Positions 1-64,000 of a stretch of 64,000 nucleotides of DNA are shown piece after piece. The stretch is from Methanocaldococcus lauensis (GTDB taxonomy: Archaea > AGJL01 > Methanococci > Methanococcales > Methanocaldococcaceae): assembly GCA_902827205.1 (NCBI GenBank), contig LR792634.1, positions 496,001-560,000 of the forward strand, written 5' to 3'. Under the pieces are notes generated by a model. The model ran no database searches. It was not told where the DNA came from and saw nothing but the letters and a program-made list of their open reading frames with translations. Each line of letters starts with the position of its first letter. Within the stretch, counting starts at the first letter, position 1. Made by a program: the position numbers and the translations under genes.

Positions 1-1
1 A

Positions 2-244
2 TTAATTGATTGGATTTTCCTAAAAGATGTAAATGATATCACAACAACTGTTAGTAATGAAGAATATACAAATCCTGACTATAAAGAAGAAAAGCCAAAA
101 ACATTTACCGGAACTATATACTATGGTGAAGATGGAGAATACATATTCGTTTATAATGGCTCTTATTCTATTATTGGCTTATATACAAATAAAACAGATA
201 GTTGGGGTAATGTAGGATATAAACCACTTATAGAAGGGAACTGA
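2..244 (+). CDS. C-terminal part of an unknown protein (cut by window edge)
   Basis: The frame is open from the window edge to a TGA at 242-244, giving about 80 residues with no start inside the window. The translated piece is rich in Tyr, Asn, Thr and Gly, with alternating polar and aromatic residues (for example GTIYYGEDGEYIFVYNGSYS), as in beta-rich extracellular archaeal proteins. It shows no membrane anchor. Its last 17 bases overlap the 3' end of the convergent methyltransferase gene. I do not recognise the family. An alternative +1 frame with an ATG at 33 is a shadow, because its product has no sensible composition. Confidence 0.55.
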   Translation, partial: LIDWIFLKDVNDITTTVSNEEYTNPDYKEEKPKTFTGTIYYGEDGEYIFVYNGSYSIIGLYTNKTDSWGNVGYKPLIEGN

Positions 245-1172
245 ATTCACTTTTTATAAGTTTAGTGGCTTTTACCATATTTTTTAATTTATTAAATGCA
301 ACATCTATCGGCAATAACCTCATTCCACAGTCTGGGTCTATTAAAATATTCTCAAATAAATTTTTACTTAAATTTTCATTATTTTTTAATATCTCTAAAC
401 CTTCCTCTATTAAACTTTTTATTTTATCTACACTTTCAACCTTTTTAATTTTTGTATTTACACAACCAAAGCCAACTTTCTTTTCTATACATTCTAAAAT
501 ATCCAAATTTTTTCTATTTGAAGCAAATTCGTGGTCTAAAATATCTACATTAAATTTATTCAACTCCTCTATAATGTTATAAACATTTCCACAAACATGC
601 ATGGAAAATTTTATATTTAAATCCTTAACAATTATATCTATTGCCTTCCGTGCTATATCAAAATCATATAAACCTGTTGATAATATTGGCTCATCAATCT
701 GAATTATTGAAACATATTTTTTTAATTCTTCAACTTCTTTTCTTAAAGCTTTGGCAATATCGTAAATTAAATTTTCATCTCTATTGTCAGTATAATAATT
801 TTCAACTCTAACCGATGCCGAAATAGTGCAAGGCCCAGTTATAATTCCTTTAACTACTACCTTTGGATTTAATTTCTTAGCAATATTTTTAGCATATAAT
901 ATGTCTTTTACAGTAATTGGCTCAATAAATTCAATCTTACCAATAACTCTTTTTCCGTCAAATCCATACATTTTACTTGTAAAAATTTCTATCATATCTC
1001 CTCTAACTTGCCCATCACTTATAATATCTATTCCAGCATTAACTTGATCTACAACTGCCTTTTCAATAGCGTATTTATATTCATCGTACAATCCAAAAAC
1101 TTTTTTAACATTATCAAAAAATGTTTTCTCCTTTTTAACAACTGGATAACTACCAACAACTGTTGTTATCAT
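228..1172 (-). CDS. MetE-core methionine synthase (methylcobamide:homocysteine methyltransferase type)
   Basis: A 314-residue protein matching the catalytic C-terminal half of cobalamin-independent methionine synthase. It starts MITTVVGSYP, as archaeal MetE-core proteins do, behind GGTGA. The zinc-ligand regions are visible as HVCGN (about residue 192) and DPDCGM (about residue 281), and a QIDEP motif lies near residue 159. Short archaeal MetE proteins lack the folate-binding N-terminal half, and in methanogens they are thought to take the methyl group from a corrinoid donor to make methionine. M. jannaschii has one such gene (MJ1473, from memory). It stands alone, convergent with the partial gene at the window edge. 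Confidence 0.85.
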   Translation of the reverse strand: MITTVVGSYPVVKKEKTFFDNVKKVFGLYDEYKYAIEKAVVDQVNAGIDIISDGQVRGDMIEIFTSKMYGFDGKRVIGKIEFIEPITVKDILYAKNIAKKLNPKVVVKGIITGPCTISASVRVENYYTDNRDENLIYDIAKALRKEVEELKKYVSIIQIDEPILSTGLYDFDIARKAIDIIVKDLNIKFSMHVCGNVYNIIEELNKFNVDILDHEFASNRKNLDILECIEKKVGFGCVNTKIKKVESVDKIKSLIEEGLEILKNNENLSKNLFENILIDPDCGMRLLPIDVAFNKLKNMVKATKLIKSEFSSLL

Positions 1173-1355
1173 TTTCTCACCTAAAAAATAATAACATTAT
1201 TAGTATTAATAAGGTTATAGATTTTCAATAGTTGTGAAAAAATATGAAAATATTTGCACATCCATAAGTATTTATACCCCTTTTGACAAAGGAATGTTTG
1301 AGCGAAATGCGATGAAAGTTTGAAATAAATACTTTGTTGAAGTTTGGTGAATTAA

Positions 1356-1598
1356 ATGTTTAATAATAAAGGTAGAAGAAATTTTAGAAATAATAGAAAT
1401 AATGAAGTTAGAAAAAATATTCCTGTCAAAGAAGGAGAAACCTACACGGTTACAATTGAAGATATGGGTAAAGGTGGAGACGGTATCGCAAGAGTTGAAG
1501 GATTTGTTGTATTTGTTCCTGAAACCCAAAAAGGAGATACTGTTAAAATAAAAGTTACATCAGTAAAGAGTAAGTTTGCATTTGCAGAAAAAATTTAA
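1356..1598 (+). CDS. TRAM-domain small RNA-binding protein
   Basis: An 80-residue protein. A basic, Asn/Arg-rich N-terminus of about 25 residues is followed by a TRAM domain (about residues 27-80) with the hallmark run [14 protein letters not shown] and [10 protein letters not shown]. Stand-alone TRAM proteins are common in methanogens and bind RNA; some act as RNA chaperones, including at low temperature. The ATG follows GGTGAATTAA. A TATA-like tttata at 1271-1276 would give a leader of about 55 bases. The gene is monocistronic, followed by about 220 bases of AT-rich DNA with no visible gene. Confidence 0.85.
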
Positions 1599-1822
1599 AA
1601 TTTCAAAAAATTTTTAATTAAATTTCTACTCTTTTACTACTATTTTCTTTAAAATAAATTAATAAATTAAGTATGATTTTTTTGTTTGTATTATATAAAA
1701 ATTTATTTAAATTTTTAAATTTTTTAATTTTAAGTAATACCAATGTTTTTATGCGTAAGATTTAAATAAGATTATTATTAAATCCCCTCATCATAATAAT
1801 ATATCATCATTTGGTGATGTAG

Positions 1823-2917
1823 ATGATGAAAAAGTTTGTGGCATTATTTGCTATATTAATACTATCTCTATCATTATCTATATCATTCTGTGGATGCTCT
1901 GAAAAAACATCACAGGAAACTGCCCAAAACACAACAATAAAAATAACTGACATGCTTGGGAGAGAAGTTGTGGTTCCAAAAGATGTAAATAGAATAGTAT
2001 GTATAGGACCAGGATGTTTAAGGTTGATAGTTTATTTAAATGCAACAGATAAAGTTGTTGGTGTAGAAGATGCAGAGAAGAAATGGAGTATATACGGAAG
2101 ACCTTATAGAATAGCACATCCAGAATTAGCAAAACTTCCAACTATTGGACAGGGAGGCCCTAATCCAAAACCAAACCCAGAGGAAATTATAAAGGTTAAG
2201 CCAGATGTAATATTCGCATGCTATATAACAAAAGAACAGGCAGATGATTTGCAGAAAAAAACTGGAATTCCAGTAGTTATTTTAAGTTATGGAAAATTGG
2301 CTACATTCAACAATGAAGATATATTTAAATCATTAAGAATTGCAGGGAAGATTTTAGATAAAGAAGATAGAGCTGAAGAAGTTATTAAATTTATAAAAGA
2401 TTGTGAAAATGATTTAAACAATAGGACAAAAGACATTCCAGATAACAAAAAACCAACTGTCTATGTTGGTGGAATTGGATTTAAAGGAATGCATGGAATT
2501 GATAGTACTCAATGCAAATACCCACCATTTGAGGCAGTTAATGCAAAGACAAATGAACTAAGTGGTGGAGAATTGCAAAAAGTTATAATAGCAAGGGCAT
2601 TGGTGCAAGAGCCACAGATTCTTTTATTGGATGAGCCAACTAATAATTTAGATTTAAAAAATCAATTAGAGGTTATGAAGATTATAAGAGATATATCAAA
2701 ATCCCAAAACATTACCTCAATTGTTGTTATGCATGATTTAAATCTTGCTTTGAGATATTCTGATAAGTTTATTATGCTAAAAGATGGAAAGATTTTTGCT
2801 GAGGGAGATAGAAGTATAATAAATCCAGAGAATATTAGGGCAGTTTATGGCGTTAATGCATTTGTTGAAAATATAAGAGGAATTCCAGTAGGTAGTTCCA
2901 GTCGATGTTTAAAATAA
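1823..2917 (+). pseudogene. Chimeric ABC-transporter ORF: substrate-binding N-terminus joined to ATPase C-terminus
   Basis: This single 364-codon frame joins two different proteins. Residues 1-25 are a lipoprotein-type signal (hydrophobic run, then FCGCS). About residues 35-240 are the N-terminal part of an iron/cobalamin-type periplasmic binding protein ([21 protein letters not shown]). From about residue 244 it becomes the C-terminal half of an ABC ATPase: signature LSGGE, Walker [11 protein letters not shown] and the H-loop VVMHD. The binding protein's C-terminal lobe, the permease and the ATPase Walker A half are missing. In relatives these are three consecutive genes, so one deletion from about 2540-2556 explains it. 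It cannot work as a transporter. An assembly collapse is the alternative. Confidence 0.85.
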
Positions 2918-2951
2918 AAATTAAATAAAATAAAATTGAGAGGGTTCACTT

Positions 2952-3731
2952 ATGAAATTAAAATTAAAAGTCCCTCAATGGCACTATTCACTAATAACTG
3001 ATTATGAAAGATTGTCTATTTTTAAAAAAGCTATAGAAAAGGCAGTTGATTCAGATGATGTTGTCTTTGACTTGGGAACAGGTAGCGGAATACTGGCAAT
3101 GATAGCGGCAAGAAGGGCTCGGAAGGTTTATGCTATTGAACTCGACCCCTTTACTTATGATTATGCAAGAGAGAACATATCCGTTAATAAATTTGAAAAT
3201 ATAGATATTATTGAGGGAGATGCTATAACATACAGCTTTAAAGAAAAGGCGGATGTAGTTATTGCAGAACTTTTAGACACTGCCTTAATCACTGAACCAC
3301 AAATTAAAGTTATAAACTCAATTATTGAGAGAGATTTATTAAAAAAAGATGGAAAAATAATTCCTAATGGAGTTATCAATACTATACAGCTTGTAGAGGC
3401 TAAAATGACTCACATTTATTATGATGAAGAAATTGAATCAGAAGAAGTTTCTGAAGAAGTTGTTTATGAGGAAGTAGATTTTTATAAAATAAATCCTATA
3501 AAAGTAAATTACACTTTAAAATTAAATTTAGAGAAAAACTGTAAAAATTTGGGAATAAAATTAAGAACTTATACAATATTAGATTCTGAAAATATAGCAG
3601 GACAGACACCAATGTTAAATCCTCCATTAGTAATTCCACTAAATAAAAATGCAGATAAAGGAATTATAAAAATAAATTTATCGTATAAAAGAGGAGGAGA
3701 CTTAGAGAGTATAAAAGTAAGATTACTGTGA
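2952..3731 (+). CDS. Class I SAM-dependent methyltransferase, PRMT-like
   Basis: A 259-residue Rossmann-fold methyltransferase. Motif I is visible as DLGTGSGILAMIA (about residues 41-53), an acidic residue ends strand beta-2 (AIELDP), and motif II/III lies around EGDAITYSF and VVIAELLDT. The layout (acidic motif after beta-4 plus a C-terminal beta-rich domain) resembles protein arginine methyltransferases, but substrate cannot be read from sequence. The start ATG sits behind GAGAGGG. The next gene begins only a few bases downstream, so the two are probably co-transcribed. The same pair sits side by side in M. jannaschii (MJ1452/MJ1453, from memory). Confidence 0.8.
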   Translation: MKLKLKVPQWHYSLITDYERLSIFKKAIEKAVDSDDVVFDLGTGSGILAMIAARRARKVYAIELDPFTYDYARENISVNKFENIDIIEGDAITYSFKEKADVVIAELLDTALITEPQIKVINSIIERDLLKKDGKIIPNGVINTIQLVEAKMTHIYYDEEIESEEVSEEVVYEEVDFYKINPIKVNYTLKLNLEKNCKNLGIKLRTYTILDSENIAGQTPMLNPPLVIPLNKNADKGIIKINLSYKRGGDLESIKVRLL

Positions 3732-3736
3732 TATTT

Positions 3737-4336
3737 ATGATATATGAGGTTGTAATTGCCACAAAAAAAGATGATAGAGATAATAAAGCCCCTATTGGAG
3801 TTTATTTTAAAGATAATAAAATTATTATGCATCTTTTTTATGGTTCTCATACATACTATAATCTTTTAACTGAGGATTATTTTTCAGTTAATGTTGTTCA
3901 TCCTATTGAGTTAGTTAAGGCAGTTTTAGAAGATGAAGATGACTATTTATATTACACCAATAATAAAATCAAAAGTAAAATCCCTTATCTAAAAAATTCA
4001 TACTATGTAATTTTTTGTAAAGTGATTGGTAGAAAGTTTATTGAGAAAAATGATATTTTTGGTAAAAGTAAGATGATGATAGTAGAGGGGGAGGAAATAG
4101 ATAGAGTTTATTTAAACAATCTTCCAAAACCTTACAATAGGGCTGATGGTTTATTAGTTGAGATGGCTGTTATATACTCAAGATTAACAAATAAAAATGT
4201 AAAATTAAACGAGAAAGATAAAAAGGAATTTATAAATGATTTAAATAAATATTTTTCAATAATTAAAAAGGTTGGTAGTTTAGAACATAAAAAATTGGCT
4301 AAGGTAATGTTAAAAGAAATTTATGACATAAAATAA
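3737..4336 (+). CDS. DUF447-family flavin-reductase-like protein
   Basis: About 199 residues. The N-terminus (MIYEVVIATKKDDRDNKAPI) and the FYGSHTYYNL segment are typical of the archaeal DUF447 family, a split-barrel fold related to FMN-binding flavin reductases. No biochemical role is established that I know of. The ATG at 3737 is preferred over an upstream in-frame codon because GTGAT lies just before it. The gap to the upstream methyltransferase is only five bases, so an operon is likely. It converges on aroD with a gap of under 10 bases. Confidence 0.7.
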   Translation: MIYEVVIATKKDDRDNKAPIGVYFKDNKIIMHLFYGSHTYYNLLTEDYFSVNVVHPIELVKAVLEDEDDYLYYTNNKIKSKIPYLKNSYYVIFCKVIGRKFIEKNDIFGKSKMMIVEGEEIDRVYLNNLPKPYNRADGLLVEMAVIYSRLTNKNVKLNEKDKKEFINDLNKYFSIIKKVGSLEHKKLAKVMLKEIYDIK

Positions 4337-4345
4337 AATTTGAGA

Positions 4346-5008
4346 TTATTTTAAATCCATTAATTCCCAAATCTTTTTTAATGTAAAAACATCTATTTGC
4401 CCAGGTGCTGAACTCTTTCCTTTATAGGATGCAAAAGTGAGTATTGAACCAAAATAAACCCCTAAAATTCTCGTTATCTTTCCTTTTTCTCCCATCCCAA
4501 TACCTATAACTCTTCCAGAATATTTATTTGTAACCTCTAAAATATTCAAAATGTCCTCTTTGTTATTTACCATTGTTGCAAACTTCGCTATATCTCCAAT
4601 TTTTAAAGAATCCTCTACAATATTGATTAATTCATCTTTGGGGGGAGTTTTGTCAAAATCGTGGTATGAAACAAGTATTTTCGTTTTTGATTTTATCCCA
4701 TCTCTAAATTTAACAATTTCTTTATTTTTTTGCTCTCTCAATTCAATATCAACATATTTAGCATTGCATTCTATTGCTTTTTTTATTAGTTTTAATCTTT
4801 TTTCATTATCTTCTTTCCAATATCCACCTTCCCAGTCTGGTCTAACTGTTATTATGCAAGGATATTTAGCGAGTTTTTCAATATCCTCCTCATTAATATC
4901 TTTCATAAAATCTATTCTAAACTCCACTAAATCAGCAATTTTTAGATATTCCTCTGCTCTTTTTATAGCATCAGTTATATTATTTTCAACAACTGGAAGG
5001 CATATCAT
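4346..5008 (-). CDS. aroD: 3-dehydroquinate dehydratase, type I
   Basis: A protein of about 220 residues catalysing 3-dehydroquinate to 3-dehydroshikimate in the shikimate pathway. Methanocaldococcus makes dehydroquinate by an alternative route but still uses this type I aldolase-like enzyme. Seen in the sequence: [10 protein letters not shown] near the N-terminus, the catalytic histidine in LVSYHDF (about residue 132), the Schiff-base lysine in DIAKFATM (about residue 155), and the C-terminal SSAPGQID. The ATG at 5008 follows AGGTTGGT and is preferred over an upstream TTG. It is the first of two adjacent minus-strand genes. Confidence 0.9.
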
Positions 5009-5081
5009 AACTACCAACCTAATATATTAATAAGTTTGAATAATAAAAAAATAAATTTAACAAAAATTTAGTTATAAAAAG

Positions 5082-5996
5082 TTATTCTTCCTCAGGGTTC
5101 ATAAATTTATAGAACTCACCATACTCAATCTGGCTATCCTTACTCATTAACTTATCTATTGATTTCTTCATAATCATAGCATACAAATCAATTAAATCTC
5201 TATATTTAACTTCTGGTAATCCTGTATAAACAAATAAAACTTTTTTAAATCCTCCCTTTGTAGCATTATCTACTAAATATATAGATAAAGCCTCTACTAA
5301 TGGCTCAACTGGTGGATATCCTTTACCTAATGGCACTCTCTTCTTGTAAAATCTTTTTCCATATTTAAGTCCAATTATCTGTGAAAATCTAAAGTGCATT
5401 ATATAGTCTGAGATTTTATCCATTCTTTTGAAAATTTTTAGCCACCAATTAACATCTGCCTTTTCACTTGCCTCATCTAAATCGTCTGTTTCATAAACAT
5501 TCAATTCATTTAAGAATATATTTTCTAACTGTAATGATGGAATAATTTTTATATCCTCTTCTTTAGCCATTTTTACAAGTTCTTCGATTTCATCTAATGT
5601 TCCAAATTCCCCCATATTTGTAGATGGTTCTGGAGAATATATCATATCACTATTAACTTCATTAAATTTTTTCAAAACTTCTAAGTGATAATTTAATGCG
5701 TCATCTACCCTTTTTCCTAAGTGATAGTTATATATCTCAGCTCCACATAGATTGGCTTTTTCTATGGCTGAAAGATGTGCCTTTAAACCTTTCTCAGATG
5801 CTAAATTATAATAAGGGCCGTGAGCCAATATCACTGTAAAGTATTCCTTACCTAAGTTTTTGTAGCTTTCATAATAACCACTTGGTAACCTTCTGGATAA
5901 AACTGCTGGAGGTATTTCCGTAATCCTCGTTCCTAATAATGCCGCCTGTTTTAATGTTGATAAGGCATTATAAGTCCCCCACTCAAATAGTATCAT
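5082..5996 (-). CDS. Xylose-isomerase-like / AP-endonuclease-family TIM-barrel protein
   Basis: A 304-residue protein related to endonuclease IV and sugar-isomerase TIM barrels. Metal-binding type positions appear as VILAHGPYYN (about residue 57), IYNYHLGKR (about residue 92), YSPEPSTNMGEFG (about residue 121) and MHFRFSQ (about residue 200). The zinc set of endonuclease IV is not fully evident, so DNA-repair activity is uncertain. The ATG follows AAGGTGAAAG. In M. jannaschii it lies between aroD and hisD, the same order as here. Confidence 0.65.
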   Translation of the reverse strand: MILFEWGTYNALSTLKQAALLGTRITEIPPAVLSRRLPSGYYESYKNLGKEYFTVILAHGPYYNLASEKGLKAHLSAIEKANLCGAEIYNYHLGKRVDDALNYHLEVLKKFNEVNSDMIYSPEPSTNMGEFGTLDEIEELVKMAKEEDIKIIPSLQLENIFLNELNVYETDDLDEASEKADVNWWLKIFKRMDKISDYIMHFRFSQIIGLKYGKRFYKKRVPLGKGYPPVEPLVEALSIYLVDNATKGGFKKVLFVYTGLPEVKYRDLIDLYAMIMKKSIDKLMSKDSQIEYGEFYKFMNPEEE

Positions 5997-6103
5997 TCTT
6001 TCACCTTATTATTTTTTATTTTTATTCTATAATCATTATTTATATTGGGGATTAGCTATATATAAACTTTGTTAAAATTTAATCAAAATTTTGGTGATAG
6101 GTT

Positions 6104-7384
6104 ATGATAATAAAAAAAATTAAAGAATTAACTAAAGAGGAGGAAGAAAAAATAATCAATAGGAATAAAGCAAACTTTGAAGAAATTTTACCAAAGGTTA
6201 TGAAGATTTTAAAAGATGTTAGGGAGAAAGGAGATGAGGCTGTAAGATATTACACAAAAATGTTTGATGGTGTTGATATAGAAAATTTTAAAGTTAGTGA
6301 AGAAGAGATTGAAGAAGCATACAATTTACTAAATTATAAAGTTATTGAGACAATTGAAAAAGCGAAGGAAAATATTTACTTTTTCCATAAAAAACAGATG
6401 GAACAAATAAAAGATTTAAAAGTTGAAAATAATGGAATAATATTAGGGCAGGTTGTTAGAGTAATAGAGAAAGTAGGTTGCTATGTTCCTGGAGGTAGGG
6501 CATTATATCCATCAACAGTTTTAATGACTACAATCCCTGCAAAAGTTGCTGGATGTAAGGAAATATATATAACTTCACCTCCAACAAGTGAAGGAAAAGG
6601 TAATCCTGCTACATTGGTAGCTGGAGACATAGTTGGAGTTTCTGGTATATACAAAGTTGGAGGAGTGCAGGCAATAGGAGCATTAGCTTATGGAACAGAA
6701 ACTATTCCAAAAGTTGATATTATTGTGGGCCCTGGAAATATTTATGTAACTGTCGCTAAAAAAATGGTTTATGGTGATGTCGCAATAGATTTCTTAGCAG
6801 GACCCTCTGAAGTTTTAATAATTGCTGATGAAACAGCAAATCCTGAATATGTTGCCTTGGACTTTATTGCCCAAGCTGAACACGATCCTAATGCTTCCTG
6901 TATAATACTAACAACATCAGAAGATAAAGCAAAAGAGTTTAAAGAGAGAATATTTAAGGAGATTGAAAAAGCTGAAAGAAAAGATATTATTTTAAAAGCA
7001 CTACAAAACTCGGCTATATTAATTGGAGATTTAGATGAATGTATAGAGTTCTCAAATAAATACGCTCCTGAACATCTTGAAATATTAACAAAAAACCCTG
7101 AGGAAATATTAGATAAAATAAATAATGCAGGTAGTGTATTCTTAGGAGAATATAGCCCAGTTCCAGTTGGAGACTATGCCTCAGGAACTAACCATGTTTT
7201 GCCAACATCAGGATTTGCAAGGATGTGCTCTGGTTTAAATGTAGAGACATTCTTAAAGAAAATAACATATCAAAAATTAAATAAAGATAGTTTAAAAAAT
7301 ATTGCTGATACTGTTATTACATTGGCTGAAGTTGAAGGATTATATGGGCATGCAGAAGCTGTTAAAAGAAGATTAAATAAATAA
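6104..7384 (+). CDS. hisD: Histidinol dehydrogenase
   Basis: A 426-residue enzyme of the usual length for the last two steps of histidine synthesis (L-histidinol to L-histidine, NAD- and zinc-dependent). The family pattern is clear: CYVPGGRALYPSTVLM (about residues 125-140), the glycine-rich VGGVQAIGALAYGTE, VDIIVGPGN, AIDFLAGPSEV, AQAEHDP with the metal-binding His, and YAPEHLEI. The start ATG follows GGTGATAGGTT. It is preceded by a short divergent gap shared with the TIM-barrel gene and probably carries its own promoter. Confidence 0.95.
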   Translation: MIIKKIKELTKEEEEKIINRNKANFEEILPKVMKILKDVREKGDEAVRYYTKMFDGVDIENFKVSEEEIEEAYNLLNYKVIETIEKAKENIYFFHKKQMEQIKDLKVENNGIILGQVVRVIEKVGCYVPGGRALYPSTVLMTTIPAKVAGCKEIYITSPPTSEGKGNPATLVAGDIVGVSGIYKVGGVQAIGALAYGTETIPKVDIIVGPGNIYVTVAKKMVYGDVAIDFLAGPSEVLIIADETANPEYVALDFIAQAEHDPNASCIILTTSEDKAKEFKERIFKEIEKAERKDIILKALQNSAILIGDLDECIEFSNKYAPEHLEILTKNPEEILDKINNAGSVFLGEYSPVPVGDYASGTNHVLPTSGFARMCSGLNVETFLKKITYQKLNKDSLKNIADTVITLAEVEGLYGHAEAVKRRLNK

Positions 7385-7499
7385 AAATATAAATTAAATA
7401 AATAGAATATTTGAATAAATTATAAAACCTAATAAATTTTAAAATTTTTAACTTTTAACTTAATTTTATTTTGGAAATGGTATGAATTAATGTGAGAGC

Positions 7500-8156
7500 A
7501 TGGAAATTGGAATAAGCATAGAGGCTGAAAATAAAGTAGGAGTTTTACACAAACTTACTGGAATTCTTTCTGAATTAGGGGGAAATATAACATATACTCA
7601 ACAATTTATTAAAGATGATGGTAAAACAGGATTTATTTATATGGAAGTTGAAGGAATTAAAAATATTGACGAACTAAAAAAAAGAATAGAAAATTGTGAG
7701 TATGTAAAAAGCTTTGAAATTCACAGTTCTTTAAAAAAGATTTATGGAAAGAGAGTTATTATTATTGGTGGAGGTGCTCAAGTAGCAGAAGTTGCAAGAG
7801 GAGCAATAAGTGAGGCGGATAGACATAACATAAGAGGAGAAAGGATTAGCGTTGATACTTTACCCATTGTTGGTGAAGAAAATTTATATGAGGCTGTAAA
7901 GGCTGTTGCAACATTACCACGAGTAGGAATATTAGTTTTAGCAGGTTCTTTAATGGGTGGAAAAATTACTGAAGCAGTAAAAGAATTGAAAGAAAAAACA
8001 AATATTTCTGTAATTAGTTTAAAAATGTTTGGTTCTGTTCCAAAAGTAGCTGATTTAGTCGTTGGAGATCCTTTACAGGCTGGTGTATTGGCGGTTATGG
8101 CTATTGCAGAAACAGCAAAATTTGATATAAATAAGGTTAAGGGTAGAGTTTTATAA
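7500..8156 (+). CDS. ACT domain protein with DUF5612
   Basis: 218 residues in two parts. Residues 1-75 form an ACT domain (GISIEAENKVGVLHKLTGIL), the small-molecule sensing fold of amino-acid regulators. Residues 80-218 form a Rossmann-like domain of the DUF5612 type with VIIIGGGAQVAEVARGAISEA and GILVLAGSLMGG. It is confined to methanogens and relatives; its function is unknown, possibly amino-acid or purine sensing. It precedes adenine deaminase by about 60 bases and in M. jannaschii occupies the same neighbourhood (MJ1458, from memory). Confidence 0.65.
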   Translation: MEIGISIEAENKVGVLHKLTGILSELGGNITYTQQFIKDDGKTGFIYMEVEGIKNIDELKKRIENCEYVKSFEIHSSLKKIYGKRVIIIGGGAQVAEVARGAISEADRHNIRGERISVDTLPIVGEENLYEAVKAVATLPRVGILVLAGSLMGGKITEAVKELKEKTNISVISLKMFGSVPKVADLVVGDPLQAGVLAVMAIAETAKFDINKVKGRVL

Positions 8157-8214
8157 TAACCGTTGGTTAATAATAAATAAAAAAAGGCAAGCATAAGGTT
8201 AAAGGGAGAATCTT

Positions 8215-9882
8215 ATGATTGTTCTTAAAAATGTTAATATTGTAGATGTATATACGGGAGAGATTATTAATGGAAATGTTGCTTATGAAAAGGATAAAAT
8301 TTATTTTGTAGATTTAAATAATGAAATTGATAAAATAATTGAAAATAAAAAAAATGTAAAAATTTATGATTTAAAAGGAAAGTATCTGTCTCCAACTTTT
8401 ATAGATGGGCATATTCATATAGAATCATCCCATTTAATTCCCTCTGAGTTTGAGAAGTTTGCTTTAAAAAGTGGAGTAACGAAAGTTGTTATAGACCCTC
8501 ACGAAATAGCAAACATTGCTGGAAAAGAAGGAATATTATTTATGTTAAACGATGCTAAAATTTTAGATGTTTATGTAATGCTTCCTTCTTGTGTGCCTGC
8601 TACGGACTTAGAAACTAATGGAGATATAATAACAGCAGATGATATTGAAGAATTAATAAATTTAAACAATGTCTTAGGATTAGGAGAGGTTATGAATTAT
8701 GTTGGAGTAATAAATGGAGATGAAGAGTTATTAAAGAAGATAGAAGTTGCTAAAAAATATAAAAAATTGATTGATGGACACTGTCCAAAGTTAAGAGGTT
8801 TGGATTTAAATAAATATATCTTTTATGGAATTATGAGCGACCACGAATGTGTTGATGAAGATGAGGCTTTAGAAAAACTTAGATTAGGAATAAAACTAAT
8901 GATTCGAGAAGGAACTGCATCAAAAAATATTTATTTGCTTAATTTATGCAAAAAGATAAAGGATTTAAGAAATATTATGTTAGTTAGTGATGATGTTTGT
9001 CTTAAAGATTTAGATGGTTATATGTTAAATATTTTAAGAAAAGCTACTAAATATGTCTCTCCAATAGAGGCTATTCAAATGGTTACAATAAATCCATCAA
9101 ATTATTTTGGTTTTGATGTAGGTATTAAGCCGGGTAATGAGGCAAGTTTTATAATTTTTGATGATTTAGAGAATTTTAAAGTTTATGATATAGTTATAAA
9201 AGGAAAATTCTTAGATGATGTCTTAAAAGAATTAAATGAAAATAAAGATAAAAAAATTCCAAAAAATCTTATAAATACTTTAAGATACTCAAAAAAGGAT
9301 AAAGATGATTTTTTAATTGAAGGTATTGACTACAATGAAAAATCTGGGATTGTTAGGGTAATAAAACCATTAAAAGATAGTTTAATTACTGAAGAATTAA
9401 TATTTGATTCTGAAGAGGTAAAATTATTATTAAAAGAAAATGTAATAAACAAAATTTTCGTTATAGAGAGACATAAAAACACTGGAAATATTGGGAAGGG
9501 ATTAATATACAATTTTTTAAATGAGGGAGTTATAGCCTCTTCTTATTCTCATGATTCTCATAATGTAGTTGCCATAGGAAATAATGAAAAAGATTTAGCG
9601 TTGGCAGTAAATAAATTAAAAGAAATTGGTGGAGGTCTTGTATGTGCTAAAAATGGAGAAATTGAATATTTACCATTACCAATAGGAGGAATAATGAGCG
9701 ATAATGGAAAATACTTATTTGAAAAAATTAACAATCTCTATAAAAAAATAGAAAATTGGAGTTCCTTTGACAATCCATTTTTAAGTATGAGCTTTTTCAC
9801 ACTACCAGTAATCCCAGAACTAAAAATAACTGATAAAGGGTTAGTGAAAAATATGAAGTTGGTTGAGATATTTATTAGCTAA
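8215..9882 (+). CDS. ade: Adenine deaminase
   Basis: A 555-residue amidohydrolase of the adenine deaminase family, converting adenine to hypoxanthine and ammonia for purine salvage. The metal site is visible in [12 protein letters not shown] (about residues 63-74) and in [18 protein letters not shown] and [12 protein letters not shown] carry further ligands, and the C-terminal part holds [13 protein letters not shown], characteristic of this family. Length agrees with the family norm. The start ATG follows GGGAGAATCTT. The smc gene begins 27 bases later, so the two may share a transcript. Confidence 0.92.
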
Positions 9883-9909
9883 GCGGTAATTAAACTGTCG
9901 GTGATTATA

Positions 9910-12900
9910 ATGGTTACTTTAGAAAAAATAGAATTAAAAAACTTTAAATCATTTAAAAAATTATCATTAGACATTCCACAAGGATTTACAGCCATTGTAG
10001 GGCCAAATGGTAGTGGAAAATCCAACATAGTTGATGCTATACTTTTTGTTTTAGGAAAAACCTCTGCTAAAAAGTTGAGAGCAAACAGGTTTAAAGAATT
10101 AATAACTTATCACAACGGAAAGAGAGAAGAGTATTCAGAGGTTTGTTTATATTTTTCAAATGATAATAATGTATTTAACGTTAATGCAAATAGCGTAGGA
10201 ATATTGAGAAGAATTAAAAAAAGTGGAGAAACTGACTATTTTTTAGTTTGGAAAGAGAATGACAAAGAAAAAAGAAAAAAGTTATCTAAGTATGAAATTA
10301 TTGACTTATTTAGAAAGTTAGATTTGTTAGGGGATACGGTAATATCGCAAGGAGATTTATTAAAAATTATAAATATTTCTCCAATTGAAAGAAGAAAAAT
10401 TATTGACGAAATTAGTGGAATTGCAGAATTTGACGAAAAGAAGAAAAAGGCAGAGGAAGAATTGAAAAAGGCAAGGGAATTAATTGAAATGATTGACATA
10501 AGGATTAGTGAAGTAGAAAATAATTTAAAAAAACTTAAAAAAGAAAAGGAAGATGCTGAAAAATATATAAAGTTAAATGAGGAGTTAAAATCAGCAAAAT
10601 ATCTTTTAATTTTAAAAAGAGTTAATTATCTAAATATCATTTTAGAGAATATCCAAAATGACATTAAAAGTTTAGAAAGTCTCAAAGATGAATTTATAGA
10701 AAAAATTAAAGAAATAAATGCTAAAATTGAAAATTTAAAGTTAAAATTAAATGATATAATAAACGAACTAAATGAAAAAGGCAATGAGGAAGTTTTAGAA
10801 CTACATAAGTCAATAAAAGAATTGGAGTTAGATATTGAAAATGATAAAAAAGTTTTGGACAATAGTATAAAGGAGTTAAATAAAGTTGAAAGTGAAATTA
10901 AAACTAAAAAGAATGAAATTGAAAATACCCAAAAAAAGATAATTGAATATAGAAATAAAATAATTGAAAAAGAAAATAAGATTAAAGAAATTGAGAGTAA
11001 GATTAACGATTTAAATTATGAAAAAGAAAGATTAATGGATGTAATCTCTGAAAGTGAAAATATTATTAAAAATTTAAAGAAATTAGAAATAGATTTAACT
11101 GATAAAATAGAAAAAAATCAGAACGAACTTTATAAATTAAAAAAAGAATTAAATGATTTAGAAAATACAATAAATAAAAAATACTTTGAAATTGAAAAAA
11201 ATAACGAAATTATTATAAAATTAAAGGAAGAACTTGAAAATTTTGAAGTCGTTGATACTAAGCCACTATATTTAGAACTCGAAAACTTAAAAGTAGAGAT
11301 AGAATTTTCAAAAAAGAAAATAAAAGAACTTGAAGAAAAAAAGAAGGATTTGCAGATAAAATTGGATGAATTGCATTCTCAATATGTTAAAGAAAATGCA
11401 AGAATTAGGGCATTAAAAGAAATGGAAGAGTTTTGTTTAGATAGAGCTATTAAAGAAATATTAAATGCCAATTTACCGGGCGTTATTGATATAGTAGGAA
11501 ATTTAGGAAAAACCAAGGTTGAATATAAGACAGCAATTGAAGTGGCGGCTGGAAATAGGTTAAATTACATAGTTGTTAAAAGAATAGACGACGCTGTAAG
11601 GGCTATAAAGTATCTAAAAGAGAGAAAACTTGGAAGAGCCACATTTCTACCGTTGGATAGAATTGAGGGTAGAGAGGCAGATTATATAGATGAAGATGGT
11701 GTCATAGGAAGGGCAATTGATTTAGTAGAGTTTGATGAAAAATATAGAAAAATTTTCGAGTATGTATTTGGAAACACTGTAATAGTTAAAAATATTGATG
11801 TTGCCAAAGTTTTATCTGAGAAGTATAGAAAAGTTAGATTTGTAACATTGGATGGGGAGGTTATAGAGCCCAGTGGTGTGTTAAGAGGAGGAACATTCAA
11901 AAGTGGAGCAAAAATTAAAGTAGATATTGATTTGAGTAAGTTAAATGAAATAGCCAATAATATCAAGGTTGTTGAGAGTGAATTGAGAAATGTAAAAGGT
12001 GAAATTGAAAGATTAAATGAGATAATAAAGAAGAGCTCTGCTAAAAAAATGGAAATTGAAAACAAGTTAGAAATAATTAAGAAAAATGAAATGAGAAGGA
12101 GAGAAATTATAGAAAAAAACAATTTAAAAATAAAGGAGTTGGAATTAAAAAATAAGGAAATTTTAGAAGAAATTGGTAATTTAAAACTTAAAAAAGAAGA
12201 AATATCAAGTAAAATTGAAAAGTTAGAGAATAAGATAAATGAATTAATTGAAAAAAGAAAAAAAGTTATTAGTGAATTAAAAGAATATGAAAATAACGAA
12301 TATCTAAAAAGATTAAGAGAGATTGATGAAGAATTAAAAATCTTAGAAAAAGAAAAAGATAAGTTAAAAAATGAGATTGAGAAAGAACTTAGTTTAGTAA
12401 AAGAGATATTAATTCCAAAAATTGAAGAGTTAAATAACAAAATTTCAGAACTAACAAATAAAAAAGAAATGTTAGAAAAAAATATACAGTTATATAAAGA
12501 AAGCATTGAAAAAAACTCATCTATATTAGAAGAAAAGAAAAAAAGATTTGAAGAATTATCTAAAAATATAAAATCACTTTCTGAAAAAAGAGAACATATA
12601 GAAAAAGAGATAGAAAACTTAGAAAAATGTAAAAAAGATTTGATAAATAAAGTGAGAGTTATTGAAAATAGAATAAATGAGCTTATAGTTGAAAAGGCAA
12701 AATATGAGAGTAAATTGGAAGAAGAAGAGAAAAAATTGTATCTATGCGAAAAAACAGATATAAATGAGGAATTAGATAATAAAAGCATTGAAGATCTTGA
12801 AATATACATAGGAGAAATAGAAAATGAAATAAAAAAATTAGAGCCAGTAAATATGAGGGCTATTGAAGATTATAACTATATTTTAAACAGATATAATGAA

Positions 12901-13419
12901 CTTATAGAAAAAAGGAAAGAGTACGAAAGAGATGAAAAAAAGTATTTACAATTAATGGAAGAACTTGAAAATAAAAAGAAAGATGTATTTATGGAAGTAT
13001 TTAAGAAAGTGGCTAAAAATTTTGAGGAAGTTTATAAAGAAATTGGAGGTATAGGGAAATTAAGTTTAGAAAATGAAGAAAATCCATTTGAAGGAGGTAT
13101 TTTAATCGATGCCTCACCAAGGGGTAAAAAATTGTTAAGTTTAGATGCTATGAGTGGAGGAGAAAAGAGTTTAACTGCCTTAGCATTTTTATTTGCTATT
13201 CAAAGATTGAATCCTTCACCATTTTATATACTGGATGAGATTGATGCCGCCTTAGATGTAAAAAACGTCTCTTTAATTGCAGATATGATTAAAAACGCCT
13301 CTAAAAAAAGTCAGTTTATAGTTATAAGCCATAGGGAACAGATGGTTAGTAAAGCAGATGTAGTTTATGGAGTTTATATGAAAAACGGTTTGAGTAAGGT
13401 TGTAGGTATTAAGCTCTAA
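9910..13419 (+). CDS. smc: Chromosome segregation ATPase SMC
   Basis: About 1169 residues, normal for archaeal SMC. It forms homodimers that load on DNA with ScpA/B-type partners to organise the chromosome. The Walker A motif GPNGSGKSN lies near residue 32. Long Lys/Glu-rich coiled coils (about 170-500 and 690-1020) flank a hinge (about 510-670) containing the conserved GGTFKSGAK. The C-terminal head has the signature LDAMSGGEKS, Walker B FYILDEIDAALD and the H-loop VISHREQ. The ATG at 9910 is preceded by GGTGATTAT. A large open frame antisense to it is a composition artefact of the coiled coil. Confidence 0.97.
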   Translation: MVTLEKIELKNFKSFKKLSLDIPQGFTAIVGPNGSGKSNIVDAILFVLGKTSAKKLRANRFKELITYHNGKREEYSEVCLYFSNDNNVFNVNANSVGILRRIKKSGETDYFLVWKENDKEKRKKLSKYEIIDLFRKLDLLGDTVISQGDLLKIINISPIERRKIIDEISGIAEFDEKKKKAEEELKKARELIEMIDIRISEVENNLKKLKKEKEDAEKYIKLNEELKSAKYLLILKRVNYLNIILENIQNDIKSLESLKDEFIEKIKEINAKIENLKLKLNDIINELNEKGNEEVLELHKSIKELELDIENDKKVLDNSIKELNKVESEIKTKKNEIENTQKKIIEYRNKIIEKENKIKEIESKINDLNYEKERLMDVISESENIIKNLKKLEIDLTDKIEKNQNELYKLKKELNDLENTINKKYFEIEKNNEIIIKLKEELENFEVVDTKPLYLELENLKVEIEFSKKKIKELEEKKKDLQIKLDELHSQYVKENARIRALKEMEEFCLDRAIKEILNANLPGVIDIVGNLGKTKVEYKTAIEVAAGNRLNYIVVKRIDDAVRAIKYLKERKLGRATFLPLDRIEGREADYIDEDGVIGRAIDLVEFDEKYRKIFEYVFGNTVIVKNIDVAKVLSEKYRKVRFVTLDGEVIEPSGVLRGGTFKSGAKIKVDIDLSKLNEIANNIKVVESELRNVKGEIERLNEIIKKSSAKKMEIENKLEIIKKNEMRRREIIEKNNLKIKELELKNKEILEEIGNLKLKKEEISSKIEKLENKINELIEKRKKVISELKEYENNEYLKRLREIDEELKILEKEKDKLKNEIEKELSLVKEILIPKIEELNNKISELTNKKEMLEKNIQLYKESIEKNSSILEEKKKRFEELSKNIKSLSEKREHIEKEIENLEKCKKDLINKVRVIENRINELIVEKAKYESKLEEEEKKLYLCEKTDINEELDNKSIEDLEIYIGEIENEIKKLEPVNMRAIEDYNYILNRYNELIEKRKEYERDEKKYLQLMEELENKKKDVFMEVFKKVAKNFEEVYKEIGGIGKLSLENEENPFEGGILIDASPRGKKLLSLDAMSGGEKSLTALAFLFAIQRLNPSPFYILDEIDAALDVKNVSLIADMIKNASKKSQFIVISHREQMVSKADVVYGVYMKNGLSKVVGIKL

Positions 13420-13509
13420 GCTATATATAAGAATTTAGTATAGTTATATTATTTAACTATAAATTGCAATAAATAAATATAAAGTATATACTCCAGTAGG
13501 TGATGTAAA

Positions 13510-14283
13510 ATGAAAATAAAACTTCTTCTATTGTTTATATCAACTTTGCTATGTGCTGGAAGTGTTTGGGGAACTGTTATTGACCATGTGCCATATACAA
13601 TAACTGAAAGTGGAACTTATGAATTAACGAAAGATTTATCATATTCAGGAGACAGTAGCTTAGCTGCAATAAAAATAAAGGCAGATAATGTAGTATTAGA
13701 AGGAAATGGACATGTCTTAGAAGGAGTATCATGGGCTTATGGAGTTGAAGTTCTTAACCACAAAAATATAACAATTAAGAACTTAAATATTAAAGGTTTT
13801 GATTATGGAATTCAACTTTTACTTAGTAACTACACTACAATATATAAATGTAATTTTATAAACAATAGTCATGGTCTTCAACTAATTAAGAGCTATTATA
13901 ATTATATATACTTAAATAAATTCATAAACAATAGTGATTATAATATTGAAGATATATCTTCAGATAATACAAATACATATCATTCACCTGAAAAAATAAC
14001 CTACATATACAATGGAAAAACATTTACAAACTACTTAGGAAACTACTATGATGATTACAATGGAAATGATAACAATGGAGATGGTATTGGAGATACTCCT
14101 TATACTAAAGATATTACTGATAACTATCCATTAGTTAAGGAATTAGTTGATGAAATTGAGGGATCTAGTGGAAAAAGTAATAGTGGATCTATTAAATTAC
14201 CAATTCCATTAAGTGCAGTGGCTCTATCATTGATTGAAATTACTTTAATACTTATTGCATTTTTAAAACCTCTCAGGCATTAG
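13510..14283 (+). CDS. Secreted right-handed beta-helix (NosD/PbH1-type) protein with C-terminal anchor
   Basis: 257 residues. An N-terminal signal peptide (KIKLLLLFISTLLCAGSVWG) is followed by parallel beta-helix turns from about residue 45 to 150, recognisable by repeats such as IKIKADNVVLEGNGHVLEG and NITIKNLNIKGFDYGIQL. An Asn/Asp-rich calcium-type stretch (GNDNNGDGIGD) is followed by a C-terminal hydrophobic anchor (about residues 232-252) and a basic tail. Such NosD-like proteins are widespread as cell-surface proteins in methanogens. Ligand or polysaccharide target is unknown. It stands alone, with a TATA-like AT-rich region upstream. Confidence 0.7.
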   Translation: MKIKLLLLFISTLLCAGSVWGTVIDHVPYTITESGTYELTKDLSYSGDSSLAAIKIKADNVVLEGNGHVLEGVSWAYGVEVLNHKNITIKNLNIKGFDYGIQLLLSNYTTIYKCNFINNSHGLQLIKSYYNYIYLNKFINNSDYNIEDISSDNTNTYHSPEKITYIYNGKTFTNYLGNYYDDYNGNDNNGDGIGDTPYTKDITDNYPLVKELVDEIEGSSGKSNSGSIKLPIPLSAVALSLIEITLILIAFLKPLRH

Positions 14284-14404
14284 GCATAATCTCTTTATAA
14301 TCTCTTTTATAAACTTTCGAACACTCTAAAACACCTAAACTATTTTATTTATACAAACATTTAATATTAGTACACATAATTGTGAAAATATTGGAGAGAT
14401 AAGG

Positions 14405-15136
14405 ATGATAAGAGAAATTTTTAGTTCAATAATGGGAGAGGGAAAATATATTGGGAGGAGGTTTATATTTGTAAGATTTGCTGGATGTCCTTTAAAATGT
14501 ATTTATTGCGATGAAAATCATAAAAAATACTTAAATAGAGTTGAAAAATCTCCGGGTAGTGGGGAATTTGAGACACTAAAAAATATGAATATTGAGGATA
14601 TAATAAATGCTATAGACAAATTAAAAACTCCAGATTTGTTTGCAGTGTCTTTTACTGGTGGAGAGCCACTACTTTATTTTAAAGAATTGAAGGAAATAGT
14701 TGAAATTTTAAAAGATAAAGGATATAAGACATTCTTAGAAAGTAATGGAATGTTTCCAGACAGAGTTTTTTATTTTGATATAGCATCCATAGACATAAAG
14801 TTGAGAGAACATTTTAATAATATAAAAGAGGATGAATATAAAAAATTATATAGAAATGAAATAAAGACTATAAAAAATCTTTATAATTTGAATTCTGATG
14901 TTTATGCTAAAATTGTTATTATGGAAAATACCAATATAAATACTGTAAAAGAAATAGCAAAAGATTTAAGCGATATTGGTGATATAACTTTGTGTATTCA
15001 ACCAGTGACGCCCTATGGAAATATAAAACCCCCTTCTAAGAGAAAATTATTTGAAATTATGGAGGTGTGTGGAGAATATTTAAAAGACAATGTTATGCTA
15101 ACAATACAAATGCATAAGTATTTGGGTGTATTATAG
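14405..15136 (+). CDS. queE: 7-carboxy-7-deazaguanine synthase (radical SAM)
   Basis: A 243-residue radical SAM protein of QueE type, which rearranges carboxytetrahydropterin to 7-carboxy-7-deazaguanine. In archaea this feeds archaeosine in tRNA. The N-terminus IREIFSSIMGEGKYIGRR is diagnostic, and the cluster-binding triad is GCPLKCIYC, the standard CX3CX2C. SFTGGEPLLY is the SAM-binding GGE motif, and AKIVIMENTN and CIQPVTPYG follow. The ATG follows GAGAGATAAGG. About 115 bases of AT-rich spacer separate it from the next gene. Confidence 0.88.
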   Translation: MIREIFSSIMGEGKYIGRRFIFVRFAGCPLKCIYCDENHKKYLNRVEKSPGSGEFETLKNMNIEDIINAIDKLKTPDLFAVSFTGGEPLLYFKELKEIVEILKDKGYKTFLESNGMFPDRVFYFDIASIDIKLREHFNNIKEDEYKKLYRNEIKTIKNLYNLNSDVYAKIVIMENTNINTVKEIAKDLSDIGDITLCIQPVTPYGNIKPPSKRKLFEIMEVCGEYLKDNVMLTIQMHKYLGVL

Positions 15137-15251
15137 CTGTATTTCAAAGAACAGTTATCAAAAAACGATTTTATAAGTGACTAATAAGATATTCAACAAT
15201 TTAAAAAAAACTTATAATAAATAAAAAATTAAAAATATTAGTGGTGGCAAT

Positions 15252-15464
15252 ATGAATATATTAAAATTAAACGGTAATAAAAAACAGAATTATAAATTAT
15301 ATTGGCATATATGGTATATATTATTTGGAATTCTCCTTATCTTAATGTTTAATTTAAAACCTCTATATAAAACATTAATTATTGGAACATTACTTATTAT
15401 GATTTTATTTAAAATATCGTTATTTTTTATTAGAAAAAATAAAAATGATGAGGGAGATTTATGA
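15252..15464 (+). CDS. Small two-helix membrane protein, unknown
   Basis: A 70-residue protein with two hydrophobic segments (about residues 16-34 and 38-56) joined by a short basic loop, and a charged C-terminus (IRKNKNDEGDL). The ATG follows GTGGTGGC. Its stop overlaps the next start (ATGA), so it is translationally coupled to the GfcR-type regulator. It may sense or deliver something to that pathway, but no homology-based role can be given. Confidence 0.6.
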   Translation: MNILKLNGNKKQNYKLYWHIWYILFGILLILMFNLKPLYKTLIIGTLLIMILFKISLFFIRKNKNDEGDL

Positions 15465-16090
15465 ACAAACAACTATTAAAAAAGGTTATTGAACTGAAAA
15501 ATAATGGTTTAACTATTGGTGAAATTGCAGAGGAGTTAAATGTATCAATGGATACTGCAAGATATTTGGTTTTAAATGCTGAAAAATTATTGGAAAATGA
15601 GGAAAAAGCTCTGAGTTTAAAAAATGTAGATATATTCATTGATTGGAAAAATATTGGAAGTACGGCAAATAGATTAAAATATATTAGTTCAATAATCGTT
15701 GATGTAATAAAAAGTAGAAATATTGAATTTGACACAGTTGTAGGTATTTCAACGAGTGGAGTACCTATTGCTACGTTGGTGGCAACTGAGTTAGGTAAAG
15801 AATTAACTGTATATATACCAAAGAAACATATATCTGAAGAAGGTAAAAAAATATCTGGTTCAATTTCTCACAACTTTTCTCCTGTAAATTATAAAAGAGC
15901 AGTAATTATAGATGATGTTGTAACCAGTGGAAGCACTTTAAAAGAATGTATAAAACAGTTAAAAGAAATTTGTAGTCCAAAATTAATAATTGTTTTAATT
16001 GATAAAAGTGGATTGGATGAAATTGAAGAAGTGCCATTAATTCCACTAATCAGAGTTGGAGTAGTAAATGTAGAAGAAAATATAAAATAA
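15461..16090 (+). CDS. GfcR-type transcription regulator (HTH plus orotate-phosphoribosyltransferase-like domain)
   Basis: 209 residues. Residues 1-45 form a helix-turn-helix (LTIGEIAEELNVSMDTARYL). Residues 60-205 form a type I phosphoribosyltransferase domain with the PRPP loop AVIIDDVVTSGSTLKE (about 147-162). This fusion defines the archaeal PyrE2/GfcR family. In haloarchaea GfcR regulates central carbon genes, and in methanogens the ligand is unknown. It overlaps the upstream small membrane protein by four bases and is followed within 16 bases by the histone gene, suggesting an operon of three. Confidence 0.85.
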   Translation: MNKQLLKKVIELKNNGLTIGEIAEELNVSMDTARYLVLNAEKLLENEEKALSLKNVDIFIDWKNIGSTANRLKYISSIIVDVIKSRNIEFDTVVGISTSGVPIATLVATELGKELTVYIPKKHISEEGKKISGSISHNFSPVNYKRAVIIDDVVTSGSTLKECIKQLKEICSPKLIIVLIDKSGLDEIEEVPLIPLIRVGVVNVEENIK

Positions 16091-16105
16091 TAAGGAGGTA
16101 TTTTG

Positions 16106-16399
16106 ATGTTACCAAAAACAACAATAAAGAGAATAATGAAACAATACACTGACTTTAATATATCCTCTGAGGCTGTTGATGAATTAAACAATTTATTAAT
16201 GGAAATAATAAAAATAACTACAGAAGTTGCTGAGCAAAATGCAAAAAAAGATGGTAGGAAAACAATTAAAGCGAGAGATATTAGAAATTGTGATGACGAA
16301 AGATTGAAGAGAAAGATTATAGAACTTAGTGAAAGAACTGACAAGATGCCGATATTAATTAAAGAGATGTTAAATGTAATTACTTCCGAATTAGAATAA
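16106..16399 (+). CDS. Archaeal histone with C-terminal extension
   Basis: 97 residues. The histone fold occupies about residues 1-68 (LPKTTIKRIMKQYTDFNISSEAVDELNNLL, then DGRKTIKARDIRNC), but the protein continues for about 30 residues as helix beyond the 66-70 residues of ordinary archaeal histones. This matches the MJ1647 type, in which the extension was shown to drive tetramerisation and DNA bridging. The ATG at 16106 has a strong AAGGAGGT. It sits directly after the GfcR-type gene, as I recall for M. jannaschii. Confidence 0.9.
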   Translation: MLPKTTIKRIMKQYTDFNISSEAVDELNNLLMEIIKITTEVAEQNAKKDGRKTIKARDIRNCDDERLKRKIIELSERTDKMPILIKEMLNVITSELE

Positions 16400-16433
16400 A
16401 TAAAAAATAAATCCTAAATTAACGGGAGAGAGT

Positions 16434-17126
16434 ATGAAGATTGCAGTAGCTAAATTCTTAGGGACTAATTGTGAGTTGGATGTTTGTCATGCTATAAAAT
16501 TAGCCGACGGAGAGCCAGAACTTGTTTTTTTTACTAAGGATAACTTAGATGAATATAAAGGGGCAGTAATTCCTGGTGGATTCTCATACGGAGATTATTT
16601 AAGGGCAGGAGCAATAAGTGCAAGAACTCCAATAATCAAAGCATTAAAAAAGATGATTGAAGAAGGAAAGCCAGTTTTAGGGATATGTAACGGAGCTCAA
16701 ATTGGTTTAGAGGCCGGTTTTTCAAAAGGAACATTAACAAACAATATAAATGCAAGATTTATCTGCAAATGGGTATATATAAGGGTTGAAAACAACAAAA
16801 CACCATTTACTCAGTATTATAAAAAAGGAGAAGTTTTAAAGATACCAATAGCACACGCAGAGGGTAGATTTTACGCTGACGAAGAGACACTTGAGTATAT
16901 GTATAAAAATAATATGATAGTGTTTAAATACTGTGATGAAACTGGTGAAGTGACAGAAAAGGCAAATCCAAATGGCTCTATTGACAATATAGCGGGAGTT
17001 TGTAACGAAAACCAAAATTGTGTTCTACTAATGCCACACCCAGAAAGAGCCAGTGAAAAAATATTAGGCTCAGATGATGGATTAAAAATGTTCAAAGGAA
17101 TGATAGATTACGCTAAAAAGATTTAA
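16434..17126 (+). CDS. purQ: Phosphoribosylformylglycinamidine synthase, glutaminase subunit
   Basis: A 230-residue class I glutamine amidotransferase supplying ammonia to PurL in step 4 of purine synthesis. The nucleophile Cys lies in LGICNGAQIGLEAG (about residues 82-95). The His-Glu pair is in MPHPERAS (about residue 201), and the oxyanion region is VIPGGFSYGDY. Length matches stand-alone archaeal PurQ. The start follows GGGAGAGAGT, and the gene is 34 bases after the histone stop, so transcription may be shared. Confidence 0.93.
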   Translation: MKIAVAKFLGTNCELDVCHAIKLADGEPELVFFTKDNLDEYKGAVIPGGFSYGDYLRAGAISARTPIIKALKKMIEEGKPVLGICNGAQIGLEAGFSKGTLTNNINARFICKWVYIRVENNKTPFTQYYKKGEVLKIPIAHAEGRFYADEETLEYMYKNNMIVFKYCDETGEVTEKANPNGSIDNIAGVCNENQNCVLLMPHPERASEKILGSDDGLKMFKGMIDYAKKI

Positions 17127-17154
17127 ATATTTTACATTTTTTATTTTAAAATAG

Positions 17155-17166
17155 AGTATGCATACT
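17155..17166. other. 12-bp perfect palindrome between purQ and valS
   Basis: AGTATGCATACT is a perfect 12-base palindrome in an otherwise low-complexity AT spacer of 168 bases. It lies more than 100 bases upstream of valS and about 30 downstream of purQ. It could be an operator or chance; no second copy was noticed. Confidence 0.3.
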
Positions 17167-17294
17167 TTTAAAGAAAGGTAGGGAGAGATTTCTATTTTAT
17201 TAATATGCCTAAATTATTTATAAAAAACAGTAAATTTTTTAATACCTTATTATTTAATTAGATTAACAAAACAAAGTAAGAATGGTGAATAATT

Positions 17295-19934
17295 ATGGAA
17301 ATGCCAAAGGACTATAATATAGAAATTGAAAAACAAATACAGAAGAAATGGGAAGAAAGCAAAATTTACAAATTTTATGAAAATAGCAAAAAGCCACCAT
17401 ACATTATTGACACTCCTCCACCATACCCTACTGGTAGATTACACTTAGGACACGCTCTAAATTGGACATATATAGATATAATTGCAAGATTTAAAAGAAT
17501 GAAGGGTTATAATGTTTTATTCCCACAAGGTTGGGATTGTCATGGATTGCCTACAGAGGTTAAAGTTGAAGAGATGTATGGAATAACAAAATCTGACATT
17601 GACAGGCAGAAATTTAGAGAGTTATGTATAAAACTAACTGAGGAAAACATTGAAAAAATGAGAAAACAGATAAAATCTCTTGGAATATCTATTGATTGGG
17701 ATAGAGAGTATATAACTATGACTCCTGACTATATTAGAAAGTCACAAACAGCCTTTGTTAGAATGTATAAAGATGGTTTAATTTATAGAGGGAAGTTTCC
17801 AGTAAATTGGTGTCCAAGATGTCAAACTGCAATAGCATTTGCTGAAGTTGAATACATTGAAAGGGAGAGTAAATTAAATTACATAAAATTCCCCAGTGCT
17901 GATGGAGATGAATATATAATTATAGCAACAACAAGACCTGAGCTTATGGCGGCATGTGTTGCTATATTAGTTCATCCAGAGGATGAGAGATATAAAGATT
18001 TAATTGGAAAAGAGTTTATAGTTCCATTATTTGGGCATAAGGTTAAACTGTTAGCAGATAAAGATGTTGAAAAAGAGTTTGGTACAGGGGCGGTAATGGT
18101 ATGTACTTTTGGGGATAAAACAGATGTTCTGTGGGTAAATAGGCACAAATTGGAAATTAAAAAAGCAATTGACGAAAAAGGAACTTTAACTGAAATTGCT
18201 GGCAAATATAAAGGATTAAAAACAGAAGAAGCCAGAAAATTGATTATAGATGATTTAAAGAAAGAAGGATATTTAATTAAGCAAGAGACAATAAAGCAAA
18301 ATGTTGGAGTTTGTTGGAGATGTAAAACTCCTATTGAAATTATTGTTACCGAACAGTGGTTCGTTAATGTTAAAAAATTAATTCCAAAAGTTAAAGAAGT
18401 TGCTAATGAGATTAAATGGGTTCCTGAACATATGAAAATTAGATTGTTAAATTGGATTGAAGACATGGATTGGGATTGGGTTATAAGTAGGCAGAGAATA
18501 TTTGCTACTCCTATTCCAGTATGGTATTGCAAAAAATGTGGTAATATAGTAGTTGCTAAAGAAGAGGATTTACCAATAGATCCAACTAAAACAGGTTATG
18601 TATGTGATAAGTGCGGTAATAGAGATTTAATTCCTGAAACAGATGTCTTAGACACTTGGATGGATTCCTCAATAACCCCAATGATTATAACAAAGTGGTT
18701 AGATGATAATGAATTCTTTAAAAAACATTATCCTGTTCAACTAAGACCACAGGGGCATGATATTATTAGAACATGGGCCTTCTATACTATAGTTAAATCT
18801 ATTGCCTTAACTGGAAAAAAGCCATGGGAGGAAATAGTTATAAATGGTATGGTGTTTGGAGAGGATGGACATAAGATGAGTAAAAGTAGAGGTAATGTTG
18901 TAGAGCCAGATGAGATTATAGAAAAATATGGTGCAGACGCTTTAAGATTGTGGGCAAGTAATAGCGTTATTGGAGATGATGTCCAATTTTTATGGAAAGA
19001 AGTAGATTACGGTTATAGATTTTTAAGAAAGTTTTGGAATGCTTGTAGATTTGCTAAGATGCATATAAATGATGAGATTATTGAAGAGTTAAAAAAACCA
19101 TTGGATGTAAAGAATCCAATAGATTTATGGATTTTGAGCAAATTACAGAAGTTAATTGATAGAGTTAATAGAGATTTAGAGAATTATAGATTTAATACAA
19201 TAGTAGAAATTTACAAGTTCGTATGGCATGAGTTTTGCGACAATTATATAGAGATGGTTAAATATAGATTGTATGGTAATAATGAGGATGATAAAAAGGA
19301 GGCAAGATGGACTCTATACTATGTAATAGACAAGTTAATAAGATTACTCTGTCCATTCGCTCCACACTTTGCAGATTATATAGGTGAGATTTATAAAATT
19401 GAGAATCTACACTTCTCATTCCCAGAGGTTGATGAGAAATTTTTAAATGAAGAAATAGAAAAAATTGGAGAAATAGCCAAAAATACTGTAATATCTATTA
19501 GAAGATTTAAATCCAATAAAGGAATGCCTTTAAATGCTCCATTAAAGTATGTTGAAATATATACAGAGGATGAAGAGACATACAATGCATTAATAAAAAC
19601 AGCAAATGACATTAAAGGTACTTTAAAAATTGAAAACCTTGAAATAATAAAAGGTAAGCCAGATTTAGAGTATAGAATAGTTGAAATAATTCCTGATAAA
19701 TCTAAGATAGGCCCAGAATTTAAAAAGAATGCTAAGTATGTTATGGATCTAATTAAAAATGCTGATGAGGAAACATTGGATAAGATAATAAATGAGGGAT
19801 TAAATACTGAGTATGGAGTTATTAGAAAGGAACATATTAAGGATGTTAAGAGGGCATTATTCTGCGAAGGTGAGGAAGTAGATTCAGTAGATATTGAAAA
19901 TGTATTGGCAGTAGCAGTTATTAGAAAGTTATAA
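17295..19934 (+). CDS. valS: Valyl-tRNA synthetase
   Basis: An 879-residue class I synthetase charging tRNA-Val. The HIGH signature is [13 protein letters not shown] (about residues 41-53) and KMSKS appears as HKMSKSRGN (about residue 525). The CP1 editing domain starts near the [13 protein letters not shown] motif, and two zinc-binding clusters are visible ([16 protein letters not shown] with CDKCGN). VNWCPRC and the WDCHGLPTE motif fit ValRS rather than IleRS. The start is the ATG behind GGTGAATAATT. It is monocistronic, followed by decayed transposon DNA. Confidence 0.95.
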
Positions 19935-20231
19935 AAATTTTAAATAAAAATTTTTAAATTTTTAAAATTGAATCAAAAACAAGAATTAATAGCAAAAATT
20001 CATTATAATCTTTTATTCCATTCTAGTTCTCCGCTACAAATGGAACAATTGAGACAATTGTAACGAAGAACCTTATAGCCTCCAGATGTCATTGGTTAGC
20101 AATCGGGGTTTAAAAGCAGTCTAATTCGGGATTGTAGCAGTTTCTAAATATCAGTGGGACAATATTATCATATAACCGATGAGAGGGCTCTGCTTTCGAG
20201 GTCATCATAACTTTGATAAAAAGATTTTATG

Positions 20232-20327
20232 GGGCTGTCTCCGTTCAGCCCGAAGTCCAATGAATCTATGGCAGAGAGATTGGTATTCTCGATGAATCTA
20301 TAAGTTGAGGACAACCCATTTCCATAG
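20232..20327 (+). repeat. 96-bp conserved tnpB 3' tail, copy A
   Basis: This 32-codon stretch ends in TAG and translates as GLSPFSPKSNES..., then NPFP at the end. It has exactly the same length as copies at 37082-37177 (minus) and 55291-55386 (plus). An in-frame TAA replaces the Trp codon of the 37-kb copy. A GGGCTG/CAGCCC hairpin opens the repeat in all copies. Confidence 0.75.
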
Positions 20328-20383
20328 CTATCGGTTTGTATGGTATATTGTTAAATACTACGAGATATGCTATGGAAATGGGT
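20314..20383. repeat. 15-bp perfect inverted repeat at the end of patch A
   Basis: ACCCATTTCCATAGC at 20314-20328 is repeated in reverse complement at 20369-20383 with 40 bases between. It overlaps the end of the tnpB tail and could be the right-end hairpin of an IS200/IS605-type element or the scar of two opposed ends. Confidence 0.6.
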
Positions 20384-20547
20384 AACGGTTTGGGTTCCCA
20401 CAATTTAATTTTATTTTTTAATATTTTAGTTCTATTACTTTTTATTATTTTTTAATTATATTTTATTCCTAAGATAATAAAAAAACTATTTTGTAACATA
20501 TCTAAAAAACTAAAAGCATACATTGGTATTTTTAAAGAGATATAGGC

Positions 20548-20557
20548 ATATATAAGT
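20548..20557 (+). promoter_or_regulatory. Probable TATA box of the frh operon
   Basis: GCATATATAA lies about 85 bases before the chosen frhA start, which gives a leader of roughly 55-60 bases. It is the best match to an archaeal TATA box in this spacer. No other operator is evident. Confidence 0.45.
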
Positions 20558-20636
20558 TTATATAGAAAAAATTAATGGGCAAATTTGTTGAACCTTATCT
20601 TTATTTTTATCGTTTATCATTATGGAGGTGAATTTT

Positions 20637-21869
20637 GTGGCTAACAGAATAGAAATATCTCCTACAACGAGACATGAAGGACACGCAAAACTGATTTTAG
20701 AAGTTAATGATGAAGGAATAGTAAATAAAGCATATTATTTAAATACAACTCCTGTTAGGGGATTCGAAACAATGTTAAGGGGCAGACCTGCAGAATTTGC
20801 TCCTATCGCAGTTATGAGAATCTGCGGGATTTGTCAAACTACTCACGGAATTGCTTCCTGTGAAGCTATAGAGAATGCAATAGACTGTGAAGTTCCTGAT
20901 GATGGTTTATTGTTAAGGGAATTAGTAGGACTTGGAAATAGATTACATTCTCATCCATTACACCACTTATTAACAATAGATGACTTTTTAAAGCCAGATG
21001 AAACTAATTTAAGAATTGAATTAATAAAATTAATTCAAAGAATGAGAAAAGTTGGACAGTTAGTAGTTGATATTGTGGGAGGTGAAGGAATACATCCTCC
21101 AAACATTGTAATTGGGGGTATGAGAACAAACATAACTGAAAGATCTAAGTCAAAGTTATACTATGCATTAAGACAGTATGAAAAAGATGCCTATGAATTG
21201 TATGAAAAATACACTGAATTAATTGAAAGATATTTAGAAGAAATAGGAATTCCTGATTTAGGGTCTCATGAATATCCATACATTGCTTCCCACACTACAT
21301 ATGGAGATAGATATGCTATAAACTGGGATAGTGTCGTAGAAATTCCTCCTCAAAGATACTATGATGATGAAGTGGCAATACATACTACAACAGTTCAAAT
21401 TCCTTTATATGAGGGAGTTCCTGCTGAAGGAGGACCAAGAGCAAGATTGGTTAAATTTGGAAACTTTAGAGCAGGAGGTAGTGCTTTAGACATCAACATA
21501 GCAAGAGCTCAAGAAAACCTTGGAGCTGTTTATAGAGCCTTAGAAATTTTAGATGAAGTTAATATATATGGAAAGACAAGAGCTGAAGTTGAATACAAAG
21601 ATGGTTTTGGAATTGGAGTTCATGAAGCTCCAAGAGCAACAAATACACACATGGCAGAAGTTGGAAAAGATGGAAAAATAAAGAGCTATAGAATCATAGC
21701 GGCATCAACTTGGAACTTCCCAATAGTTGAAAAGGCTATTGAAGGTTATCCACATCAATATGCTGAAGTGATAATGAGAGCCTATGACATATGAGCATCA
21801 TGTGCTACCCATATAATAGTTAAAGATGAAGAGTCAAAAGAAACCATAGAAGTTAGAAAAATGTTATAA
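20637..21869 (+). CDS. frhA: F420-reducing hydrogenase large subunit, selenoprotein
   Basis: Large [NiFe] subunit of the hydrogenase that reduces F420 with H2. The N-terminal Ni-ligand motif is MRICGICQTTHG (about residue 60). The usual C-terminal DPCxxCxxH appears as DI-U-ASCATH, where U is the UGA at 21792-21794 (about residue 386 of 410). Translation continues 24 codons to TAA at 21867, and a SECIS hairpin follows immediately. The residues after His should be cut off by FrhD. GTG at 20637 is chosen because GGAGGTG ends six bases before it, whereas an ATG at 20622 overlaps that site. The gene is intact and not truncated at UGA. Confidence 0.95.
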
Positions 21870-21903
21870 GCCTCGAGGGGAACCCAAAAGGGACCCAAGA
21901 GGC
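21870..21903 (+). promoter_or_regulatory. Archaeal SECIS element for frhA
   Basis: The hairpin begins directly after the frhA stop. The outer stem is GCCUC/GAGGC, then come GGG/CCC pairs, an internal loop with GAA on one side and a single A on the other, an inner CCC/GGG stem and an AAAA loop. This is the archaeal SECIS consensus, which sits in the 3' UTR and lets SelB decode UGA as selenocysteine. Confidence 0.95.
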
Positions 21904-21948
21904 ATTTTCTCTTAAAGCGTTTAAAATTAAAATCTTAAAAAAATAAAA

Positions 21949-22500
21949 ATGAATGAAACTATGAAAGCTGAAATAAAAGATTATGATGATGAATTGTTTG
22001 ATTTAACACCATCCTATCTAAAAAAAGAAGTTATGGTGTTAGCCTGTGGGAATATATTATTTGCTGATGACGGTTTTAGCGTTCATGTCATTGAAAAATT
22101 GAACAAAATCTTAACTGAAAAAGAAAAAGAAAAAATAGCTTTAGTTGATGCCGGAACAGGGGCTCCTCAGCAGGTTTTAACATTAATAGATGAAAATTCA
22201 AAGACAAAAAAAATAATTGTAGTTGATGTAATTGACTGGGGATTAAAACCGGGAGAAATAAAAATAATTGAAAAAGATGAGTTGCCAAATCCAAAATATG
22301 ATAGATTAGATTCTCACAATTGGCCTTTATCTTCTTTATTAAAAGAGGTCGCTGAAAAATATAATATAGAGGTTAAAGTTATTGGATGTCAGGCAAAATA
22401 TATTTCTGAACCAGATGTTTATATTGGGTTGAGTGAGGAAGTTGAAAAGGCAATTGATAAGGCAGTAAATATTATCCTTAGAGAATTGAGGGGTGATTAA
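21949..22500 (+). CDS. frhD: Hydrogenase maturation endopeptidase
   Basis: 183 residues of the HyaD/HycI-type peptidase family, which trims the large subunit C-terminus after nickel insertion. The first metal-binding acidic residue is in [15 protein letters not shown] (about residues 33-47). [10 protein letters not shown] and [13 protein letters not shown] carry the other conserved sites, and a conserved His lies in [10 protein letters not shown]. It lies 79 bases after frhA, just past the SECIS. No strong Shine-Dalgarno precedes the ATG at 21949, so the start is tentative. Its end abuts frhG. Confidence 0.88.
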
Positions 22501-22501
22501 T

Positions 22502-23185
22502 GTGGTTAAAGTTGCTCATATCCAATTGTGTAGTTGTTGTGGATGCTTAGTTTCTTTGGCAGACACTTATGAGAAGTTATTAGATATTTTAAATTCAATT
22601 GAGTTGGTTTATTGCCAAACATTGGCAGATGTTAGAGAGATTCCAGAATGTGATATTGCATTAGTTGAAGGTTCTGTGTGTTTAGATGACCACCATAGTT
22701 TAGAGATTGCTAAAGAGGTAAGAGAAAAAGCAAAGATTGTTGTTGCCTTAGGAGCTTGTGCTGCTACAGGCGGAGTTACAAGATACAGTAAAGGAAATCA
22801 GTTATCTAAACCAGTTCACAGCTCATTCTCTCCATTATCTGAAGTTATTAAAGTAGATTTAGCTATTCCAGGATGTCCTCCATCACCAGAGGCTATTGTT
22901 TCAGTAATAAATGCAGCATTAAATGGAGATATGGAATATTTAGCCCCATATGCTGAATTAGCAGAAAAAGGAAGTGAAGCATGTGGATGTGATTTACTAA
23001 CTAAGGTAGTTAATAAATCTCTCTGTATGGGTTGTGGAACTTGTGCCTCAGCATGTCCAACAAGAGCAATAGAAATGATTGATGGAAGACCAAATGTTAC
23101 TCAGTATTTGTGTATTAAATGTGGAGTTTGTTCAGTACAGTGTCCAAGAATTAGATTTCCAGAGTTAATTGAAAAAATAGAGTAA
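22502..23185 (+). CDS. frhG: F420-reducing hydrogenase small (iron-sulfur) subunit
   Basis: About 228 residues. The N-terminal half binds the proximal cluster through [10 protein letters not shown] (about residues 8-17), with further cysteines in LGACAATGG and [10 protein letters not shown]. The C-terminal half carries two ferredoxin-type clusters, [14 protein letters not shown] (about 176) and [12 protein letters not shown] (about 206), which pass electrons toward FrhB. GTG at 22502 is chosen because GAGGGGTGA precedes it; another GTG at 22493 lies inside that site. It is translationally coupled to frhD. Confidence 0.93.
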
Positions 23186-23233
23186 TCATTTTAATCAGTA
23201 TAAATTTTATAAATAATTTTTGAGGTGGAATAG

Positions 23234-24082
23234 ATGGATCCTTTTGGAACTTATAAGAAAGTAGTTTCAGCAAGAAGTACATTAAAAGAAGTTTTAAAGA
23301 CATGTCAAGATGGGGGTATAGTTTCAACAGCTTTTATTTATGGTTTAGAGAATAATTTATTAGATGGAGTTATTGTGGCAGATAATGCTGGAGAATTTAA
23401 AGCAATTCCTAAGGTGGCTACAACGCCAGAGGAAGTTTTAGAGGCGGCAGGAACAAAATATACTGTCTGCCCTAATATATCAGTATTAAAAAGTGCTGTT
23501 AGAGAATATGGATGTGAAAAAATTGGAGTTGTAGGAACTCCATGCCAAGTTAGGGCTGTAAGGAAGTTAATGAAATATCCAGTAGGATTTAGACACATTC
23601 CCGATAAAATATCATTAATTATAGGTATTTTCTGTATGGAAAACTTCCCATACAATGGATTAAAGTTAATTGTAGAAGAACACTGTGGAGTTAAGATGGA
23701 AGATGTTGTTAAATTAGATATTGGTAAAGGTAAGTTTTGGGTCTATACAAAATGGGGAGAAACAAAAGCAATTAAATTAAAAGAAACCCATCCTTATGAG
23801 CAAGTGGCTTGTCATGTATGCACTGACTACACTGCAGAGTTAGCAGATATTTCAACGGGTTCCGTTGGAAGCCCAGATGGATGGAGTACTGTCTTCATAA
23901 GAACTGCAAAAGGGGAAGAGATATTTAACAAAATGGTTGAAGATGGATACTTAGAAGTTAAACCAATAGAAGAAGTTAAACCTGGTTTAGATTTAGTTAA
24001 AAAATTAGCTCTAACTAAAAAAGAGAAAAATCTAAAAGAGATTGAACATAGAAAAGAACTTGGTTTGCCTGTTCCTTATTAA
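23234..24082 (+). CDS. frhB: F420-reducing hydrogenase beta subunit (F420 and FAD site)
   Basis: 282 residues, the subunit that binds FAD, one [4Fe-4S] cluster and F420. Seen: the start [27 protein letters not shown] (about residue 25), [12 protein letters not shown] (about 97), and the cysteine segment [16 protein letters not shown] with [10 protein letters not shown] typical of the FrhB family. The ATG follows GAGGTGG. It is the last gene of frhADGB, and its stop lies a few bases from the convergent hef gene. Confidence 0.95.
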
Positions 24083-24088
24083 AAAACA

Positions 24089-26428
24089 TTACTCATATTT
24101 TGCTGTTAAAACTTTCCTAATTTTCTTAGCCCTCTCTTCCCCTACACCTTCAACTTCCATTAATTCATCTTCTTTTGCTGTAAATACTCTTTCAACAGTT
24201 TTAAAATGTTTTAATAACCTATCTGCCAATGCACCACCAACATCAGGCAAACTTTCAACAATAAACCTTTGTTGTTCTTTTAAACTCATTGTAGTTTTTC
24301 CATATCTTATTGTAATTGGTCTTTTTTCTTTCAATTGCTCTTTTTCAGCAATTTTTATTAATAAATCAACGGTTTCATCAACATTTTTTGTAAATAATAT
24401 TGGTATTCCAAAGTCAAAAATAACTGATAAGATAGCTCCTTTTAAGGCATTTTCATGTATTCTGCTAAAGTTTTCTCCTTCTATAATAAGTAACGGTTTT
24501 TCAACTTTTTTAAGATTTTTTAACTGTGAAAATAACCTCTTATCAATTATTGAATTTACAAAATCCTCAGAAGTTTTCCTCTCAACAACAACTCTATCAC
24601 TTAAAACATAATCTCCAACTTCTAAAGTTTTTAGTTCAACATCAGCATATTTATGTAATAACTTGGCAATATTTTTTTCTCTGACATCCACAATAATCTT
24701 AATGGGTTTTTCAATTTTGTCTTTGTCAGTTTCTTCAACCTTACTTTTAGATTTTTCTTCAAACTGCTTAATAAAGTCTAATATTGTTAAAGTCTTTTTT
24801 TCTTTCTCTTTGTTCTCTTCTTTACTTTCTATCTCTACTACTTTTTTAGTTTTTATTGTTGTTACTGTATCTTTTTCTATTATAGTTTCTTTTTTAGGCT
24901 CTTCTATTCTTTTATTCTCCATTTCCAATTTTTTCTGTAATCTTTTGTTCAACAAATAACATATATTTTTTAAGAGTCTTTTCATCTCTTTTTCTTTGTA
25001 CAAAGCACTTCTATAATATGCTTCATCAGATGTTCCTTTAGCTATTAATATATATGCTTTTCCACCTTCTCCTCTCATCGCTCTACCTCTTCTTTGAATA
25101 AATCTAATCTCAGATGGCACAGGCTCGTAAAAGATAACATAATTTACCGTTGGGATATCTATTCCTTCCTCAGATACGCTTGTAGAAACTAAAACATTTC
25201 CTTCTTTTTTAAACTTCTCTATTGCTTCTATTTGCTGTTTTTGAGTCATTCCTTTTCCTTCTTTACTTGCTTGACCAATAAACTTTATTGCCTTAATTCC
25301 ATTTTGGTGTAAGATATTAACTAATTTCTCAACAGTGTCTCTATACTGCGTGAATATTATAATTCTTTCATCTTCATTTTTTTCCAAAAATGTTTTAACC
25401 ATTTCAACAACTTTATCTAATTTTGGATGTTCAACACTTGTTTTTATTAATAAATTTACTGCCTTTCTAATTCTTTCGTCATTTACTATTGATTTAGCAG
25501 ATTTAGTTCTTTGTGAAGACAATTTATTTATATAGTTTAAAAATACGCTCTTTCCCTGACTTTCTAATAAATCCTTGGCGTGCATTAACTTTAAAGCCTC
25601 TGAACACACCCTTATAAGTTCATATTTAACCTCTTCATCGTAGGCGAATAACTTAGAATTTAGTTCAATGAGTTCAGTTTTTGTTATATTGATAGAGTCA
25701 ATAACTCCAAAATCTTTTAAAAATTTTAATCTATCTTTTAACGCTTCATTTATTAATTTTAACGCTTTTTTAAATTCTTCTGGTAAATCTAATCTTATTG
25801 GAATTAATCTAACTTTGGCAATGTATGGCTTTACATCTTCGTCATCCTCAGTTCTAACTTCAACATGCTCTATTCCTAAGTTTTCACAGATTTCCATTAA
25901 TCTATCAATATCAGCCCCGGGAGAGGCAGTTAATCCTAAAATATGACATTTATCTTTAAATGCCTTAGATACAAATGCATAGGAATGGTCTCCAACTGTG
26001 TGATGTGCCTCATCTGCAATTAACAATACAAACTCCTCTATATTAATCCTTTTAGCAATAATGTCATTTTCAATAACTTGAGGAGTGGCAACAAATATTT
26101 TACCTTTTTTATATAACTCAACTCTTTTTTTTGGAGGAATTTTTCCAGTTAATGCTATTATTTTATTTTCATCAATGTTTAAGACTTCTTTTAGCCTTCT
26201 ACAATGTTGCTCTACTAAAGGTCTCGAAGGGGCTAAAATTAAAACTTTACCATCTTTTTTTGTTAAAATACCCACTATGACCAATATAGCAATTGCAGTT
26301 TTTCCCAAACCAGTGGGTAAAACGCACAATGTCTTTTTCTTTAAAGCATTTGCCGCTATAATCTGTTGATACAACCTCGCCTCTAATGTTTTTGGTTTTA
26401 TTAATGGATGCTCTATATACATATCCAT
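24089..26428 (-). CDS. hef: Hef helicase-nuclease
   Basis: 779 residues, the fused archaeal form related to FANCM and XPF and acting on stalled forks and branched DNA. The N-terminal SF2 helicase has Walker A LPTGLGKTAIA (about residue 38), a DEAH box (ADEAHHTVG, about 146) and motif VI FIQRRGRAMRG. A Lys/Glu-rich linker (about 520-575) follows. The C-terminal XPF nuclease carries VVERKTSEDF (the ERKxxxD core, about 645), and helix-hairpin-helix motifs lie at the end (LPDVGGALADRLL; VEGVGEERAKKI). No intein or break. Confidence 0.95.
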   Translation of the reverse strand: MDMYIEHPLIKPKTLEARLYQQIIAANALKKKTLCVLPTGLGKTAIAILVIVGILTKKDGKVLILAPSRPLVEQHCRRLKEVLNIDENKIIALTGKIPPKKRVELYKKGKIFVATPQVIENDIIAKRINIEEFVLLIADEAHHTVGDHSYAFVSKAFKDKCHILGLTASPGADIDRLMEICENLGIEHVEVRTEDDEDVKPYIAKVRLIPIRLDLPEEFKKALKLINEALKDRLKFLKDFGVIDSINITKTELIELNSKLFAYDEEVKYELIRVCSEALKLMHAKDLLESQGKSVFLNYINKLSSQRTKSAKSIVNDERIRKAVNLLIKTSVEHPKLDKVVEMVKTFLEKNEDERIIIFTQYRDTVEKLVNILHQNGIKAIKFIGQASKEGKGMTQKQQIEAIEKFKKEGNVLVSTSVSEEGIDIPTVNYVIFYEPVPSEIRFIQRRGRAMRGEGGKAYILIAKGTSDEAYYRSALYKEKEMKRLLKNICYLLNKRLQKKLEMENKRIEEPKKETIIEKDTVTTIKTKKVVEIESKEENKEKEKKTLTILDFIKQFEEKSKSKVEETDKDKIEKPIKIIVDVREKNIAKLLHKYADVELKTLEVGDYVLSDRVVVERKTSEDFVNSIIDKRLFSQLKNLKKVEKPLLIIEGENFSRIHENALKGAILSVIFDFGIPILFTKNVDETVDLLIKIAEKEQLKEKRPITIRYGKTTMSLKEQQRFIVESLPDVGGALADRLLKHFKTVERVFTAKEDELMEVEGVGEERAKKIRKVLTAKYE

Positions 26429-26455
26429 CCTACTCTTAGTTTTAAATTTAATATA

Positions 26456-27040
26456 TTATTTTAGTTTATCTAAATTATTTACCCATCTCATAAAAATTTC
26501 TCTCGCTCTTTTGAGTTTGGAATTGCTATAATCTAATAAAAACTTTAAGTAATTGTTATCTACAAATATCTTTCCATCTTCTCCTATTGGAGCATCTACT
26601 TTATAGGTAGTTAAAATTTCAACAATTATCCTTTTCTTAGATATTGATTTTATTGAAGAACTTTTTAAACCAGAATGTATTGCTAATTCAAGCATTTTTT
26701 TTGCTGAATCAATATCTTTTGATGCTATATGTAATATTGGAGAGTTCATAACAAAGATAATATAATTTTTCTCATTGGAAATATTTTTTAGGGAGTTAAA
26801 CATCTCTTCGTATGTGGCATAGTGATGCCATTTACCTAACCACTTTGAATATATTTTAGGATTCTTATCTTTTGGTATTTCCATAATTCCTACTCTACCT
26901 ATGCAAGAACTCGTAGTGTAATAATTTTCTAAACTGTTTATTTTTTCAAGTATTGGAATTATATCTTTATCTACTAAGTTCTCCCTAATTGCTAATTCTA
27001 AATTTATCAATGTTCTTTTTTTGTCATCTTCAAATCCCAT
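26456..27040 (-). CDS. taw3: tRNA wybutosine-type methyltransferase Taw3
   Basis: About 194 residues. The Taw3/Tyw3 family N-methylates the tricyclic base (wyosine derivative) at position 37 of tRNA-Phe. The family hallmark SSCIGRVGI (about residues 43-51) is present, with the conserved GKWHHYATYEEM and the C-terminal EDGKIFVDNNYL. The ATG at 27040 follows GTGAGAGT; an upstream TTG lacks a site. It is divergent from reverse gyrase across about 90 bases. Confidence 0.88.
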   Translation of the reverse strand: MGFEDDKKRTLINLELAIRENLVDKDIIPILEKINSLENYYTTSSCIGRVGIMEIPKDKNPKIYSKWLGKWHHYATYEEMFNSLKNISNEKNYIIFVMNSPILHIASKDIDSAKKMLELAIHSGLKSSSIKSISKKRIIVEILTTYKVDAPIGEDGKIFVDNNYLKFLLDYSNSKLKRAREIFMRWVNNLDKLK

Positions 27041-27130
27041 ACTCTCACTCAAAGCAAAAAGTTTTTAAACCAATTTTGTTGAAATCAAAAATAAATAAAA
27101 AATAATTTATTAATAATTTTGGTGTTTATT

Positions 27131-30100
27131 ATGATACCTATGATATTTAAAGAAATGTGCCCTAACTGTAATGGAGAAATTTATAGCGAAAGATTTGAAG
27201 TAGGAGTATGTGAAAAATGCTTAAAGGATGAATATGTTAAAGATAACTTAGAATTATGTAAAAAACTTAGAGAAGAAAAAACTTTAAAAAATTTAAGAGA
27301 TTATTGCAAAATATTAAATGAGTTTAAAGAATTTGAGGAATTTGTAAAAAGTTTAGGCTATGAGTTGTTGAGTATTCAAAGAATGTGGGCTAAGAGAGTT
27401 TTAAAAAATAAAAGTTTTTCAATTGTTGCCCCAACTGGTGTAGGGAAGAGTTTCTTTGGAGTATTGATGAGTTTATTCTTAGCAAAAAAAGGAAAAAAAT
27501 GTTATATAATCTTACCTACAACTTTATTGGTAAAACAAACCTATGAAAGAATTATCTCTTTGATAAATAAAAATAATTTAAAAATAAATGTTGTTGCCTA
27601 TCATTCAGAATTATCTACAAAAGAGAAGAAGGAAGTTAAAGAGAAAATAGACAACAATGATTTTGATATACTGATAACAACTTCAAACTATTTGGCAAAA
27701 AATCCTCCAAACACAAAATTTGACTTTATATTTGTGGATGATGTTGATGCATTATTAAAGGCATCTAAAAATGTTGATAGAACTTTAAAATTGTTAGGAT
27801 TTGACGATGAAATAATTAATGAAGCGTATAAAATAATATACCTAATAAAAATTGGAAAGATAGAAGATGCATTAAAAAAGAGAGAAATTTTAAAGAAAAA
27901 ATTGTCAAAAATAAAATATGGATGTTTAATAATTGCTTCAGCTACTGGAAAGAGTTATGGAGATAGAGTAAAACTTTATAGGGAATTGTTGAATTTTGAA
28001 GTTGGCTATGGAATGAACAAACTTAGAGATGTTGAAGATATATATGATGAAGAACTTAGTTTAAATAAAGTATTGGAATACATAAAAATATTTGATAGTG
28101 GTGGACTTATATTTGTCTCAATAGATTATGGAGTTGAAAAAGCAAAAGAGATTGAAGAATTTTTAATTAAAAATGGTATAAAGGCTAAGTTAATACATTC
28201 AAAAGATAAAAAAGGATTTGATGACTTTAGAGAAGGGAAATTAGATGTTTTAATTGGAGTAGCCTCTTACTACGGAGTTTTAGTTAGAGGTTTAGATATG
28301 CCCGAAAGGGTTAGGTATGCCATATTCTATGGAGTTCCTAAGTTTAAAATCAAGTTAAAAGAATATATTGAGAAATTAAAAGAAAAAGGTGAATTAAAAG
28401 AAGATATAGATATTGAAGGGAAAACCTTAGAGGAGATTAAAGAAATAGTTTCTGAAAAATTGAAGATAAAGAATTTCTCTATAAGAGTAGAGGATAATGA
28501 GTATCTATTGTTAATTCCAGATGTAAAAACATATATTCAAGCATCTGGAAGAACATCAAGAATGACAGAATTTGGTTTAACCAAAGGAGCAAGTATAGTG
28601 TTGGTTGATGAAAAAGAGATTTTTGAGTACCTCAAAAAATACATACTGTTTATGTATGAAAGTGAATTTAAAAAGATAGATGAAATTAACATAGAGGAGT
28701 TAATTAAAAAAATTGACGAAGATAGGGAAAAAATTAAAAAAGGAAGAATTACTGGAAAAATTCCTGATTTACTAAAATCTGTTTTAATGGTTGTAGAAAG
28801 TCCAAACAAGGCAAGAACTATTGCAAGTTTCTTTGGAAAACCTTCAGTTAGGAAGATAAACAATAGGAATGTTTATGAAGTTTGTATAGGAGACATAAAT
28901 TTAATTATAACTGCAAGTGGAGGACATGTATTTGATTTAGTTACAAAAGAAGGATTTTATGGAGTAAAGATAGAAAACAATGTATATATTCCAATATATA
29001 CATCAATTAAAAAAGTTAATGGGGAACAATTTACAGACCAGAAGAATATAGAGGAGTTGTTAAAACAACTATCAAAAAGTGGAGAAAAAGTCAATTTTAT
29101 GGATTCTAAGGAGAATATAGAGATTATTAGAGAAATAGCCGATGAAGTAGATGCTATATTTATAGCAACAGATATTGATACTGAGGGAGAAAAGATAGGT
29201 TACGATATAGCACTTAACAGTATGCCATTTAACAAAAACATATATAGAGTTGGCTTTAACGAAATTACAAAGAGGGCTATTTTAAAGGCAGTAGAATCAT
29301 TTAAAAGAGGAGAAGAGTTAAAGTTAGATGAAAATAAAGTTAAGGGACAAGTTGTTAGAAGAATAGAAGATAGATGGATTGGATTTAGATTAAGTCAAAA
29401 GTTGTGGGAGGTATTTAATAAAAACTATCTATCTGCTGGTAGAGTTCAAACCCCTGTCTTAGGTTGGATTATAGAGAGATACAATGAGCATAAGATAAAA
29501 GTTCCTTATTTATCATTAAAATTGGAAAATGACATTTACATAGGAAAGGTTTGGGAAAAAGAATTTGATAAGGATGAGGTAGAAGTTGAAGTTAAAATAT
29601 ATGAGAAAGAAATTCATCCTTTACCTCCATTTACTACAGATACTTTATTAGAGGAAGCTACAAAGAGATTTAGGTTAAGTGCCGATGAAGTAATGGCTAT
29701 AGCCCAAGAACTATTTGAATTGGGCTTATCCTCCTATCACAGAACATCTTCAACGAGAGTTTCGTTAGATGGAATGAGAGTGGCAAGAGAGTATTTAAAA
29801 CTAAACAATTTAGAGGATTATTTAAAAAATAGAGAGTATTTTATGGAAGGGGCTCACGAATGTATAAGACCTACAAAACCTATGGATACAGAAGAACTTA
29901 TTGAGTTTTTAAAAGAAAATAATATAAAATTAACAAAAAACCACATAAAGGTTTATGATTTAATATTTAGAAGATTTATTGCTTCTCAAATGAAAGAGGC
30001 GATTGTTGAATATGAAGAGATATATATAAAAGATTTAGATGAAAAAATTGAAGGATACATAGATATAAAGTTTGATGGATGGAGTAGAATTTATAATTTA

Positions 30101-30490
30101 AAGTTAAAAAAGCTTCCAAGAATTGAGAAAAATTACTTAAAAGTGTTAGAAAAGAGTATTAAAAAAGTTCCAAAAGTTCCATTGTATGATGAAGGAGAAG
30201 TTATTAAGCTAATGAAAGAGAGAGGAATTGGAAGACCTTCAACCTATGCTCAAATTATTAAAAAGTTATTGGATAGAAGATATGTAATTAAAAGCAAAGG
30301 TAAAAATAAATTAATTCCTACAAAATTAGGAATAGAAGTTTATAATTATCTAATAAATAATTATCCTCATCTAATATCAGAGGAGAGAACAAGAGAGTTA
30401 GAGGAAATTATGGATAAAATTGAAAATGGCGAAGTAGATTATTTGGAAGTTTTAAAATCTCTATATGAGGAAATTTTGAGTATAAAATAG
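27131..30490 (+). CDS. rgy: Reverse gyrase
   Basis: About 1119 residues, the hyperthermophile-specific enzyme that introduces positive supercoils. An N-terminal zinc finger (CPNCNGE...CEKC) opens a helicase-like half with Walker A APTGVGKSFFG (about residue 98) and DDVDAL as the DEAD-type box. The topoisomerase IA half has the Toprim motifs VVESPNKARTIASFFG (about 555) and ATDIDTEGEKIGY (about 678), and the active-site Tyr region SSYHRTSSTRVS (about 872). No intein interrupts it, unlike the M. jannaschii homologue. ATG 27131 follows GGTG. Confidence 0.96.
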   Translation: MIPMIFKEMCPNCNGEIYSERFEVGVCEKCLKDEYVKDNLELCKKLREEKTLKNLRDYCKILNEFKEFEEFVKSLGYELLSIQRMWAKRVLKNKSFSIVAPTGVGKSFFGVLMSLFLAKKGKKCYIILPTTLLVKQTYERIISLINKNNLKINVVAYHSELSTKEKKEVKEKIDNNDFDILITTSNYLAKNPPNTKFDFIFVDDVDALLKASKNVDRTLKLLGFDDEIINEAYKIIYLIKIGKIEDALKKREILKKKLSKIKYGCLIIASATGKSYGDRVKLYRELLNFEVGYGMNKLRDVEDIYDEELSLNKVLEYIKIFDSGGLIFVSIDYGVEKAKEIEEFLIKNGIKAKLIHSKDKKGFDDFREGKLDVLIGVASYYGVLVRGLDMPERVRYAIFYGVPKFKIKLKEYIEKLKEKGELKEDIDIEGKTLEEIKEIVSEKLKIKNFSIRVEDNEYLLLIPDVKTYIQASGRTSRMTEFGLTKGASIVLVDEKEIFEYLKKYILFMYESEFKKIDEINIEELIKKIDEDREKIKKGRITGKIPDLLKSVLMVVESPNKARTIASFFGKPSVRKINNRNVYEVCIGDINLIITASGGHVFDLVTKEGFYGVKIENNVYIPIYTSIKKVNGEQFTDQKNIEELLKQLSKSGEKVNFMDSKENIEIIREIADEVDAIFIATDIDTEGEKIGYDIALNSMPFNKNIYRVGFNEITKRAILKAVESFKRGEELKLDENKVKGQVVRRIEDRWIGFRLSQKLWEVFNKNYLSAGRVQTPVLGWIIERYNEHKIKVPYLSLKLENDIYIGKVWEKEFDKDEVEVEVKIYEKEIHPLPPFTTDTLLEEATKRFRLSADEVMAIAQELFELGLSSYHRTSSTRVSLDGMRVAREYLKLNNLEDYLKNREYFMEGAHECIRPTKPMDTEELIEFLKENNIKLTKNHIKVYDLIFRRFIASQMKEAIVEYEEIYIKDLDEKIEGYIDIKFDGWSRIYNLKLKKLPRIEKNYLKVLEKSIKKVPKVPLYDEGEVIKLMKERGIGRPSTYAQIIKKLLDRRYVIKSKGKNKLIPTKLGIEVYNYLINNYPHLISEERTRELEEIMDKIENGEVDYLEVLKSLYEEILSIK

Positions 30491-30532
30491 TAACACTTTA
30501 TATTTCATAGATACTTCATAGAGGTGAACTGT

Positions 30533-31240
30533 ATGTTATCCCCTAAAGAAGTTTTAAAAAATCTTGCAGAAGAAAATAATCTGCTATATGAAGAGGTTGA
30601 GATTAAAATATCAGATACTAAGTTAGATACAACAAGAATTAAAGACTATCCATTAATGAGTGGTAAAGAAATTTTATTGAGAGCTAATTTTAAAGGTTGT
30701 TATGGGGATGCCTTCACAGATAAACCAGTTGAATTTAAAGGAACTATTAAAGAACTTTTAGATAAAGGAAATAGAGCTGAAATAATAGCAACATTAAATG
30801 CTGTTATGAGATACCTTGGATTAGTTGATAGAACTGTTCATTGCACTGGAGATGAACCAGAAAAATGTGCAAAAGAGCTTGTTAAATACCTAAAGGAATT
30901 GAAACCAAAAAAGATTGGTATTATTGGGTTTCAACCAGCATTTGTTAAAGAGATTGTTAATGCATTTGGCTCTGAAAATGTTATAGTTAGTGATTTAAAT
31001 CCAGAAAATGTTGGAAAAATAAAATATGGAGCTAAAATTATTCATGGGAAATATAATGAGGATTTAATAAAAAATTCAGATGTTGTTTTAGCTACCGGTT
31101 CAACTATTGCAAATGGAACATTTAAGGATATTTGGGAATTAGCTAAAAAATACAATAAAAGAATTATTTTTTATGGAACTACAATTGCTGGAATGGCTAA
31201 AATATTAGGAGTTGAGAGATTTTGTAAATTAGGAAAATAA
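30533..31240 (+). CDS. DUF364-type Rossmann protein (putative heavy-metal chelatase fold)
   Basis: About 235 residues. The C-terminal half is a Rossmann-like fold with IGIIGFQPAFVKEIVNAFG (about residues 128-146), DLNPENVGKI and DVVLATGSTIANGTF, characteristic of DUF364 proteins. These have been linked to metal-chelate binding but lack a proven reaction. The N-terminal half has conserved GCYGDAFTDKP and a Cys/His pair (TVHCTGDEPEKC). The ATG at 30533 has GAGGTGA; a GTG at 30524 overlaps that site. It probably forms an operon with mfnD 25 bases downstream. Confidence 0.65.
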   Translation: MLSPKEVLKNLAEENNLLYEEVEIKISDTKLDTTRIKDYPLMSGKEILLRANFKGCYGDAFTDKPVEFKGTIKELLDKGNRAEIIATLNAVMRYLGLVDRTVHCTGDEPEKCAKELVKYLKELKPKKIGIIGFQPAFVKEIVNAFGSENVIVSDLNPENVGKIKYGAKIIHGKYNEDLIKNSDVVLATGSTIANGTFKDIWELAKKYNKRIIFYGTTIAGMAKILGVERFCKLGK

Positions 31241-31265
31241 CATAATTCATCCTGGTGAAATAAAT

Positions 31266-32147
31266 ATGATATTGTTTTTTGAATATGCAATTGCCTCTGG
31301 GTTTGAAGATGAAGGAATTTTAAAAGAAGGAAAAATGATGTTTGACACTTTATTAAAGCAGTTTTTAGAAATTGACAATGTTGTATCTTTAATTTATAAG
31401 GATTATGTTGATTACTATAAAAATTTTAAAAATCTTGAAATAATAGAGGTTGAGGATGAAAATGAAGTTGAAGAAAAATTAGACAACATTTTAAAAAATA
31501 AAAAAATTGACTATGCATTAACAATAGCTCCAGAGGAAGATAATATATTATACAATTTAACAAAAATCATCGAAAAATATCCAGTAAAAAATTTAGGTAG
31601 TTTTTCAGAAGGTGTAAAAATATCTGGAAATAAATATTTAACATACTTAGCAATTAAAGATTTTGTAAATGTTCCTGAAACATTTCCTCCTAAGAAGTAT
31701 GTAGTAAAAAAGATAGATGGATGTGGTGGAAAATTTGAAATTTTAGATGATAATTATATAATTCAGGAATTTATTGATGGAGAAAATTTGTCAGTGTCTT
31801 TAATTGTTGGAAAAAATAAGATTTATCCTCTATCTTTAAACAAACAGTATATTGATGATAGAGGTTTTATTGGGGCAGATGTGAATATTGAGCACAAATT
31901 AAAAGATATAATTTTTAACGAGGTGATTAAAGGTATTAAATATATAAATGGATTAAATGGTTATGTAGGAGTTGATGTCATAGTTAATAATGATGAAATT
32001 TTTATTATTGAAATAAATCCAAGAATAACAACAACTGTCTATGGATTAAAAACAAAACCAAGTTTAGGAGAATTATTAATAAAAAATGCAAAGAATGAAG
32101 AACTAAAATTTAAAGTTAGAGGAGAAAACTTTACAATTGACAAATAA
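31266..32147 (+). CDS. mfnD: Tyramine-L-glutamate ligase (methanofuran biosynthesis)
   Basis: 293 residues of ATP-grasp fold. The N-terminal MILFFEYAIASGFED, the nucleotide-binding segment YVVKKIDGCGGKFEI (about residue 142) and the metal site FIIEINPRITTT (about 246) fit MfnD. This enzyme attaches glutamate to tyramine for methanofuran, the first C1 carrier of methanogenesis. Assignment rests on overall resemblance to the characterised M. jannaschii protein (MJ0815, from memory). Its neighbour dys is adjacent there too, which supports the call. Confidence 0.8.
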   Translation: MILFFEYAIASGFEDEGILKEGKMMFDTLLKQFLEIDNVVSLIYKDYVDYYKNFKNLEIIEVEDENEVEEKLDNILKNKKIDYALTIAPEEDNILYNLTKIIEKYPVKNLGSFSEGVKISGNKYLTYLAIKDFVNVPETFPPKKYVVKKIDGCGGKFEILDDNYIIQEFIDGENLSVSLIVGKNKIYPLSLNKQYIDDRGFIGADVNIEHKLKDIIFNEVIKGIKYINGLNGYVGVDVIVNNDEIFIIEINPRITTTVYGLKTKPSLGELLIKNAKNEELKFKVRGENFTIDK

Positions 32148-32162
32148 ATTAAAAATAATTAA

Positions 32163-33197
<1,035 letters not shown>

Positions 33198-33208
33198 AGG
33201 TTGAAAAT

Positions 33209-33961
33209 ATGCTATATGTTGTTGGTATTGGTAGTGGTAGTAAATTACATATAACTAAGGAGGCAGAAGAAGTTTTAAAAAATGTAGATTTAATAGTGTG
33301 CTATAAAAATTACAAAAAATATGTTGAAAGATTTAATAAGCCAATATATACAACTGGAATGACGAAAGAGATTGACAGAGTAGAGTATGCTTTAAAAGAA
33401 TCTAAATATAAAGATGTTGCTTTAGTTTCGAGTGGAGACCCTACAATTTATGGATTAGCTTCATTAGCATATGAAATAAATTCAATTAAAAACTACAATG
33501 TAGAAATAAGGGTAATTCCTGGAATTACTGCCGCTTCATTAGCTTCATCAGTTTTAGGAAGTCCGTTAAATCATGATTTTGTTGTTATAAGTTTTAGTGA
33601 TTTATTAACTCCACTAAGTACTATATTAAAAAGATTTGAATACGCTTTAAAAGGGGATTTTGTTATCTGCATATACAACCCACTAAGTAAGAAAAGAAAA
33701 GAGCCTTTTTTAAAGGCAATGGAGATATTAAAAGATTTTGCAAAAGATGTAAATTACATTATTGGGATAGTAAAAAATGCTGGAAGGGATAATGAAAAAT
33801 ATTTAATTACAAACTTTGAGGAATTTTATAAAAATTTAGAAAAATACTTAGAATTTATAGATATGAACACAATAATAATTATTGGTAATTCCTCAACAAA
33901 AATTATAAACAATAAGATGGTAACTCCAAGAGGTTATCTCAATAAATATAAAATTTTGTAA
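33209..33961 (+). CDS. cobJ: Precorrin-3B / cobalt-factor III C17-methyltransferase
   Basis: About 250 residues of the tetrapyrrole methylase family; it methylates C17 with ring contraction in (anaerobic) cobalamin synthesis, so cbiH is the equivalent name. Seen: YVVGIGSGSKLHIT at the start, VALVSSGDPTIYGLASLAYE (about residues 70-90), VIPGITAASLASSVLGSPLNHDF (about 105) and FVICIYNPLSKKRKEP. ATG 33209 is used, since the longer frame runs back into dys. It provides the corrinoid needed by methanogenesis and MetE-core methyl transfer. Confidence 0.88.
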   Translation: MLYVVGIGSGSKLHITKEAEEVLKNVDLIVCYKNYKKYVERFNKPIYTTGMTKEIDRVEYALKESKYKDVALVSSGDPTIYGLASLAYEINSIKNYNVEIRVIPGITAASLASSVLGSPLNHDFVVISFSDLLTPLSTILKRFEYALKGDFVICIYNPLSKKRKEPFLKAMEILKDFAKDVNYIIGIVKNAGRDNEKYLITNFEEFYKNLEKYLEFIDMNTIIIIGNSSTKIINNKMVTPRGYLNKYKIL

Positions 33962-33977
33962 AAATTAGGTGGAATGT

Positions 33978-35099
33978 ATGCTTAAAAAGATAAGAGAGGA
34001 ATTAAATAGTTATTTTTTAGAGAGAAGAGAGGAAATAGATATAGCTTTAACTTCTATATTGGCTAATGAACATACAGTGTTTTTGGGGAATCCTGGAACT
34101 GCTAAATCCCAATTAATTAGAGCTATAGCCTCTCATCTAAATGCCAATTACTTTGAAAAACTTGTAACAAGATTTACAACAGAGGATGAACTTTTTGGAC
34201 CATTAAGCATTAAAGAATTAAAAGATAATGATAAATTTGTTAGGAAAACTAATGGCTATTTACCTACGGCTGAAATTGCTTTTTTAGATGAAGTTTTTAA
34301 AGCAAATAGTAGCATATTAAATGCTTTACTATCCATTATAAATGAAAGAATCTATCACAATGGAGACAAAATAGAGAAAGTTCATTTAATAAGTTTGTTT
34401 GGAGCGTCCAACGAATTGCCAGAGGAAAATGAACTATTAGCATTTTACGATAGGTTTTTATTTAGGAAAGTTGTGAGAGGTATAAAATGTTATGAAAATC
34501 TTTCAAAACTTATTGATTTAGAAGAGGAATATAAGCCAAAGACAGTTATTGACATTGATGAACTCAGAGAGTTGCAAAAAGAGGCTTTGAAAGTGGATAT
34601 TTCTAACATAAAAGAAACTTTGATTAGAATAAAAATATCGTTAGAAAGTGAAGGTATAAAAATTTCAGATAGGAGATTTAAAAAGTCAGTTAAGGCTGTT
34701 AAATGTTTTGCTTACTTAAATGAAAAAGAAAAGGCAGATGAGAATGATTTAGACATTTTAAGGCATATATATTGGAACGAGCCAGATGAATTCTTTAAGG
34801 TTTCTGTTGAGATTTTTAAAGTATCCAATCATTATGCTGGTTTTGCATTAGAGCAGAGAGAAATATTAGATAATCTTATAAACGAAATAAAAAAAATTGA
34901 TAAAGATAAAATACAGTTAGGTGGAATAGAGTATAGAAAATGCCTTGAAATTTTAGGTAAGTTAAATAGTATGGTTATAACATTAAAAGATGTTAAAAAT
35001 AAGGCAATTGAAAAAAATAAACCTTATGAATTAGTTGATGATGTTTTAAAAGAGGTTGAAGGAGTTAAAAAATATGTTGAAGAGTTGTTAAAGGGTTAG
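33978..35099 (+). CDS. MoxR-family AAA+ ATPase (RavA-like)
   Basis: About 373 residues. Walker A is LGNPGTAKSQLIRA (about residues 34-47), Walker B is IAFLDEVFKAN (about 95) and sensor 1 is LFGASNELPE (about 138). The C-terminal part is helical and Lys-rich. MoxR ATPases act with VWA-domain partners as chaperones for cofactor or metal insertion, and the next gene is such a partner four bases away. The RavA/ViaA arrangement is known in bacteria and archaea; the client here is unknown. The neighbouring corrinoid gene is suggestive only. ATG 33978 follows AGGTGG. Confidence 0.82.
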   Translation: MLKKIREELNSYFLERREEIDIALTSILANEHTVFLGNPGTAKSQLIRAIASHLNANYFEKLVTRFTTEDELFGPLSIKELKDNDKFVRKTNGYLPTAEIAFLDEVFKANSSILNALLSIINERIYHNGDKIEKVHLISLFGASNELPEENELLAFYDRFLFRKVVRGIKCYENLSKLIDLEEEYKPKTVIDIDELRELQKEALKVDISNIKETLIRIKISLESEGIKISDRRFKKSVKAVKCFAYLNEKEKADENDLDILRHIYWNEPDEFFKVSVEIFKVSNHYAGFALEQREILDNLINEIKKIDKDKIQLGGIEYRKCLEILGKLNSMVITLKDVKNKAIEKNKPYELVDDVLKEVEGVKKYVEELLKG

Positions 35100-35102
35100 A
35101 TT

Positions 35103-36425
35103 ATGAAAAATGTTATAAAACATGATGCATACGATAAAAAAAGTTTTGAGAGGTTTTTAAAGAACAGCAAATATTTACAAAAACTTCTTGATTATTATTC
35201 AAAATATCATCCAATTCACGAAAAATTAGCGGAGGATACATTTTACGCATTCTTTAAATATGTTGTTGAATTCAACGAGCATATTGAAGAAAAATTTAAA
35301 ATAAATAAGGCAATTTTAGAGGGAGCAATGAAAAATATTGAGTATGAGAAAAGCAAACTTTTAACTGAGTTGGATGAAGTTAATGCAGGAACTGCTACAA
35401 TAATGTTCTGTGAAAAATTTTTCGAAAATTTAAAACTTAAAAAATTAAATAAAGAGTTAAAGAAATATATTTCTGGAGGAAAAAGTAAAGATTTAGAGGA
35501 GAAATTAAAAGAAACTGCAAAGGAAACTATGAAAGAAATCTCAAATGAAATTTTTGATGTTTTTGAAGGATATAAATCAATTAAAAATTTTGGTAAAGGA
35601 AAAGGAGATAAAAAAATACTGTCAGTTGAAGATAAAATAAGGTTAGCGGATAAAATTTTACAAAATAAAAAAATTAAAGAAATAATAAAAAAATTAGGGA
35701 AGTTAAGATTAATTGCAATAAATGAATATAAATCAAAAATTAGACACTATTCAGGGGAGGTTTATTCAATAAAAATTGGTAGGGACTTAAAGAAGTTATT
35801 ACCTAAAGAAATAGTTAATTTTTCTGATGAAATATTATACTACGATTTTTTGAGGAGATATGTAGATAAAAAACTTTTAATTTATGATATATACAACAAA
35901 TTGGAAAAACAAAAAGGACCTATTATAGTTTTGTTAGATCATAGTGGTTCAATGTATGGAGAAAGGGAGATATGGGGAAAGGCTGTTGCTATATCCTTAA
36001 TAGAAATTGCTAAAAGAGAAAATAGAAACCTTTATTATATTGCCTTTGATGACGGCGTTAGATTTGAAAAAAAGATAAACCCTAAAAATATAAATATTGA
36101 TGAAATAATTGAAATAGCCTCAATATACTTTGGAGGAGGTACAAACTTTGAAGAGCCATTATATAGAGCGGTAAATATAATAAAAGAAAATAATAAAACC
36201 TTTAAAAACGCAGACATTTTATTTATAACTGACGGTTATGCAGAAGTGAGTAATAAATTTTTAAAAGAATTTAATAATTTTAAGAATGAATATAATTTTA
36301 AATTAATTTCTGTGTTTGTAGAAACCTTCCCAACTGAAACCTTAAAAATGATTTCTGATGAGGTTATAAAAGTTTATGCCTTGGCAGATGAAGAAACAAA
36401 AAAGATTTATAAAAGTTTAGTTTAA
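35103..36425 (+). CDS. VWA-domain partner of MoxR ATPase (ViaA-like)
   Basis: 440 residues. A long helical, lysine-rich N-terminal region (about 1-250) precedes a von Willebrand A domain (about 265-430) with the metal-site motif LLDHSGSMYG (DxSxS), the conserved GGGTNFEEPL threonine and DILFITDGYAEV. It is almost contiguous with the MoxR gene and is surely co-expressed with it. Its 3' end overlaps the stop of the convergent AMMECR1 gene by four bases. Confidence 0.82.
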   Translation: MKNVIKHDAYDKKSFERFLKNSKYLQKLLDYYSKYHPIHEKLAEDTFYAFFKYVVEFNEHIEEKFKINKAILEGAMKNIEYEKSKLLTELDEVNAGTATIMFCEKFFENLKLKKLNKELKKYISGGKSKDLEEKLKETAKETMKEISNEIFDVFEGYKSIKNFGKGKGDKKILSVEDKIRLADKILQNKKIKEIIKKLGKLRLIAINEYKSKIRHYSGEVYSIKIGRDLKKLLPKEIVNFSDEILYYDFLRRYVDKKLLIYDIYNKLEKQKGPIIVLLDHSGSMYGEREIWGKAVAISLIEIAKRENRNLYYIAFDDGVRFEKKINPKNINIDEIIEIASIYFGGGTNFEEPLYRAVNIIKENNKTFKNADILFITDGYAEVSNKFLKEFNNFKNEYNFKLISVFVETFPTETLKMISDEVIKVYALADEETKKIYKSLV

Positions 36426-37027
36426 ATTAACTTTTTCTCAACGACGTCTCCTCTTGGCTCAACTTCTTCAAATATCTGTGCCTCAAATCTATAAATTTTT
36501 GCATTTTCATCTAACCACATATCTGGGGGTAATCCAGCCTTTAAACATAAATGAGCCAAATATTCCTCTACATCCCACCCAAATTCAATAGGTACTTGAG
36601 GTAATAAAAGTCCAGAGTGCATTCCATATTTTATAATCAATCCATCTCTACCAATTTTTATTTTTTCTAAATACTCTCTTGGATGTCTAACTTTTATAAG
36701 TTCTGGAGGAGTTAATATACTAACTTCTACAACTATATAATCCATTTCTTCTAATGTTACAGGAGGAAATCTTGGGTCTTTTGTAGCCGCACTTATTGCC
36801 GCTTCTTCTAATGCCTTGATTAATGGTAATATTGGTTCAGGAATTCCAATACATCCTCTTAGTTCTCTCTCAGGATATGTGTGGAGAGTGCAAAAACATC
36901 CTCTTTTTTCATTAAATACATCTGGATAATTTTCTACAATAACGTCTTTTCCAGATAGGTAATTTTCTATAACAGCTCTTGCAAATTTTACGGCAAAGGT
37001 TCCCTCTTCTAATGTTAATAATCTCAT
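36422..37027 (-). CDS. AMMECR1-domain protein
   Basis: About 201 residues covering a single AMMECR1 domain. The invariant ELRGCIGIPEP (about residues 56-66) is present, as are CFCTLHTYP and AATKDPRFPPVT. The family occurs in all three domains of life, is often linked to a radical-SAM/MEMO partner, and has no settled reaction. ATG 37027 follows GGTGAAAAAT. Nothing in the flanks indicates a partner; upstream lies the tnpB remnant. Confidence 0.88.
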   Translation of the reverse strand: MRLLTLEEGTFAVKFARAVIENYLSGKDVIVENYPDVFNEKRGCFCTLHTYPERELRGCIGIPEPILPLIKALEEAAISAATKDPRFPPVTLEEMDYIVVEVSILTPPELIKVRHPREYLEKIKIGRDGLIIKYGMHSGLLLPQVPIEFGWDVEEYLAHLCLKAGLPPDMWLDENAKIYRFEAQIFEEVEPRGDVVEKKLI

Positions 37028-37081
37028 ATTTTTCACCGTTTCTCATTTTCATAGTATATAATAGCATTTAGCAACATACGG

Positions 37082-37177
37082 CTATGGAAAAGGGTTGTCC
37101 TCAGCCCACAGCTTCATCGAGAATACCATTCTCTCTGCTATATATTCATTGGACTTTGGGCTGAACAGAGACAGCCC
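37082..37177 (-). repeat. 96-bp conserved tnpB 3' tail, copy B
   Basis: This is the best-preserved of three copies in the window and keeps an open frame to its TAG. It begins with the GGGCTG/CAGCCC hairpin and contains a GAGAAT/ATTCTC stem with a three-base loop. It can be read as the end of tnpB or as the 3' scaffold of an omega-RNA. Confidence 0.75.
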
Positions 37178-37511
37178 ATAAAAGGAAGGTAGATCCCTCT
37201 CATCAGCCAATCTATATAGTTGAGATAGTCTATCTCCACAGTTAGGGCATAATATAGAGGTGTAGGATGGATTTACCTCAACAATTTTAACTCCGAATTC
37301 TAAGGACGTATTTTTAAGGATTTCTAAAAATTTTTTAGCTGAAAGAAATATTATAATTTATGTTTTAATTTTAGAAATTTTTGTACCATTTTTAATCCAA
37401 AATATAAGACAATAGATAAAATTTCTTATCTTCTATAATTTTTATTTTCCTCTTAGTCAATGGCTTACTCTTCAATACTACAGTTTTTAATAGTTTAATT
37501 ATCTTAGCCAT
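37082..37511 (-). pseudogene. tnpB (IS200/IS605 OrfB-type) remnant B
   Basis: Two ends of a TnpB protein with most of the middle deleted. The N-terminal piece (37392-37511, 39 codons) reads MAKIIKLLKTVVLKSKPLTK, a typical TnpB start. The C-terminal piece (37082 to about 37342) carries the motif GVKIVEVNPSYTSILCPNCG, that is, the region before and the first half of the zinc ribbon, and ends EDNPFP-stop. Between them are stops in all frames. Full TnpB proteins have about 400 residues. The 800-base gap from AMMECR1 to the next gene is otherwise empty apart from the peptide fragment at 37559-37708. Confidence 0.85.
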
Positions 37512-37558
37512 CTTCTTTTACTAAATAGTTTTTTCGTTTGTTTTATTAGTTTTGTTAG

Positions 37559-37708
37559 TTTTTTGTTATATTTACAATTTTCGGAAAAGCTATTATAGGT
37601 AGTATCTATATACAACAATATAGTACAGAAACTAAGAAACTGTTTCGAACCCTATTAGATTCCCGGAAGAAATATTTGTATCTTCTTTGGAAAGACTCCA
37701 ATAAGTGA
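37559..37708 (+). other. Decayed coding fragment, unknown family
   Basis: A stop-bounded frame of about 49 codons without a plausible start, ending TGA at 37706. Part of it reads STETKKLFRTLLDSRKK. The TE-x-KKLF-x-TL core recurs in the fragment at 51881-52018 with matching nucleotides, so both probably derive from one repeated gene. Family not recognised. Confidence 0.4.
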
Positions 37709-37819
37709 TAATGATAAAATAAAGAATGGAGATATTTTTCCAAAATTTACTTTTTAAGATATTATCTTTTCAGAAATTTGTATAATTTGTATATTAAGAC
37801 GTCAGAAAGGTTGATAACA

Positions 37820-38638
37820 ATGATTATAGCAGGAACTATGCCAATAAAAGGTTTAGAATTAATAGAAGGAAAACCTAAGTTAAAAGGAGATAAAATAATA
37901 ATTAACAACAAAGAGTTTCCAGTATCTATGGGGACTGGTGCTTTGATAGGAGCAGTTTTAAAAACGTTAGAATATTTTGATAATGATGATATTAGAGTAA
38001 TAACTGCAGGAGATATTGGAGAAGGTGAGGGAAGTTTTAAGATTTATGATGCGTTAAAAGATGTTGATGATGATTTATTAGTTATTCATTACATAAAACC
38101 AAAGATATCAAAAATTAAGGAGATTGATTTTTCTCCAAAGATTATTGCAGATGCTGGAGGAATGTATGCGGCAAAAGCAGCAAATATTGGAGATAGGTTT
38201 TATCTCTTTCTGCCAGATGTTGGTGAGTTAGCATTTTTGGCAGATGAGAAAGCTACACATCCTGCATATGTTAGGGGATTTATATCTGAGATTGACGATA
38301 AAGAAGTTACTAAATTAATAGAAAAAGCTTACAAATTGAAAATGCCTAAGTATATGGTTGTTAAAGGAGAAACTGATTATGTTGTCAATGAAGGAAAAAT
38401 AATTGATACAATAAAAGAGCCAAAAATAGAGGCAATGGAATGTATAGGGGGAACGGGAGATACCTTAACAGGGATAATATCATCCTTAATAAGTGTTGGA
38501 TTTAAGACAGAAGATGCTATGAGATTAGGGTGTAAAATAAATAGAAAACTTGGAGAACTCGTCAATGCCAAGCCAAATACACAAATTATAGGGATAATTA
38601 ATGTTATTCATAAGGTTATGGAGGATTATATAAAATAG
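37820..38638 (+). CDS. Carbohydrate-kinase-like protein (NAD(P)HX dehydratase-related)
   Basis: About 272 residues of the ribokinase-like superfamily related to the ADP-dependent NAD(P)H-hydrate dehydratase (YjeF C-terminal) group. Seen: VITAGDIGEGEGSFKIYDAL, PKIIADAGGMYAAKAAN and the nucleotide-site motif CIGGTGDTLTGIISSLIS (about residues 212-229). It lacks the YjeF N-terminal epimerase domain and is shorter than typical NnrD, so repair of hydrated NAD(P)H is likely but not certain. ATG 37820 follows AAAGGTTGAT; the longer frame has no site. It is convergent with fen. Confidence 0.65.
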   Translation: MIIAGTMPIKGLELIEGKPKLKGDKIIINNKEFPVSMGTGALIGAVLKTLEYFDNDDIRVITAGDIGEGEGSFKIYDALKDVDDDLLVIHYIKPKISKIKEIDFSPKIIADAGGMYAAKAANIGDRFYLFLPDVGELAFLADEKATHPAYVRGFISEIDDKEVTKLIEKAYKLKMPKYMVVKGETDYVVNEGKIIDTIKEPKIEAMECIGGTGDTLTGIISSLISVGFKTEDAMRLGCKINRKLGELVNAKPNTQIIGIINVIHKVMEDYIK

Positions 38639-38670
38639 AAATCTTTTTTGACATATTCAAAAGTGTAATG

Positions 38671-39651
38671 TTATTTAAACCATGCATCTAAAGTTTTCTG
38701 CTTAGTTTTACTTTCAATTAAACTATATAATTTATCAACATGCTTTTTAACTCTTTCATAATTAAAATCATTCTCATCAACTAAAAATTTAATAATTCCC
38801 TCTTTATCTGGTAATCTCAAATTTAATGAGTAGTTGTCAGTAACCCTTGGATTTTTAAATATATTTTTAATTTCTTCATAATTTTCTACTTCTTTTTTCA
38901 AAACATCTCTCGCCAATCCACTTCTAACAATTTCATAAGCCCTCTTAAATCCAATTCCTCTAACTCCTCCCGGATTGTAGTCAGTTCCCATAAATATGGC
39001 TATATCTATTAAGTCATCTAACGATATTTTTAAACTTTCTAAAACCTCATTTAGTTCAATAAGTTCTGGCATCTCCTTTGTTGTTGTTAAATTTCTAATA
39101 ACTCTTGGAGCTCCATATAATAAGGAATCATAATCTTGACTTACAACAGCCCAAACATCTCCTTTTTTTGCCATATAACTTGCCTGTGCTTCACCTTCTG
39201 AAGGAGCTTCAACATAAGGAATTCCCATTAACTTTAATAAATATTTGCAATTCTCTACTATTTTAGGAGTTAGATAACAAACTCTTTTTGCATATTTAGA
39301 GATTTCCTCAACATCTTCTTTTTTTACAGCCTCTTTCAATTTTAGTTCAGCTTTTTCTTTCATTTCTTTTCTTATCTTTCGTGTTTTCTCTTTTAATTTT
39401 GGTGGCTCACCATCAAAAACCCAAATAGGAATTATATCATTTTCTAATAAATGGATAGTTTTGTAAAAAACACCATTATATGCAGAAGTTATTTCCCCTT
39501 TTCTATTTTTCAAGGGGGAGCCATCTTTTAATCTTATAGAACTTAAAAATTGATATATTGCATTCATTCCATCAATTGCTACTTTTTTACCTCTTAAATC
39601 CTCTAATGTTATATTTTTTTTAGGAATATATTCACCAATTTGCACTCCCAT
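38671..39651 (-). CDS. fen: Flap endonuclease 1
   Basis: 326 residues, the structure-specific nuclease that removes 5' flaps during Okazaki fragment maturation. The N-domain starts MGVQIGEYIP with the metal-binding Asp in VAIDGMNAIYQFL (about residue 30) and VFDGEPP. The I-domain has YVEAPSEGEAQASYMAKKG (about 148) and VVSQDYDSLLYG. The H3TH region reads MGTDYNPGGVRGIG (about 223). The C-terminus QKTLDAWFK is a PCNA-interacting box. All catalytic acidic residues appear present. ATG follows AAAGGGATACC. Confidence 0.95.
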   Translation of the reverse strand: MGVQIGEYIPKKNITLEDLRGKKVAIDGMNAIYQFLSSIRLKDGSPLKNRKGEITSAYNGVFYKTIHLLENDIIPIWVFDGEPPKLKEKTRKIRKEMKEKAELKLKEAVKKEDVEEISKYAKRVCYLTPKIVENCKYLLKLMGIPYVEAPSEGEAQASYMAKKGDVWAVVSQDYDSLLYGAPRVIRNLTTTKEMPELIELNEVLESLKISLDDLIDIAIFMGTDYNPGGVRGIGFKRAYEIVRSGLARDVLKKEVENYEEIKNIFKNPRVTDNYSLNLRLPDKEGIIKFLVDENDFNYERVKKHVDKLYSLIESKTKQKTLDAWFK

Positions 39652-39691
39652 GGTATCCCTTTACCTTTTAATATATATTTTACTTTAGTTT

Positions 39692-40147
39692 TTATTTTTT
39701 AAAGATAATATTCTCTAAGATTCTCTTTAAAGTTACAACTATTGGAATAGGATTGTGGAATGCTCTAACAAAGTATGTTTCTACATTATTCTCTTTTAAT
39801 GTATTTACTAAGTCCTCTCTCATTTTTTTACCAAATACTATGCCAATGGTTTTCGCTTTATACTTATGCATGTAAGTTATTGTATAACTAACTCCAGCAT
39901 CGTTGTGAACAAAACTAATAATATAATCTACCTCAAACACTTCCTTTAAACCTTCATCAATCTCCTGAAAACCAACATTTTTTATATACAACTTTTCTGG
40001 ATCAGATGTTTCAACTAACTTCAATGCCGCAGGATTTGCTGACACAAAAACTTTACAATCTTTCTTTTTTAACATATTTGTTAAATAAATAAATGAGGGA
40101 ATCAACACTGGCGGCTCTGGACATCCAAGTAATATTAAAACTCTCAT
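39692..40147 (-). CDS. DUF1890 protein
   Basis: 151 residues of a methanogen-restricted family of unknown function. The N-terminus VLILLGCPEPPVLIPS and VSYTITYMHKYKAKTIGIVFG are typical. A Rossmann-like alternation of strands and helices is visible, and the single Cys of GCPEPP could bind metal. It lies four bases downstream of the DUF1894 gene in the same direction; the pair is conserved in methanogens, which suggests a shared methanogenesis-related role that I cannot specify. Confidence 0.75.
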   Translation of the reverse strand: MRVLILLGCPEPPVLIPSFIYLTNMLKKKDCKVFVSANPAALKLVETSDPEKLYIKNVGFQEIDEGLKEVFEVDYIISFVHNDAGVSYTITYMHKYKAKTIGIVFGKKMREDLVNTLKENNVETYFVRAFHNPIPIVVTLKRILENIIFKK

Positions 40148-40151
40148 ATTT

Positions 40152-40481
40152 TCACCAGAATTTTAATTTTGATAATATTCCTTTTTTATCTTTTTTATTT
40201 TCTTTTTCTTTATCATTTTTACTTTCTTTTTTATTTTCTTCTTCAATTTTAACCTTCAAAACAAAAGTTCCGTAGCATGGTTTTGTGTATGGTACTATTA
40301 TATAGCCCTCTTCATAACCTACTGGAATTGGTGGAATTCCTATAAGCATGATTCCCTTAATAACTTCTTCTCCTGGATTAACTTCTTTCACATTTTTGTA
40401 ATTTTCTCTTATGAATTTTGCACACTCTTTAAAAGATCCTTTAAACAGAATTTCATAGTTGTATTTATCTATGCAAGACAT
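40152..40481 (-). CDS. DUF1894 protein
   Basis: 109 residues: a conserved domain of about 75 residues (DKYNYEILFKGSFKECAKFI, PPIPVGYEEG, YTKPCYGTFVLKV) followed by a Lys/Glu/Asn-rich tail (about 77-109). It is a methanogen-specific family without known activity, always near DUF1890 as far as I recall. ATG follows TTGGTGAAATT. The stop and the next start are four bases apart, implying translational coupling. Confidence 0.75.
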   Translation of the reverse strand: MSCIDKYNYEILFKGSFKECAKFIRENYKNVKEVNPGEEVIKGIMLIGIPPIPVGYEEGYIIVPYTKPCYGTFVLKVKIEEENKKESKNDKEKENKKDKKGILSKLKFW

Positions 40482-40688
40482 AATTTCACCAAATAATTGA
40501 ATATATTAAAATTTTAATACACCATTAAATTCTTAGATAATAATAAAAATATATATTATATTCTTAACACATATAACTATTGTAATTAAGGAAAATTTTT
40601 AACTTTACAATTAATGTAAATCTTTTAATAAAAATTAAATGGTGATACTACGAACTCTAATAACTTTAATGAAAAAGAAAATAAAAAA

Positions 40689-43100
40689 GTGGGGGAGGGA
40701 AAAATAGAAAAGAAAAATATTGAAGAGATTTTAAAATCATTTAATACCTCATTAGAGTATGGATTGTCCTCTGAAGAAGCAGAAAAACGACTAAAAATAT
40801 ATGGATACAATGAAATTGAAGAAAAGAAGGTAAATCCAATTATAAAATTTTTATCTTACTTTTGGGGACCTATTCCTTGGATGATTGAAATAGCAGCTAT
40901 TCTATCAGCATTAGTTAAAGATTGGGCTGACTTTTTTATAATTTTATCCTTACTTATAGTTAATGGCGTTGTTGGATTTTGGGAAGAGCATAAGGCAGAA
41001 AATGTTGTTGAAACATTAAAGCAGAAAATGGCTTTAAAGGCAAAGGTTTTAAGAGATGGAGTTTGGAAAACGATACTTGCAAAATTCCTTGTTCCAGGAG
41101 ACATAGTTAGAGTGAAAATTGGAGATATTGTTCCTGCTGATATGATTATAGTTAAAGGAGATTATGTTACAGTAGATGAGTCAGCATTAACTGGAGAATC
41201 TCTACCAGTTACTAAGTATGTTGGAGATGAGTTATATTCTGGCTCTATAGTAAAAAAAGGAGAGGCAATTGGTGTTGTAAAGGCTACTGGAATAAATACA
41301 TACTTTGGAAAAACTGTTAAATTAGTAGAGAGTGCTAAAACTGTAAGTTCTTTCCAAAAAATGATAATCAGTGTAGGAAATTATCTAATTGTAGTGGCAA
41401 TAATTTTAATTGCTATAATTTTTATTGTTTCAGTTTATAGACATGAGAGTTTAATTGAAACCTTAAGATTTGCATTAGTGCTTGCCGTTGCCTCTATCCC
41501 AGCCGCAATGCCTGCAGTTCTCTCTATTACTATGGCAATTGGTGCCTTAAATCTCGCTAAAAAACAGGCTGTTGTTACAAAGTTAGTTTCGATAGAGGAA
41601 CTTGCGAGTGTAGATGTATTATGCTCTGATAAAACAGGGACTTTGACTAAAAATCAATTAGTTTGTGGAGATGTTATTCCATTTAACAATTTCAAAAAAG
41701 AGGATGTAATATTTTACGCCGCATTGGCATCAAACTTTGAAGATGCTGATGCCATAGATAATGCAATACTAAATGAGGCAAAAAAATTAGGATTACTTGA
41801 AAAATTAAAAAAATTCAAATTATTAAAATTTATTCCCTTTGATCCAGTTATAAAAAGAACAGAGGCTACTGTATCAATTGATGGAAAAGAAATAAAAGTT
41901 TCAAAAGGGGCTCCACAGGTTATAGTTGAATTATGTAATCTTGCTGGTAAAATAAAAGAGGAAATATTAAAAATAATTGAAAAATTGGCTGAGCAGGGAT
42001 ATAGATCTTTGGGAGTATCTGTTGATAGAGGTAAAGGTTGGGAATTCGTAGGGATTATTCCACTATACGACCCTCCAAGAGAGGATGCTCCTGAAGCCAT
42101 ATCTCGTATTAAAAAATTGGGAGTAATAGTTAAAATGATTACAGGGGATCATATAGCAATAGCAAGAAATATAGCTAAAATGCTTGGAATTGGAGATAAA
42201 ATAGTTTCAATGACAGAACTTTTGAAAAAGAAAAAAGAATCTGAAATAGAAAAATTAGTTGAAGAGGCAGATGGATTTTCTGAAGTTTATCCAGAGCATA
42301 AATATAAAATAGTAGAAATTTTACAAAAGAAGGGGCATTTTGTTGGGATGACTGGAGACGGAGTTAATGATGCTCCTGCTTTAAAGAAGGCAAATTGCGG
42401 AATTGCAGTAGCAGGAGCAACAGATGCCGCAAGAGCTGCTGCTGATATTGTTTTATTAGCTCCTGGAATTTCAGTAATTGCAGATGCCATAACTGAGGCA
42501 AGAAGAATCTTTCAAAGGATGGAATCTTATGTTATATATAGAATATGTGAAACTATAAGAATTCTGTTCTTTATGACTTTATCTATATTAGTATTTAATT
42601 TCTATCCTATAACTGCATTGATGGTTGTTTTATTAGCATTATTAAATGACATTCCTATATTGGCAATAGCCTACGATAATGTAATTGAGCAAAAAAAACC
42701 TGTTAGATGGGAGATGAAAAAGATACTTCCAATATCAACAATCCTTGGATTAACAGGGCTAGTTAGTTCGTTCTTAATATACTACATTGCAGAAATGTTA
42801 TATCCAGGAGAGTATGGATTCATTCAAACATTTATCTTTTTGAAATTAATAATTGCAGGGCATTCAACAATATTTGTTACAAGAACAAAAGACTGGCTTT
42901 GGAAAAAACCCTATCCAAGTCCATTATTATTCTGGGGAGTTATGATAACAAATATAATTGGAACTTTAATTGCAGTTTATGGTATATTAGTAACACCAAT
43001 AGGATGGAGTTGGGCAATATTTATATGGATATATGCAACAATTTGGATGTTTATAAATGATGTCGTTAAAAAGATACTGGTAAAAAAACTAAATATGTGA
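40689..43100 (+). CDS. P-type cation-transporting ATPase (plasma-membrane H+-ATPase-like, P3A)
   Basis: About 803 residues, resembling plant and fungal proton pumps. The actuator motif TGES is in ESALTGESLPVTK (about residue 165). The phosphorylation site is CSDKTGTLTKNQ (about 315), and the hinge is MTGDGVNDAPALKKAN (about 554). About ten membrane segments flank these, with AVASIPAAMPAVLSI as M4. It is a known peculiarity of Methanocaldococcus (MJ1226, from memory). No ATG/GTG/TTG is well placed: GGTGAT at 40641 precedes an in-frame ACG at 40650, while the GTG at 40689 lacks a site. The gene could start at ACG. Confidence 0.9.
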   Translation: MGEGKIEKKNIEEILKSFNTSLEYGLSSEEAEKRLKIYGYNEIEEKKVNPIIKFLSYFWGPIPWMIEIAAILSALVKDWADFFIILSLLIVNGVVGFWEEHKAENVVETLKQKMALKAKVLRDGVWKTILAKFLVPGDIVRVKIGDIVPADMIIVKGDYVTVDESALTGESLPVTKYVGDELYSGSIVKKGEAIGVVKATGINTYFGKTVKLVESAKTVSSFQKMIISVGNYLIVVAIILIAIIFIVSVYRHESLIETLRFALVLAVASIPAAMPAVLSITMAIGALNLAKKQAVVTKLVSIEELASVDVLCSDKTGTLTKNQLVCGDVIPFNNFKKEDVIFYAALASNFEDADAIDNAILNEAKKLGLLEKLKKFKLLKFIPFDPVIKRTEATVSIDGKEIKVSKGAPQVIVELCNLAGKIKEEILKIIEKLAEQGYRSLGVSVDRGKGWEFVGIIPLYDPPREDAPEAISRIKKLGVIVKMITGDHIAIARNIAKMLGIGDKIVSMTELLKKKKESEIEKLVEEADGFSEVYPEHKYKIVEILQKKGHFVGMTGDGVNDAPALKKANCGIAVAGATDAARAAADIVLLAPGISVIADAITEARRIFQRMESYVIYRICETIRILFFMTLSILVFNFYPITALMVVLLALLNDIPILAIAYDNVIEQKKPVRWEMKKILPISTILGLTGLVSSFLIYYIAEMLYPGEYGFIQTFIFLKLIIAGHSTIFVTRTKDWLWKKPYPSPLLFWGVMITNIIGTLIAVYGILVTPIGWSWAIFIWIYATIWMFINDVVKKILVKKLNM

Positions 43101-43230
43101 GTTTATTGAATATGTAGTTTGATTTTTCATAGATAAACATTAATATCATAATACATTTATAGATTTCATTACTAAAAGATTTATATGTTACCTATACATA
43201 AATATATAAAATTATGTAGATAAGGAATAG

Positions 43231-43536
43231 AGATTAACAATTGCTCTCATATATGTGGGAGTAAAATGGAGTCCTAAGAGGGCAGGTTGTTATCTGCTCT
43301 AATTGTAAAAACTCTTTTAATCAACAGTTAGTTGGTTGCTTTAATATCTTTAAAAGAGGTTTAGGTAAAGTTAAAGATATTATGGGTGGCTTGAGGGTTA
43401 TCTCGGAGTGAAGCGACGAGAACTTAAAAACCATAAGGGTTTTATGTCCATGACAGGGGCAGAGGTTTCTCTTCAGAAACTGATGATGCCCAATCCCGAT
43501 GTGGAAGCGAAGCTTCCAGTAAGGGAATCGAACTGA
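43231..43536 (+). pseudogene. TnpB remnant D: zinc ribbon and C-terminal tail
   Basis: Pieces of a TnpB-type protein, frameshifted. Near 43242 the frame reads CSHICGSKME; a one-base shift later it reads VLRGQVVICSNCKNSFNQ and then LVGCFNIFKRGLGKV. Together these make a four-cysteine zinc ribbon. Further down, 43444-43536 reads MSMTGAEVSLQKLMMPNP, a TnpB-style C-terminus. The N-terminal two thirds are gone. It fills the 600-base gap between the P-type ATPase and truA and differs in sequence from remnants A-C, so it is a second transposon family. Confidence 0.7.
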
Positions 43537-43590
43537 AGGTTCGAGATACAAAATCCGAAGGATTTTGTTCAAATCGCAGATTTCCCTCTG
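43401..43590 (+). other. Cluster of six short hairpins, possible omega-RNA or other structured RNA
   Basis: Consecutive stems occur at 43401-43421 (TCTCG/CGAGA), 43427-43443 (AAAACC/GGTTTT), 43465-43480 (GTTTCT/AGAAAC), 43502-43518 (TGGAAGC/GCTTCCA, GAA loop), 43528-43544 (TCGAAC/GTTCGA) and 43548-43568 (ACAAAATCC/GGATTTTGT, GAA loop). An outer stem AGGGAA/TTCCCT (43522-43527 with 43582-43587) encloses the last two. This overlaps the 3' end of tnpB remnant D, where omega-RNAs are encoded. Read by eye, not folded by software. Confidence 0.5.
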
Positions 43591-43701
43591 ATGGTCTATA
43601 AAGTCGATCATAACGGAAAATATCTAACTAAAATTTCCTAATTGTCTATACTCGTCTATGAATGACTACATTGGGAGAACCCTCTTAGATAGGTGGAAAT
43701 A

Positions 43702-44475
43702 ATGTATATTCTAAAAACTGCCTATGATGGAAGATATAGTTTTCAGCAACAACCTCATAAAGAAACGGTTTGTGATATTTTATTAGATACTTTAGAAGAA
43801 ACTGGCTTTTTATATAAAAGGAAGATAATTTATAGCGGAGGTAGGACTGATAAGGGAGTTTCTGCCCTAGGGAATTTTGTTGTTGTAGAATTAAAAAAAG
43901 AGCCAATACTCTCATATATAAATGCAAAGTTGAAAAATAGGGGGATTTGGGTTTTAGGTTATAGAGAAATTAATGAAATTCCAAAAGTGAAGTATAGACA
44001 TTACCGATACATTCTACCAAATATTGATTATGATGTTGATTTAATTATAGAAGGAGCTAAAAAATTAATTGGAACTCATAGCTTTCACAATCTGTCAAAA
44101 AGAGATAGAACAAAAGAAAAAAGTCCTATAAGAACAATCTATGATATAAAAATCTCTGAAAATGACTTTTATTTAACAATAGATATTATTGGAGAAAGTT
44201 TTTTGTGGAATATGGTTAGAAAGATCATTGGAGCATTAGATTTAATAGGAAGAGGAAAAAAACCAGTTGAATGGATTGATAAATTGTTAGATGAAAATTA
44301 TAGAGAAGGAGTTCCAACATTTCCACCGGATGGGTTGATATTGGTTGAGGCAAAGGTTGATATTGACTATATTTATGACAATTATTCAATAAAAAAGTTT
44401 AAAGAGTATTGGGAAGAATTCTTTAAATTGTATGTTATGAAAATGGGTATAGCTAAAACAATATTAGATTTTTAA
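43702..44475 (+). CDS. truA: tRNA pseudouridine synthase A
   Basis: About 257 residues. It makes pseudouridine at positions 38-40 of the anticodon arm. The catalytic Asp is in YSGGRTDKGVSALG (about residues 50-63), and SFHNLSKRD plus FLWNMVRKIIGAL are further family motifs. It starts MYILKTAYDG. ATG 43702 follows TAGGTGG; a GTG at 43693 lies inside that site. A GC-rich H/ACA-like RNA begins on the opposite strand only a few bases after its stop. Confidence 0.92.
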   Translation: MYILKTAYDGRYSFQQQPHKETVCDILLDTLEETGFLYKRKIIYSGGRTDKGVSALGNFVVVELKKEPILSYINAKLKNRGIWVLGYREINEIPKVKYRHYRYILPNIDYDVDLIIEGAKKLIGTHSFHNLSKRDRTKEKSPIRTIYDIKISENDFYLTIDIIGESFLWNMVRKIIGALDLIGRGKKPVEWIDKLLDENYREGVPTFPPDGLILVEAKVDIDYIYDNYSIKKFKEYWEEFFKLYVMKMGIAKTILDF

Positions 44476-44480
44476 ATTAA

Positions 44481-44555
44481 GTGTCCCCCGGGGGAGCAAA
44501 GGAGAATCATCGCTTGCCGGGCTGTTGCTCATCTCCCGCGGTTTCCCGGGGCATA
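44481..44555 (-). ncRNA. H/ACA-like guide RNA candidate with kink-turn
   Basis: A 75-base GC island in AT-rich DNA. On the minus strand it shows a lower stem (CCCCGGG near the 5' end with CCCGGGG near the 3' end, one bulge), a two-sided internal loop (left AAACCGC, right UUUGCUCC) able to act as a pseudouridylation pocket, and an upper stem GGAGA/UCUCC. Above this is a kink-turn: bulge GAU, tandem GA pairs, U-U, then GC/GC. The 3' end is ACA, 16 bases after the upper stem, matching the 14-16 rule for H/ACA RNAs. Target not identified. It could alternatively be a plus-strand terminator, but the kink-turn argues against this. Confidence 0.68.
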
Positions 44556-44642
44556 AATAATATAGATAGCATCCACTTTATATAATTTAACTAACCAAAA
44601 TCATCATATATGCTTTATAATTTTATCCTAAAAGGTGAAATT

Positions 44643-45767
44643 GTGAAATTCTTCAACAGAGAAAAAGAAATTAATGAAATTCTATTAATCTTAGAGGGAG
44701 AGCCAAATTTTATTTACTTTGTATATGGTCCTATAAATAGTGGGAAATCAACTCTAATAAGGGAGATTATAGCCAATAAATTAGACAAATCCAAATACAT
44801 TCCATTTTTTATTGATTTTAGGACAAGGAATATAGTAAATGTAGATAACTTTATTGAATGCCTATTTGAAGTGGATGAAAAATCTAAAGTAGATGATTTT
44901 AGAGAGTATGCTAAATCGTTGGCTGATTTATTAATTAAAGGTTCTGAAGAGATTAGCAATTATTACTTAGGTATGCCAATAAAAATCCCTAAATCATTTT
45001 TCGATAAAATTTTTAATAAAAAGGATAAGTCAGGAGATGTTTATCAGTATATCGAATATTTATTCGCTAAATTAAATGAGAAAGGTAAAAAACCAATACT
45101 AATATTTGACGAACTGCAGATGATTAAAGAAATAACATTAAATGGGAATAGATTGTTATTGTGGAGTTTATTCCAATTCTTAGTTACCTTAACTAAAGTC
45201 CAACATCTATGCCATGTCTTCTGTATCTCTTCCGATAGTTTGTTTATCGAGTATGTATATAATGCTGGTGAGTTGGAAGATAGAGCAGATTATATATTAG
45301 TAGATGATTTTGATAAAGAAACTGCTTTAAAGTTTATGGACTTCTTAGCTAAAGAAATATTAAATAAAAATCTCTCTGATGATGAGAAAGAAAAGATATA
45401 TTCTTATGTCGGTGGAAAGCCAGTTTTAATCTATAAAGTTATCGATAAAATGAGATACAAAGATTTAGAAGATATATTAAACACAATGATTAAGGATGAA
45501 ATTTCAAAATTAGAAATGTTTTTAGAAAAATTAGATTATATAACTCCAAAAGTAGAAATTGAAAATGAAATTATAGAACTAAAAAAGGAAGATATTGTTG
45601 AAGCACTAAAAATCTTTAAAGATAAATACATAATCCATAAAAGAGAAATTTCTACACCTGTCTATATATATTTAGTAAAGAAAAACATCCTTTTCTTAAA
45701 TCCAATTGAAGGAACCTTAAAACCTCAAAGTTATTTAGTCTGGAACGCTATAAAGAGAGTTTTATAA
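44643..45767 (+). CDS. Archaeal ATPase-family protein (Pfam Arch_ATPase type)
   Basis: About 374 residues. The P-loop is [15 protein letters not shown] (about residues 27-41) and Walker B is [13 protein letters not shown] (about 153). A C-terminal winged-helix-like region follows. The characteristic N-terminus [12 protein letters not shown] identifies this multi-copy family of Methanocaldococcus, STAND-like ATPases of unknown function, sometimes considered mobile. GTG 44643 is chosen behind AAGGTGA; an ATG at 44610 lacks a site. Monocistronic. Confidence 0.8.
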
Positions 45768-45806
45768 ACATGAAAAAGTCATAAATAAAAAAATTAGGAT
45801 GATAAA

Positions 45807-46523
45807 ATGAAAAAATATATTATAAGTATTGGAGTAGATATATCTAACAATGATGTAAGAACAAATCCTAAAGTTAATGAGTTAGTTAATAGAGAGGTTA
45901 AAGAAAGATTGTCTAAATTAGGAATAAAGGCATGTATCTCAAATATAACCGGAGATGATATAGTTATAACATCGTTCGTTCCAGAGGATTTAATTGAGGA
46001 AAATAATAGAATAATCTTTGAAATTTTAAATAAATATGCCGAGGGCTTTAATGATTTAAATGGGATCTCAGAAGATAAAGATAAGGCTGGGGAAGGTTTA
46101 TCTTATGCTGTTGCTGAATCTATATCTGAGTATGGAGATGCTATAATAGTATCTTTTGATACTTATGGAGGAGAGAGTTTTGTAGATGAAATGGCTCTAT
46201 TTGTAAGGGAGATTGGGGAGAAGTTTGGATATGATGTTGGCTGTTCTGTCTCTAATGAGCCAGTTGAAATTCCTGGAATTGGCTATACTGGCTCAGAGAG
46301 TGATGACCCAGTTGTTGTAATAACAGTTAATGAACTTAAAGAGATAAGTAAAATATCTGGATTAATATATGGGGGTTTATTAAGTTTTGATAAATTATAC
46401 TTTGTAAAAAATGGGGAGGGGGTTGATATTCTACCCCCTGGCGTTATCTATACGATGAGTGCATTTTTAAATGGAAATATAATTGACTTATACGAGGGGA
46501 TTAAAAAAAGAATTAAGTTTTGA
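45807..46523 (+). CDS. DUF2121-like methanogen protein
   Basis: 238 residues with no signal or membrane segment. Conserved-looking stretches are IISIGVDISNNDVRTNP at the N-terminus, AEGFNDLNGISEDKDKAGEGLSYAV written here in part (about residues 78-100), NEPVEIPGIGYTGSESDDPV in part, and LPPGVIYTMSAFLNGN. It is methanogen-restricted and, from memory, corresponds to MJ1676. No function is known. It precedes marC by nine bases, so co-transcription is likely. Confidence 0.55.
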   Translation: MKKYIISIGVDISNNDVRTNPKVNELVNREVKERLSKLGIKACISNITGDDIVITSFVPEDLIEENNRIIFEILNKYAEGFNDLNGISEDKDKAGEGLSYAVAESISEYGDAIIVSFDTYGGESFVDEMALFVREIGEKFGYDVGCSVSNEPVEIPGIGYTGSESDDPVVVITVNELKEISKISGLIYGGLLSFDKLYFVKNGEGVDILPPGVIYTMSAFLNGNIIDLYEGIKKRIKF

Positions 46524-46532
46524 TGTGAGAGT

Positions 46533-47150
46533 ATGGATATACAATATTTTATATTAGCATTCACATCAATATTTTCAATTTTAAACCCATTTGGTGCTGT
46601 TCCAGTTTTTATAGCATTGACAGAATCATATCCTAAGAAGGAGAGGAATTTAATAGCAAAAAAAACAGTTATTTACACTTTAATAATATTGTTAATTTTT
46701 ACACTTTTTGGAAATTGGATATTAAAATTTTTTGGCATATCCTTAGATGCCTTTAAAATTGCTGGAGGTTTGTTATTACTTTTAATATCTTTAGACATGG
46801 TTAGAGGTAAGCAGGAGGCAAAATTGCATAAAAAAGAGATTGAAGATGCTTACGAAATTGACGAAATTGCCTTAATGCCATTGGCTACTCCTCTATTAGC
46901 TGGACCAGGATCAATAACTGCCTGTATGGTGGCAATGGCAGAAGCTCCAACTTTTGGGGATAAATTTTTAGTAATATTGGCGATAATTGTATCTATTTTA
47001 ATAACTTATGTAACATTACTCTCATCTGAAAAAATATTAGATAGAATTGGAAAATTAGGGATTAAGATACTAACAAGAATGATGGGTTTCATACTAACGG
47101 CAATAGCCGTTCAAATGGCAGTTAATGGAATTAAAGGGGCTTTATTATAA
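46533..47150 (+). CDS. MarC-family integral membrane protein
   Basis: 205 residues with about six hydrophobic segments. Family motifs are SILNPFGAVPVFIALTE (about residues 16-32), GGLLLLLISLDMV (about 79) and PLATPLLAGPGSITACM (about 114). MarC/UPF0056 proteins were once linked to multidrug resistance but that role was withdrawn; the function is unknown. The ATG follows GATGTGAGAGT, with the start nine bases after the DUF2121-like stop. Confidence 0.85.
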   Translation: MDIQYFILAFTSIFSILNPFGAVPVFIALTESYPKKERNLIAKKTVIYTLIILLIFTLFGNWILKFFGISLDAFKIAGGLLLLLISLDMVRGKQEAKLHKKEIEDAYEIDEIALMPLATPLLAGPGSITACMVAMAEAPTFGDKFLVILAIIVSILITYVTLLSSEKILDRIGKLGIKILTRMMGFILTAIAVQMAVNGIKGALL

Positions 47151-47195
47151 TACTTTAAATAGTAATTTTTAACACTAACTTTTGAGGTGGTTAAT

Positions 47196-48350
47196 TTGAA
47201 CATTGATATTAACTTAGATAAATACAAAAATTTAAGAAGAAATTTAAGTAGAGAGTTAATAAATCTAAATCCTATACAGAGAGGAGGAATATTACCAAAA
47301 GAATCTAAAAAAACAGTTTATGAGTATTGGGATGGATATAGTGTTTGTGACTTTTGCTATGGAAGATTGGATGAGATAACAAACCCTCCAATAAAAGACT
47401 TTTTAGAAGATTTAGCTAAATTTTTAAATATGGATTATACAAGGCCAACACATGGAGCAAGGGAAGGGAAGTTTATAGTTATGCACGCAATATGTAAGGA
47501 AGGGGACTATGTAGTTTTAGATAAAAATGCTCACTATACAAGTTATGTCTCTGCTGAAAGAGCAAGGTTGAATGTTGCAGAAGTAGGATATGAAGAGGAG
47601 TATCCTACATATAAGATAAACTTAGAAGGGTATAAAGAGGTTATAGACAACTTAGACGATAAAGGAAAAAATGTTGGATTAATATTATTAACTCATGTTG
47701 ATGGAGAGTATGGAAACCTAAACGATGCTAAAAAAGTTGGTAAAATTGCCAAAGACAAAGGAATACCTTTCTTACTAAATTGTGCATACACAGTAGGAAG
47801 AATGCCAGTTAATGGAAAAGATGTTAAAGCTGACTTTATTGTAGCCTCTGGACATAAGAGTATGGCAGCCTCTGGTCCCTGTGGTATTTTAGCATTTAAT
47901 GAGGAATTTGCAGATAAAATTACTAAAACATCTGAAAGATATCCTCTCAAAGAAATTGAAATGCTCGGATGTACAAGTAGAGGATTGCCAATATTAACTT
48001 TAATGTCAAGTTTTCCTTATGTCGTAGAGAGAGTTAAGAAATGGAATGAAGAGATTAAAAAAACGAGGTATGTTGTAGATGAATTAGAAAAAGTAGGTTT
48101 TAAGCAATTAGGAATAAAACCAAAGGAACACGATTTAATTAAATTTGAGACACCAATATTGGATAAAATTGCAAAAAAAGATAAAAGAAGAGGATTTTTC
48201 TTTTACGATGAATTAAAGAAGAGGGGTATTGGTGGAATAAGGGCTGGAGTTACAAAGGAGATAAAGATGAGTGTCTATGGCTTAGAATGGGAGCAAGTAG
48301 AATATGTGGTAAATTCAATAAAAGAAATTATTGAGAAATATAATAAATAA
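47196..48350 (+). CDS. pscS: Sep-tRNA:Cys-tRNA synthase
   Basis: About 384 residues, a PLP enzyme that converts O-phosphoseryl-tRNA-Cys to Cys-tRNA-Cys, the only cysteine route in M. jannaschii-type methanogens. Seen: NLRRNLSRELINLNPIQRGG (starting about residue 9), DFCYGRLDEITNPP with one conserved Cys, RPTHGAREGKF, and the PLP lysine in VASGHKSMAASGPCG (about residue 230). A TTG at 47196 is chosen as start because GAGGTGG lies five bases upstream; the GTG at 47187 overlaps that site. Confidence 0.93.
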   Translation: MNIDINLDKYKNLRRNLSRELINLNPIQRGGILPKESKKTVYEYWDGYSVCDFCYGRLDEITNPPIKDFLEDLAKFLNMDYTRPTHGAREGKFIVMHAICKEGDYVVLDKNAHYTSYVSAERARLNVAEVGYEEEYPTYKINLEGYKEVIDNLDDKGKNVGLILLTHVDGEYGNLNDAKKVGKIAKDKGIPFLLNCAYTVGRMPVNGKDVKADFIVASGHKSMAASGPCGILAFNEEFADKITKTSERYPLKEIEMLGCTSRGLPILTLMSSFPYVVERVKKWNEEIKKTRYVVDELEKVGFKQLGIKPKEHDLIKFETPILDKIAKKDKRRGFFFYDELKKRGIGGIRAGVTKEIKMSVYGLEWEQVEYVVNSIKEIIEKYNK

Positions 48351-48365
48351 TTTTTAATTTTTAAA

Positions 48366-49508
48366 TTAAATTTTAAATTCTCCATTTTCAATTTTCTTTT
48401 TTAGTTCTTTTGCTAATTTTAAGGCTCTTTTTCTATCTGACTGCCTGCAAGTTATAGGAATTCCGCATATAGAGCCAAGTTTTGTTTTAAATACTCCATA
48501 AGGGCAGATATTACAAATACCACATCCAAAACAGTCTTCACTTATATTTATCTTTCCATTCTCTCTTTTTATTGCAAATGTAGGACAATACTTTTCAGCT
48601 AAACATTCTTTACACTCTTTACATCTATCTGGGTATATTTTTGGTCTTAAATCTACATTTTCCCAAACTTCTGCATAGTTTCCAACATCTATAATTTCTC
48701 TACCAAATATATTAACTAATGGTAAAGCTATATCTTTATCTAACTTTTTTAAACTCTCTTTATGCTCATCAACTTTAACTGGAATGGCTACTGTATTATA
48801 TATTTCAATTCCTGAAGATGTTATGAAACCTCCTAAATAGTATGGATTCATCTCTTTCATATTGGCGGATAACATTAAATTAGGTTTTTTTATTGAACTT
48901 CGAGTTCCAAATCCTAATATAATTGCTTCAGCCCCATTTAATAGTGCCTTTTTTCCAATAATATCTTTTTCGTCTTTAATAATCATATTTTCCAATGGGT
49001 TATACATACCACATCCAGAAAATGAAGATTCTCCTTTTTTTAATGGTAATCTATGAAATATAGTATTAACTTCTTCATCAGACAAATTTGTTATTGCAGT
49101 GTAATTTTTAAATGCCATTCTTGTTCCAATCATTTTTGCAGTTGGTAAATCTTCAATAGTTACCTCATTTCTATAAATTTTATTACCACATACTGCCTTT
49201 GCCTCTACAACTTTACCCTTAACCAAATCTTTAAATAAAAATCCAACTTCTCCATAAAATATTGCATCAACTTTTCCTAAGTATTCGTTAGGGCAAACTC
49301 CTACAACGCCTTTAATATCATTTAAATATATTTCATCTGCTTTTTTAAAAATCTCATTAAAAGGAATGTGAAAAACTCCCATAGTTCCTGACATTATTCC
49401 GCAAGTTGCTGTAGTAACTATATCAACCTCATCTATTTTATCTTCCTCATTATTTCTAATGTATTTTTTTAATTCATCTACAGTTATAACCCTTAAATCA
49501 TTACTCAA
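48366..49508 (-). CDS. DUF39 sulfur-insertion protein with two [4Fe-4S] clusters (methanogenesis marker 16-like)
   Basis: 380 residues. The DUF39 domain (about 1-300) has the TATCGIMSGTMGVF motif with its conserved Cys, VCPNEYLGK, FSGCGMYNPLEN and ILGFGTRSS. The C-terminus adds two ferredoxin motifs, CKECKECLAEKYCP (about 294) and CFGCGICNICPYGV (about 325). DUF39 proteins have been implicated in sulfide incorporation into homocysteine from aspartate semialdehyde; this paralogue carries its own clusters. The start is TTG behind AGGTGGCAG. It faces SepCysS tail to tail. Confidence 0.78.
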   Translation of the reverse strand: MSNDLRVITVDELKKYIRNNEEDKIDEVDIVTTATCGIMSGTMGVFHIPFNEIFKKADEIYLNDIKGVVGVCPNEYLGKVDAIFYGEVGFLFKDLVKGKVVEAKAVCGNKIYRNEVTIEDLPTAKMIGTRMAFKNYTAITNLSDEEVNTIFHRLPLKKGESSFSGCGMYNPLENMIIKDEKDIIGKKALLNGAEAIILGFGTRSSIKKPNLMLSANMKEMNPYYLGGFITSSGIEIYNTVAIPVKVDEHKESLKKLDKDIALPLVNIFGREIIDVGNYAEVWENVDLRPKIYPDRCKECKECLAEKYCPTFAIKRENGKINISEDCFGCGICNICPYGVFKTKLGSICGIPITCRQSDRKRALKLAKELKKKIENGEFKI

Positions 49509-49529
49509 ACTGCCACCTTTTTTTATTTC

Positions 49530-50387
49530 TTAATATTTATGAAGTTTTTTACTCAATTCCATCAATCTTCTGATTCTCTCCTCAGTTGGAGGATGAGTTG
49601 AGAATAGTTTCATTATAAAATCTGATCTAAATGGATTTACAATAAATAAGTGAGATGTTGCTGGATTTCCCCTTTCTAATGGATACATCTGAACCCCTTC
49701 TTCCAACTTAGATAATGCACTAGCCAACCATAAAGGATGAGTCAATTTAGCCCCTTCTTCATCAGCGTAAAACTCTCTCTGTCTCGAAATTGCAAACTGT
49801 ATCAATGTTGCCGCAATTGGTGCTAATATCAACAATAAAATTAGTCCAATAAATTCTAATGGATTGGTATCTTCACTCTCTGATGCGAAGAATAAACCAC
49901 CCCAGTATAGCATCCATTCTGCAATATATACGATAGCCCCAGCTAATGTAGCAACTATGGTAGATATTAAAATATCTCTGTGCTTAATATGTGCTATTTC
50001 GTGTCCAATAACACCCTCCAGTTCTTCTGGAGACAATAGTTGTAAAATTCCTTCAGTAACAGCAACAACAGCATTTTTTGAATCTCTTCCAGTAGCAAAT
50101 GCATTGGGTGTCATTGTAGGAACAATAGCAACTTTTGGTTTAGGCAATCCTGCCTTTCTCGCCACTCTTTCAACCATCTGATGTAGCCAAGGCATCTCGT
50201 ACTCATCTAAAATTCTCGCATTGTAACTCATTAACACGAACTTATCACTATAATAGTATGCAATAATGTTAGGAATCAAAGCGATGAGTATAGCAAATAT
50301 TGGATGTATATGTAACATAAGACATATTGCGTAAATTAAACCTACGAGAAGTGCCATCAATAAATATGTTTTTATCTCATTCATCAT
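49530..50387 (-). CDS. htpX: HtpX-type membrane zinc metalloprotease
   Basis: 285 residues. Two hydrophobic segments at the N-terminus are followed by the HEXXH zinc motif in GVIGHEIAHIKH (about residues 129-140), two more membrane segments (about 145-200), and the third ligand in REFYADEEGAKL (about 214). The C-terminus has the THPPTEERIRRL typical of HtpX. It degrades misfolded membrane proteins. It lies 21 bases after the DUF39 start in the same direction; an operon is possible. Two ATGs in tandem form the start. Confidence 0.92.
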   Translation of the reverse strand: MMNEIKTYLLMALLVGLIYAICLMLHIHPIFAILIALIPNIIAYYYSDKFVLMSYNARILDEYEMPWLHQMVERVARKAGLPKPKVAIVPTMTPNAFATGRDSKNAVVAVTEGILQLLSPEELEGVIGHEIAHIKHRDILISTIVATLAGAIVYIAEWMLYWGGLFFASESEDTNPLEFIGLILLLILAPIAATLIQFAISRQREFYADEEGAKLTHPLWLASALSKLEEGVQMYPLERGNPATSHLFIVNPFRSDFIMKLFSTHPPTEERIRRLMELSKKLHKY

Positions 50388-50521
50388 AGTAATCCCTTTT
50401 TATTTTCTTTATTAATTTTAATAATTTAGTATTATAATAATATCCTTAGATATTTTAAATAACTTACGATAAGGACAAAATTTTTAAAATTTAGCTTTAA
50501 GTTTAAAATTTGGTGATATAA

Positions 50522-51742
50522 ATGGACGATAAATTTGCCTCTAAGTTTGAAATAGATATTTTAAACAAACTATTGAATAAAAATTTTAACTATGATTTAG
50601 CAATAATACTTAAAAAAATTGGAGGTTTGGATTATAGAAAAAAGGTTTTTATTGGTGGAGAGTGTATAGGTATTTTAGAGTTTGATTTAATTGATTTGAA
50701 TTGGAAGTTTCACCCTTATGCATCTTATTATTTAATAGAAGAGCCAAAGATTAAACTAAAACCTACAAAAAGAAAATTGAAAGGTAAGAAAATTCCATTA
50801 AATTTGATTGAAAATCCAGAAGAACTTAAAGATATTAACGAGAATGAGTATGTTGGCGTAGAAATAGGAAACTATGTTGGTGTTGGAATTAAAAAAGGAG
50901 AAACTATAAAGATTAAAGATTTAACTTTAAAAAGAGAGATTAAATTTGAAAAGATTGAAGAATATTTAAGAAAAAATTATGACAGAATTAAGAAATTGGA
51001 GAAAAAATCTCTAAATATAATAGAGAAATATTACAAAAAATGTAAAGATAGAGGATATGTAATAAATGCTTCATTTAGTGGAGGAAAAGATTCATCTGTT
51101 TCTACATTATTGGCAAATAAAGTTATAGACGATTTAGAAGTGATATTTATAGATACTGGTTTAGAATTTAAAGAAACTATTAAATTTGTTAAAAAATTTG
51201 CTAAAGAATATGATATAAATTTAGTTATTTTAAAAAGTAAAGATTTTTGGGAATACTTAGGAAAATATGGCATTCCAACGAAAGATTATAGATGGTGTAA
51301 CAGTATTTGTAAGTTAGAGCCATTGAAGGAATATTTAAAGAAGTATAAAAAAGTATATACAATTGACGGCTCGAGGAAGTATGAGAGTTTTACAAGGAGT
51401 AAATTAGATTATGAAAGAAAAAGTAGTTTTATAGAGAATCAGATAAATATCTTCCCAATATTAGACTGGAAAGGAACCGATGTGTGGAGTTGGATATATT
51501 TAAATGATGTTATATATAATGAACTCTATGACAAAGGCTTTGAGAGAATTGGCTGTTTTATGTGTCCATCTGCTTTAAACAGTGAGTTTTTGAGAGTGAA
51601 AGAGTTGTATCCTGAATTGTTCAATAAATGGGTAGAAGTTTTAAAAAGATTTGGATACAGTGGAGATGAAATATTAAGAGGATTTTGGAGATGGAAAAAA
51701 CTTCCTTCAAAAATGAAAGAATTAAAAGAATTACTAAAATAA
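50522..51742 (+). CDS. PAPS-reductase family protein with N-terminal extension
   Basis: 406 residues. About residues 1-165 are an archaea-specific N-terminal part with a PUA-like strand pattern. The PP-loop appears as NASFSGGKDSSVSTLL (about 178-193), followed by EVIFIDTGLEFKET and WRWCNSICKLEPLKEYL-type cysteines (about 259-264). A C-terminal pair in GCFMCPSALNSEF (about 343) suggests a metal or Fe-S site. It could reduce PAPS or APS to sulfite, or thiolate tRNA. Proximity to Fsr favours a sulfur role. The start ATG follows TTTGGTGATATAA. Confidence 0.75.
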   Translation: MDDKFASKFEIDILNKLLNKNFNYDLAIILKKIGGLDYRKKVFIGGECIGILEFDLIDLNWKFHPYASYYLIEEPKIKLKPTKRKLKGKKIPLNLIENPEELKDINENEYVGVEIGNYVGVGIKKGETIKIKDLTLKREIKFEKIEEYLRKNYDRIKKLEKKSLNIIEKYYKKCKDRGYVINASFSGGKDSSVSTLLANKVIDDLEVIFIDTGLEFKETIKFVKKFAKEYDINLVILKSKDFWEYLGKYGIPTKDYRWCNSICKLEPLKEYLKKYKKVYTIDGSRKYESFTRSKLDYERKSSFIENQINIFPILDWKGTDVWSWIYLNDVIYNELYDKGFERIGCFMCPSALNSEFLRVKELYPELFNKWVEVLKRFGYSGDEILRGFWRWKKLPSKMKELKELLK

Positions 51743-51880
51743 TTTTTATTCATAATAAATAATTAATGTATTTTTTAATTTTATTATAAACTTTTTAATA
51801 TTTTCATTATTTTGTAACAATTTTTTGAGAATTTCCCAAGGTTCGTATTACTTTTAAAGTTTGCAAATATATAAATTTAA

Positions 51881-52018
51881 GAATACAAAAATGGTGTTAC
51901 AGAAATTAAGAAACTGTTTCAAACCCTATCTATCTACAATTTCTTTATTGGCAGTGCTTTAACTATTGCACTTACAGTTTTTGGAGCAAAGGTTTTCATA
52001 GAATTCCGCCACATTTAA
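51881..52018 (+). other. Decayed coding fragment related to 37559-37708
   Basis: A stop-bounded 45-codon frame without a start, ending TAA at 52016. It reads GVTEIKKLFQTL, then a hydrophobic stretch (GSALTIALTVFGAKVF). Its first part shares the TE-x-KKLF-x-TL core with the 37.6-kb fragment. The rest of the 312-base gap around it is AT-rich and empty. Confidence 0.4.
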
Positions 52019-52055
52019 TGAAAATACTATAGAACCATTAATATTTTTATTTTTA

Positions 52056-52403
52056 TTAGTATTTTTTTAGCCATTCTTTGACACTTAAATACCACTCATC
52101 CAAAAGTTTTTCCATCTTTTCTTTAACTTCTTTAAATACAACTGGTCTATATACATATTTAAATCCACTCTTTTCTGTTATTTTTTCCCTCTCAACCAAT
52201 CCACAATTCATTAAACTTCTCAATGCTTTTTGAACTGTTGTTCTATCTCTATCTACTCTTTCAGCAATTTCCATTACTGTAGCTTCTTTCATATCCAAAA
52301 GTTCAAAATAAATTCTAATTTCAATTTCCTGTAATCCTAAAATACATCTCATTAAATCCTCAACAGTAAATTTCTGCATCCTTGCTACTATGAGATTATC
52401 CAA
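52056..52403 (-). CDS. Winged-helix transcription regulator (TrmB/MarR-like)
   Basis: 115 residues. A wHTH domain (about residues 25-80) has the recognition region MEIAERVDRDRTTVQKALRS and the wing GLVEREKITEKSGFKYVY. It begins with TTG behind AGGTGATAAA. It follows the siroheme protein gene by four bases, so the two form an operon that is divergent from fsr. It is the obvious candidate to bind the palindrome at 53293-53311 and to switch the sulfite genes. Confidence 0.8.
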   Translation of the reverse strand: MDNLIVARMQKFTVEDLMRCILGLQEIEIRIYFELLDMKEATVMEIAERVDRDRTTVQKALRSLMNCGLVEREKITEKSGFKYVYRPVVFKEVKEKMEKLLDEWYLSVKEWLKKY

Positions 52404-52407
52404 TTTA

Positions 52408-53232
52408 TCACCTAATTAAAATCTCATCTTTTAATCTTTTTTTAATTTTTTCAATTCCTAAATTTTTAACAAAATCATACATTCTACCTTTTCCATACTT
52501 TGAATATAGTCCAATTATAAAGTCAATAACATCTATAACATCATCCTCTTTTTTAACATTTATTAAGAATTTTCCTTTTTTTGGAAACTTTCCTCCTTTT
52601 CCACCAATGAATATTGATATAACTCTATCTTTAATATATATAGCATTGCAGAGTTTGAGACATTCTCCCATTCCAATGCAATTTTCTTTTATAACTTTAT
52701 TTATCCAATCTATTGCATCTATTTCACAAAAACCTCTGCATTTTCCACATTCTTTGCATTCTTTTTTATTAATTTCTAAAATATATCTAAAACAAATGCC
52801 AATATCACAAAATTGATAATGAGTACAGTCATTTGGGCATCCACTGACATTTATTTTCAACTTTTTTGGAACCCAAATTCCTTCAAACTCATCATGGATA
52901 ATTCTTGCCAATTTTATAGAGTCTCCAATAGAATTTGGGCATTCAGTTCCAATACATGCAACTATCTGCCTAATCCTCCTACCTGTTGAACCTAACTTTA
53001 TTCCAACTTTATTTAATATTCTTTCAGCATCTTCTAAGTATTCAAACTTTATCTTTAACTCAATACCTTGTCTTGTTGTGATATGAATTTTATTTTCACC
53101 AAAATTTTTTGCAATATAACTTATAGCATCTAATTGTTCAGATGTTAAATAACCTGGCTTTAAAGATAATCTTATTGTGTATCCATCCTTTTTGGGAATA
53201 ACTCCAAATTTGTAATTTTGACTGCAAAACAT
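52408..53232 (-). CDS. Small dissimilatory-sulfite-reductase-like siroheme protein (Dsr-LP type)
   Basis: 274 residues. The N-terminal half has the sulfite-reductase fold (TRQGIELKIKFE and TGRRIRQIVACIGTECPN). Cysteines in CIGTECPNS (about 91-97) and NVSGCPNDCTH (about 129-139) form the siroheme-[4Fe-4S] site, and two ferredoxin motifs follow (CKECGKCRGFCEIDA, about 154; CIGMGECLKLCN, about 182). Such single-subunit proteins are frequent in methanogens; proposed roles are in sulfite or nitrite reduction or siroheme-linked sulfur assimilation. It is transcribed away from fsr across a shared promoter region. Confidence 0.85.
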   Translation of the reverse strand: MFCSQNYKFGVIPKKDGYTIRLSLKPGYLTSEQLDAISYIAKNFGENKIHITTRQGIELKIKFEYLEDAERILNKVGIKLGSTGRRIRQIVACIGTECPNSIGDSIKLARIIHDEFEGIWVPKKLKINVSGCPNDCTHYQFCDIGICFRYILEINKKECKECGKCRGFCEIDAIDWINKVIKENCIGMGECLKLCNAIYIKDRVISIFIGGKGGKFPKKGKFLINVKKEDDVIDVIDFIIGLYSKYGKGRMYDFVKNLGIEKIKKRLKDEILIR

Positions 53233-53260
53233 TACATATCACCACTATATTGATAGTAAG

Positions 53261-53270
53261 TTTTATATAT
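53261..53270 (+). promoter_or_regulatory. TATA region shared by fsr and the divergent siroheme operon
   Basis: TTTTATATAT on the plus strand reads GCATATATAAAA on the minus strand and can act in both directions. For fsr, transcription would begin about 25 bases downstream, inside the palindrome at 53293-53311. Confidence 0.45.
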
Positions 53271-53292
53271 GCAGATGTATCTAAAATTAAAG

Positions 53293-53311
53293 TGTGAATA
53301 AATTATTCACA
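53293..53311. promoter_or_regulatory. Perfect 19-bp palindrome, probable operator of the sulfite genes
   Basis: TGTGAATAAATTATTCACA is a perfect inverted repeat around a central A. It lies between the TATA region and the fsr Shine-Dalgarno, and upstream of the minus-strand promoter. The winged-helix regulator two genes away is the likely binder, occupying the site as a dimer. Confidence 0.65.
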
Positions 53312-53331
53312 TATTACAAAAGGTGAGATTA

Positions 53332-55197
53332 ATGTATGAATGGAAGTTAAATGAGATAGTTGATAGTGGTATCTGTGCAAGGTGTGGAACTTGTGAAGTT
53401 GTATGTCCAAACAATATAATAAAATTTGATGAAAAACCATATATTGAGGAGGAATGTTTAAGAAAAGGACATGGAATGTGTTATGATGTTTGTCCAAGAG
53501 TATCATCAGGAAAATACCAAATAAAAATCAGAGAGAAGTTTAAGGAAGAATATTACTATGGAAAAAGTGATATTGAAGGCCAAGATGGAGGAGTTGTAAC
53601 CGCTTTTCTAAAATACTTATTAGAAAATGGAAAAATTGATGGAGCAATAGTTGTTGGAGATGAGTGCTGGAAGCCAGTTTCATTAGTCGTTCAAACTGCA
53701 GAAGATTTATTAAAAACTGCAAAATCAAAGTATGCGATATCAACCTTAGATGCATTAAGAAAGGCTGGAGAAATGGGATTAGAAAGAGTAGCAGTCGTTG
53801 GATTACCTTGCCAAATTAATGGTTTAAGAAAATTACAATACTTCCCTTACTTAGCCAAATATGATGGAGAACTTGGAAGAAATGGAAAACCTGTAAAATT
53901 ACCAAAAATTGAATATCTCATAGGATTATTCTGTACTGAGAAATTTGAATATAACAACATGAAAGAAGTTTTAGCAAAGCATAATATTGAGATTGAGAAA
54001 GTTGAAAAATTTGACATTAAAAAAGGAAAATTATTTATTTATATAGATGGAGAGAAGAAAGAAATTGACTTAAAAGAGTTTGAAATCTGCCCAGGATGTA
54101 AAATATGTAGAGATTTTGATGCTGAACTGGCAGATGTTTCAGTAGGTTGTGTTGGAAGTCCTGATGGTTATTCAACAGTTATAATAAGGACTAAGAAAGG
54201 GGAGGAAATTAAAAATGCTGTTGAATTAAAAGAAGGGGTTAACTTAGAAGAAATTGAAAAATTAAGAAAGTTAAAATTAAAGAGATTTAAAAAAGAAGTT
54301 GAAAGAAGGAGAGAGAATAATGAATATATCTCATTCTACTGGACATCTGATTATGGTGGAATTGGAAAGAGAGCTGATGGAACTTACTTTATAAGAATTA
54401 GGGCTAAGCCGGGAGGATGGTATTCTATTGATGAAATAAAAGAAGTATTAAACATTGCTGAAAAATACAATGCTAAAATAAAGATTACTGATAGAAGTGC
54501 TTATGAACTTCACGGCATTAGTGGATTTGATGTTGAAGATGCTGTTTTAGATCTAACAAATAAAGGATTTATAACTGGTTCAGAAGGACCATTAGTTAGA
54601 GCTACATTGGCATGTCCGGGAGGAGGAAACTGTAGTAGTGGTTTAGTAGATACATTTGAACTATGTAAAATCATTGAAGATAAATTCAAAGAAAGACCCG
54701 CTCCATACAAATTTAAGATTGCAATTAGTGGCTGTCCAAATGGATGTGTAAGACCACAAGTACATGATATTGGTATAGCAGGAGTTAAATTCCCTGCTGT
54801 TGATGAGAAAAAATGTAACGGTTGTGGAAGATGCTTTGAAGTTTGTAAAGTTGAAGCAATTTATATAAGAGGAGAAACTTCCTATACTAACTACAATGTA
54901 TGTATTGGTTGTGGAAAGTGTATAAAAGCATGTCCAAATGAGGCAAGAGATGTTAAAGAAGAGGGCTTTATGGTTTATATTGGAGGAAAAACGGGGAGAG
55001 AAGTTGTTAAAGGAATTAGCATGAAAGTCAAAAGCGTTGATGAAATCATTAATCTAATAGATAAGGTATTAGTTGTTTATAATAAGTATGCCATAAAACC
55101 ACAGAGAGAAAGATTAGCTGCAGTTATGAAAAGAGTTGGTCAAGAAACATTCTTAAAGGAGGTTATAAAATTAATGAAAAAAGAATCTGCCTACTAA
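53332..55197 (+). CDS. fsr: F420-dependent sulfite reductase
   Basis: About 621 residues, reducing sulfite to sulfide with F420H2. The N-terminal half is FrhB-like: a ferredoxin motif CARCGTCEVVCPN (about 14-26), GQDGGVVTAFL, LPCQINGLRKLQ (about 158) and CPGCKICRDFDAELADVS. The C-terminal half (about 330-620) is a dissimilatory-type sulfite reductase with LACPGGGNCSSG (about 423), SGCPNGCVRP (about 463) and two [4Fe-4S] motifs (CNGCGRCFEVCK; CIGCGKCIKACP). This lets the cell detoxify sulfite or grow on it as a sulfur source. ATG 53332 follows AGGTGAGATTA. Confidence 0.95.
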   Translation: MYEWKLNEIVDSGICARCGTCEVVCPNNIIKFDEKPYIEEECLRKGHGMCYDVCPRVSSGKYQIKIREKFKEEYYYGKSDIEGQDGGVVTAFLKYLLENGKIDGAIVVGDECWKPVSLVVQTAEDLLKTAKSKYAISTLDALRKAGEMGLERVAVVGLPCQINGLRKLQYFPYLAKYDGELGRNGKPVKLPKIEYLIGLFCTEKFEYNNMKEVLAKHNIEIEKVEKFDIKKGKLFIYIDGEKKEIDLKEFEICPGCKICRDFDAELADVSVGCVGSPDGYSTVIIRTKKGEEIKNAVELKEGVNLEEIEKLRKLKLKRFKKEVERRRENNEYISFYWTSDYGGIGKRADGTYFIRIRAKPGGWYSIDEIKEVLNIAEKYNAKIKITDRSAYELHGISGFDVEDAVLDLTNKGFITGSEGPLVRATLACPGGGNCSSGLVDTFELCKIIEDKFKERPAPYKFKIAISGCPNGCVRPQVHDIGIAGVKFPAVDEKKCNGCGRCFEVCKVEAIYIRGETSYTNYNVCIGCGKCIKACPNEARDVKEEGFMVYIGGKTGREVVKGISMKVKSVDEIINLIDKVLVVYNKYAIKPQRERLAAVMKRVGQETFLKEVIKLMKKESAY

Positions 55198-55290
55198 GAT
55201 AAACTTTTTTTACTATATTGTTTTTTATTTTTGTAGCAGTTTCTTAGTTATTATATATATTATTATAAATGCTTATAAATTCCTTTTATG

Positions 55291-55386
55291 GGGCTGTTTC
55301 CGTTCAGTCCGAAGTCCAATGAACCTATAGCAGAGAAAATGCTATTCTCGATGAAGCTATGAGTTGATGACAACCCATTTCCATAG
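55291..55386 (+). repeat. 96-bp conserved tnpB 3' tail, copy C
   Basis: The third copy reads GLFPFSPKSNEPIAEKM and ends NPFP-stop, with TGA replacing the Trp codon of copy B. The opening hairpin is kept through a G-U wobble (GGGCTG/CAGTCC). The flanking 262-base gap between fsr and the DUF2085 gene holds only this and AT-rich DNA. Confidence 0.75.
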
Positions 55387-55459
55387 ATATCGGTTTGTAT
55401 AATATGATAAATGCTATTATATGTTATAGTAATGGAAAACAGAATCATTATCTCTTACC

Positions 55460-55948
55460 TTACTCTAAATATTTTTTTGATAGTATTTTTAAAAATATTG
55501 GCAATATATAATAGACTACTACAAAACCAGCAATAAATCCAGTTATAAATCTCAATTCGTTAGAACTTTCTCTCAATCCAATTAATTGTGTAGTTCCATC
55601 AATTACCATGGGAATTAGAGATATAATTAAATATTTTTTATGTGGGAGTTTAAAGTCATTTAGTTTTTTTACAAAGGGATAAATTATCATTCCTGCTAAA
55701 AATCCAGTATAGATACCAAAACATCTTGCACATACAGCCATCTTATAACCAAAAATAAAATAGCTTCTTTGTGGTAGTTGATGACATATTGGAGAATATA
55801 TAGTATATAAATATATAGATATTAATCTAAAAATCTTAGAATTTTCTCCTAAGTATGCAGTATATGGTGCTAAAAAAATTCCTATATAAAAGATTATAAA
55901 AGAAAAAGTAATTAGCGGATAAATCTTTTTTATTAATTTCCATTTCAT
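55460..55948 (-). CDS. DUF2085 membrane protein
   Basis: 162 residues with about four hydrophobic segments. The family hallmark is a Cys/His-rich loop, SPICHQLPQRSYFIFGYKMA followed by VCARCFGIYTGF (about residues 53-85), that may bind metal or cofactor. The function is unknown; the family occurs in archaea and bacteria. It lies eight bases after the next minus-strand gene, so both may be co-transcribed. Confidence 0.8.
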   Translation of the reverse strand: MKWKLIKKIYPLITFSFIIFYIGIFLAPYTAYLGENSKIFRLISIYLYTIYSPICHQLPQRSYFIFGYKMAVCARCFGIYTGFLAGMIIYPFVKKLNDFKLPHKKYLIISLIPMVIDGTTQLIGLRESSNELRFITGFIAGFVVVYYILPIFLKILSKKYLE

Positions 55949-55955
55949 TATATCA

Positions 55956-56333
55956 TTATCTATTTTTTATAACTACATACAAAATTCCACCAATAGCTCC
56001 AAGAATTGCTCCAAATATAATCCCACTAATTAATCCAATTATTATTGAGGTTCCTGCTAAAAACGCATATGACTTAAATTCCATCATTGGCATAATTGAG
56101 GCTAATATTAAAAAGCTTAATATTGTTGCAATAATTCCTCCAATAACACCACTAATTGCCCCAACAATACCGCAATTTTCATAATCTAAACTACCACCAG
56201 CATTTACATAAAGATGAGCAGCAACTGCTCCCCCAACAATATAACCTAAGCAACAAATAGCCCCCAAAACACCATTAACAATACCTCCAATAATAGAGGG
56301 ATTTAACATTTTTTCTGTATCAAAATTTACCAT
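55956..56333 (-). CDS. Gly-rich four-helix membrane protein (DUF5518-like)
   Basis: 125 residues with four hydrophobic Gly/Ala/Ile-rich segments (GGIVNGVLGAICCLGYIVGG; GAISGVIGGIIATILSF; IIIGLISGIIFGAILGAIGG and one between). This fits the archaeal DUF5518 group of small membrane proteins of unknown role. ATG 56333 lies behind GAGGTGATG. The soluble part is only the N-terminal dozen residues. Confidence 0.6.
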   Translation of the reverse strand: MVNFDTEKMLNPSIIGGIVNGVLGAICCLGYIVGGAVAAHLYVNAGGSLDYENCGIVGAISGVIGGIIATILSFLILASIMPMMEFKSYAFLAGTSIIIGLISGIIFGAILGAIGGILYVVIKNR

Positions 56334-56380
56334 TGTCATCACCTCTAAATTGCACTATTATATTTTTATTATTATCACAT

Positions 56381-57649
56381 TTAAATATTTTTTCCAATTG
56401 CATCATATAATTTCCCATTTACTACTGTATAAATTGGAAATCCTTTAACTAAAAATTTATCAAAAGGACTAAATTTTGCCTTAGATTTGAATAATTCAGT
56501 ATTAATTTTTCCTTCTTTTTTCAAATCAACAATAGTTAAATTTGCCAAATTACCCTCTTCAATTTTGTTATTTATATTAAATATTTTAGCTGGATTCTCT
56601 GACAATATCCTTACAGCGTCAAATATTGTTATTAATTTTTTATTAACCAAATTTAAGGTTAATGGGACAAGAGTTTCAATCCCCGGAATTCCAGAAGGAC
56701 AGTTTTTAACATCTTTAAGTTTCTCTTCCAATAAATGTGGAGCGTGATCAGAGGCGATTATATCAACATCTTTATTTACAATCCCTTTAATTAACGCTAT
56801 GTTATCTTCCTTACTCCTCAAGGGTGGATTAAATTTTCCAAAACCTTTTAATTCCTCAGCCATATCTTTATTTAAATAAATGTGGTGGGGAGTAACTTCA
56901 ACAGTTATCTTAACATTTTTTAATCTTTGTTTTGCATCTTTTATTATTTCCAATGATTTTTTTGTAGATATATGGCAAAAATGAATATGTGGCTTATATT
57001 TCCTAACTTTATCAATAAATTGTAGGGTTTTTATAACTTCTCTAACTGCCTCAACCTCTGATTTTTCATCTCTTATTTTACAGTGGTCTATCCAACTCTC
57101 TAACTTATAAATTTCCATATTTTTATTAATTATATCCTTATGCTCTGCGTGAATACAAAAACGCTTATTTTGATTTAAAATATCCTTCAACTTAGAATAA
57201 TCTTCAATATATAAATCTCCCACAGATTTAACCATAAATATTTTATAAGCCATAGCCTCCTTTATATTTTCAAGATAATTTTTTTCTGTAACTCCAAAAT
57301 TTAGAAATATATTTATTTTACTCTCTTTTTTACAGTCTTCAAGTTTTTTATAAAAAAGTTCTTTTGTAGTTATTGGAGGCTTATTGTTAGGCATATCTAT
57401 GGCAAAACACACTCCCCCATTTATCCCTGCCAAACTACCACTTAAAAAATCCTCCTTTTCACTTTCTCCCCATCTAAAATGGACATGAGCATCAATAACT
57501 CCTGGAATGACAATATAATTTTTTAAATCAACTTTTTCATCATCTATATTTATATTCTTAGAGATTTTTTTAATTCTACCATTTTCAATTAAAATATCAC
57601 ATTCAACAATCTTATTATCTCTAACTACTTTGCAGTTTTTAAGTAACAT
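56381..57649 (-). CDS. pyrC: Dihydroorotase
   Basis: A 422-residue amidohydrolase of pyrimidine synthesis (carbamoyl aspartate to dihydroorotate). The first metal motif is [12 protein letters not shown] (about residues 53-64). Others are [10 protein letters not shown] (about 163), [12 protein letters not shown] (about 214), VTPHHIYLN (about 243) and IIASDHAPH (about 294). [20 protein letters not shown] in the C-terminus is also typical. It is the class I (archaeal/bifunctional-like) form. ATG follows GTGAGAGT. Glycosyltransferase starts 11 bases upstream of it in the same direction. Confidence 0.93.
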
Positions 57650-57660
57650 ACTCTCACTAA

Positions 57661-58374
57661 TTAGATTAATTTCTGCATAATCAACTTAAATAAAATCTTA
57701 AATCCAGTTTTAACATTAGTACCTCTTGCCATTGAATATTCAGTATATATTGTTTTTATTGGCACTTCCTTAATTTTTAAATCAAATTTTTTTGCTAAAA
57801 TTATAAATTCTGACGAAACTTCGTATTTATCACTCTTTAACTCCTTAACAATTTTTTTTGCCGCTTCATAAGAAAATGCCCTTAAACCACTTTGGCTGTC
57901 AGTTACTAAATAACCACCCATCAAGTAAGTTATAAAATTTAATCCAAAGTTTCCAATTCTTTTAACTAATGGCATATTCTTTAACTCATTTTTGTCCATC
58001 ATTCTACTACCTATAACAAAATCATATCCCTCAAATATTGGCTTTACTACTTTTTCAACATCCTTAGGATGATGTTGTCCATCAGCGTCAAAAGTAACAA
58101 TAACCTTTGGTTTATAGAGTAAAGCACATTTAATTCCAGTTCCTAATGCTCCTCCCAATCCCCTATTTAATATATGCCTACACACAATAACATCCTCTTT
58201 TTTTGCCAATTCATAAGTTTTATCTTTTGAACCATCATCAACAACAATTATGTTTTTATATCCTTCTTTTTTCAAATTTTTTAAAGTTGTTGAAATCATT
58301 TTCTCTTCATTATATGCTGGAATTACAATAAATATATCTTCTTTATTAATTTGGATGTTTTGCCTTTGATCCAT
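57661..58374 (-). CDS. Family 2 glycosyltransferase (DPM1-like)
   Basis: About 237 residues of GT-A fold. Seen: [15 protein letters not shown] at the N-terminus, [10 protein letters not shown] (about residue 44), [18 protein letters not shown] and the metal-binding [11 protein letters not shown] (about 96). [17 protein letters not shown] is typical of dolichyl-phosphate glycosyltransferases. It may charge dolichyl phosphate with sugars for N-glycosylation. ATG 58374 follows AGGTGAAAATA and lies inside the 3' end of the MrpF-like gene, an overlap of 29 bases that couples them. Confidence 0.8.
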
Positions 58375-58627
58375 TATTTTCACCTATTACCTTGCAGAAT
58401 GCAAATGCACCAACAACACCACATATAAATATAGCCAATGCTATATTATTAGCAAAGGCAATATTGTATTTTTGAGAAATTACTACAAGTAAAGTTCCAA
58501 TAACTACTGTTAATAAAGATTCACCAATTAAAACATTGGCTGTTCCTTTTTTAAATGCTAATCTTAAACCTACCAATGCTGAAAAACTTAATGCAATAAT
58601 TGCAAACAGCCAAACTATGAAATTCAT
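58346..58627 (-). CDS. MrpF/EhbB-like small membrane protein
   Basis: 93 residues with three hydrophobic helices and a charged tail ([11 protein letters not shown]). The pattern (helix one, Arg/Lys loop, helix two, then NIALAIFICGVVGAFAFCKVI) resembles the MrpF/PhaF subunit of multisubunit Na+/H+ antiporters and the corresponding Ehb hydrogenase subunit, but no other Mrp or Ehb subunits are nearby. ATG follows GGTGATAAA. It overlaps the glycosyltransferase start. Its role as an orphan is unknown. Confidence 0.5.
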   Translation of the reverse strand: MNFIVWLFAIIALSFSALVGLRLAFKKGTANVLIGESLLTVVIGTLLVVISQKYNIAFANNIALAIFICGVVGAFAFCKVIGENNGSKAKHPN

Positions 58628-58649
58628 TTTATCACCATTATAATTAATT

Positions 58650-58817
58650 TCAAATAAAATAATATTTTACCATCAAAAATATAAATATAATTGCTCCAAT
58701 AAATACAGACAGCCAAACCCATATATTCATAATAAATAAAACTTTAAAGATTTGTTCTCTTTTTTCATATAAAAGTCTTTTTATTGGATCTTTTCCATAA
58801 TATTTTTTTCTTTTCAT
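58650..58817 (-). CDS. Small basic single-pass membrane protein (55 aa)
   Basis: A short frame beginning MKRKKYYGKDPIKRLLYEKR, then one hydrophobic helix (about residues 29-50: FIMNIWVWLSVFIGAIIFIF) and a short tail. The start follows GTGATAATT. It is 22 bases upstream of the MrpF-like gene in the same direction, and its own upstream neighbour is the UPF0216 gene, so it probably belongs to this operon. The basic cytoplasmic N-terminus suggests an orienting or regulatory subunit. It is easily missed because of its size. Confidence 0.6.
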   Translation of the reverse strand: MKRKKYYGKDPIKRLLYEKREQIFKVLFIMNIWVWLSVFIGAIIFIFLMVKYYFI

Positions 58818-58834
58818 AATTATCACTTACTAAT

Positions 58835-59242
58835 TTAATCGTATAAAGAAAATTTAAATATAATTTGAGTTGTTGTTGGAAGTTCTCTTCTAACGATTCT
58901 CAACTCTGGTTTATATATGTATAATACATCTTCCTCTGAGAACATATTTATATCTCTCCCTAATATTTTTGAAATTACTTTTACCTCTTCTTTACCACTA
59001 ACTTTTATAGCTCCACCTAATGAAGGGTCAACTTCTAAAACTATTGGAATTTTTAAATCCTCACTACTACCTATCTCTCTTAAAAGTTCAAGCTCTCTCC
59101 TCTTTATTCTATGCCTTTTACCGTTGATTATTATATGTGGTTTCTCTTCATTTAATAAATCTTTTAATCTTTTTCTTTTAAATGATACTTTAAATTCTCT
59201 TATTATTCCTTTAATAATTCTATCTAAGTTTTTGTCTTCCAT
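58835..59242 (-). CDS. UPF0216 (DUF61) protein
   Basis: About 135 residues of a short archaeal family of unknown function. Characteristic stretches are DRIIKGIIREFKVSFKRKRL near the N-terminus, KPHIIINGKRHRIKRREL and IPIVLEVDPSLGGAIKVSGK. The ATG at 59242 follows GTGATATTC; an upstream frame extension lacks a site. In M. jannaschii it sits beside the four-CBS gene (MJ1224/MJ1225, from memory), as it does here in divergent orientation. Confidence 0.75.
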   Translation of the reverse strand: MEDKNLDRIIKGIIREFKVSFKRKRLKDLLNEEKPHIIINGKRHRIKRRELELLREIGSSEDLKIPIVLEVDPSLGGAIKVSGKEEVKVISKILGRDINMFSEEDVLYIYKPELRIVRRELPTTTQIIFKFSLYD

Positions 59243-59401
59243 GAATATCACATTTATAGTATTTGATAAAAATAGCAAAATATTTTATAAGGTATTTAAT
59301 AAATATACATAATTGGTTATAATTAATACTTTATAAATTATTATAAATATTAATTTAATTTCTGAATTTTTGCATTAAAAAGGTTTTGCGAGGGCGAGAT
59401 T

Positions 59402-60241
59402 GTGAAAGTAATGAAAGTTGTTCAAAATAAAGAAATAATTTACATATATCCAACTACTACAATAAGAAAGGCTTTAATGACGATGAACGAAAATAAATAC
59501 AGAAGGTTACCAATAGTAAATCCTGGAAATAACAAACTTGTTGGAATATTAACAAGTATGGACATTGTAGATTTTATGGGAGGGGGCTCAAAATACAATT
59601 TAACGAGAGAAAAGCATAATAGAAATTTATATGCCGCAATAAATGAGCCTGTTAGAGAAATAATGGAAGAAAATGTTATTACACTTAAAGAAAATGCTGA
59701 TTTGGATGACGCAATAGAAACCTTCTTAACGAAAAACGTTGGTGGAGTTCCAATAGTCAATGATGATTATCAACTAATATCAATGATTACTGAAAGGGAT
59801 GTAATAAAAGTGTTGTTAGATAAAATAGATGAAAATGAAGTTATAGATGATTATATAACAAGAAAGGTTATTTTTGCCACACCGGGGGAGAGGTTAAAGG
59901 ATGTTGCGAGAACTATGGTTAGAAATAAGTTTAGAAGATTGCCAGTTGTTAGTGAGGAGAAATTGGTTGGAATTATAACATCAACTGACTTTATTAGACT
60001 TTTAGGTAGTGATTGGGCATTTAATCACTTACAGACTGGAAATGTTAGAGAAATAACAAATGTGAGAATGGAGGAGATAATGATAAGAGATGTTATAACT
60101 GCAAAAGAAGGGGACAAATTGAAAGATGTGGCTAAAATTATGGTAACCAATGATATAGGGGCTTTGCCTGTGGTTGATGAAAATATGAGAATAAAGGGAA
60201 TTATTACAGAAAAGGATGTTTTAAAATACTTTGCTAAATAA
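59402..60241 (+). CDS. Four-CBS-domain protein (adenylate-sensing, AMPK-gamma-like)
   Basis: 279 residues made of four CBS repeats: each unit ends in a form such as YRRLPIVNPGNNKLVGILTSMDI, VGGVPIVNDDYQLISMITERDV, FRRLPVVSEEKLVGIITSTDFI or IGALPVVDENMRIKGIITEKDV (each shown only in part). Two Bateman modules form a disk that binds adenine nucleotides. The M. jannaschii homologue (MJ1225) is structurally known to bind AMP and ATP, like AMPK gamma. No effector domain is fused. The GTG start at 59402 is provisional: ATG 59411 is nearby. Confidence 0.88.
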   Translation: MKVMKVVQNKEIIYIYPTTTIRKALMTMNENKYRRLPIVNPGNNKLVGILTSMDIVDFMGGGSKYNLTREKHNRNLYAAINEPVREIMEENVITLKENADLDDAIETFLTKNVGGVPIVNDDYQLISMITERDVIKVLLDKIDENEVIDDYITRKVIFATPGERLKDVARTMVRNKFRRLPVVSEEKLVGIITSTDFIRLLGSDWAFNHLQTGNVREITNVRMEEIMIRDVITAKEGDKLKDVAKIMVTNDIGALPVVDENMRIKGIITEKDVLKYFAK

Positions 60242-60422
60242 TGATTTTATTTTTTATATTTATAATAATATTAATTTACTTTTTTAAAGTATTTACTATT
60301 ATACATTGCTAAGTAGTGTATTTTATTGGAAGAATCATAAATAACTCAGTAATATATAAATATTTAAGAACTAAAATAATTCTATCGTAAAATTGGAAAA
60401 TATAACTTTACAAAAATAAAGT

Positions 60423-60453
60423 GGCGATGAAGCTTCTATATAGAAGCTGAGCC
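60423..60453 (+). promoter_or_regulatory. Kink-turn hairpin in the leader of the DUF4855-like gene
   Basis: GGC, bulge GAU, GA, a self-complementary stem (AGCTTCT/AGAAGCT), GA, GCC. This is the canonical kink-turn order: three-pair C-stem, three-base bulge, tandem sheared G-A pairs, long NC-stem. L7Ae binds such motifs. It ends 36 bases before the ATG at 60490. The 250-base gap between the CBS gene and this gene contains nothing else I recognise. Confidence 0.75.
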
Positions 60454-60489
60454 TTATCAATAATCTTAAAGTTTAGTTGGTGTATAAAT

Positions 60490-61057
60490 ATGGGAAGTTT
60501 TGCATTATGGTATTTTGGATATGACTATAAATATGAAAAAAGATTTAATGGAAATGTATTACTAAATAGAAATTTTAACTATGCAATTGCTTTGGAAGTT
60601 AGTGAAGGGTTATATAACCGATTATGAGTTAAATGAGTTATCTAACTACATAAGAAACGAGCGATATCAACAATTTATATGGATTCCCTCATTAGGAGGG
60701 AGAACAATTCAACAACTTGAAGATTCTGGAGTAAAAAATACCATGAAATATTTTAATTATGTATTTTGTCAGCCAAATTATTATCAAAGAAATACAATGC
60801 AAGATGGTTCTGAATATACATATAATAAGTTAGTTGAGATTTTAAACTGGATATGGGAAGCATCTTGGAATTCATATATCGAATTGGAAGCAGATAGCCA
60901 AGTTCTTAGCAATTATAATAAAGTATTAAGAGCATGTGAATACGTTAATGCACAGAAAGATTCAGTAGTTGGCGATATTTGGCCACAGAGGGCATATTAT
61001 TTTGATACAGAAAAGGAAGTCATTGATAGAGTTAGATATACTTGTCCAGAATGGTAA
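60490..61057 (+). pseudogene. DUF4855-like gene broken by a one-base insertion
   Basis: An ATG at 60490 behind TTGGTGTATAA starts a frame reading MGSFALWYFGYDYKYEKRF and on to VSEGL, then stops at 60625-60627. The +1 frame continues smoothly from the same point as GYITDYELNELSNYIRNER and on to RYTCPEW-stop at 61057. Removing one G from GGG at 60607-60609 fuses them into about 188 residues. The joined protein (FIWIPSLGG, FNYVFCQPNYYQ) resembles DUF4855, a family of uncertain function often found in extracytoplasmic contexts. The cause could be a real mutation or a sequencing error. Confidence 0.65.
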
Positions 61058-61111
61058 TAAATATTTATTATTTTTATTTTTAATTTTTTATTTAAACATT
61101 TTGGTGATAAA

Positions 61112-62596
61112 ATGATAATAAAAAAGAATTTCCTAATTTTATTAAGTTTTTTTATATTAATATCAATTCTCCCAGTTAATGCATCAGATAGCAAATGGAG
61201 TTCTATTCAACATAATGGAGACATTTGGATTATAATTTATAATAATAACATTTATTTATACAATGGAACTCTGAAAAATATAACTCCAAAGTATATTGTT
61301 TATCTAAATAAAACATACTCCAATGAAGAGATTAACAGACATTTTGGATATTTATATTATAAGGATAGTTTTATCTTGGGAAATCGAACTTTTATCGTAT
61401 GTAATGCTTGGGATGGTTGTAGTATTGGTAAATTGGATATTAACGATAGAACACTATATTTATATAGTTTTAATTTAGGAGAATTTTACAATCTAAAAAG
61501 TAATAATAATGATGCTTTAGGATGTTTTAATAATAAAGAAGGTATGGGAGCAGAGCCAATATTGGTTGAATTAAAATATAACTCAACTACAAATAACTTA
61601 ATATGGATTGGAGATAGTTTTTATGGTTTAAACTTAAATTTGAGTAAGTATTTGTTTAAATATATAAATCACTCTAAGAATTATTATTTTTATGAATTTG
61701 AACCAATAAATTATTGTTTTGATTACAATCCAAAAGGAAAATATTGGCTTATTTATGGTAATGGGATTTTTTCAGTCGTTTATATGAAAAATGATACCAG
61801 TTTAAAATATGTAGATAATTATTTAAAATTCTTAGTGAAATATAACAATATATTTTACGATTTTAAATACTTTAATTATTCATTATGTCAAATAGTTTAT
61901 AATAAATATGGAAATTACTGGATTTGTGTAGGAGAAAATAAATTATATCTTTTAGATAATGACTTAAATTTAATAAAAACTATTGGTGTAAATAAGAGTA
62001 TATATAAAGTTTTTCCAATAAATAAAGATGACATTTATTTAATTTACCCCAAAAAGGCAGTTATGGAAATTTGGAGAATAGAAAAGGTTAAAGTTAAAAA
62101 TAATATTACTAAAGAAACCGTAGAAAAATATAGAGAGTATAATAAAACCCCTCCTCTATATCTTACAGAATATAAAGAAGTAAAGGTTGGAGAAAAGGTT
62201 GTGAATATTAATGATTTACCGAAGTTAGAAAGCAATATAGAAGAAAATAAAAATTATACCTATGATATTAAAACCTACCTCTATGGAATTGAAAAAATTA
62301 ACTTACAAAATAATAAAGTTGTTGAAATAAGGATAGACAATTTAAATCCAATAGATGTTGGTTATAATGGAAAATACTTTATTTTAATTGGAAATGATTC
62401 ATCATTATATATCTTTAACAATGGAACTTACAAAAAAATTGCTAATTTGAATAAATTAAGTGAAAATATCCAAAAGTCTTCTAATAACAAAATAATTACT
62501 GATAAATCTAGTAATAATCTGACGAATTATTACTTACTTGGAATTGTTATAGCAATAATTTTAATTTTTGGTTATATTTTATGGAAGAAAAATTAA
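61112..62596 (+). CDS. Secreted, membrane-anchored surface protein of unknown function
   Basis: 494 residues. An N-terminal signal (FLILLSFFILISILPVNA, cut near residue 25) is followed by a long Asn/Tyr-rich beta region with repeated short blades (YLYNGTLKNITPKYI; LYYKDSFILGNRTFIV; VDNYLKFLVKYN), suggesting a beta-propeller. The C-terminus is one hydrophobic helix (NYYLLGIVIAIILIFGYILW) and a short basic tail. Many N-x-S/T sites suggest N-glycosylation. The family is not recognised. ATG follows TTGGTGATAAA. It lies 54 bases after the broken gene. Confidence 0.6.
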   Translation: MIIKKNFLILLSFFILISILPVNASDSKWSSIQHNGDIWIIIYNNNIYLYNGTLKNITPKYIVYLNKTYSNEEINRHFGYLYYKDSFILGNRTFIVCNAWDGCSIGKLDINDRTLYLYSFNLGEFYNLKSNNNDALGCFNNKEGMGAEPILVELKYNSTTNNLIWIGDSFYGLNLNLSKYLFKYINHSKNYYFYEFEPINYCFDYNPKGKYWLIYGNGIFSVVYMKNDTSLKYVDNYLKFLVKYNNIFYDFKYFNYSLCQIVYNKYGNYWICVGENKLYLLDNDLNLIKTIGVNKSIYKVFPINKDDIYLIYPKKAVMEIWRIEKVKVKNNITKETVEKYREYNKTPPLYLTEYKEVKVGEKVVNINDLPKLESNIEENKNYTYDIKTYLYGIEKINLQNNKVVEIRIDNLNPIDVGYNGKYFILIGNDSSLYIFNNGTYKKIANLNKLSENIQKSSNNKIITDKSSNNLTNYYLLGIVIAIILIFGYILWKKN

Positions 62597-62701
62597 ATTA
62601 CTTTTTATTTACATTAATATTTTTACTAAACTTTCATTATACACTAATATAGAAAATTTTAAATATATTGAAAGAAAATTTATACTTATAAAATTATAAA
62701 G

Positions 62702-63181
62702 GTGAATAGTATTTTAAACGTTCTAATGATATTTTTTCTAATATATGGAGTTTTATTTATCGTCTCATATATATTGTATATTGTTAAAAAGGATAAGTCG
62801 TTCTTAATACTGTCTATATTATGTTTTATAGTGTTAATTTTACAATTCTTAAATATAAATCTATATTTGTATATATTTAAATTACTTTTAATTATGGGTA
62901 TAATTATAACTACCTTATATATTTTAAGAAAAGATAAATTTTTGTTATTTTTAGCAGTTTTTGGATTAATAATTCCTTTTTTACAATTTGACATTCCAAA
63001 ATGGCTATTTAATATTTTATCATTTTCTTTATTTATCTATGTTAAATTATTTGTTCCTAAAAATATGGGAGGAAGTTATTATTACAGTCCTTTTGTAGTA
63101 ATTCCTCTATCTATGTATGGTTGGATATTGATTGGTTTAATAATAAAGATAATTTATAAATATTTAAATAAATTAAAATAG
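62702..63181 (+). CDS. Multi-helix membrane protein, unknown
   Basis: About 159 residues with five or so hydrophobic helices (for example LNVLMIFFLIYGVLFIVSYI and IVLILQFLNINLYLYIFKLL). The start is unclear: AAAGGTG precedes AATAGTATT. A GTG at 62702 falls inside that site, an ATG at 62726 has none, and ATT at 62711 has the best spacing. No family is recognised. It may belong with the neighbouring membrane genes in this accessory stretch. Confidence 0.5.
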   Translation: MNSILNVLMIFFLIYGVLFIVSYILYIVKKDKSFLILSILCFIVLILQFLNINLYLYIFKLLLIMGIIITTLYILRKDKFLLFLAVFGLIIPFLQFDIPKWLFNILSFSLFIYVKLFVPKNMGGSYYYSPFVVIPLSMYGWILIGLIIKIIYKYLNKLK

Positions 63182-63209
63182 ATTATAATTCATAATAAAG
63201 GGGGTATTT

Positions 63210-63614
63210 ATGACAAAAAATATAAATATGGAGTATGTTTTGACATCTTTAACTTATATATCCTTCATAATACTTCCAGTTTTAGTTCCTTTGATATTTG
63301 CAATCATTTTTAGGAAAAATAAATTTATTTTATTCCATTCAATTCAGGCAATGTTTATTTACATAATTTTATTGGAATTTATATCTCTATCAATCCCATT
63401 CTTTAAATCTATTTGTAAATATATTTTTATTTTATCCATAAACACTCAAAATCCTATGATTGATAATTTAGAGTTTGTTTTGGTAATATTGTATCTATTA
63501 GTTGTTATAACACCAATTTTATTAGGAACATATTATTCCTCTGGTGGAAAATGGTTTAAATTTCCATTGATTGGGTTTATTTCTGAAAAGATTGTTTATT
63601 ATTTGGATAAATAA
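63210..63614 (+). CDS. DUF4870-like membrane protein
   Basis: 134 residues with three to four hydrophobic helices. The sequence FRKNKFILFHSIQAMFIYIIL (about residues 32-52), with the pattern of basic loop then HSIQA and a helix, is typical of DUF4870/Tic20-like small membrane proteins. The function is unknown. ATG is preceded by AAAGGGGGTAT. It is 28 bases after the preceding membrane gene. Confidence 0.6.
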   Translation: MTKNINMEYVLTSLTYISFIILPVLVPLIFAIIFRKNKFILFHSIQAMFIYIILLEFISLSIPFFKSICKYIFILSINTQNPMIDNLEFVLVILYLLVVITPILLGTYYSSGGKWFKFPLIGFISEKIVYYLDK

Positions 63615-63721
63615 ATTTTATTATTTGGTCTGATTATAGTAGTTCCAATATTTTACACAATATAACAATGTATAAATATTTATAGATTAAAATAAACTTT
63701 AACAAAAATTAAGTGATAGTT

Positions 63722-64000
63722 ATGGATATAAATGAAATGCAAAATAAAAAACTGAAAAATAAAAGATTGGGGCTTATAATTGGTAGCATTATTTGGTTTG
63801 GAATATTATTCTTATTCAGTTATTATTGGTTTCTATCTGCTAATCATACAATTTAAATATACTGATGAAATTAGTTATTTATTGTATGTCATTACTACTC
63901 TTTTGTTTTCAACCTGTATTTTAATTGGGATTTATTGGTTTAATGAAGGAAATCCAATACTTAAAAAATTACTAAAAATAGATGGAACATTTTTAATAGT
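63722..64000 (+). pseudogene. Small membrane protein interrupted by a one-base frameshift, cut by window end
   Basis: An ATG at 63722 behind AAGTGATAGTT begins MDINEMQNKKLKNKR, then a hydrophobic helix, and stops at TAA 63854-63856. Removing one T from ATTTAAA near 63852 lets the frame run on as KYTDEISYLLYVITTLLFST (a second helix) and GNPILKKLLKIDG to the window edge. The break is a single-base length change, as in the DUF4855-like gene. A sequencing error cannot be excluded. Confidence 0.55.

Follow-up and report, generated by a model that had tools for sequence, protein, structure and literature searches.

The 64-kb stretch of the Methanocaldococcus lauensis genome that we analysed (the window) carries on its minus strand a genuine archaeal H/ACA guide RNA. 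This single-hairpin box H/ACA RNA of 71 nt is, on the evidence of its sequence, very probably the Methanocaldococcus ortholog of Pab160 of P. abyssi and Pf9 of P. furiosus, with uridine 900 of 16S rRNA as its predicted target. PMC3726423 describes Pab160 as the functional homolog of Pf9. The family is already catalogued, also in Methanocaldococcus since M. jannaschii carries a match to the same model, and the novelty of the element is accordingly low. What is gained is a reliable guide-RNA annotation with a corrected target, together with a testable question, namely whether a mismatch next to the target uridine can be tolerated by a conserved guide, at a position (n-1) that prediction rules treat as essential.

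When the whole window was scanned against Rfam 15, the only match above any curated threshold was to RF02796 (Pab160, archaeal H/ACA), which aligned over its full length to the minus strand with 66.5 bits (curated cut-off 47.4 bits; E 2.4e-9 for the window). The genome (1,479,331 bases, one contig) holds a single copy, and M. jannaschii, included in a control set of 14 genomes, has the RNA as well. The element, at 44482-44552, falls within an interval (44479-44557) that an earlier note, made from the letters of the DNA, had described as resembling a GC-rich minus-strand H/ACA guide; the composition was confirmed (66.2% GC in the element, 28.4% in the window), and the covariance model, which the note had suggested as a check, bore out both the kind of RNA and its strand with a full-length match above the cut-off. 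The element is the highest-GC 71-nt stretch of the 64 kb, and none elsewhere is as high. On the minus strand it reads GCCCCGGG AAACCG C GGGAGAU GA GC AACA GCCCGGC AA GC GAU GA UUCUCCU U UGCUC CCCCGGGGG ACA, and its parts are collected in Table 1 with the two neighbouring genes.

Table 1. Features of the guide RNA and its neighbours (positions in the window; RNA numbering runs 5' to 3' along the guide).
Feature	Position	Strand	Basis and remarks
Pab160-family H/ACA guide RNA, 71 nt	44482..44552	-	Rfam RF02796, 66.5 bits, covering the whole model (1-68)
Lower stem 5' strand CCCCGGG, RNA 2-8	44545..44551	-	Paired with 44486-44492; relatives show compensatory changes
5' guide arm AAACCG, RNA 9-14	44539..44544	-	Complementary to 16S CGGUUU; AACCG invariant in 45 distinct sequences
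Upper stem 5' strand GGGAGA, RNA 16-21	44532..44537	-	Pairs with 44500-44505; 44 or 45 of 45 paired per position
Kink-turn GA, RNA 23-24	44529..44530	-	Sequence; predicted from kink-turn rules
Apical part beyond the kink-turn: GC...GC stem with GCC/GGC hairpin, RNA 25-41	44512..44528	-	Rfam structure alignment
GAU bulge and kink-turn GA, RNA 42-46	44507..44511	-	Sequence; UGA invariant in relatives; predicted L7Ae site
Upper stem 3' strand UCUCCU, RNA 48-53	44500..44505	-	Pairing with 44532-44537
3' guide arm UGCUCC, RNA 55-60	44493..44498	-	GCUCC complementary to 16S GGAGC, invariant in 45 sequences; first U opposite C, a mismatch
Lower stem 3' strand, RNA 61-67	44486..44492	-	Pair counts across relatives
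ACA box	44482..44484	-	Sequence; invariant in relatives
truA-family tRNA pseudouridine synthase gene	43693..44475	+	Pfam PF01416, 97.7 bits; convergent with guide, not part of it
MJ1010-like archaeal ATPase gene	44610..45767	+	Pfam PF01637, PF21690; divergent from guide, not part of it

The element has the topology of archaeal box H/ACA RNAs, a hairpin with a lower stem, a two-sided pocket and an upper stem. The terminal ACA, the pocket, the GAU bulge and the tandem G.A pairs named by the earlier note are all present in the sequence, the last two as a GA / GAU-GA kink-turn. The five-pair upper stem set 16 bases from the ACA box that it described holds if the closing G.U is left open; with this pair closed, the stem has six standard pairs and the spacing is 15 nt, or 14 nt when C15.U54 is taken to form a stacked layer, and the element in this way shares the 14-15 nt of archaeal H/ACA RNAs. 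Folding, another check that the note had proposed, gave a divided answer, the exact 71 nt at 37 C adopting the expected lower-stem, pocket and upper-stem arrangement and the fold with flanks being no better than shuffles (z -0.66). Thermodynamic folding alone is uninformative here and would have missed the element.

Comparison with relatives defines which parts of the molecule are fixed and which are free to vary. A match to RF02796 was found in 12 of the 36 genomes sampled from the order (the phylum-level sample consists of the same 36), all of them in the genus of the window, where 12 of 14 genomes carry it, M. jannaschii included. Of 61 Thermococcales genomes sampled, 60 match. Named records with the motif were metagenome bins of Thermococcus and Methanocaldococcus, plus chance matches in bacteria. 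Across 45 distinct sequences there is no change in AACCG, in GCUCC, in the kink-turn UGA or in the ACA, whereas the stems vary. In the upper stem, G-C pairs are replaced by C-G, A-U or G-U, and 44 or 45 of the 45 sequences are paired at each of the six positions, the register of the count being fixed for all sequences but one, which carries an additional base. In the lower stem, the outermost G-C is C-G in G003 and G012, and A-U or U-A pairs occur nearer the pocket in some Thermococcales; note that the MAFFT alignment sets this stem one column off in one group relative to the other, that its pair counts use a register chosen by pairing and are hence biased toward the structure, and that the row of the window was counted in the wrong register. 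These compensatory changes in both stems indicate that the structure is conserved on the minus strand, as the earlier note had expected of a real guide.

The Methanocaldococcus RNA resembles Pab160 and Pf9 in its near-identical length, the two guide cores, the kink-turn, the ACA box, the spacing, the 16S site and a score above the cut-off. However, it has one pair fewer on the 5' side of the lower stem and a longer apical loop, and the pair at n-1 is lost, the guide base being U and not C and the rRNA base C and not G. The member of the family in M. jannaschii also adjoins truA and has identical arms and an identical 16S site; it differs from that of the window by a few stem substitutions. At the outermost lower-stem position (44485 and 44552), the window has G.G, whereas the terminal G-C is intact in M. 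jannaschii; G-C is also present in G005, a genome of the same species, and in G009. The G.G of the window, where its closest relatives have G-C, speaks against the main reading.

Every uridine of the 16S and 23S rRNA of the genome (loci L003 and L005) was scored against the pocket, and the highest score, 26, fell on 16S U900, within GGAGCC-U-G-CGGUUU; the next site scored 19, and 3 of 400 arm shuffles equalled 26. This uridine lies in GGAGCCUGCGGUUU. Both arms are complementary to the site, AAACCG to CGGUUU and GCUCC to GGAGC, giving eleven pairs and one mismatch, at n-1. An rRNA site matching both sides of the pocket, which the earlier note had called for, thus exists, though with that mismatch. 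The target that the note had itself derived, GGAGCAAA-UN-GCGGU, is in the wrong register by about two bases, the U's adjoining the stem and the 5'-side C having been counted as pairing, and is absent from 16S and 23S rRNA; the pocket reads AAACCG on its 5' side and GCUCC on its 3' side, and of the three U's beside the upper stem not all are paired to rRNA. All 18 Methanococcales genomes read share the same U900 site. In 21 genomes drawn from Thermococcales the site is GGAGCG-UG-CGGUUU and the guide CGCUCC, and all pairs form.

U900 lies 16 nt 5' of the counterpart of m1Psi938 of P. abyssi (the reference base for the count; PMC7005279) and corresponds by position to P. abyssi U922. In PMC4652768, U922 is listed among true targets as a validated pseudouridine for which two guides have been proposed. 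Pab160 would be one of the two, since its complementarity to the site is perfect in Thermococcales. Most likely, the guide of the window directs pseudouridine formation at one 16S uridine, U900. Cbf5 is encoded elsewhere in the genome (TIGR00425, 556.6 bits).

The n-1 position sets the genus apart. The guide base there is U in eleven of the 12 Methanocaldococcus guides and C in G003, and never pairs, the rRNA base being C in all 18 Methanococcales genomes read; in Thermococcales the position is an intact G-C pair. The 3' arm of the G003 guide (L015:1501-1567) is also longer by one base (UCGCGCUCC), with an unchanged rRNA site. According to PMC4652768, productive duplexes contain no mismatch, and n-1 mismatches are an anomaly and are excluded; the guide U opposite rRNA C in the window departs from this rule, which concerns productivity and not family membership. 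Either the strong, GC-rich remainder of the duplex may suffice at high temperature, or the guide may be weak or have a further target. That Pab160 in Methanocaldococcus functions despite the loss of the n-1 pair, or has changed to accommodate it, so that the rule is not general or a new target has been acquired, is a proposal we hold only tentatively and consider rather unlikely.

A related alternative accepts the family and questions the target: U900 would no longer be the target, or not the only one, the n-1 base having drifted, the pocket serving another RNA, or guiding having become inefficient. The mismatch in every Methanocaldococcus guide examined, set against the perfect G-C of Thermococcales, speaks for it, as does the rule just cited. 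So does the distribution of the guide. G013, a well assembled genome (99% complete), is the one such member of the genus without a match, and neither it nor the Methanococcaceae (G014-G035) yielded a Pab160 match, though the 16S site is identical where read; no guide was seen downstream of truA in genomes lacking the Rfam match (G013, G007 and several Methanococcaceae), and when the order was searched for a pattern containing both cores, these genomes yielded scattered matches without stems but no credible additional guide. In G013 and these Methanococcaceae the guide appears to have been lost or to have diverged strongly. But no other uridine of the 16S and 23S rRNA scores near U900, and the invariance of both guide cores within the genus fits a maintained pairing with it, so that we regard a change of target as improbable and retain U900.

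Another rRNA site considered for the pocket was 16S U1231 in helix 41, approached through GGGAGCAAA-U, where the 3' side of the guide forms nine contiguous pairs in this genome. The 5' arm, however, scores only 0-3 there, without pairing, and the helix-41 bases differ in relatives (GCGAAU, GCUAAU) with no matching change in the guide. Because of the unpaired arm and this independent variation, we judge the nine-base match to be a coincidence and reject the site as a target, its probability being very small indeed. Equally hard to credit is the idea that the GC-rich sequence behind truA is no RNA gene but a palindromic terminator or repeat, a reading suggested by the terminator-like hairpin that a simple scan picks at 44484-44503 (minus strand) and by the unremarkable plain fold with flanks, but refuted by the full-length covariance-model match, the conservation of pocket and ACA across orders, the single copy in the genome and the carriers in which the element lies away from truA. 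Chance is excluded by the Rfam match together with the conservation in relatives.

If the RNA operates as a Pab160-type guide, its transcript would start in the short divergent stretch that precedes the ATPase gene and run leftward. The kink-turn would then be bound by L7Ae, and the lower stem and ACA box would be held by Cbf5 together with Nop10 and Gar1. Pairing of both arms of the pocket with the 16S strands given above would present U900 (E. coli U950 by position), which would be converted to pseudouridine.

The 3' ends of the guide and of truA face each other, and six bases separate the truA stop codon from the ACA. TruA modifies tRNA without guides, and the enzyme of H/ACA guides is Cbf5. 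The guide sits directly behind truA in 10 of the 12 carriers and far from it in G003 and G012, for which reason a functional link with truA is rejected. Since adjacency fails in these two genomes, TruA is guide-independent and Cbf5 is encoded elsewhere, the truA neighbourhood is incidental; the earlier note was right to allow that the nearby pseudouridine synthase might be a coincidence.

Three further observations concern the surroundings of truA. Upstream of the gene, at 43301-43660, the window has a GC-richer block (up to 52%) with an open reading frame without Pfam match; it is 97% identical in the same-species genome G005, pieces of 48-60 nt with about 88% identity occur near truA of G013 and in G006, and the block is perhaps a dispersed repeat. 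Downstream of truA in G035 (L178), a short GC-rich palindromic element (CCTCGCAACGTCGCGTCGTTGCATCC ... CCTCCTCGCTATGCTCGGAGG) lies inside an apparent duplicated gene start and is possibly a repeat insertion. Finally, the window contains at 45807-46523 an open reading frame without Pfam match, and since a similar frame directly follows truA in several Methanococcaceae, it is the guide and the ATPase gene that separate the two here.
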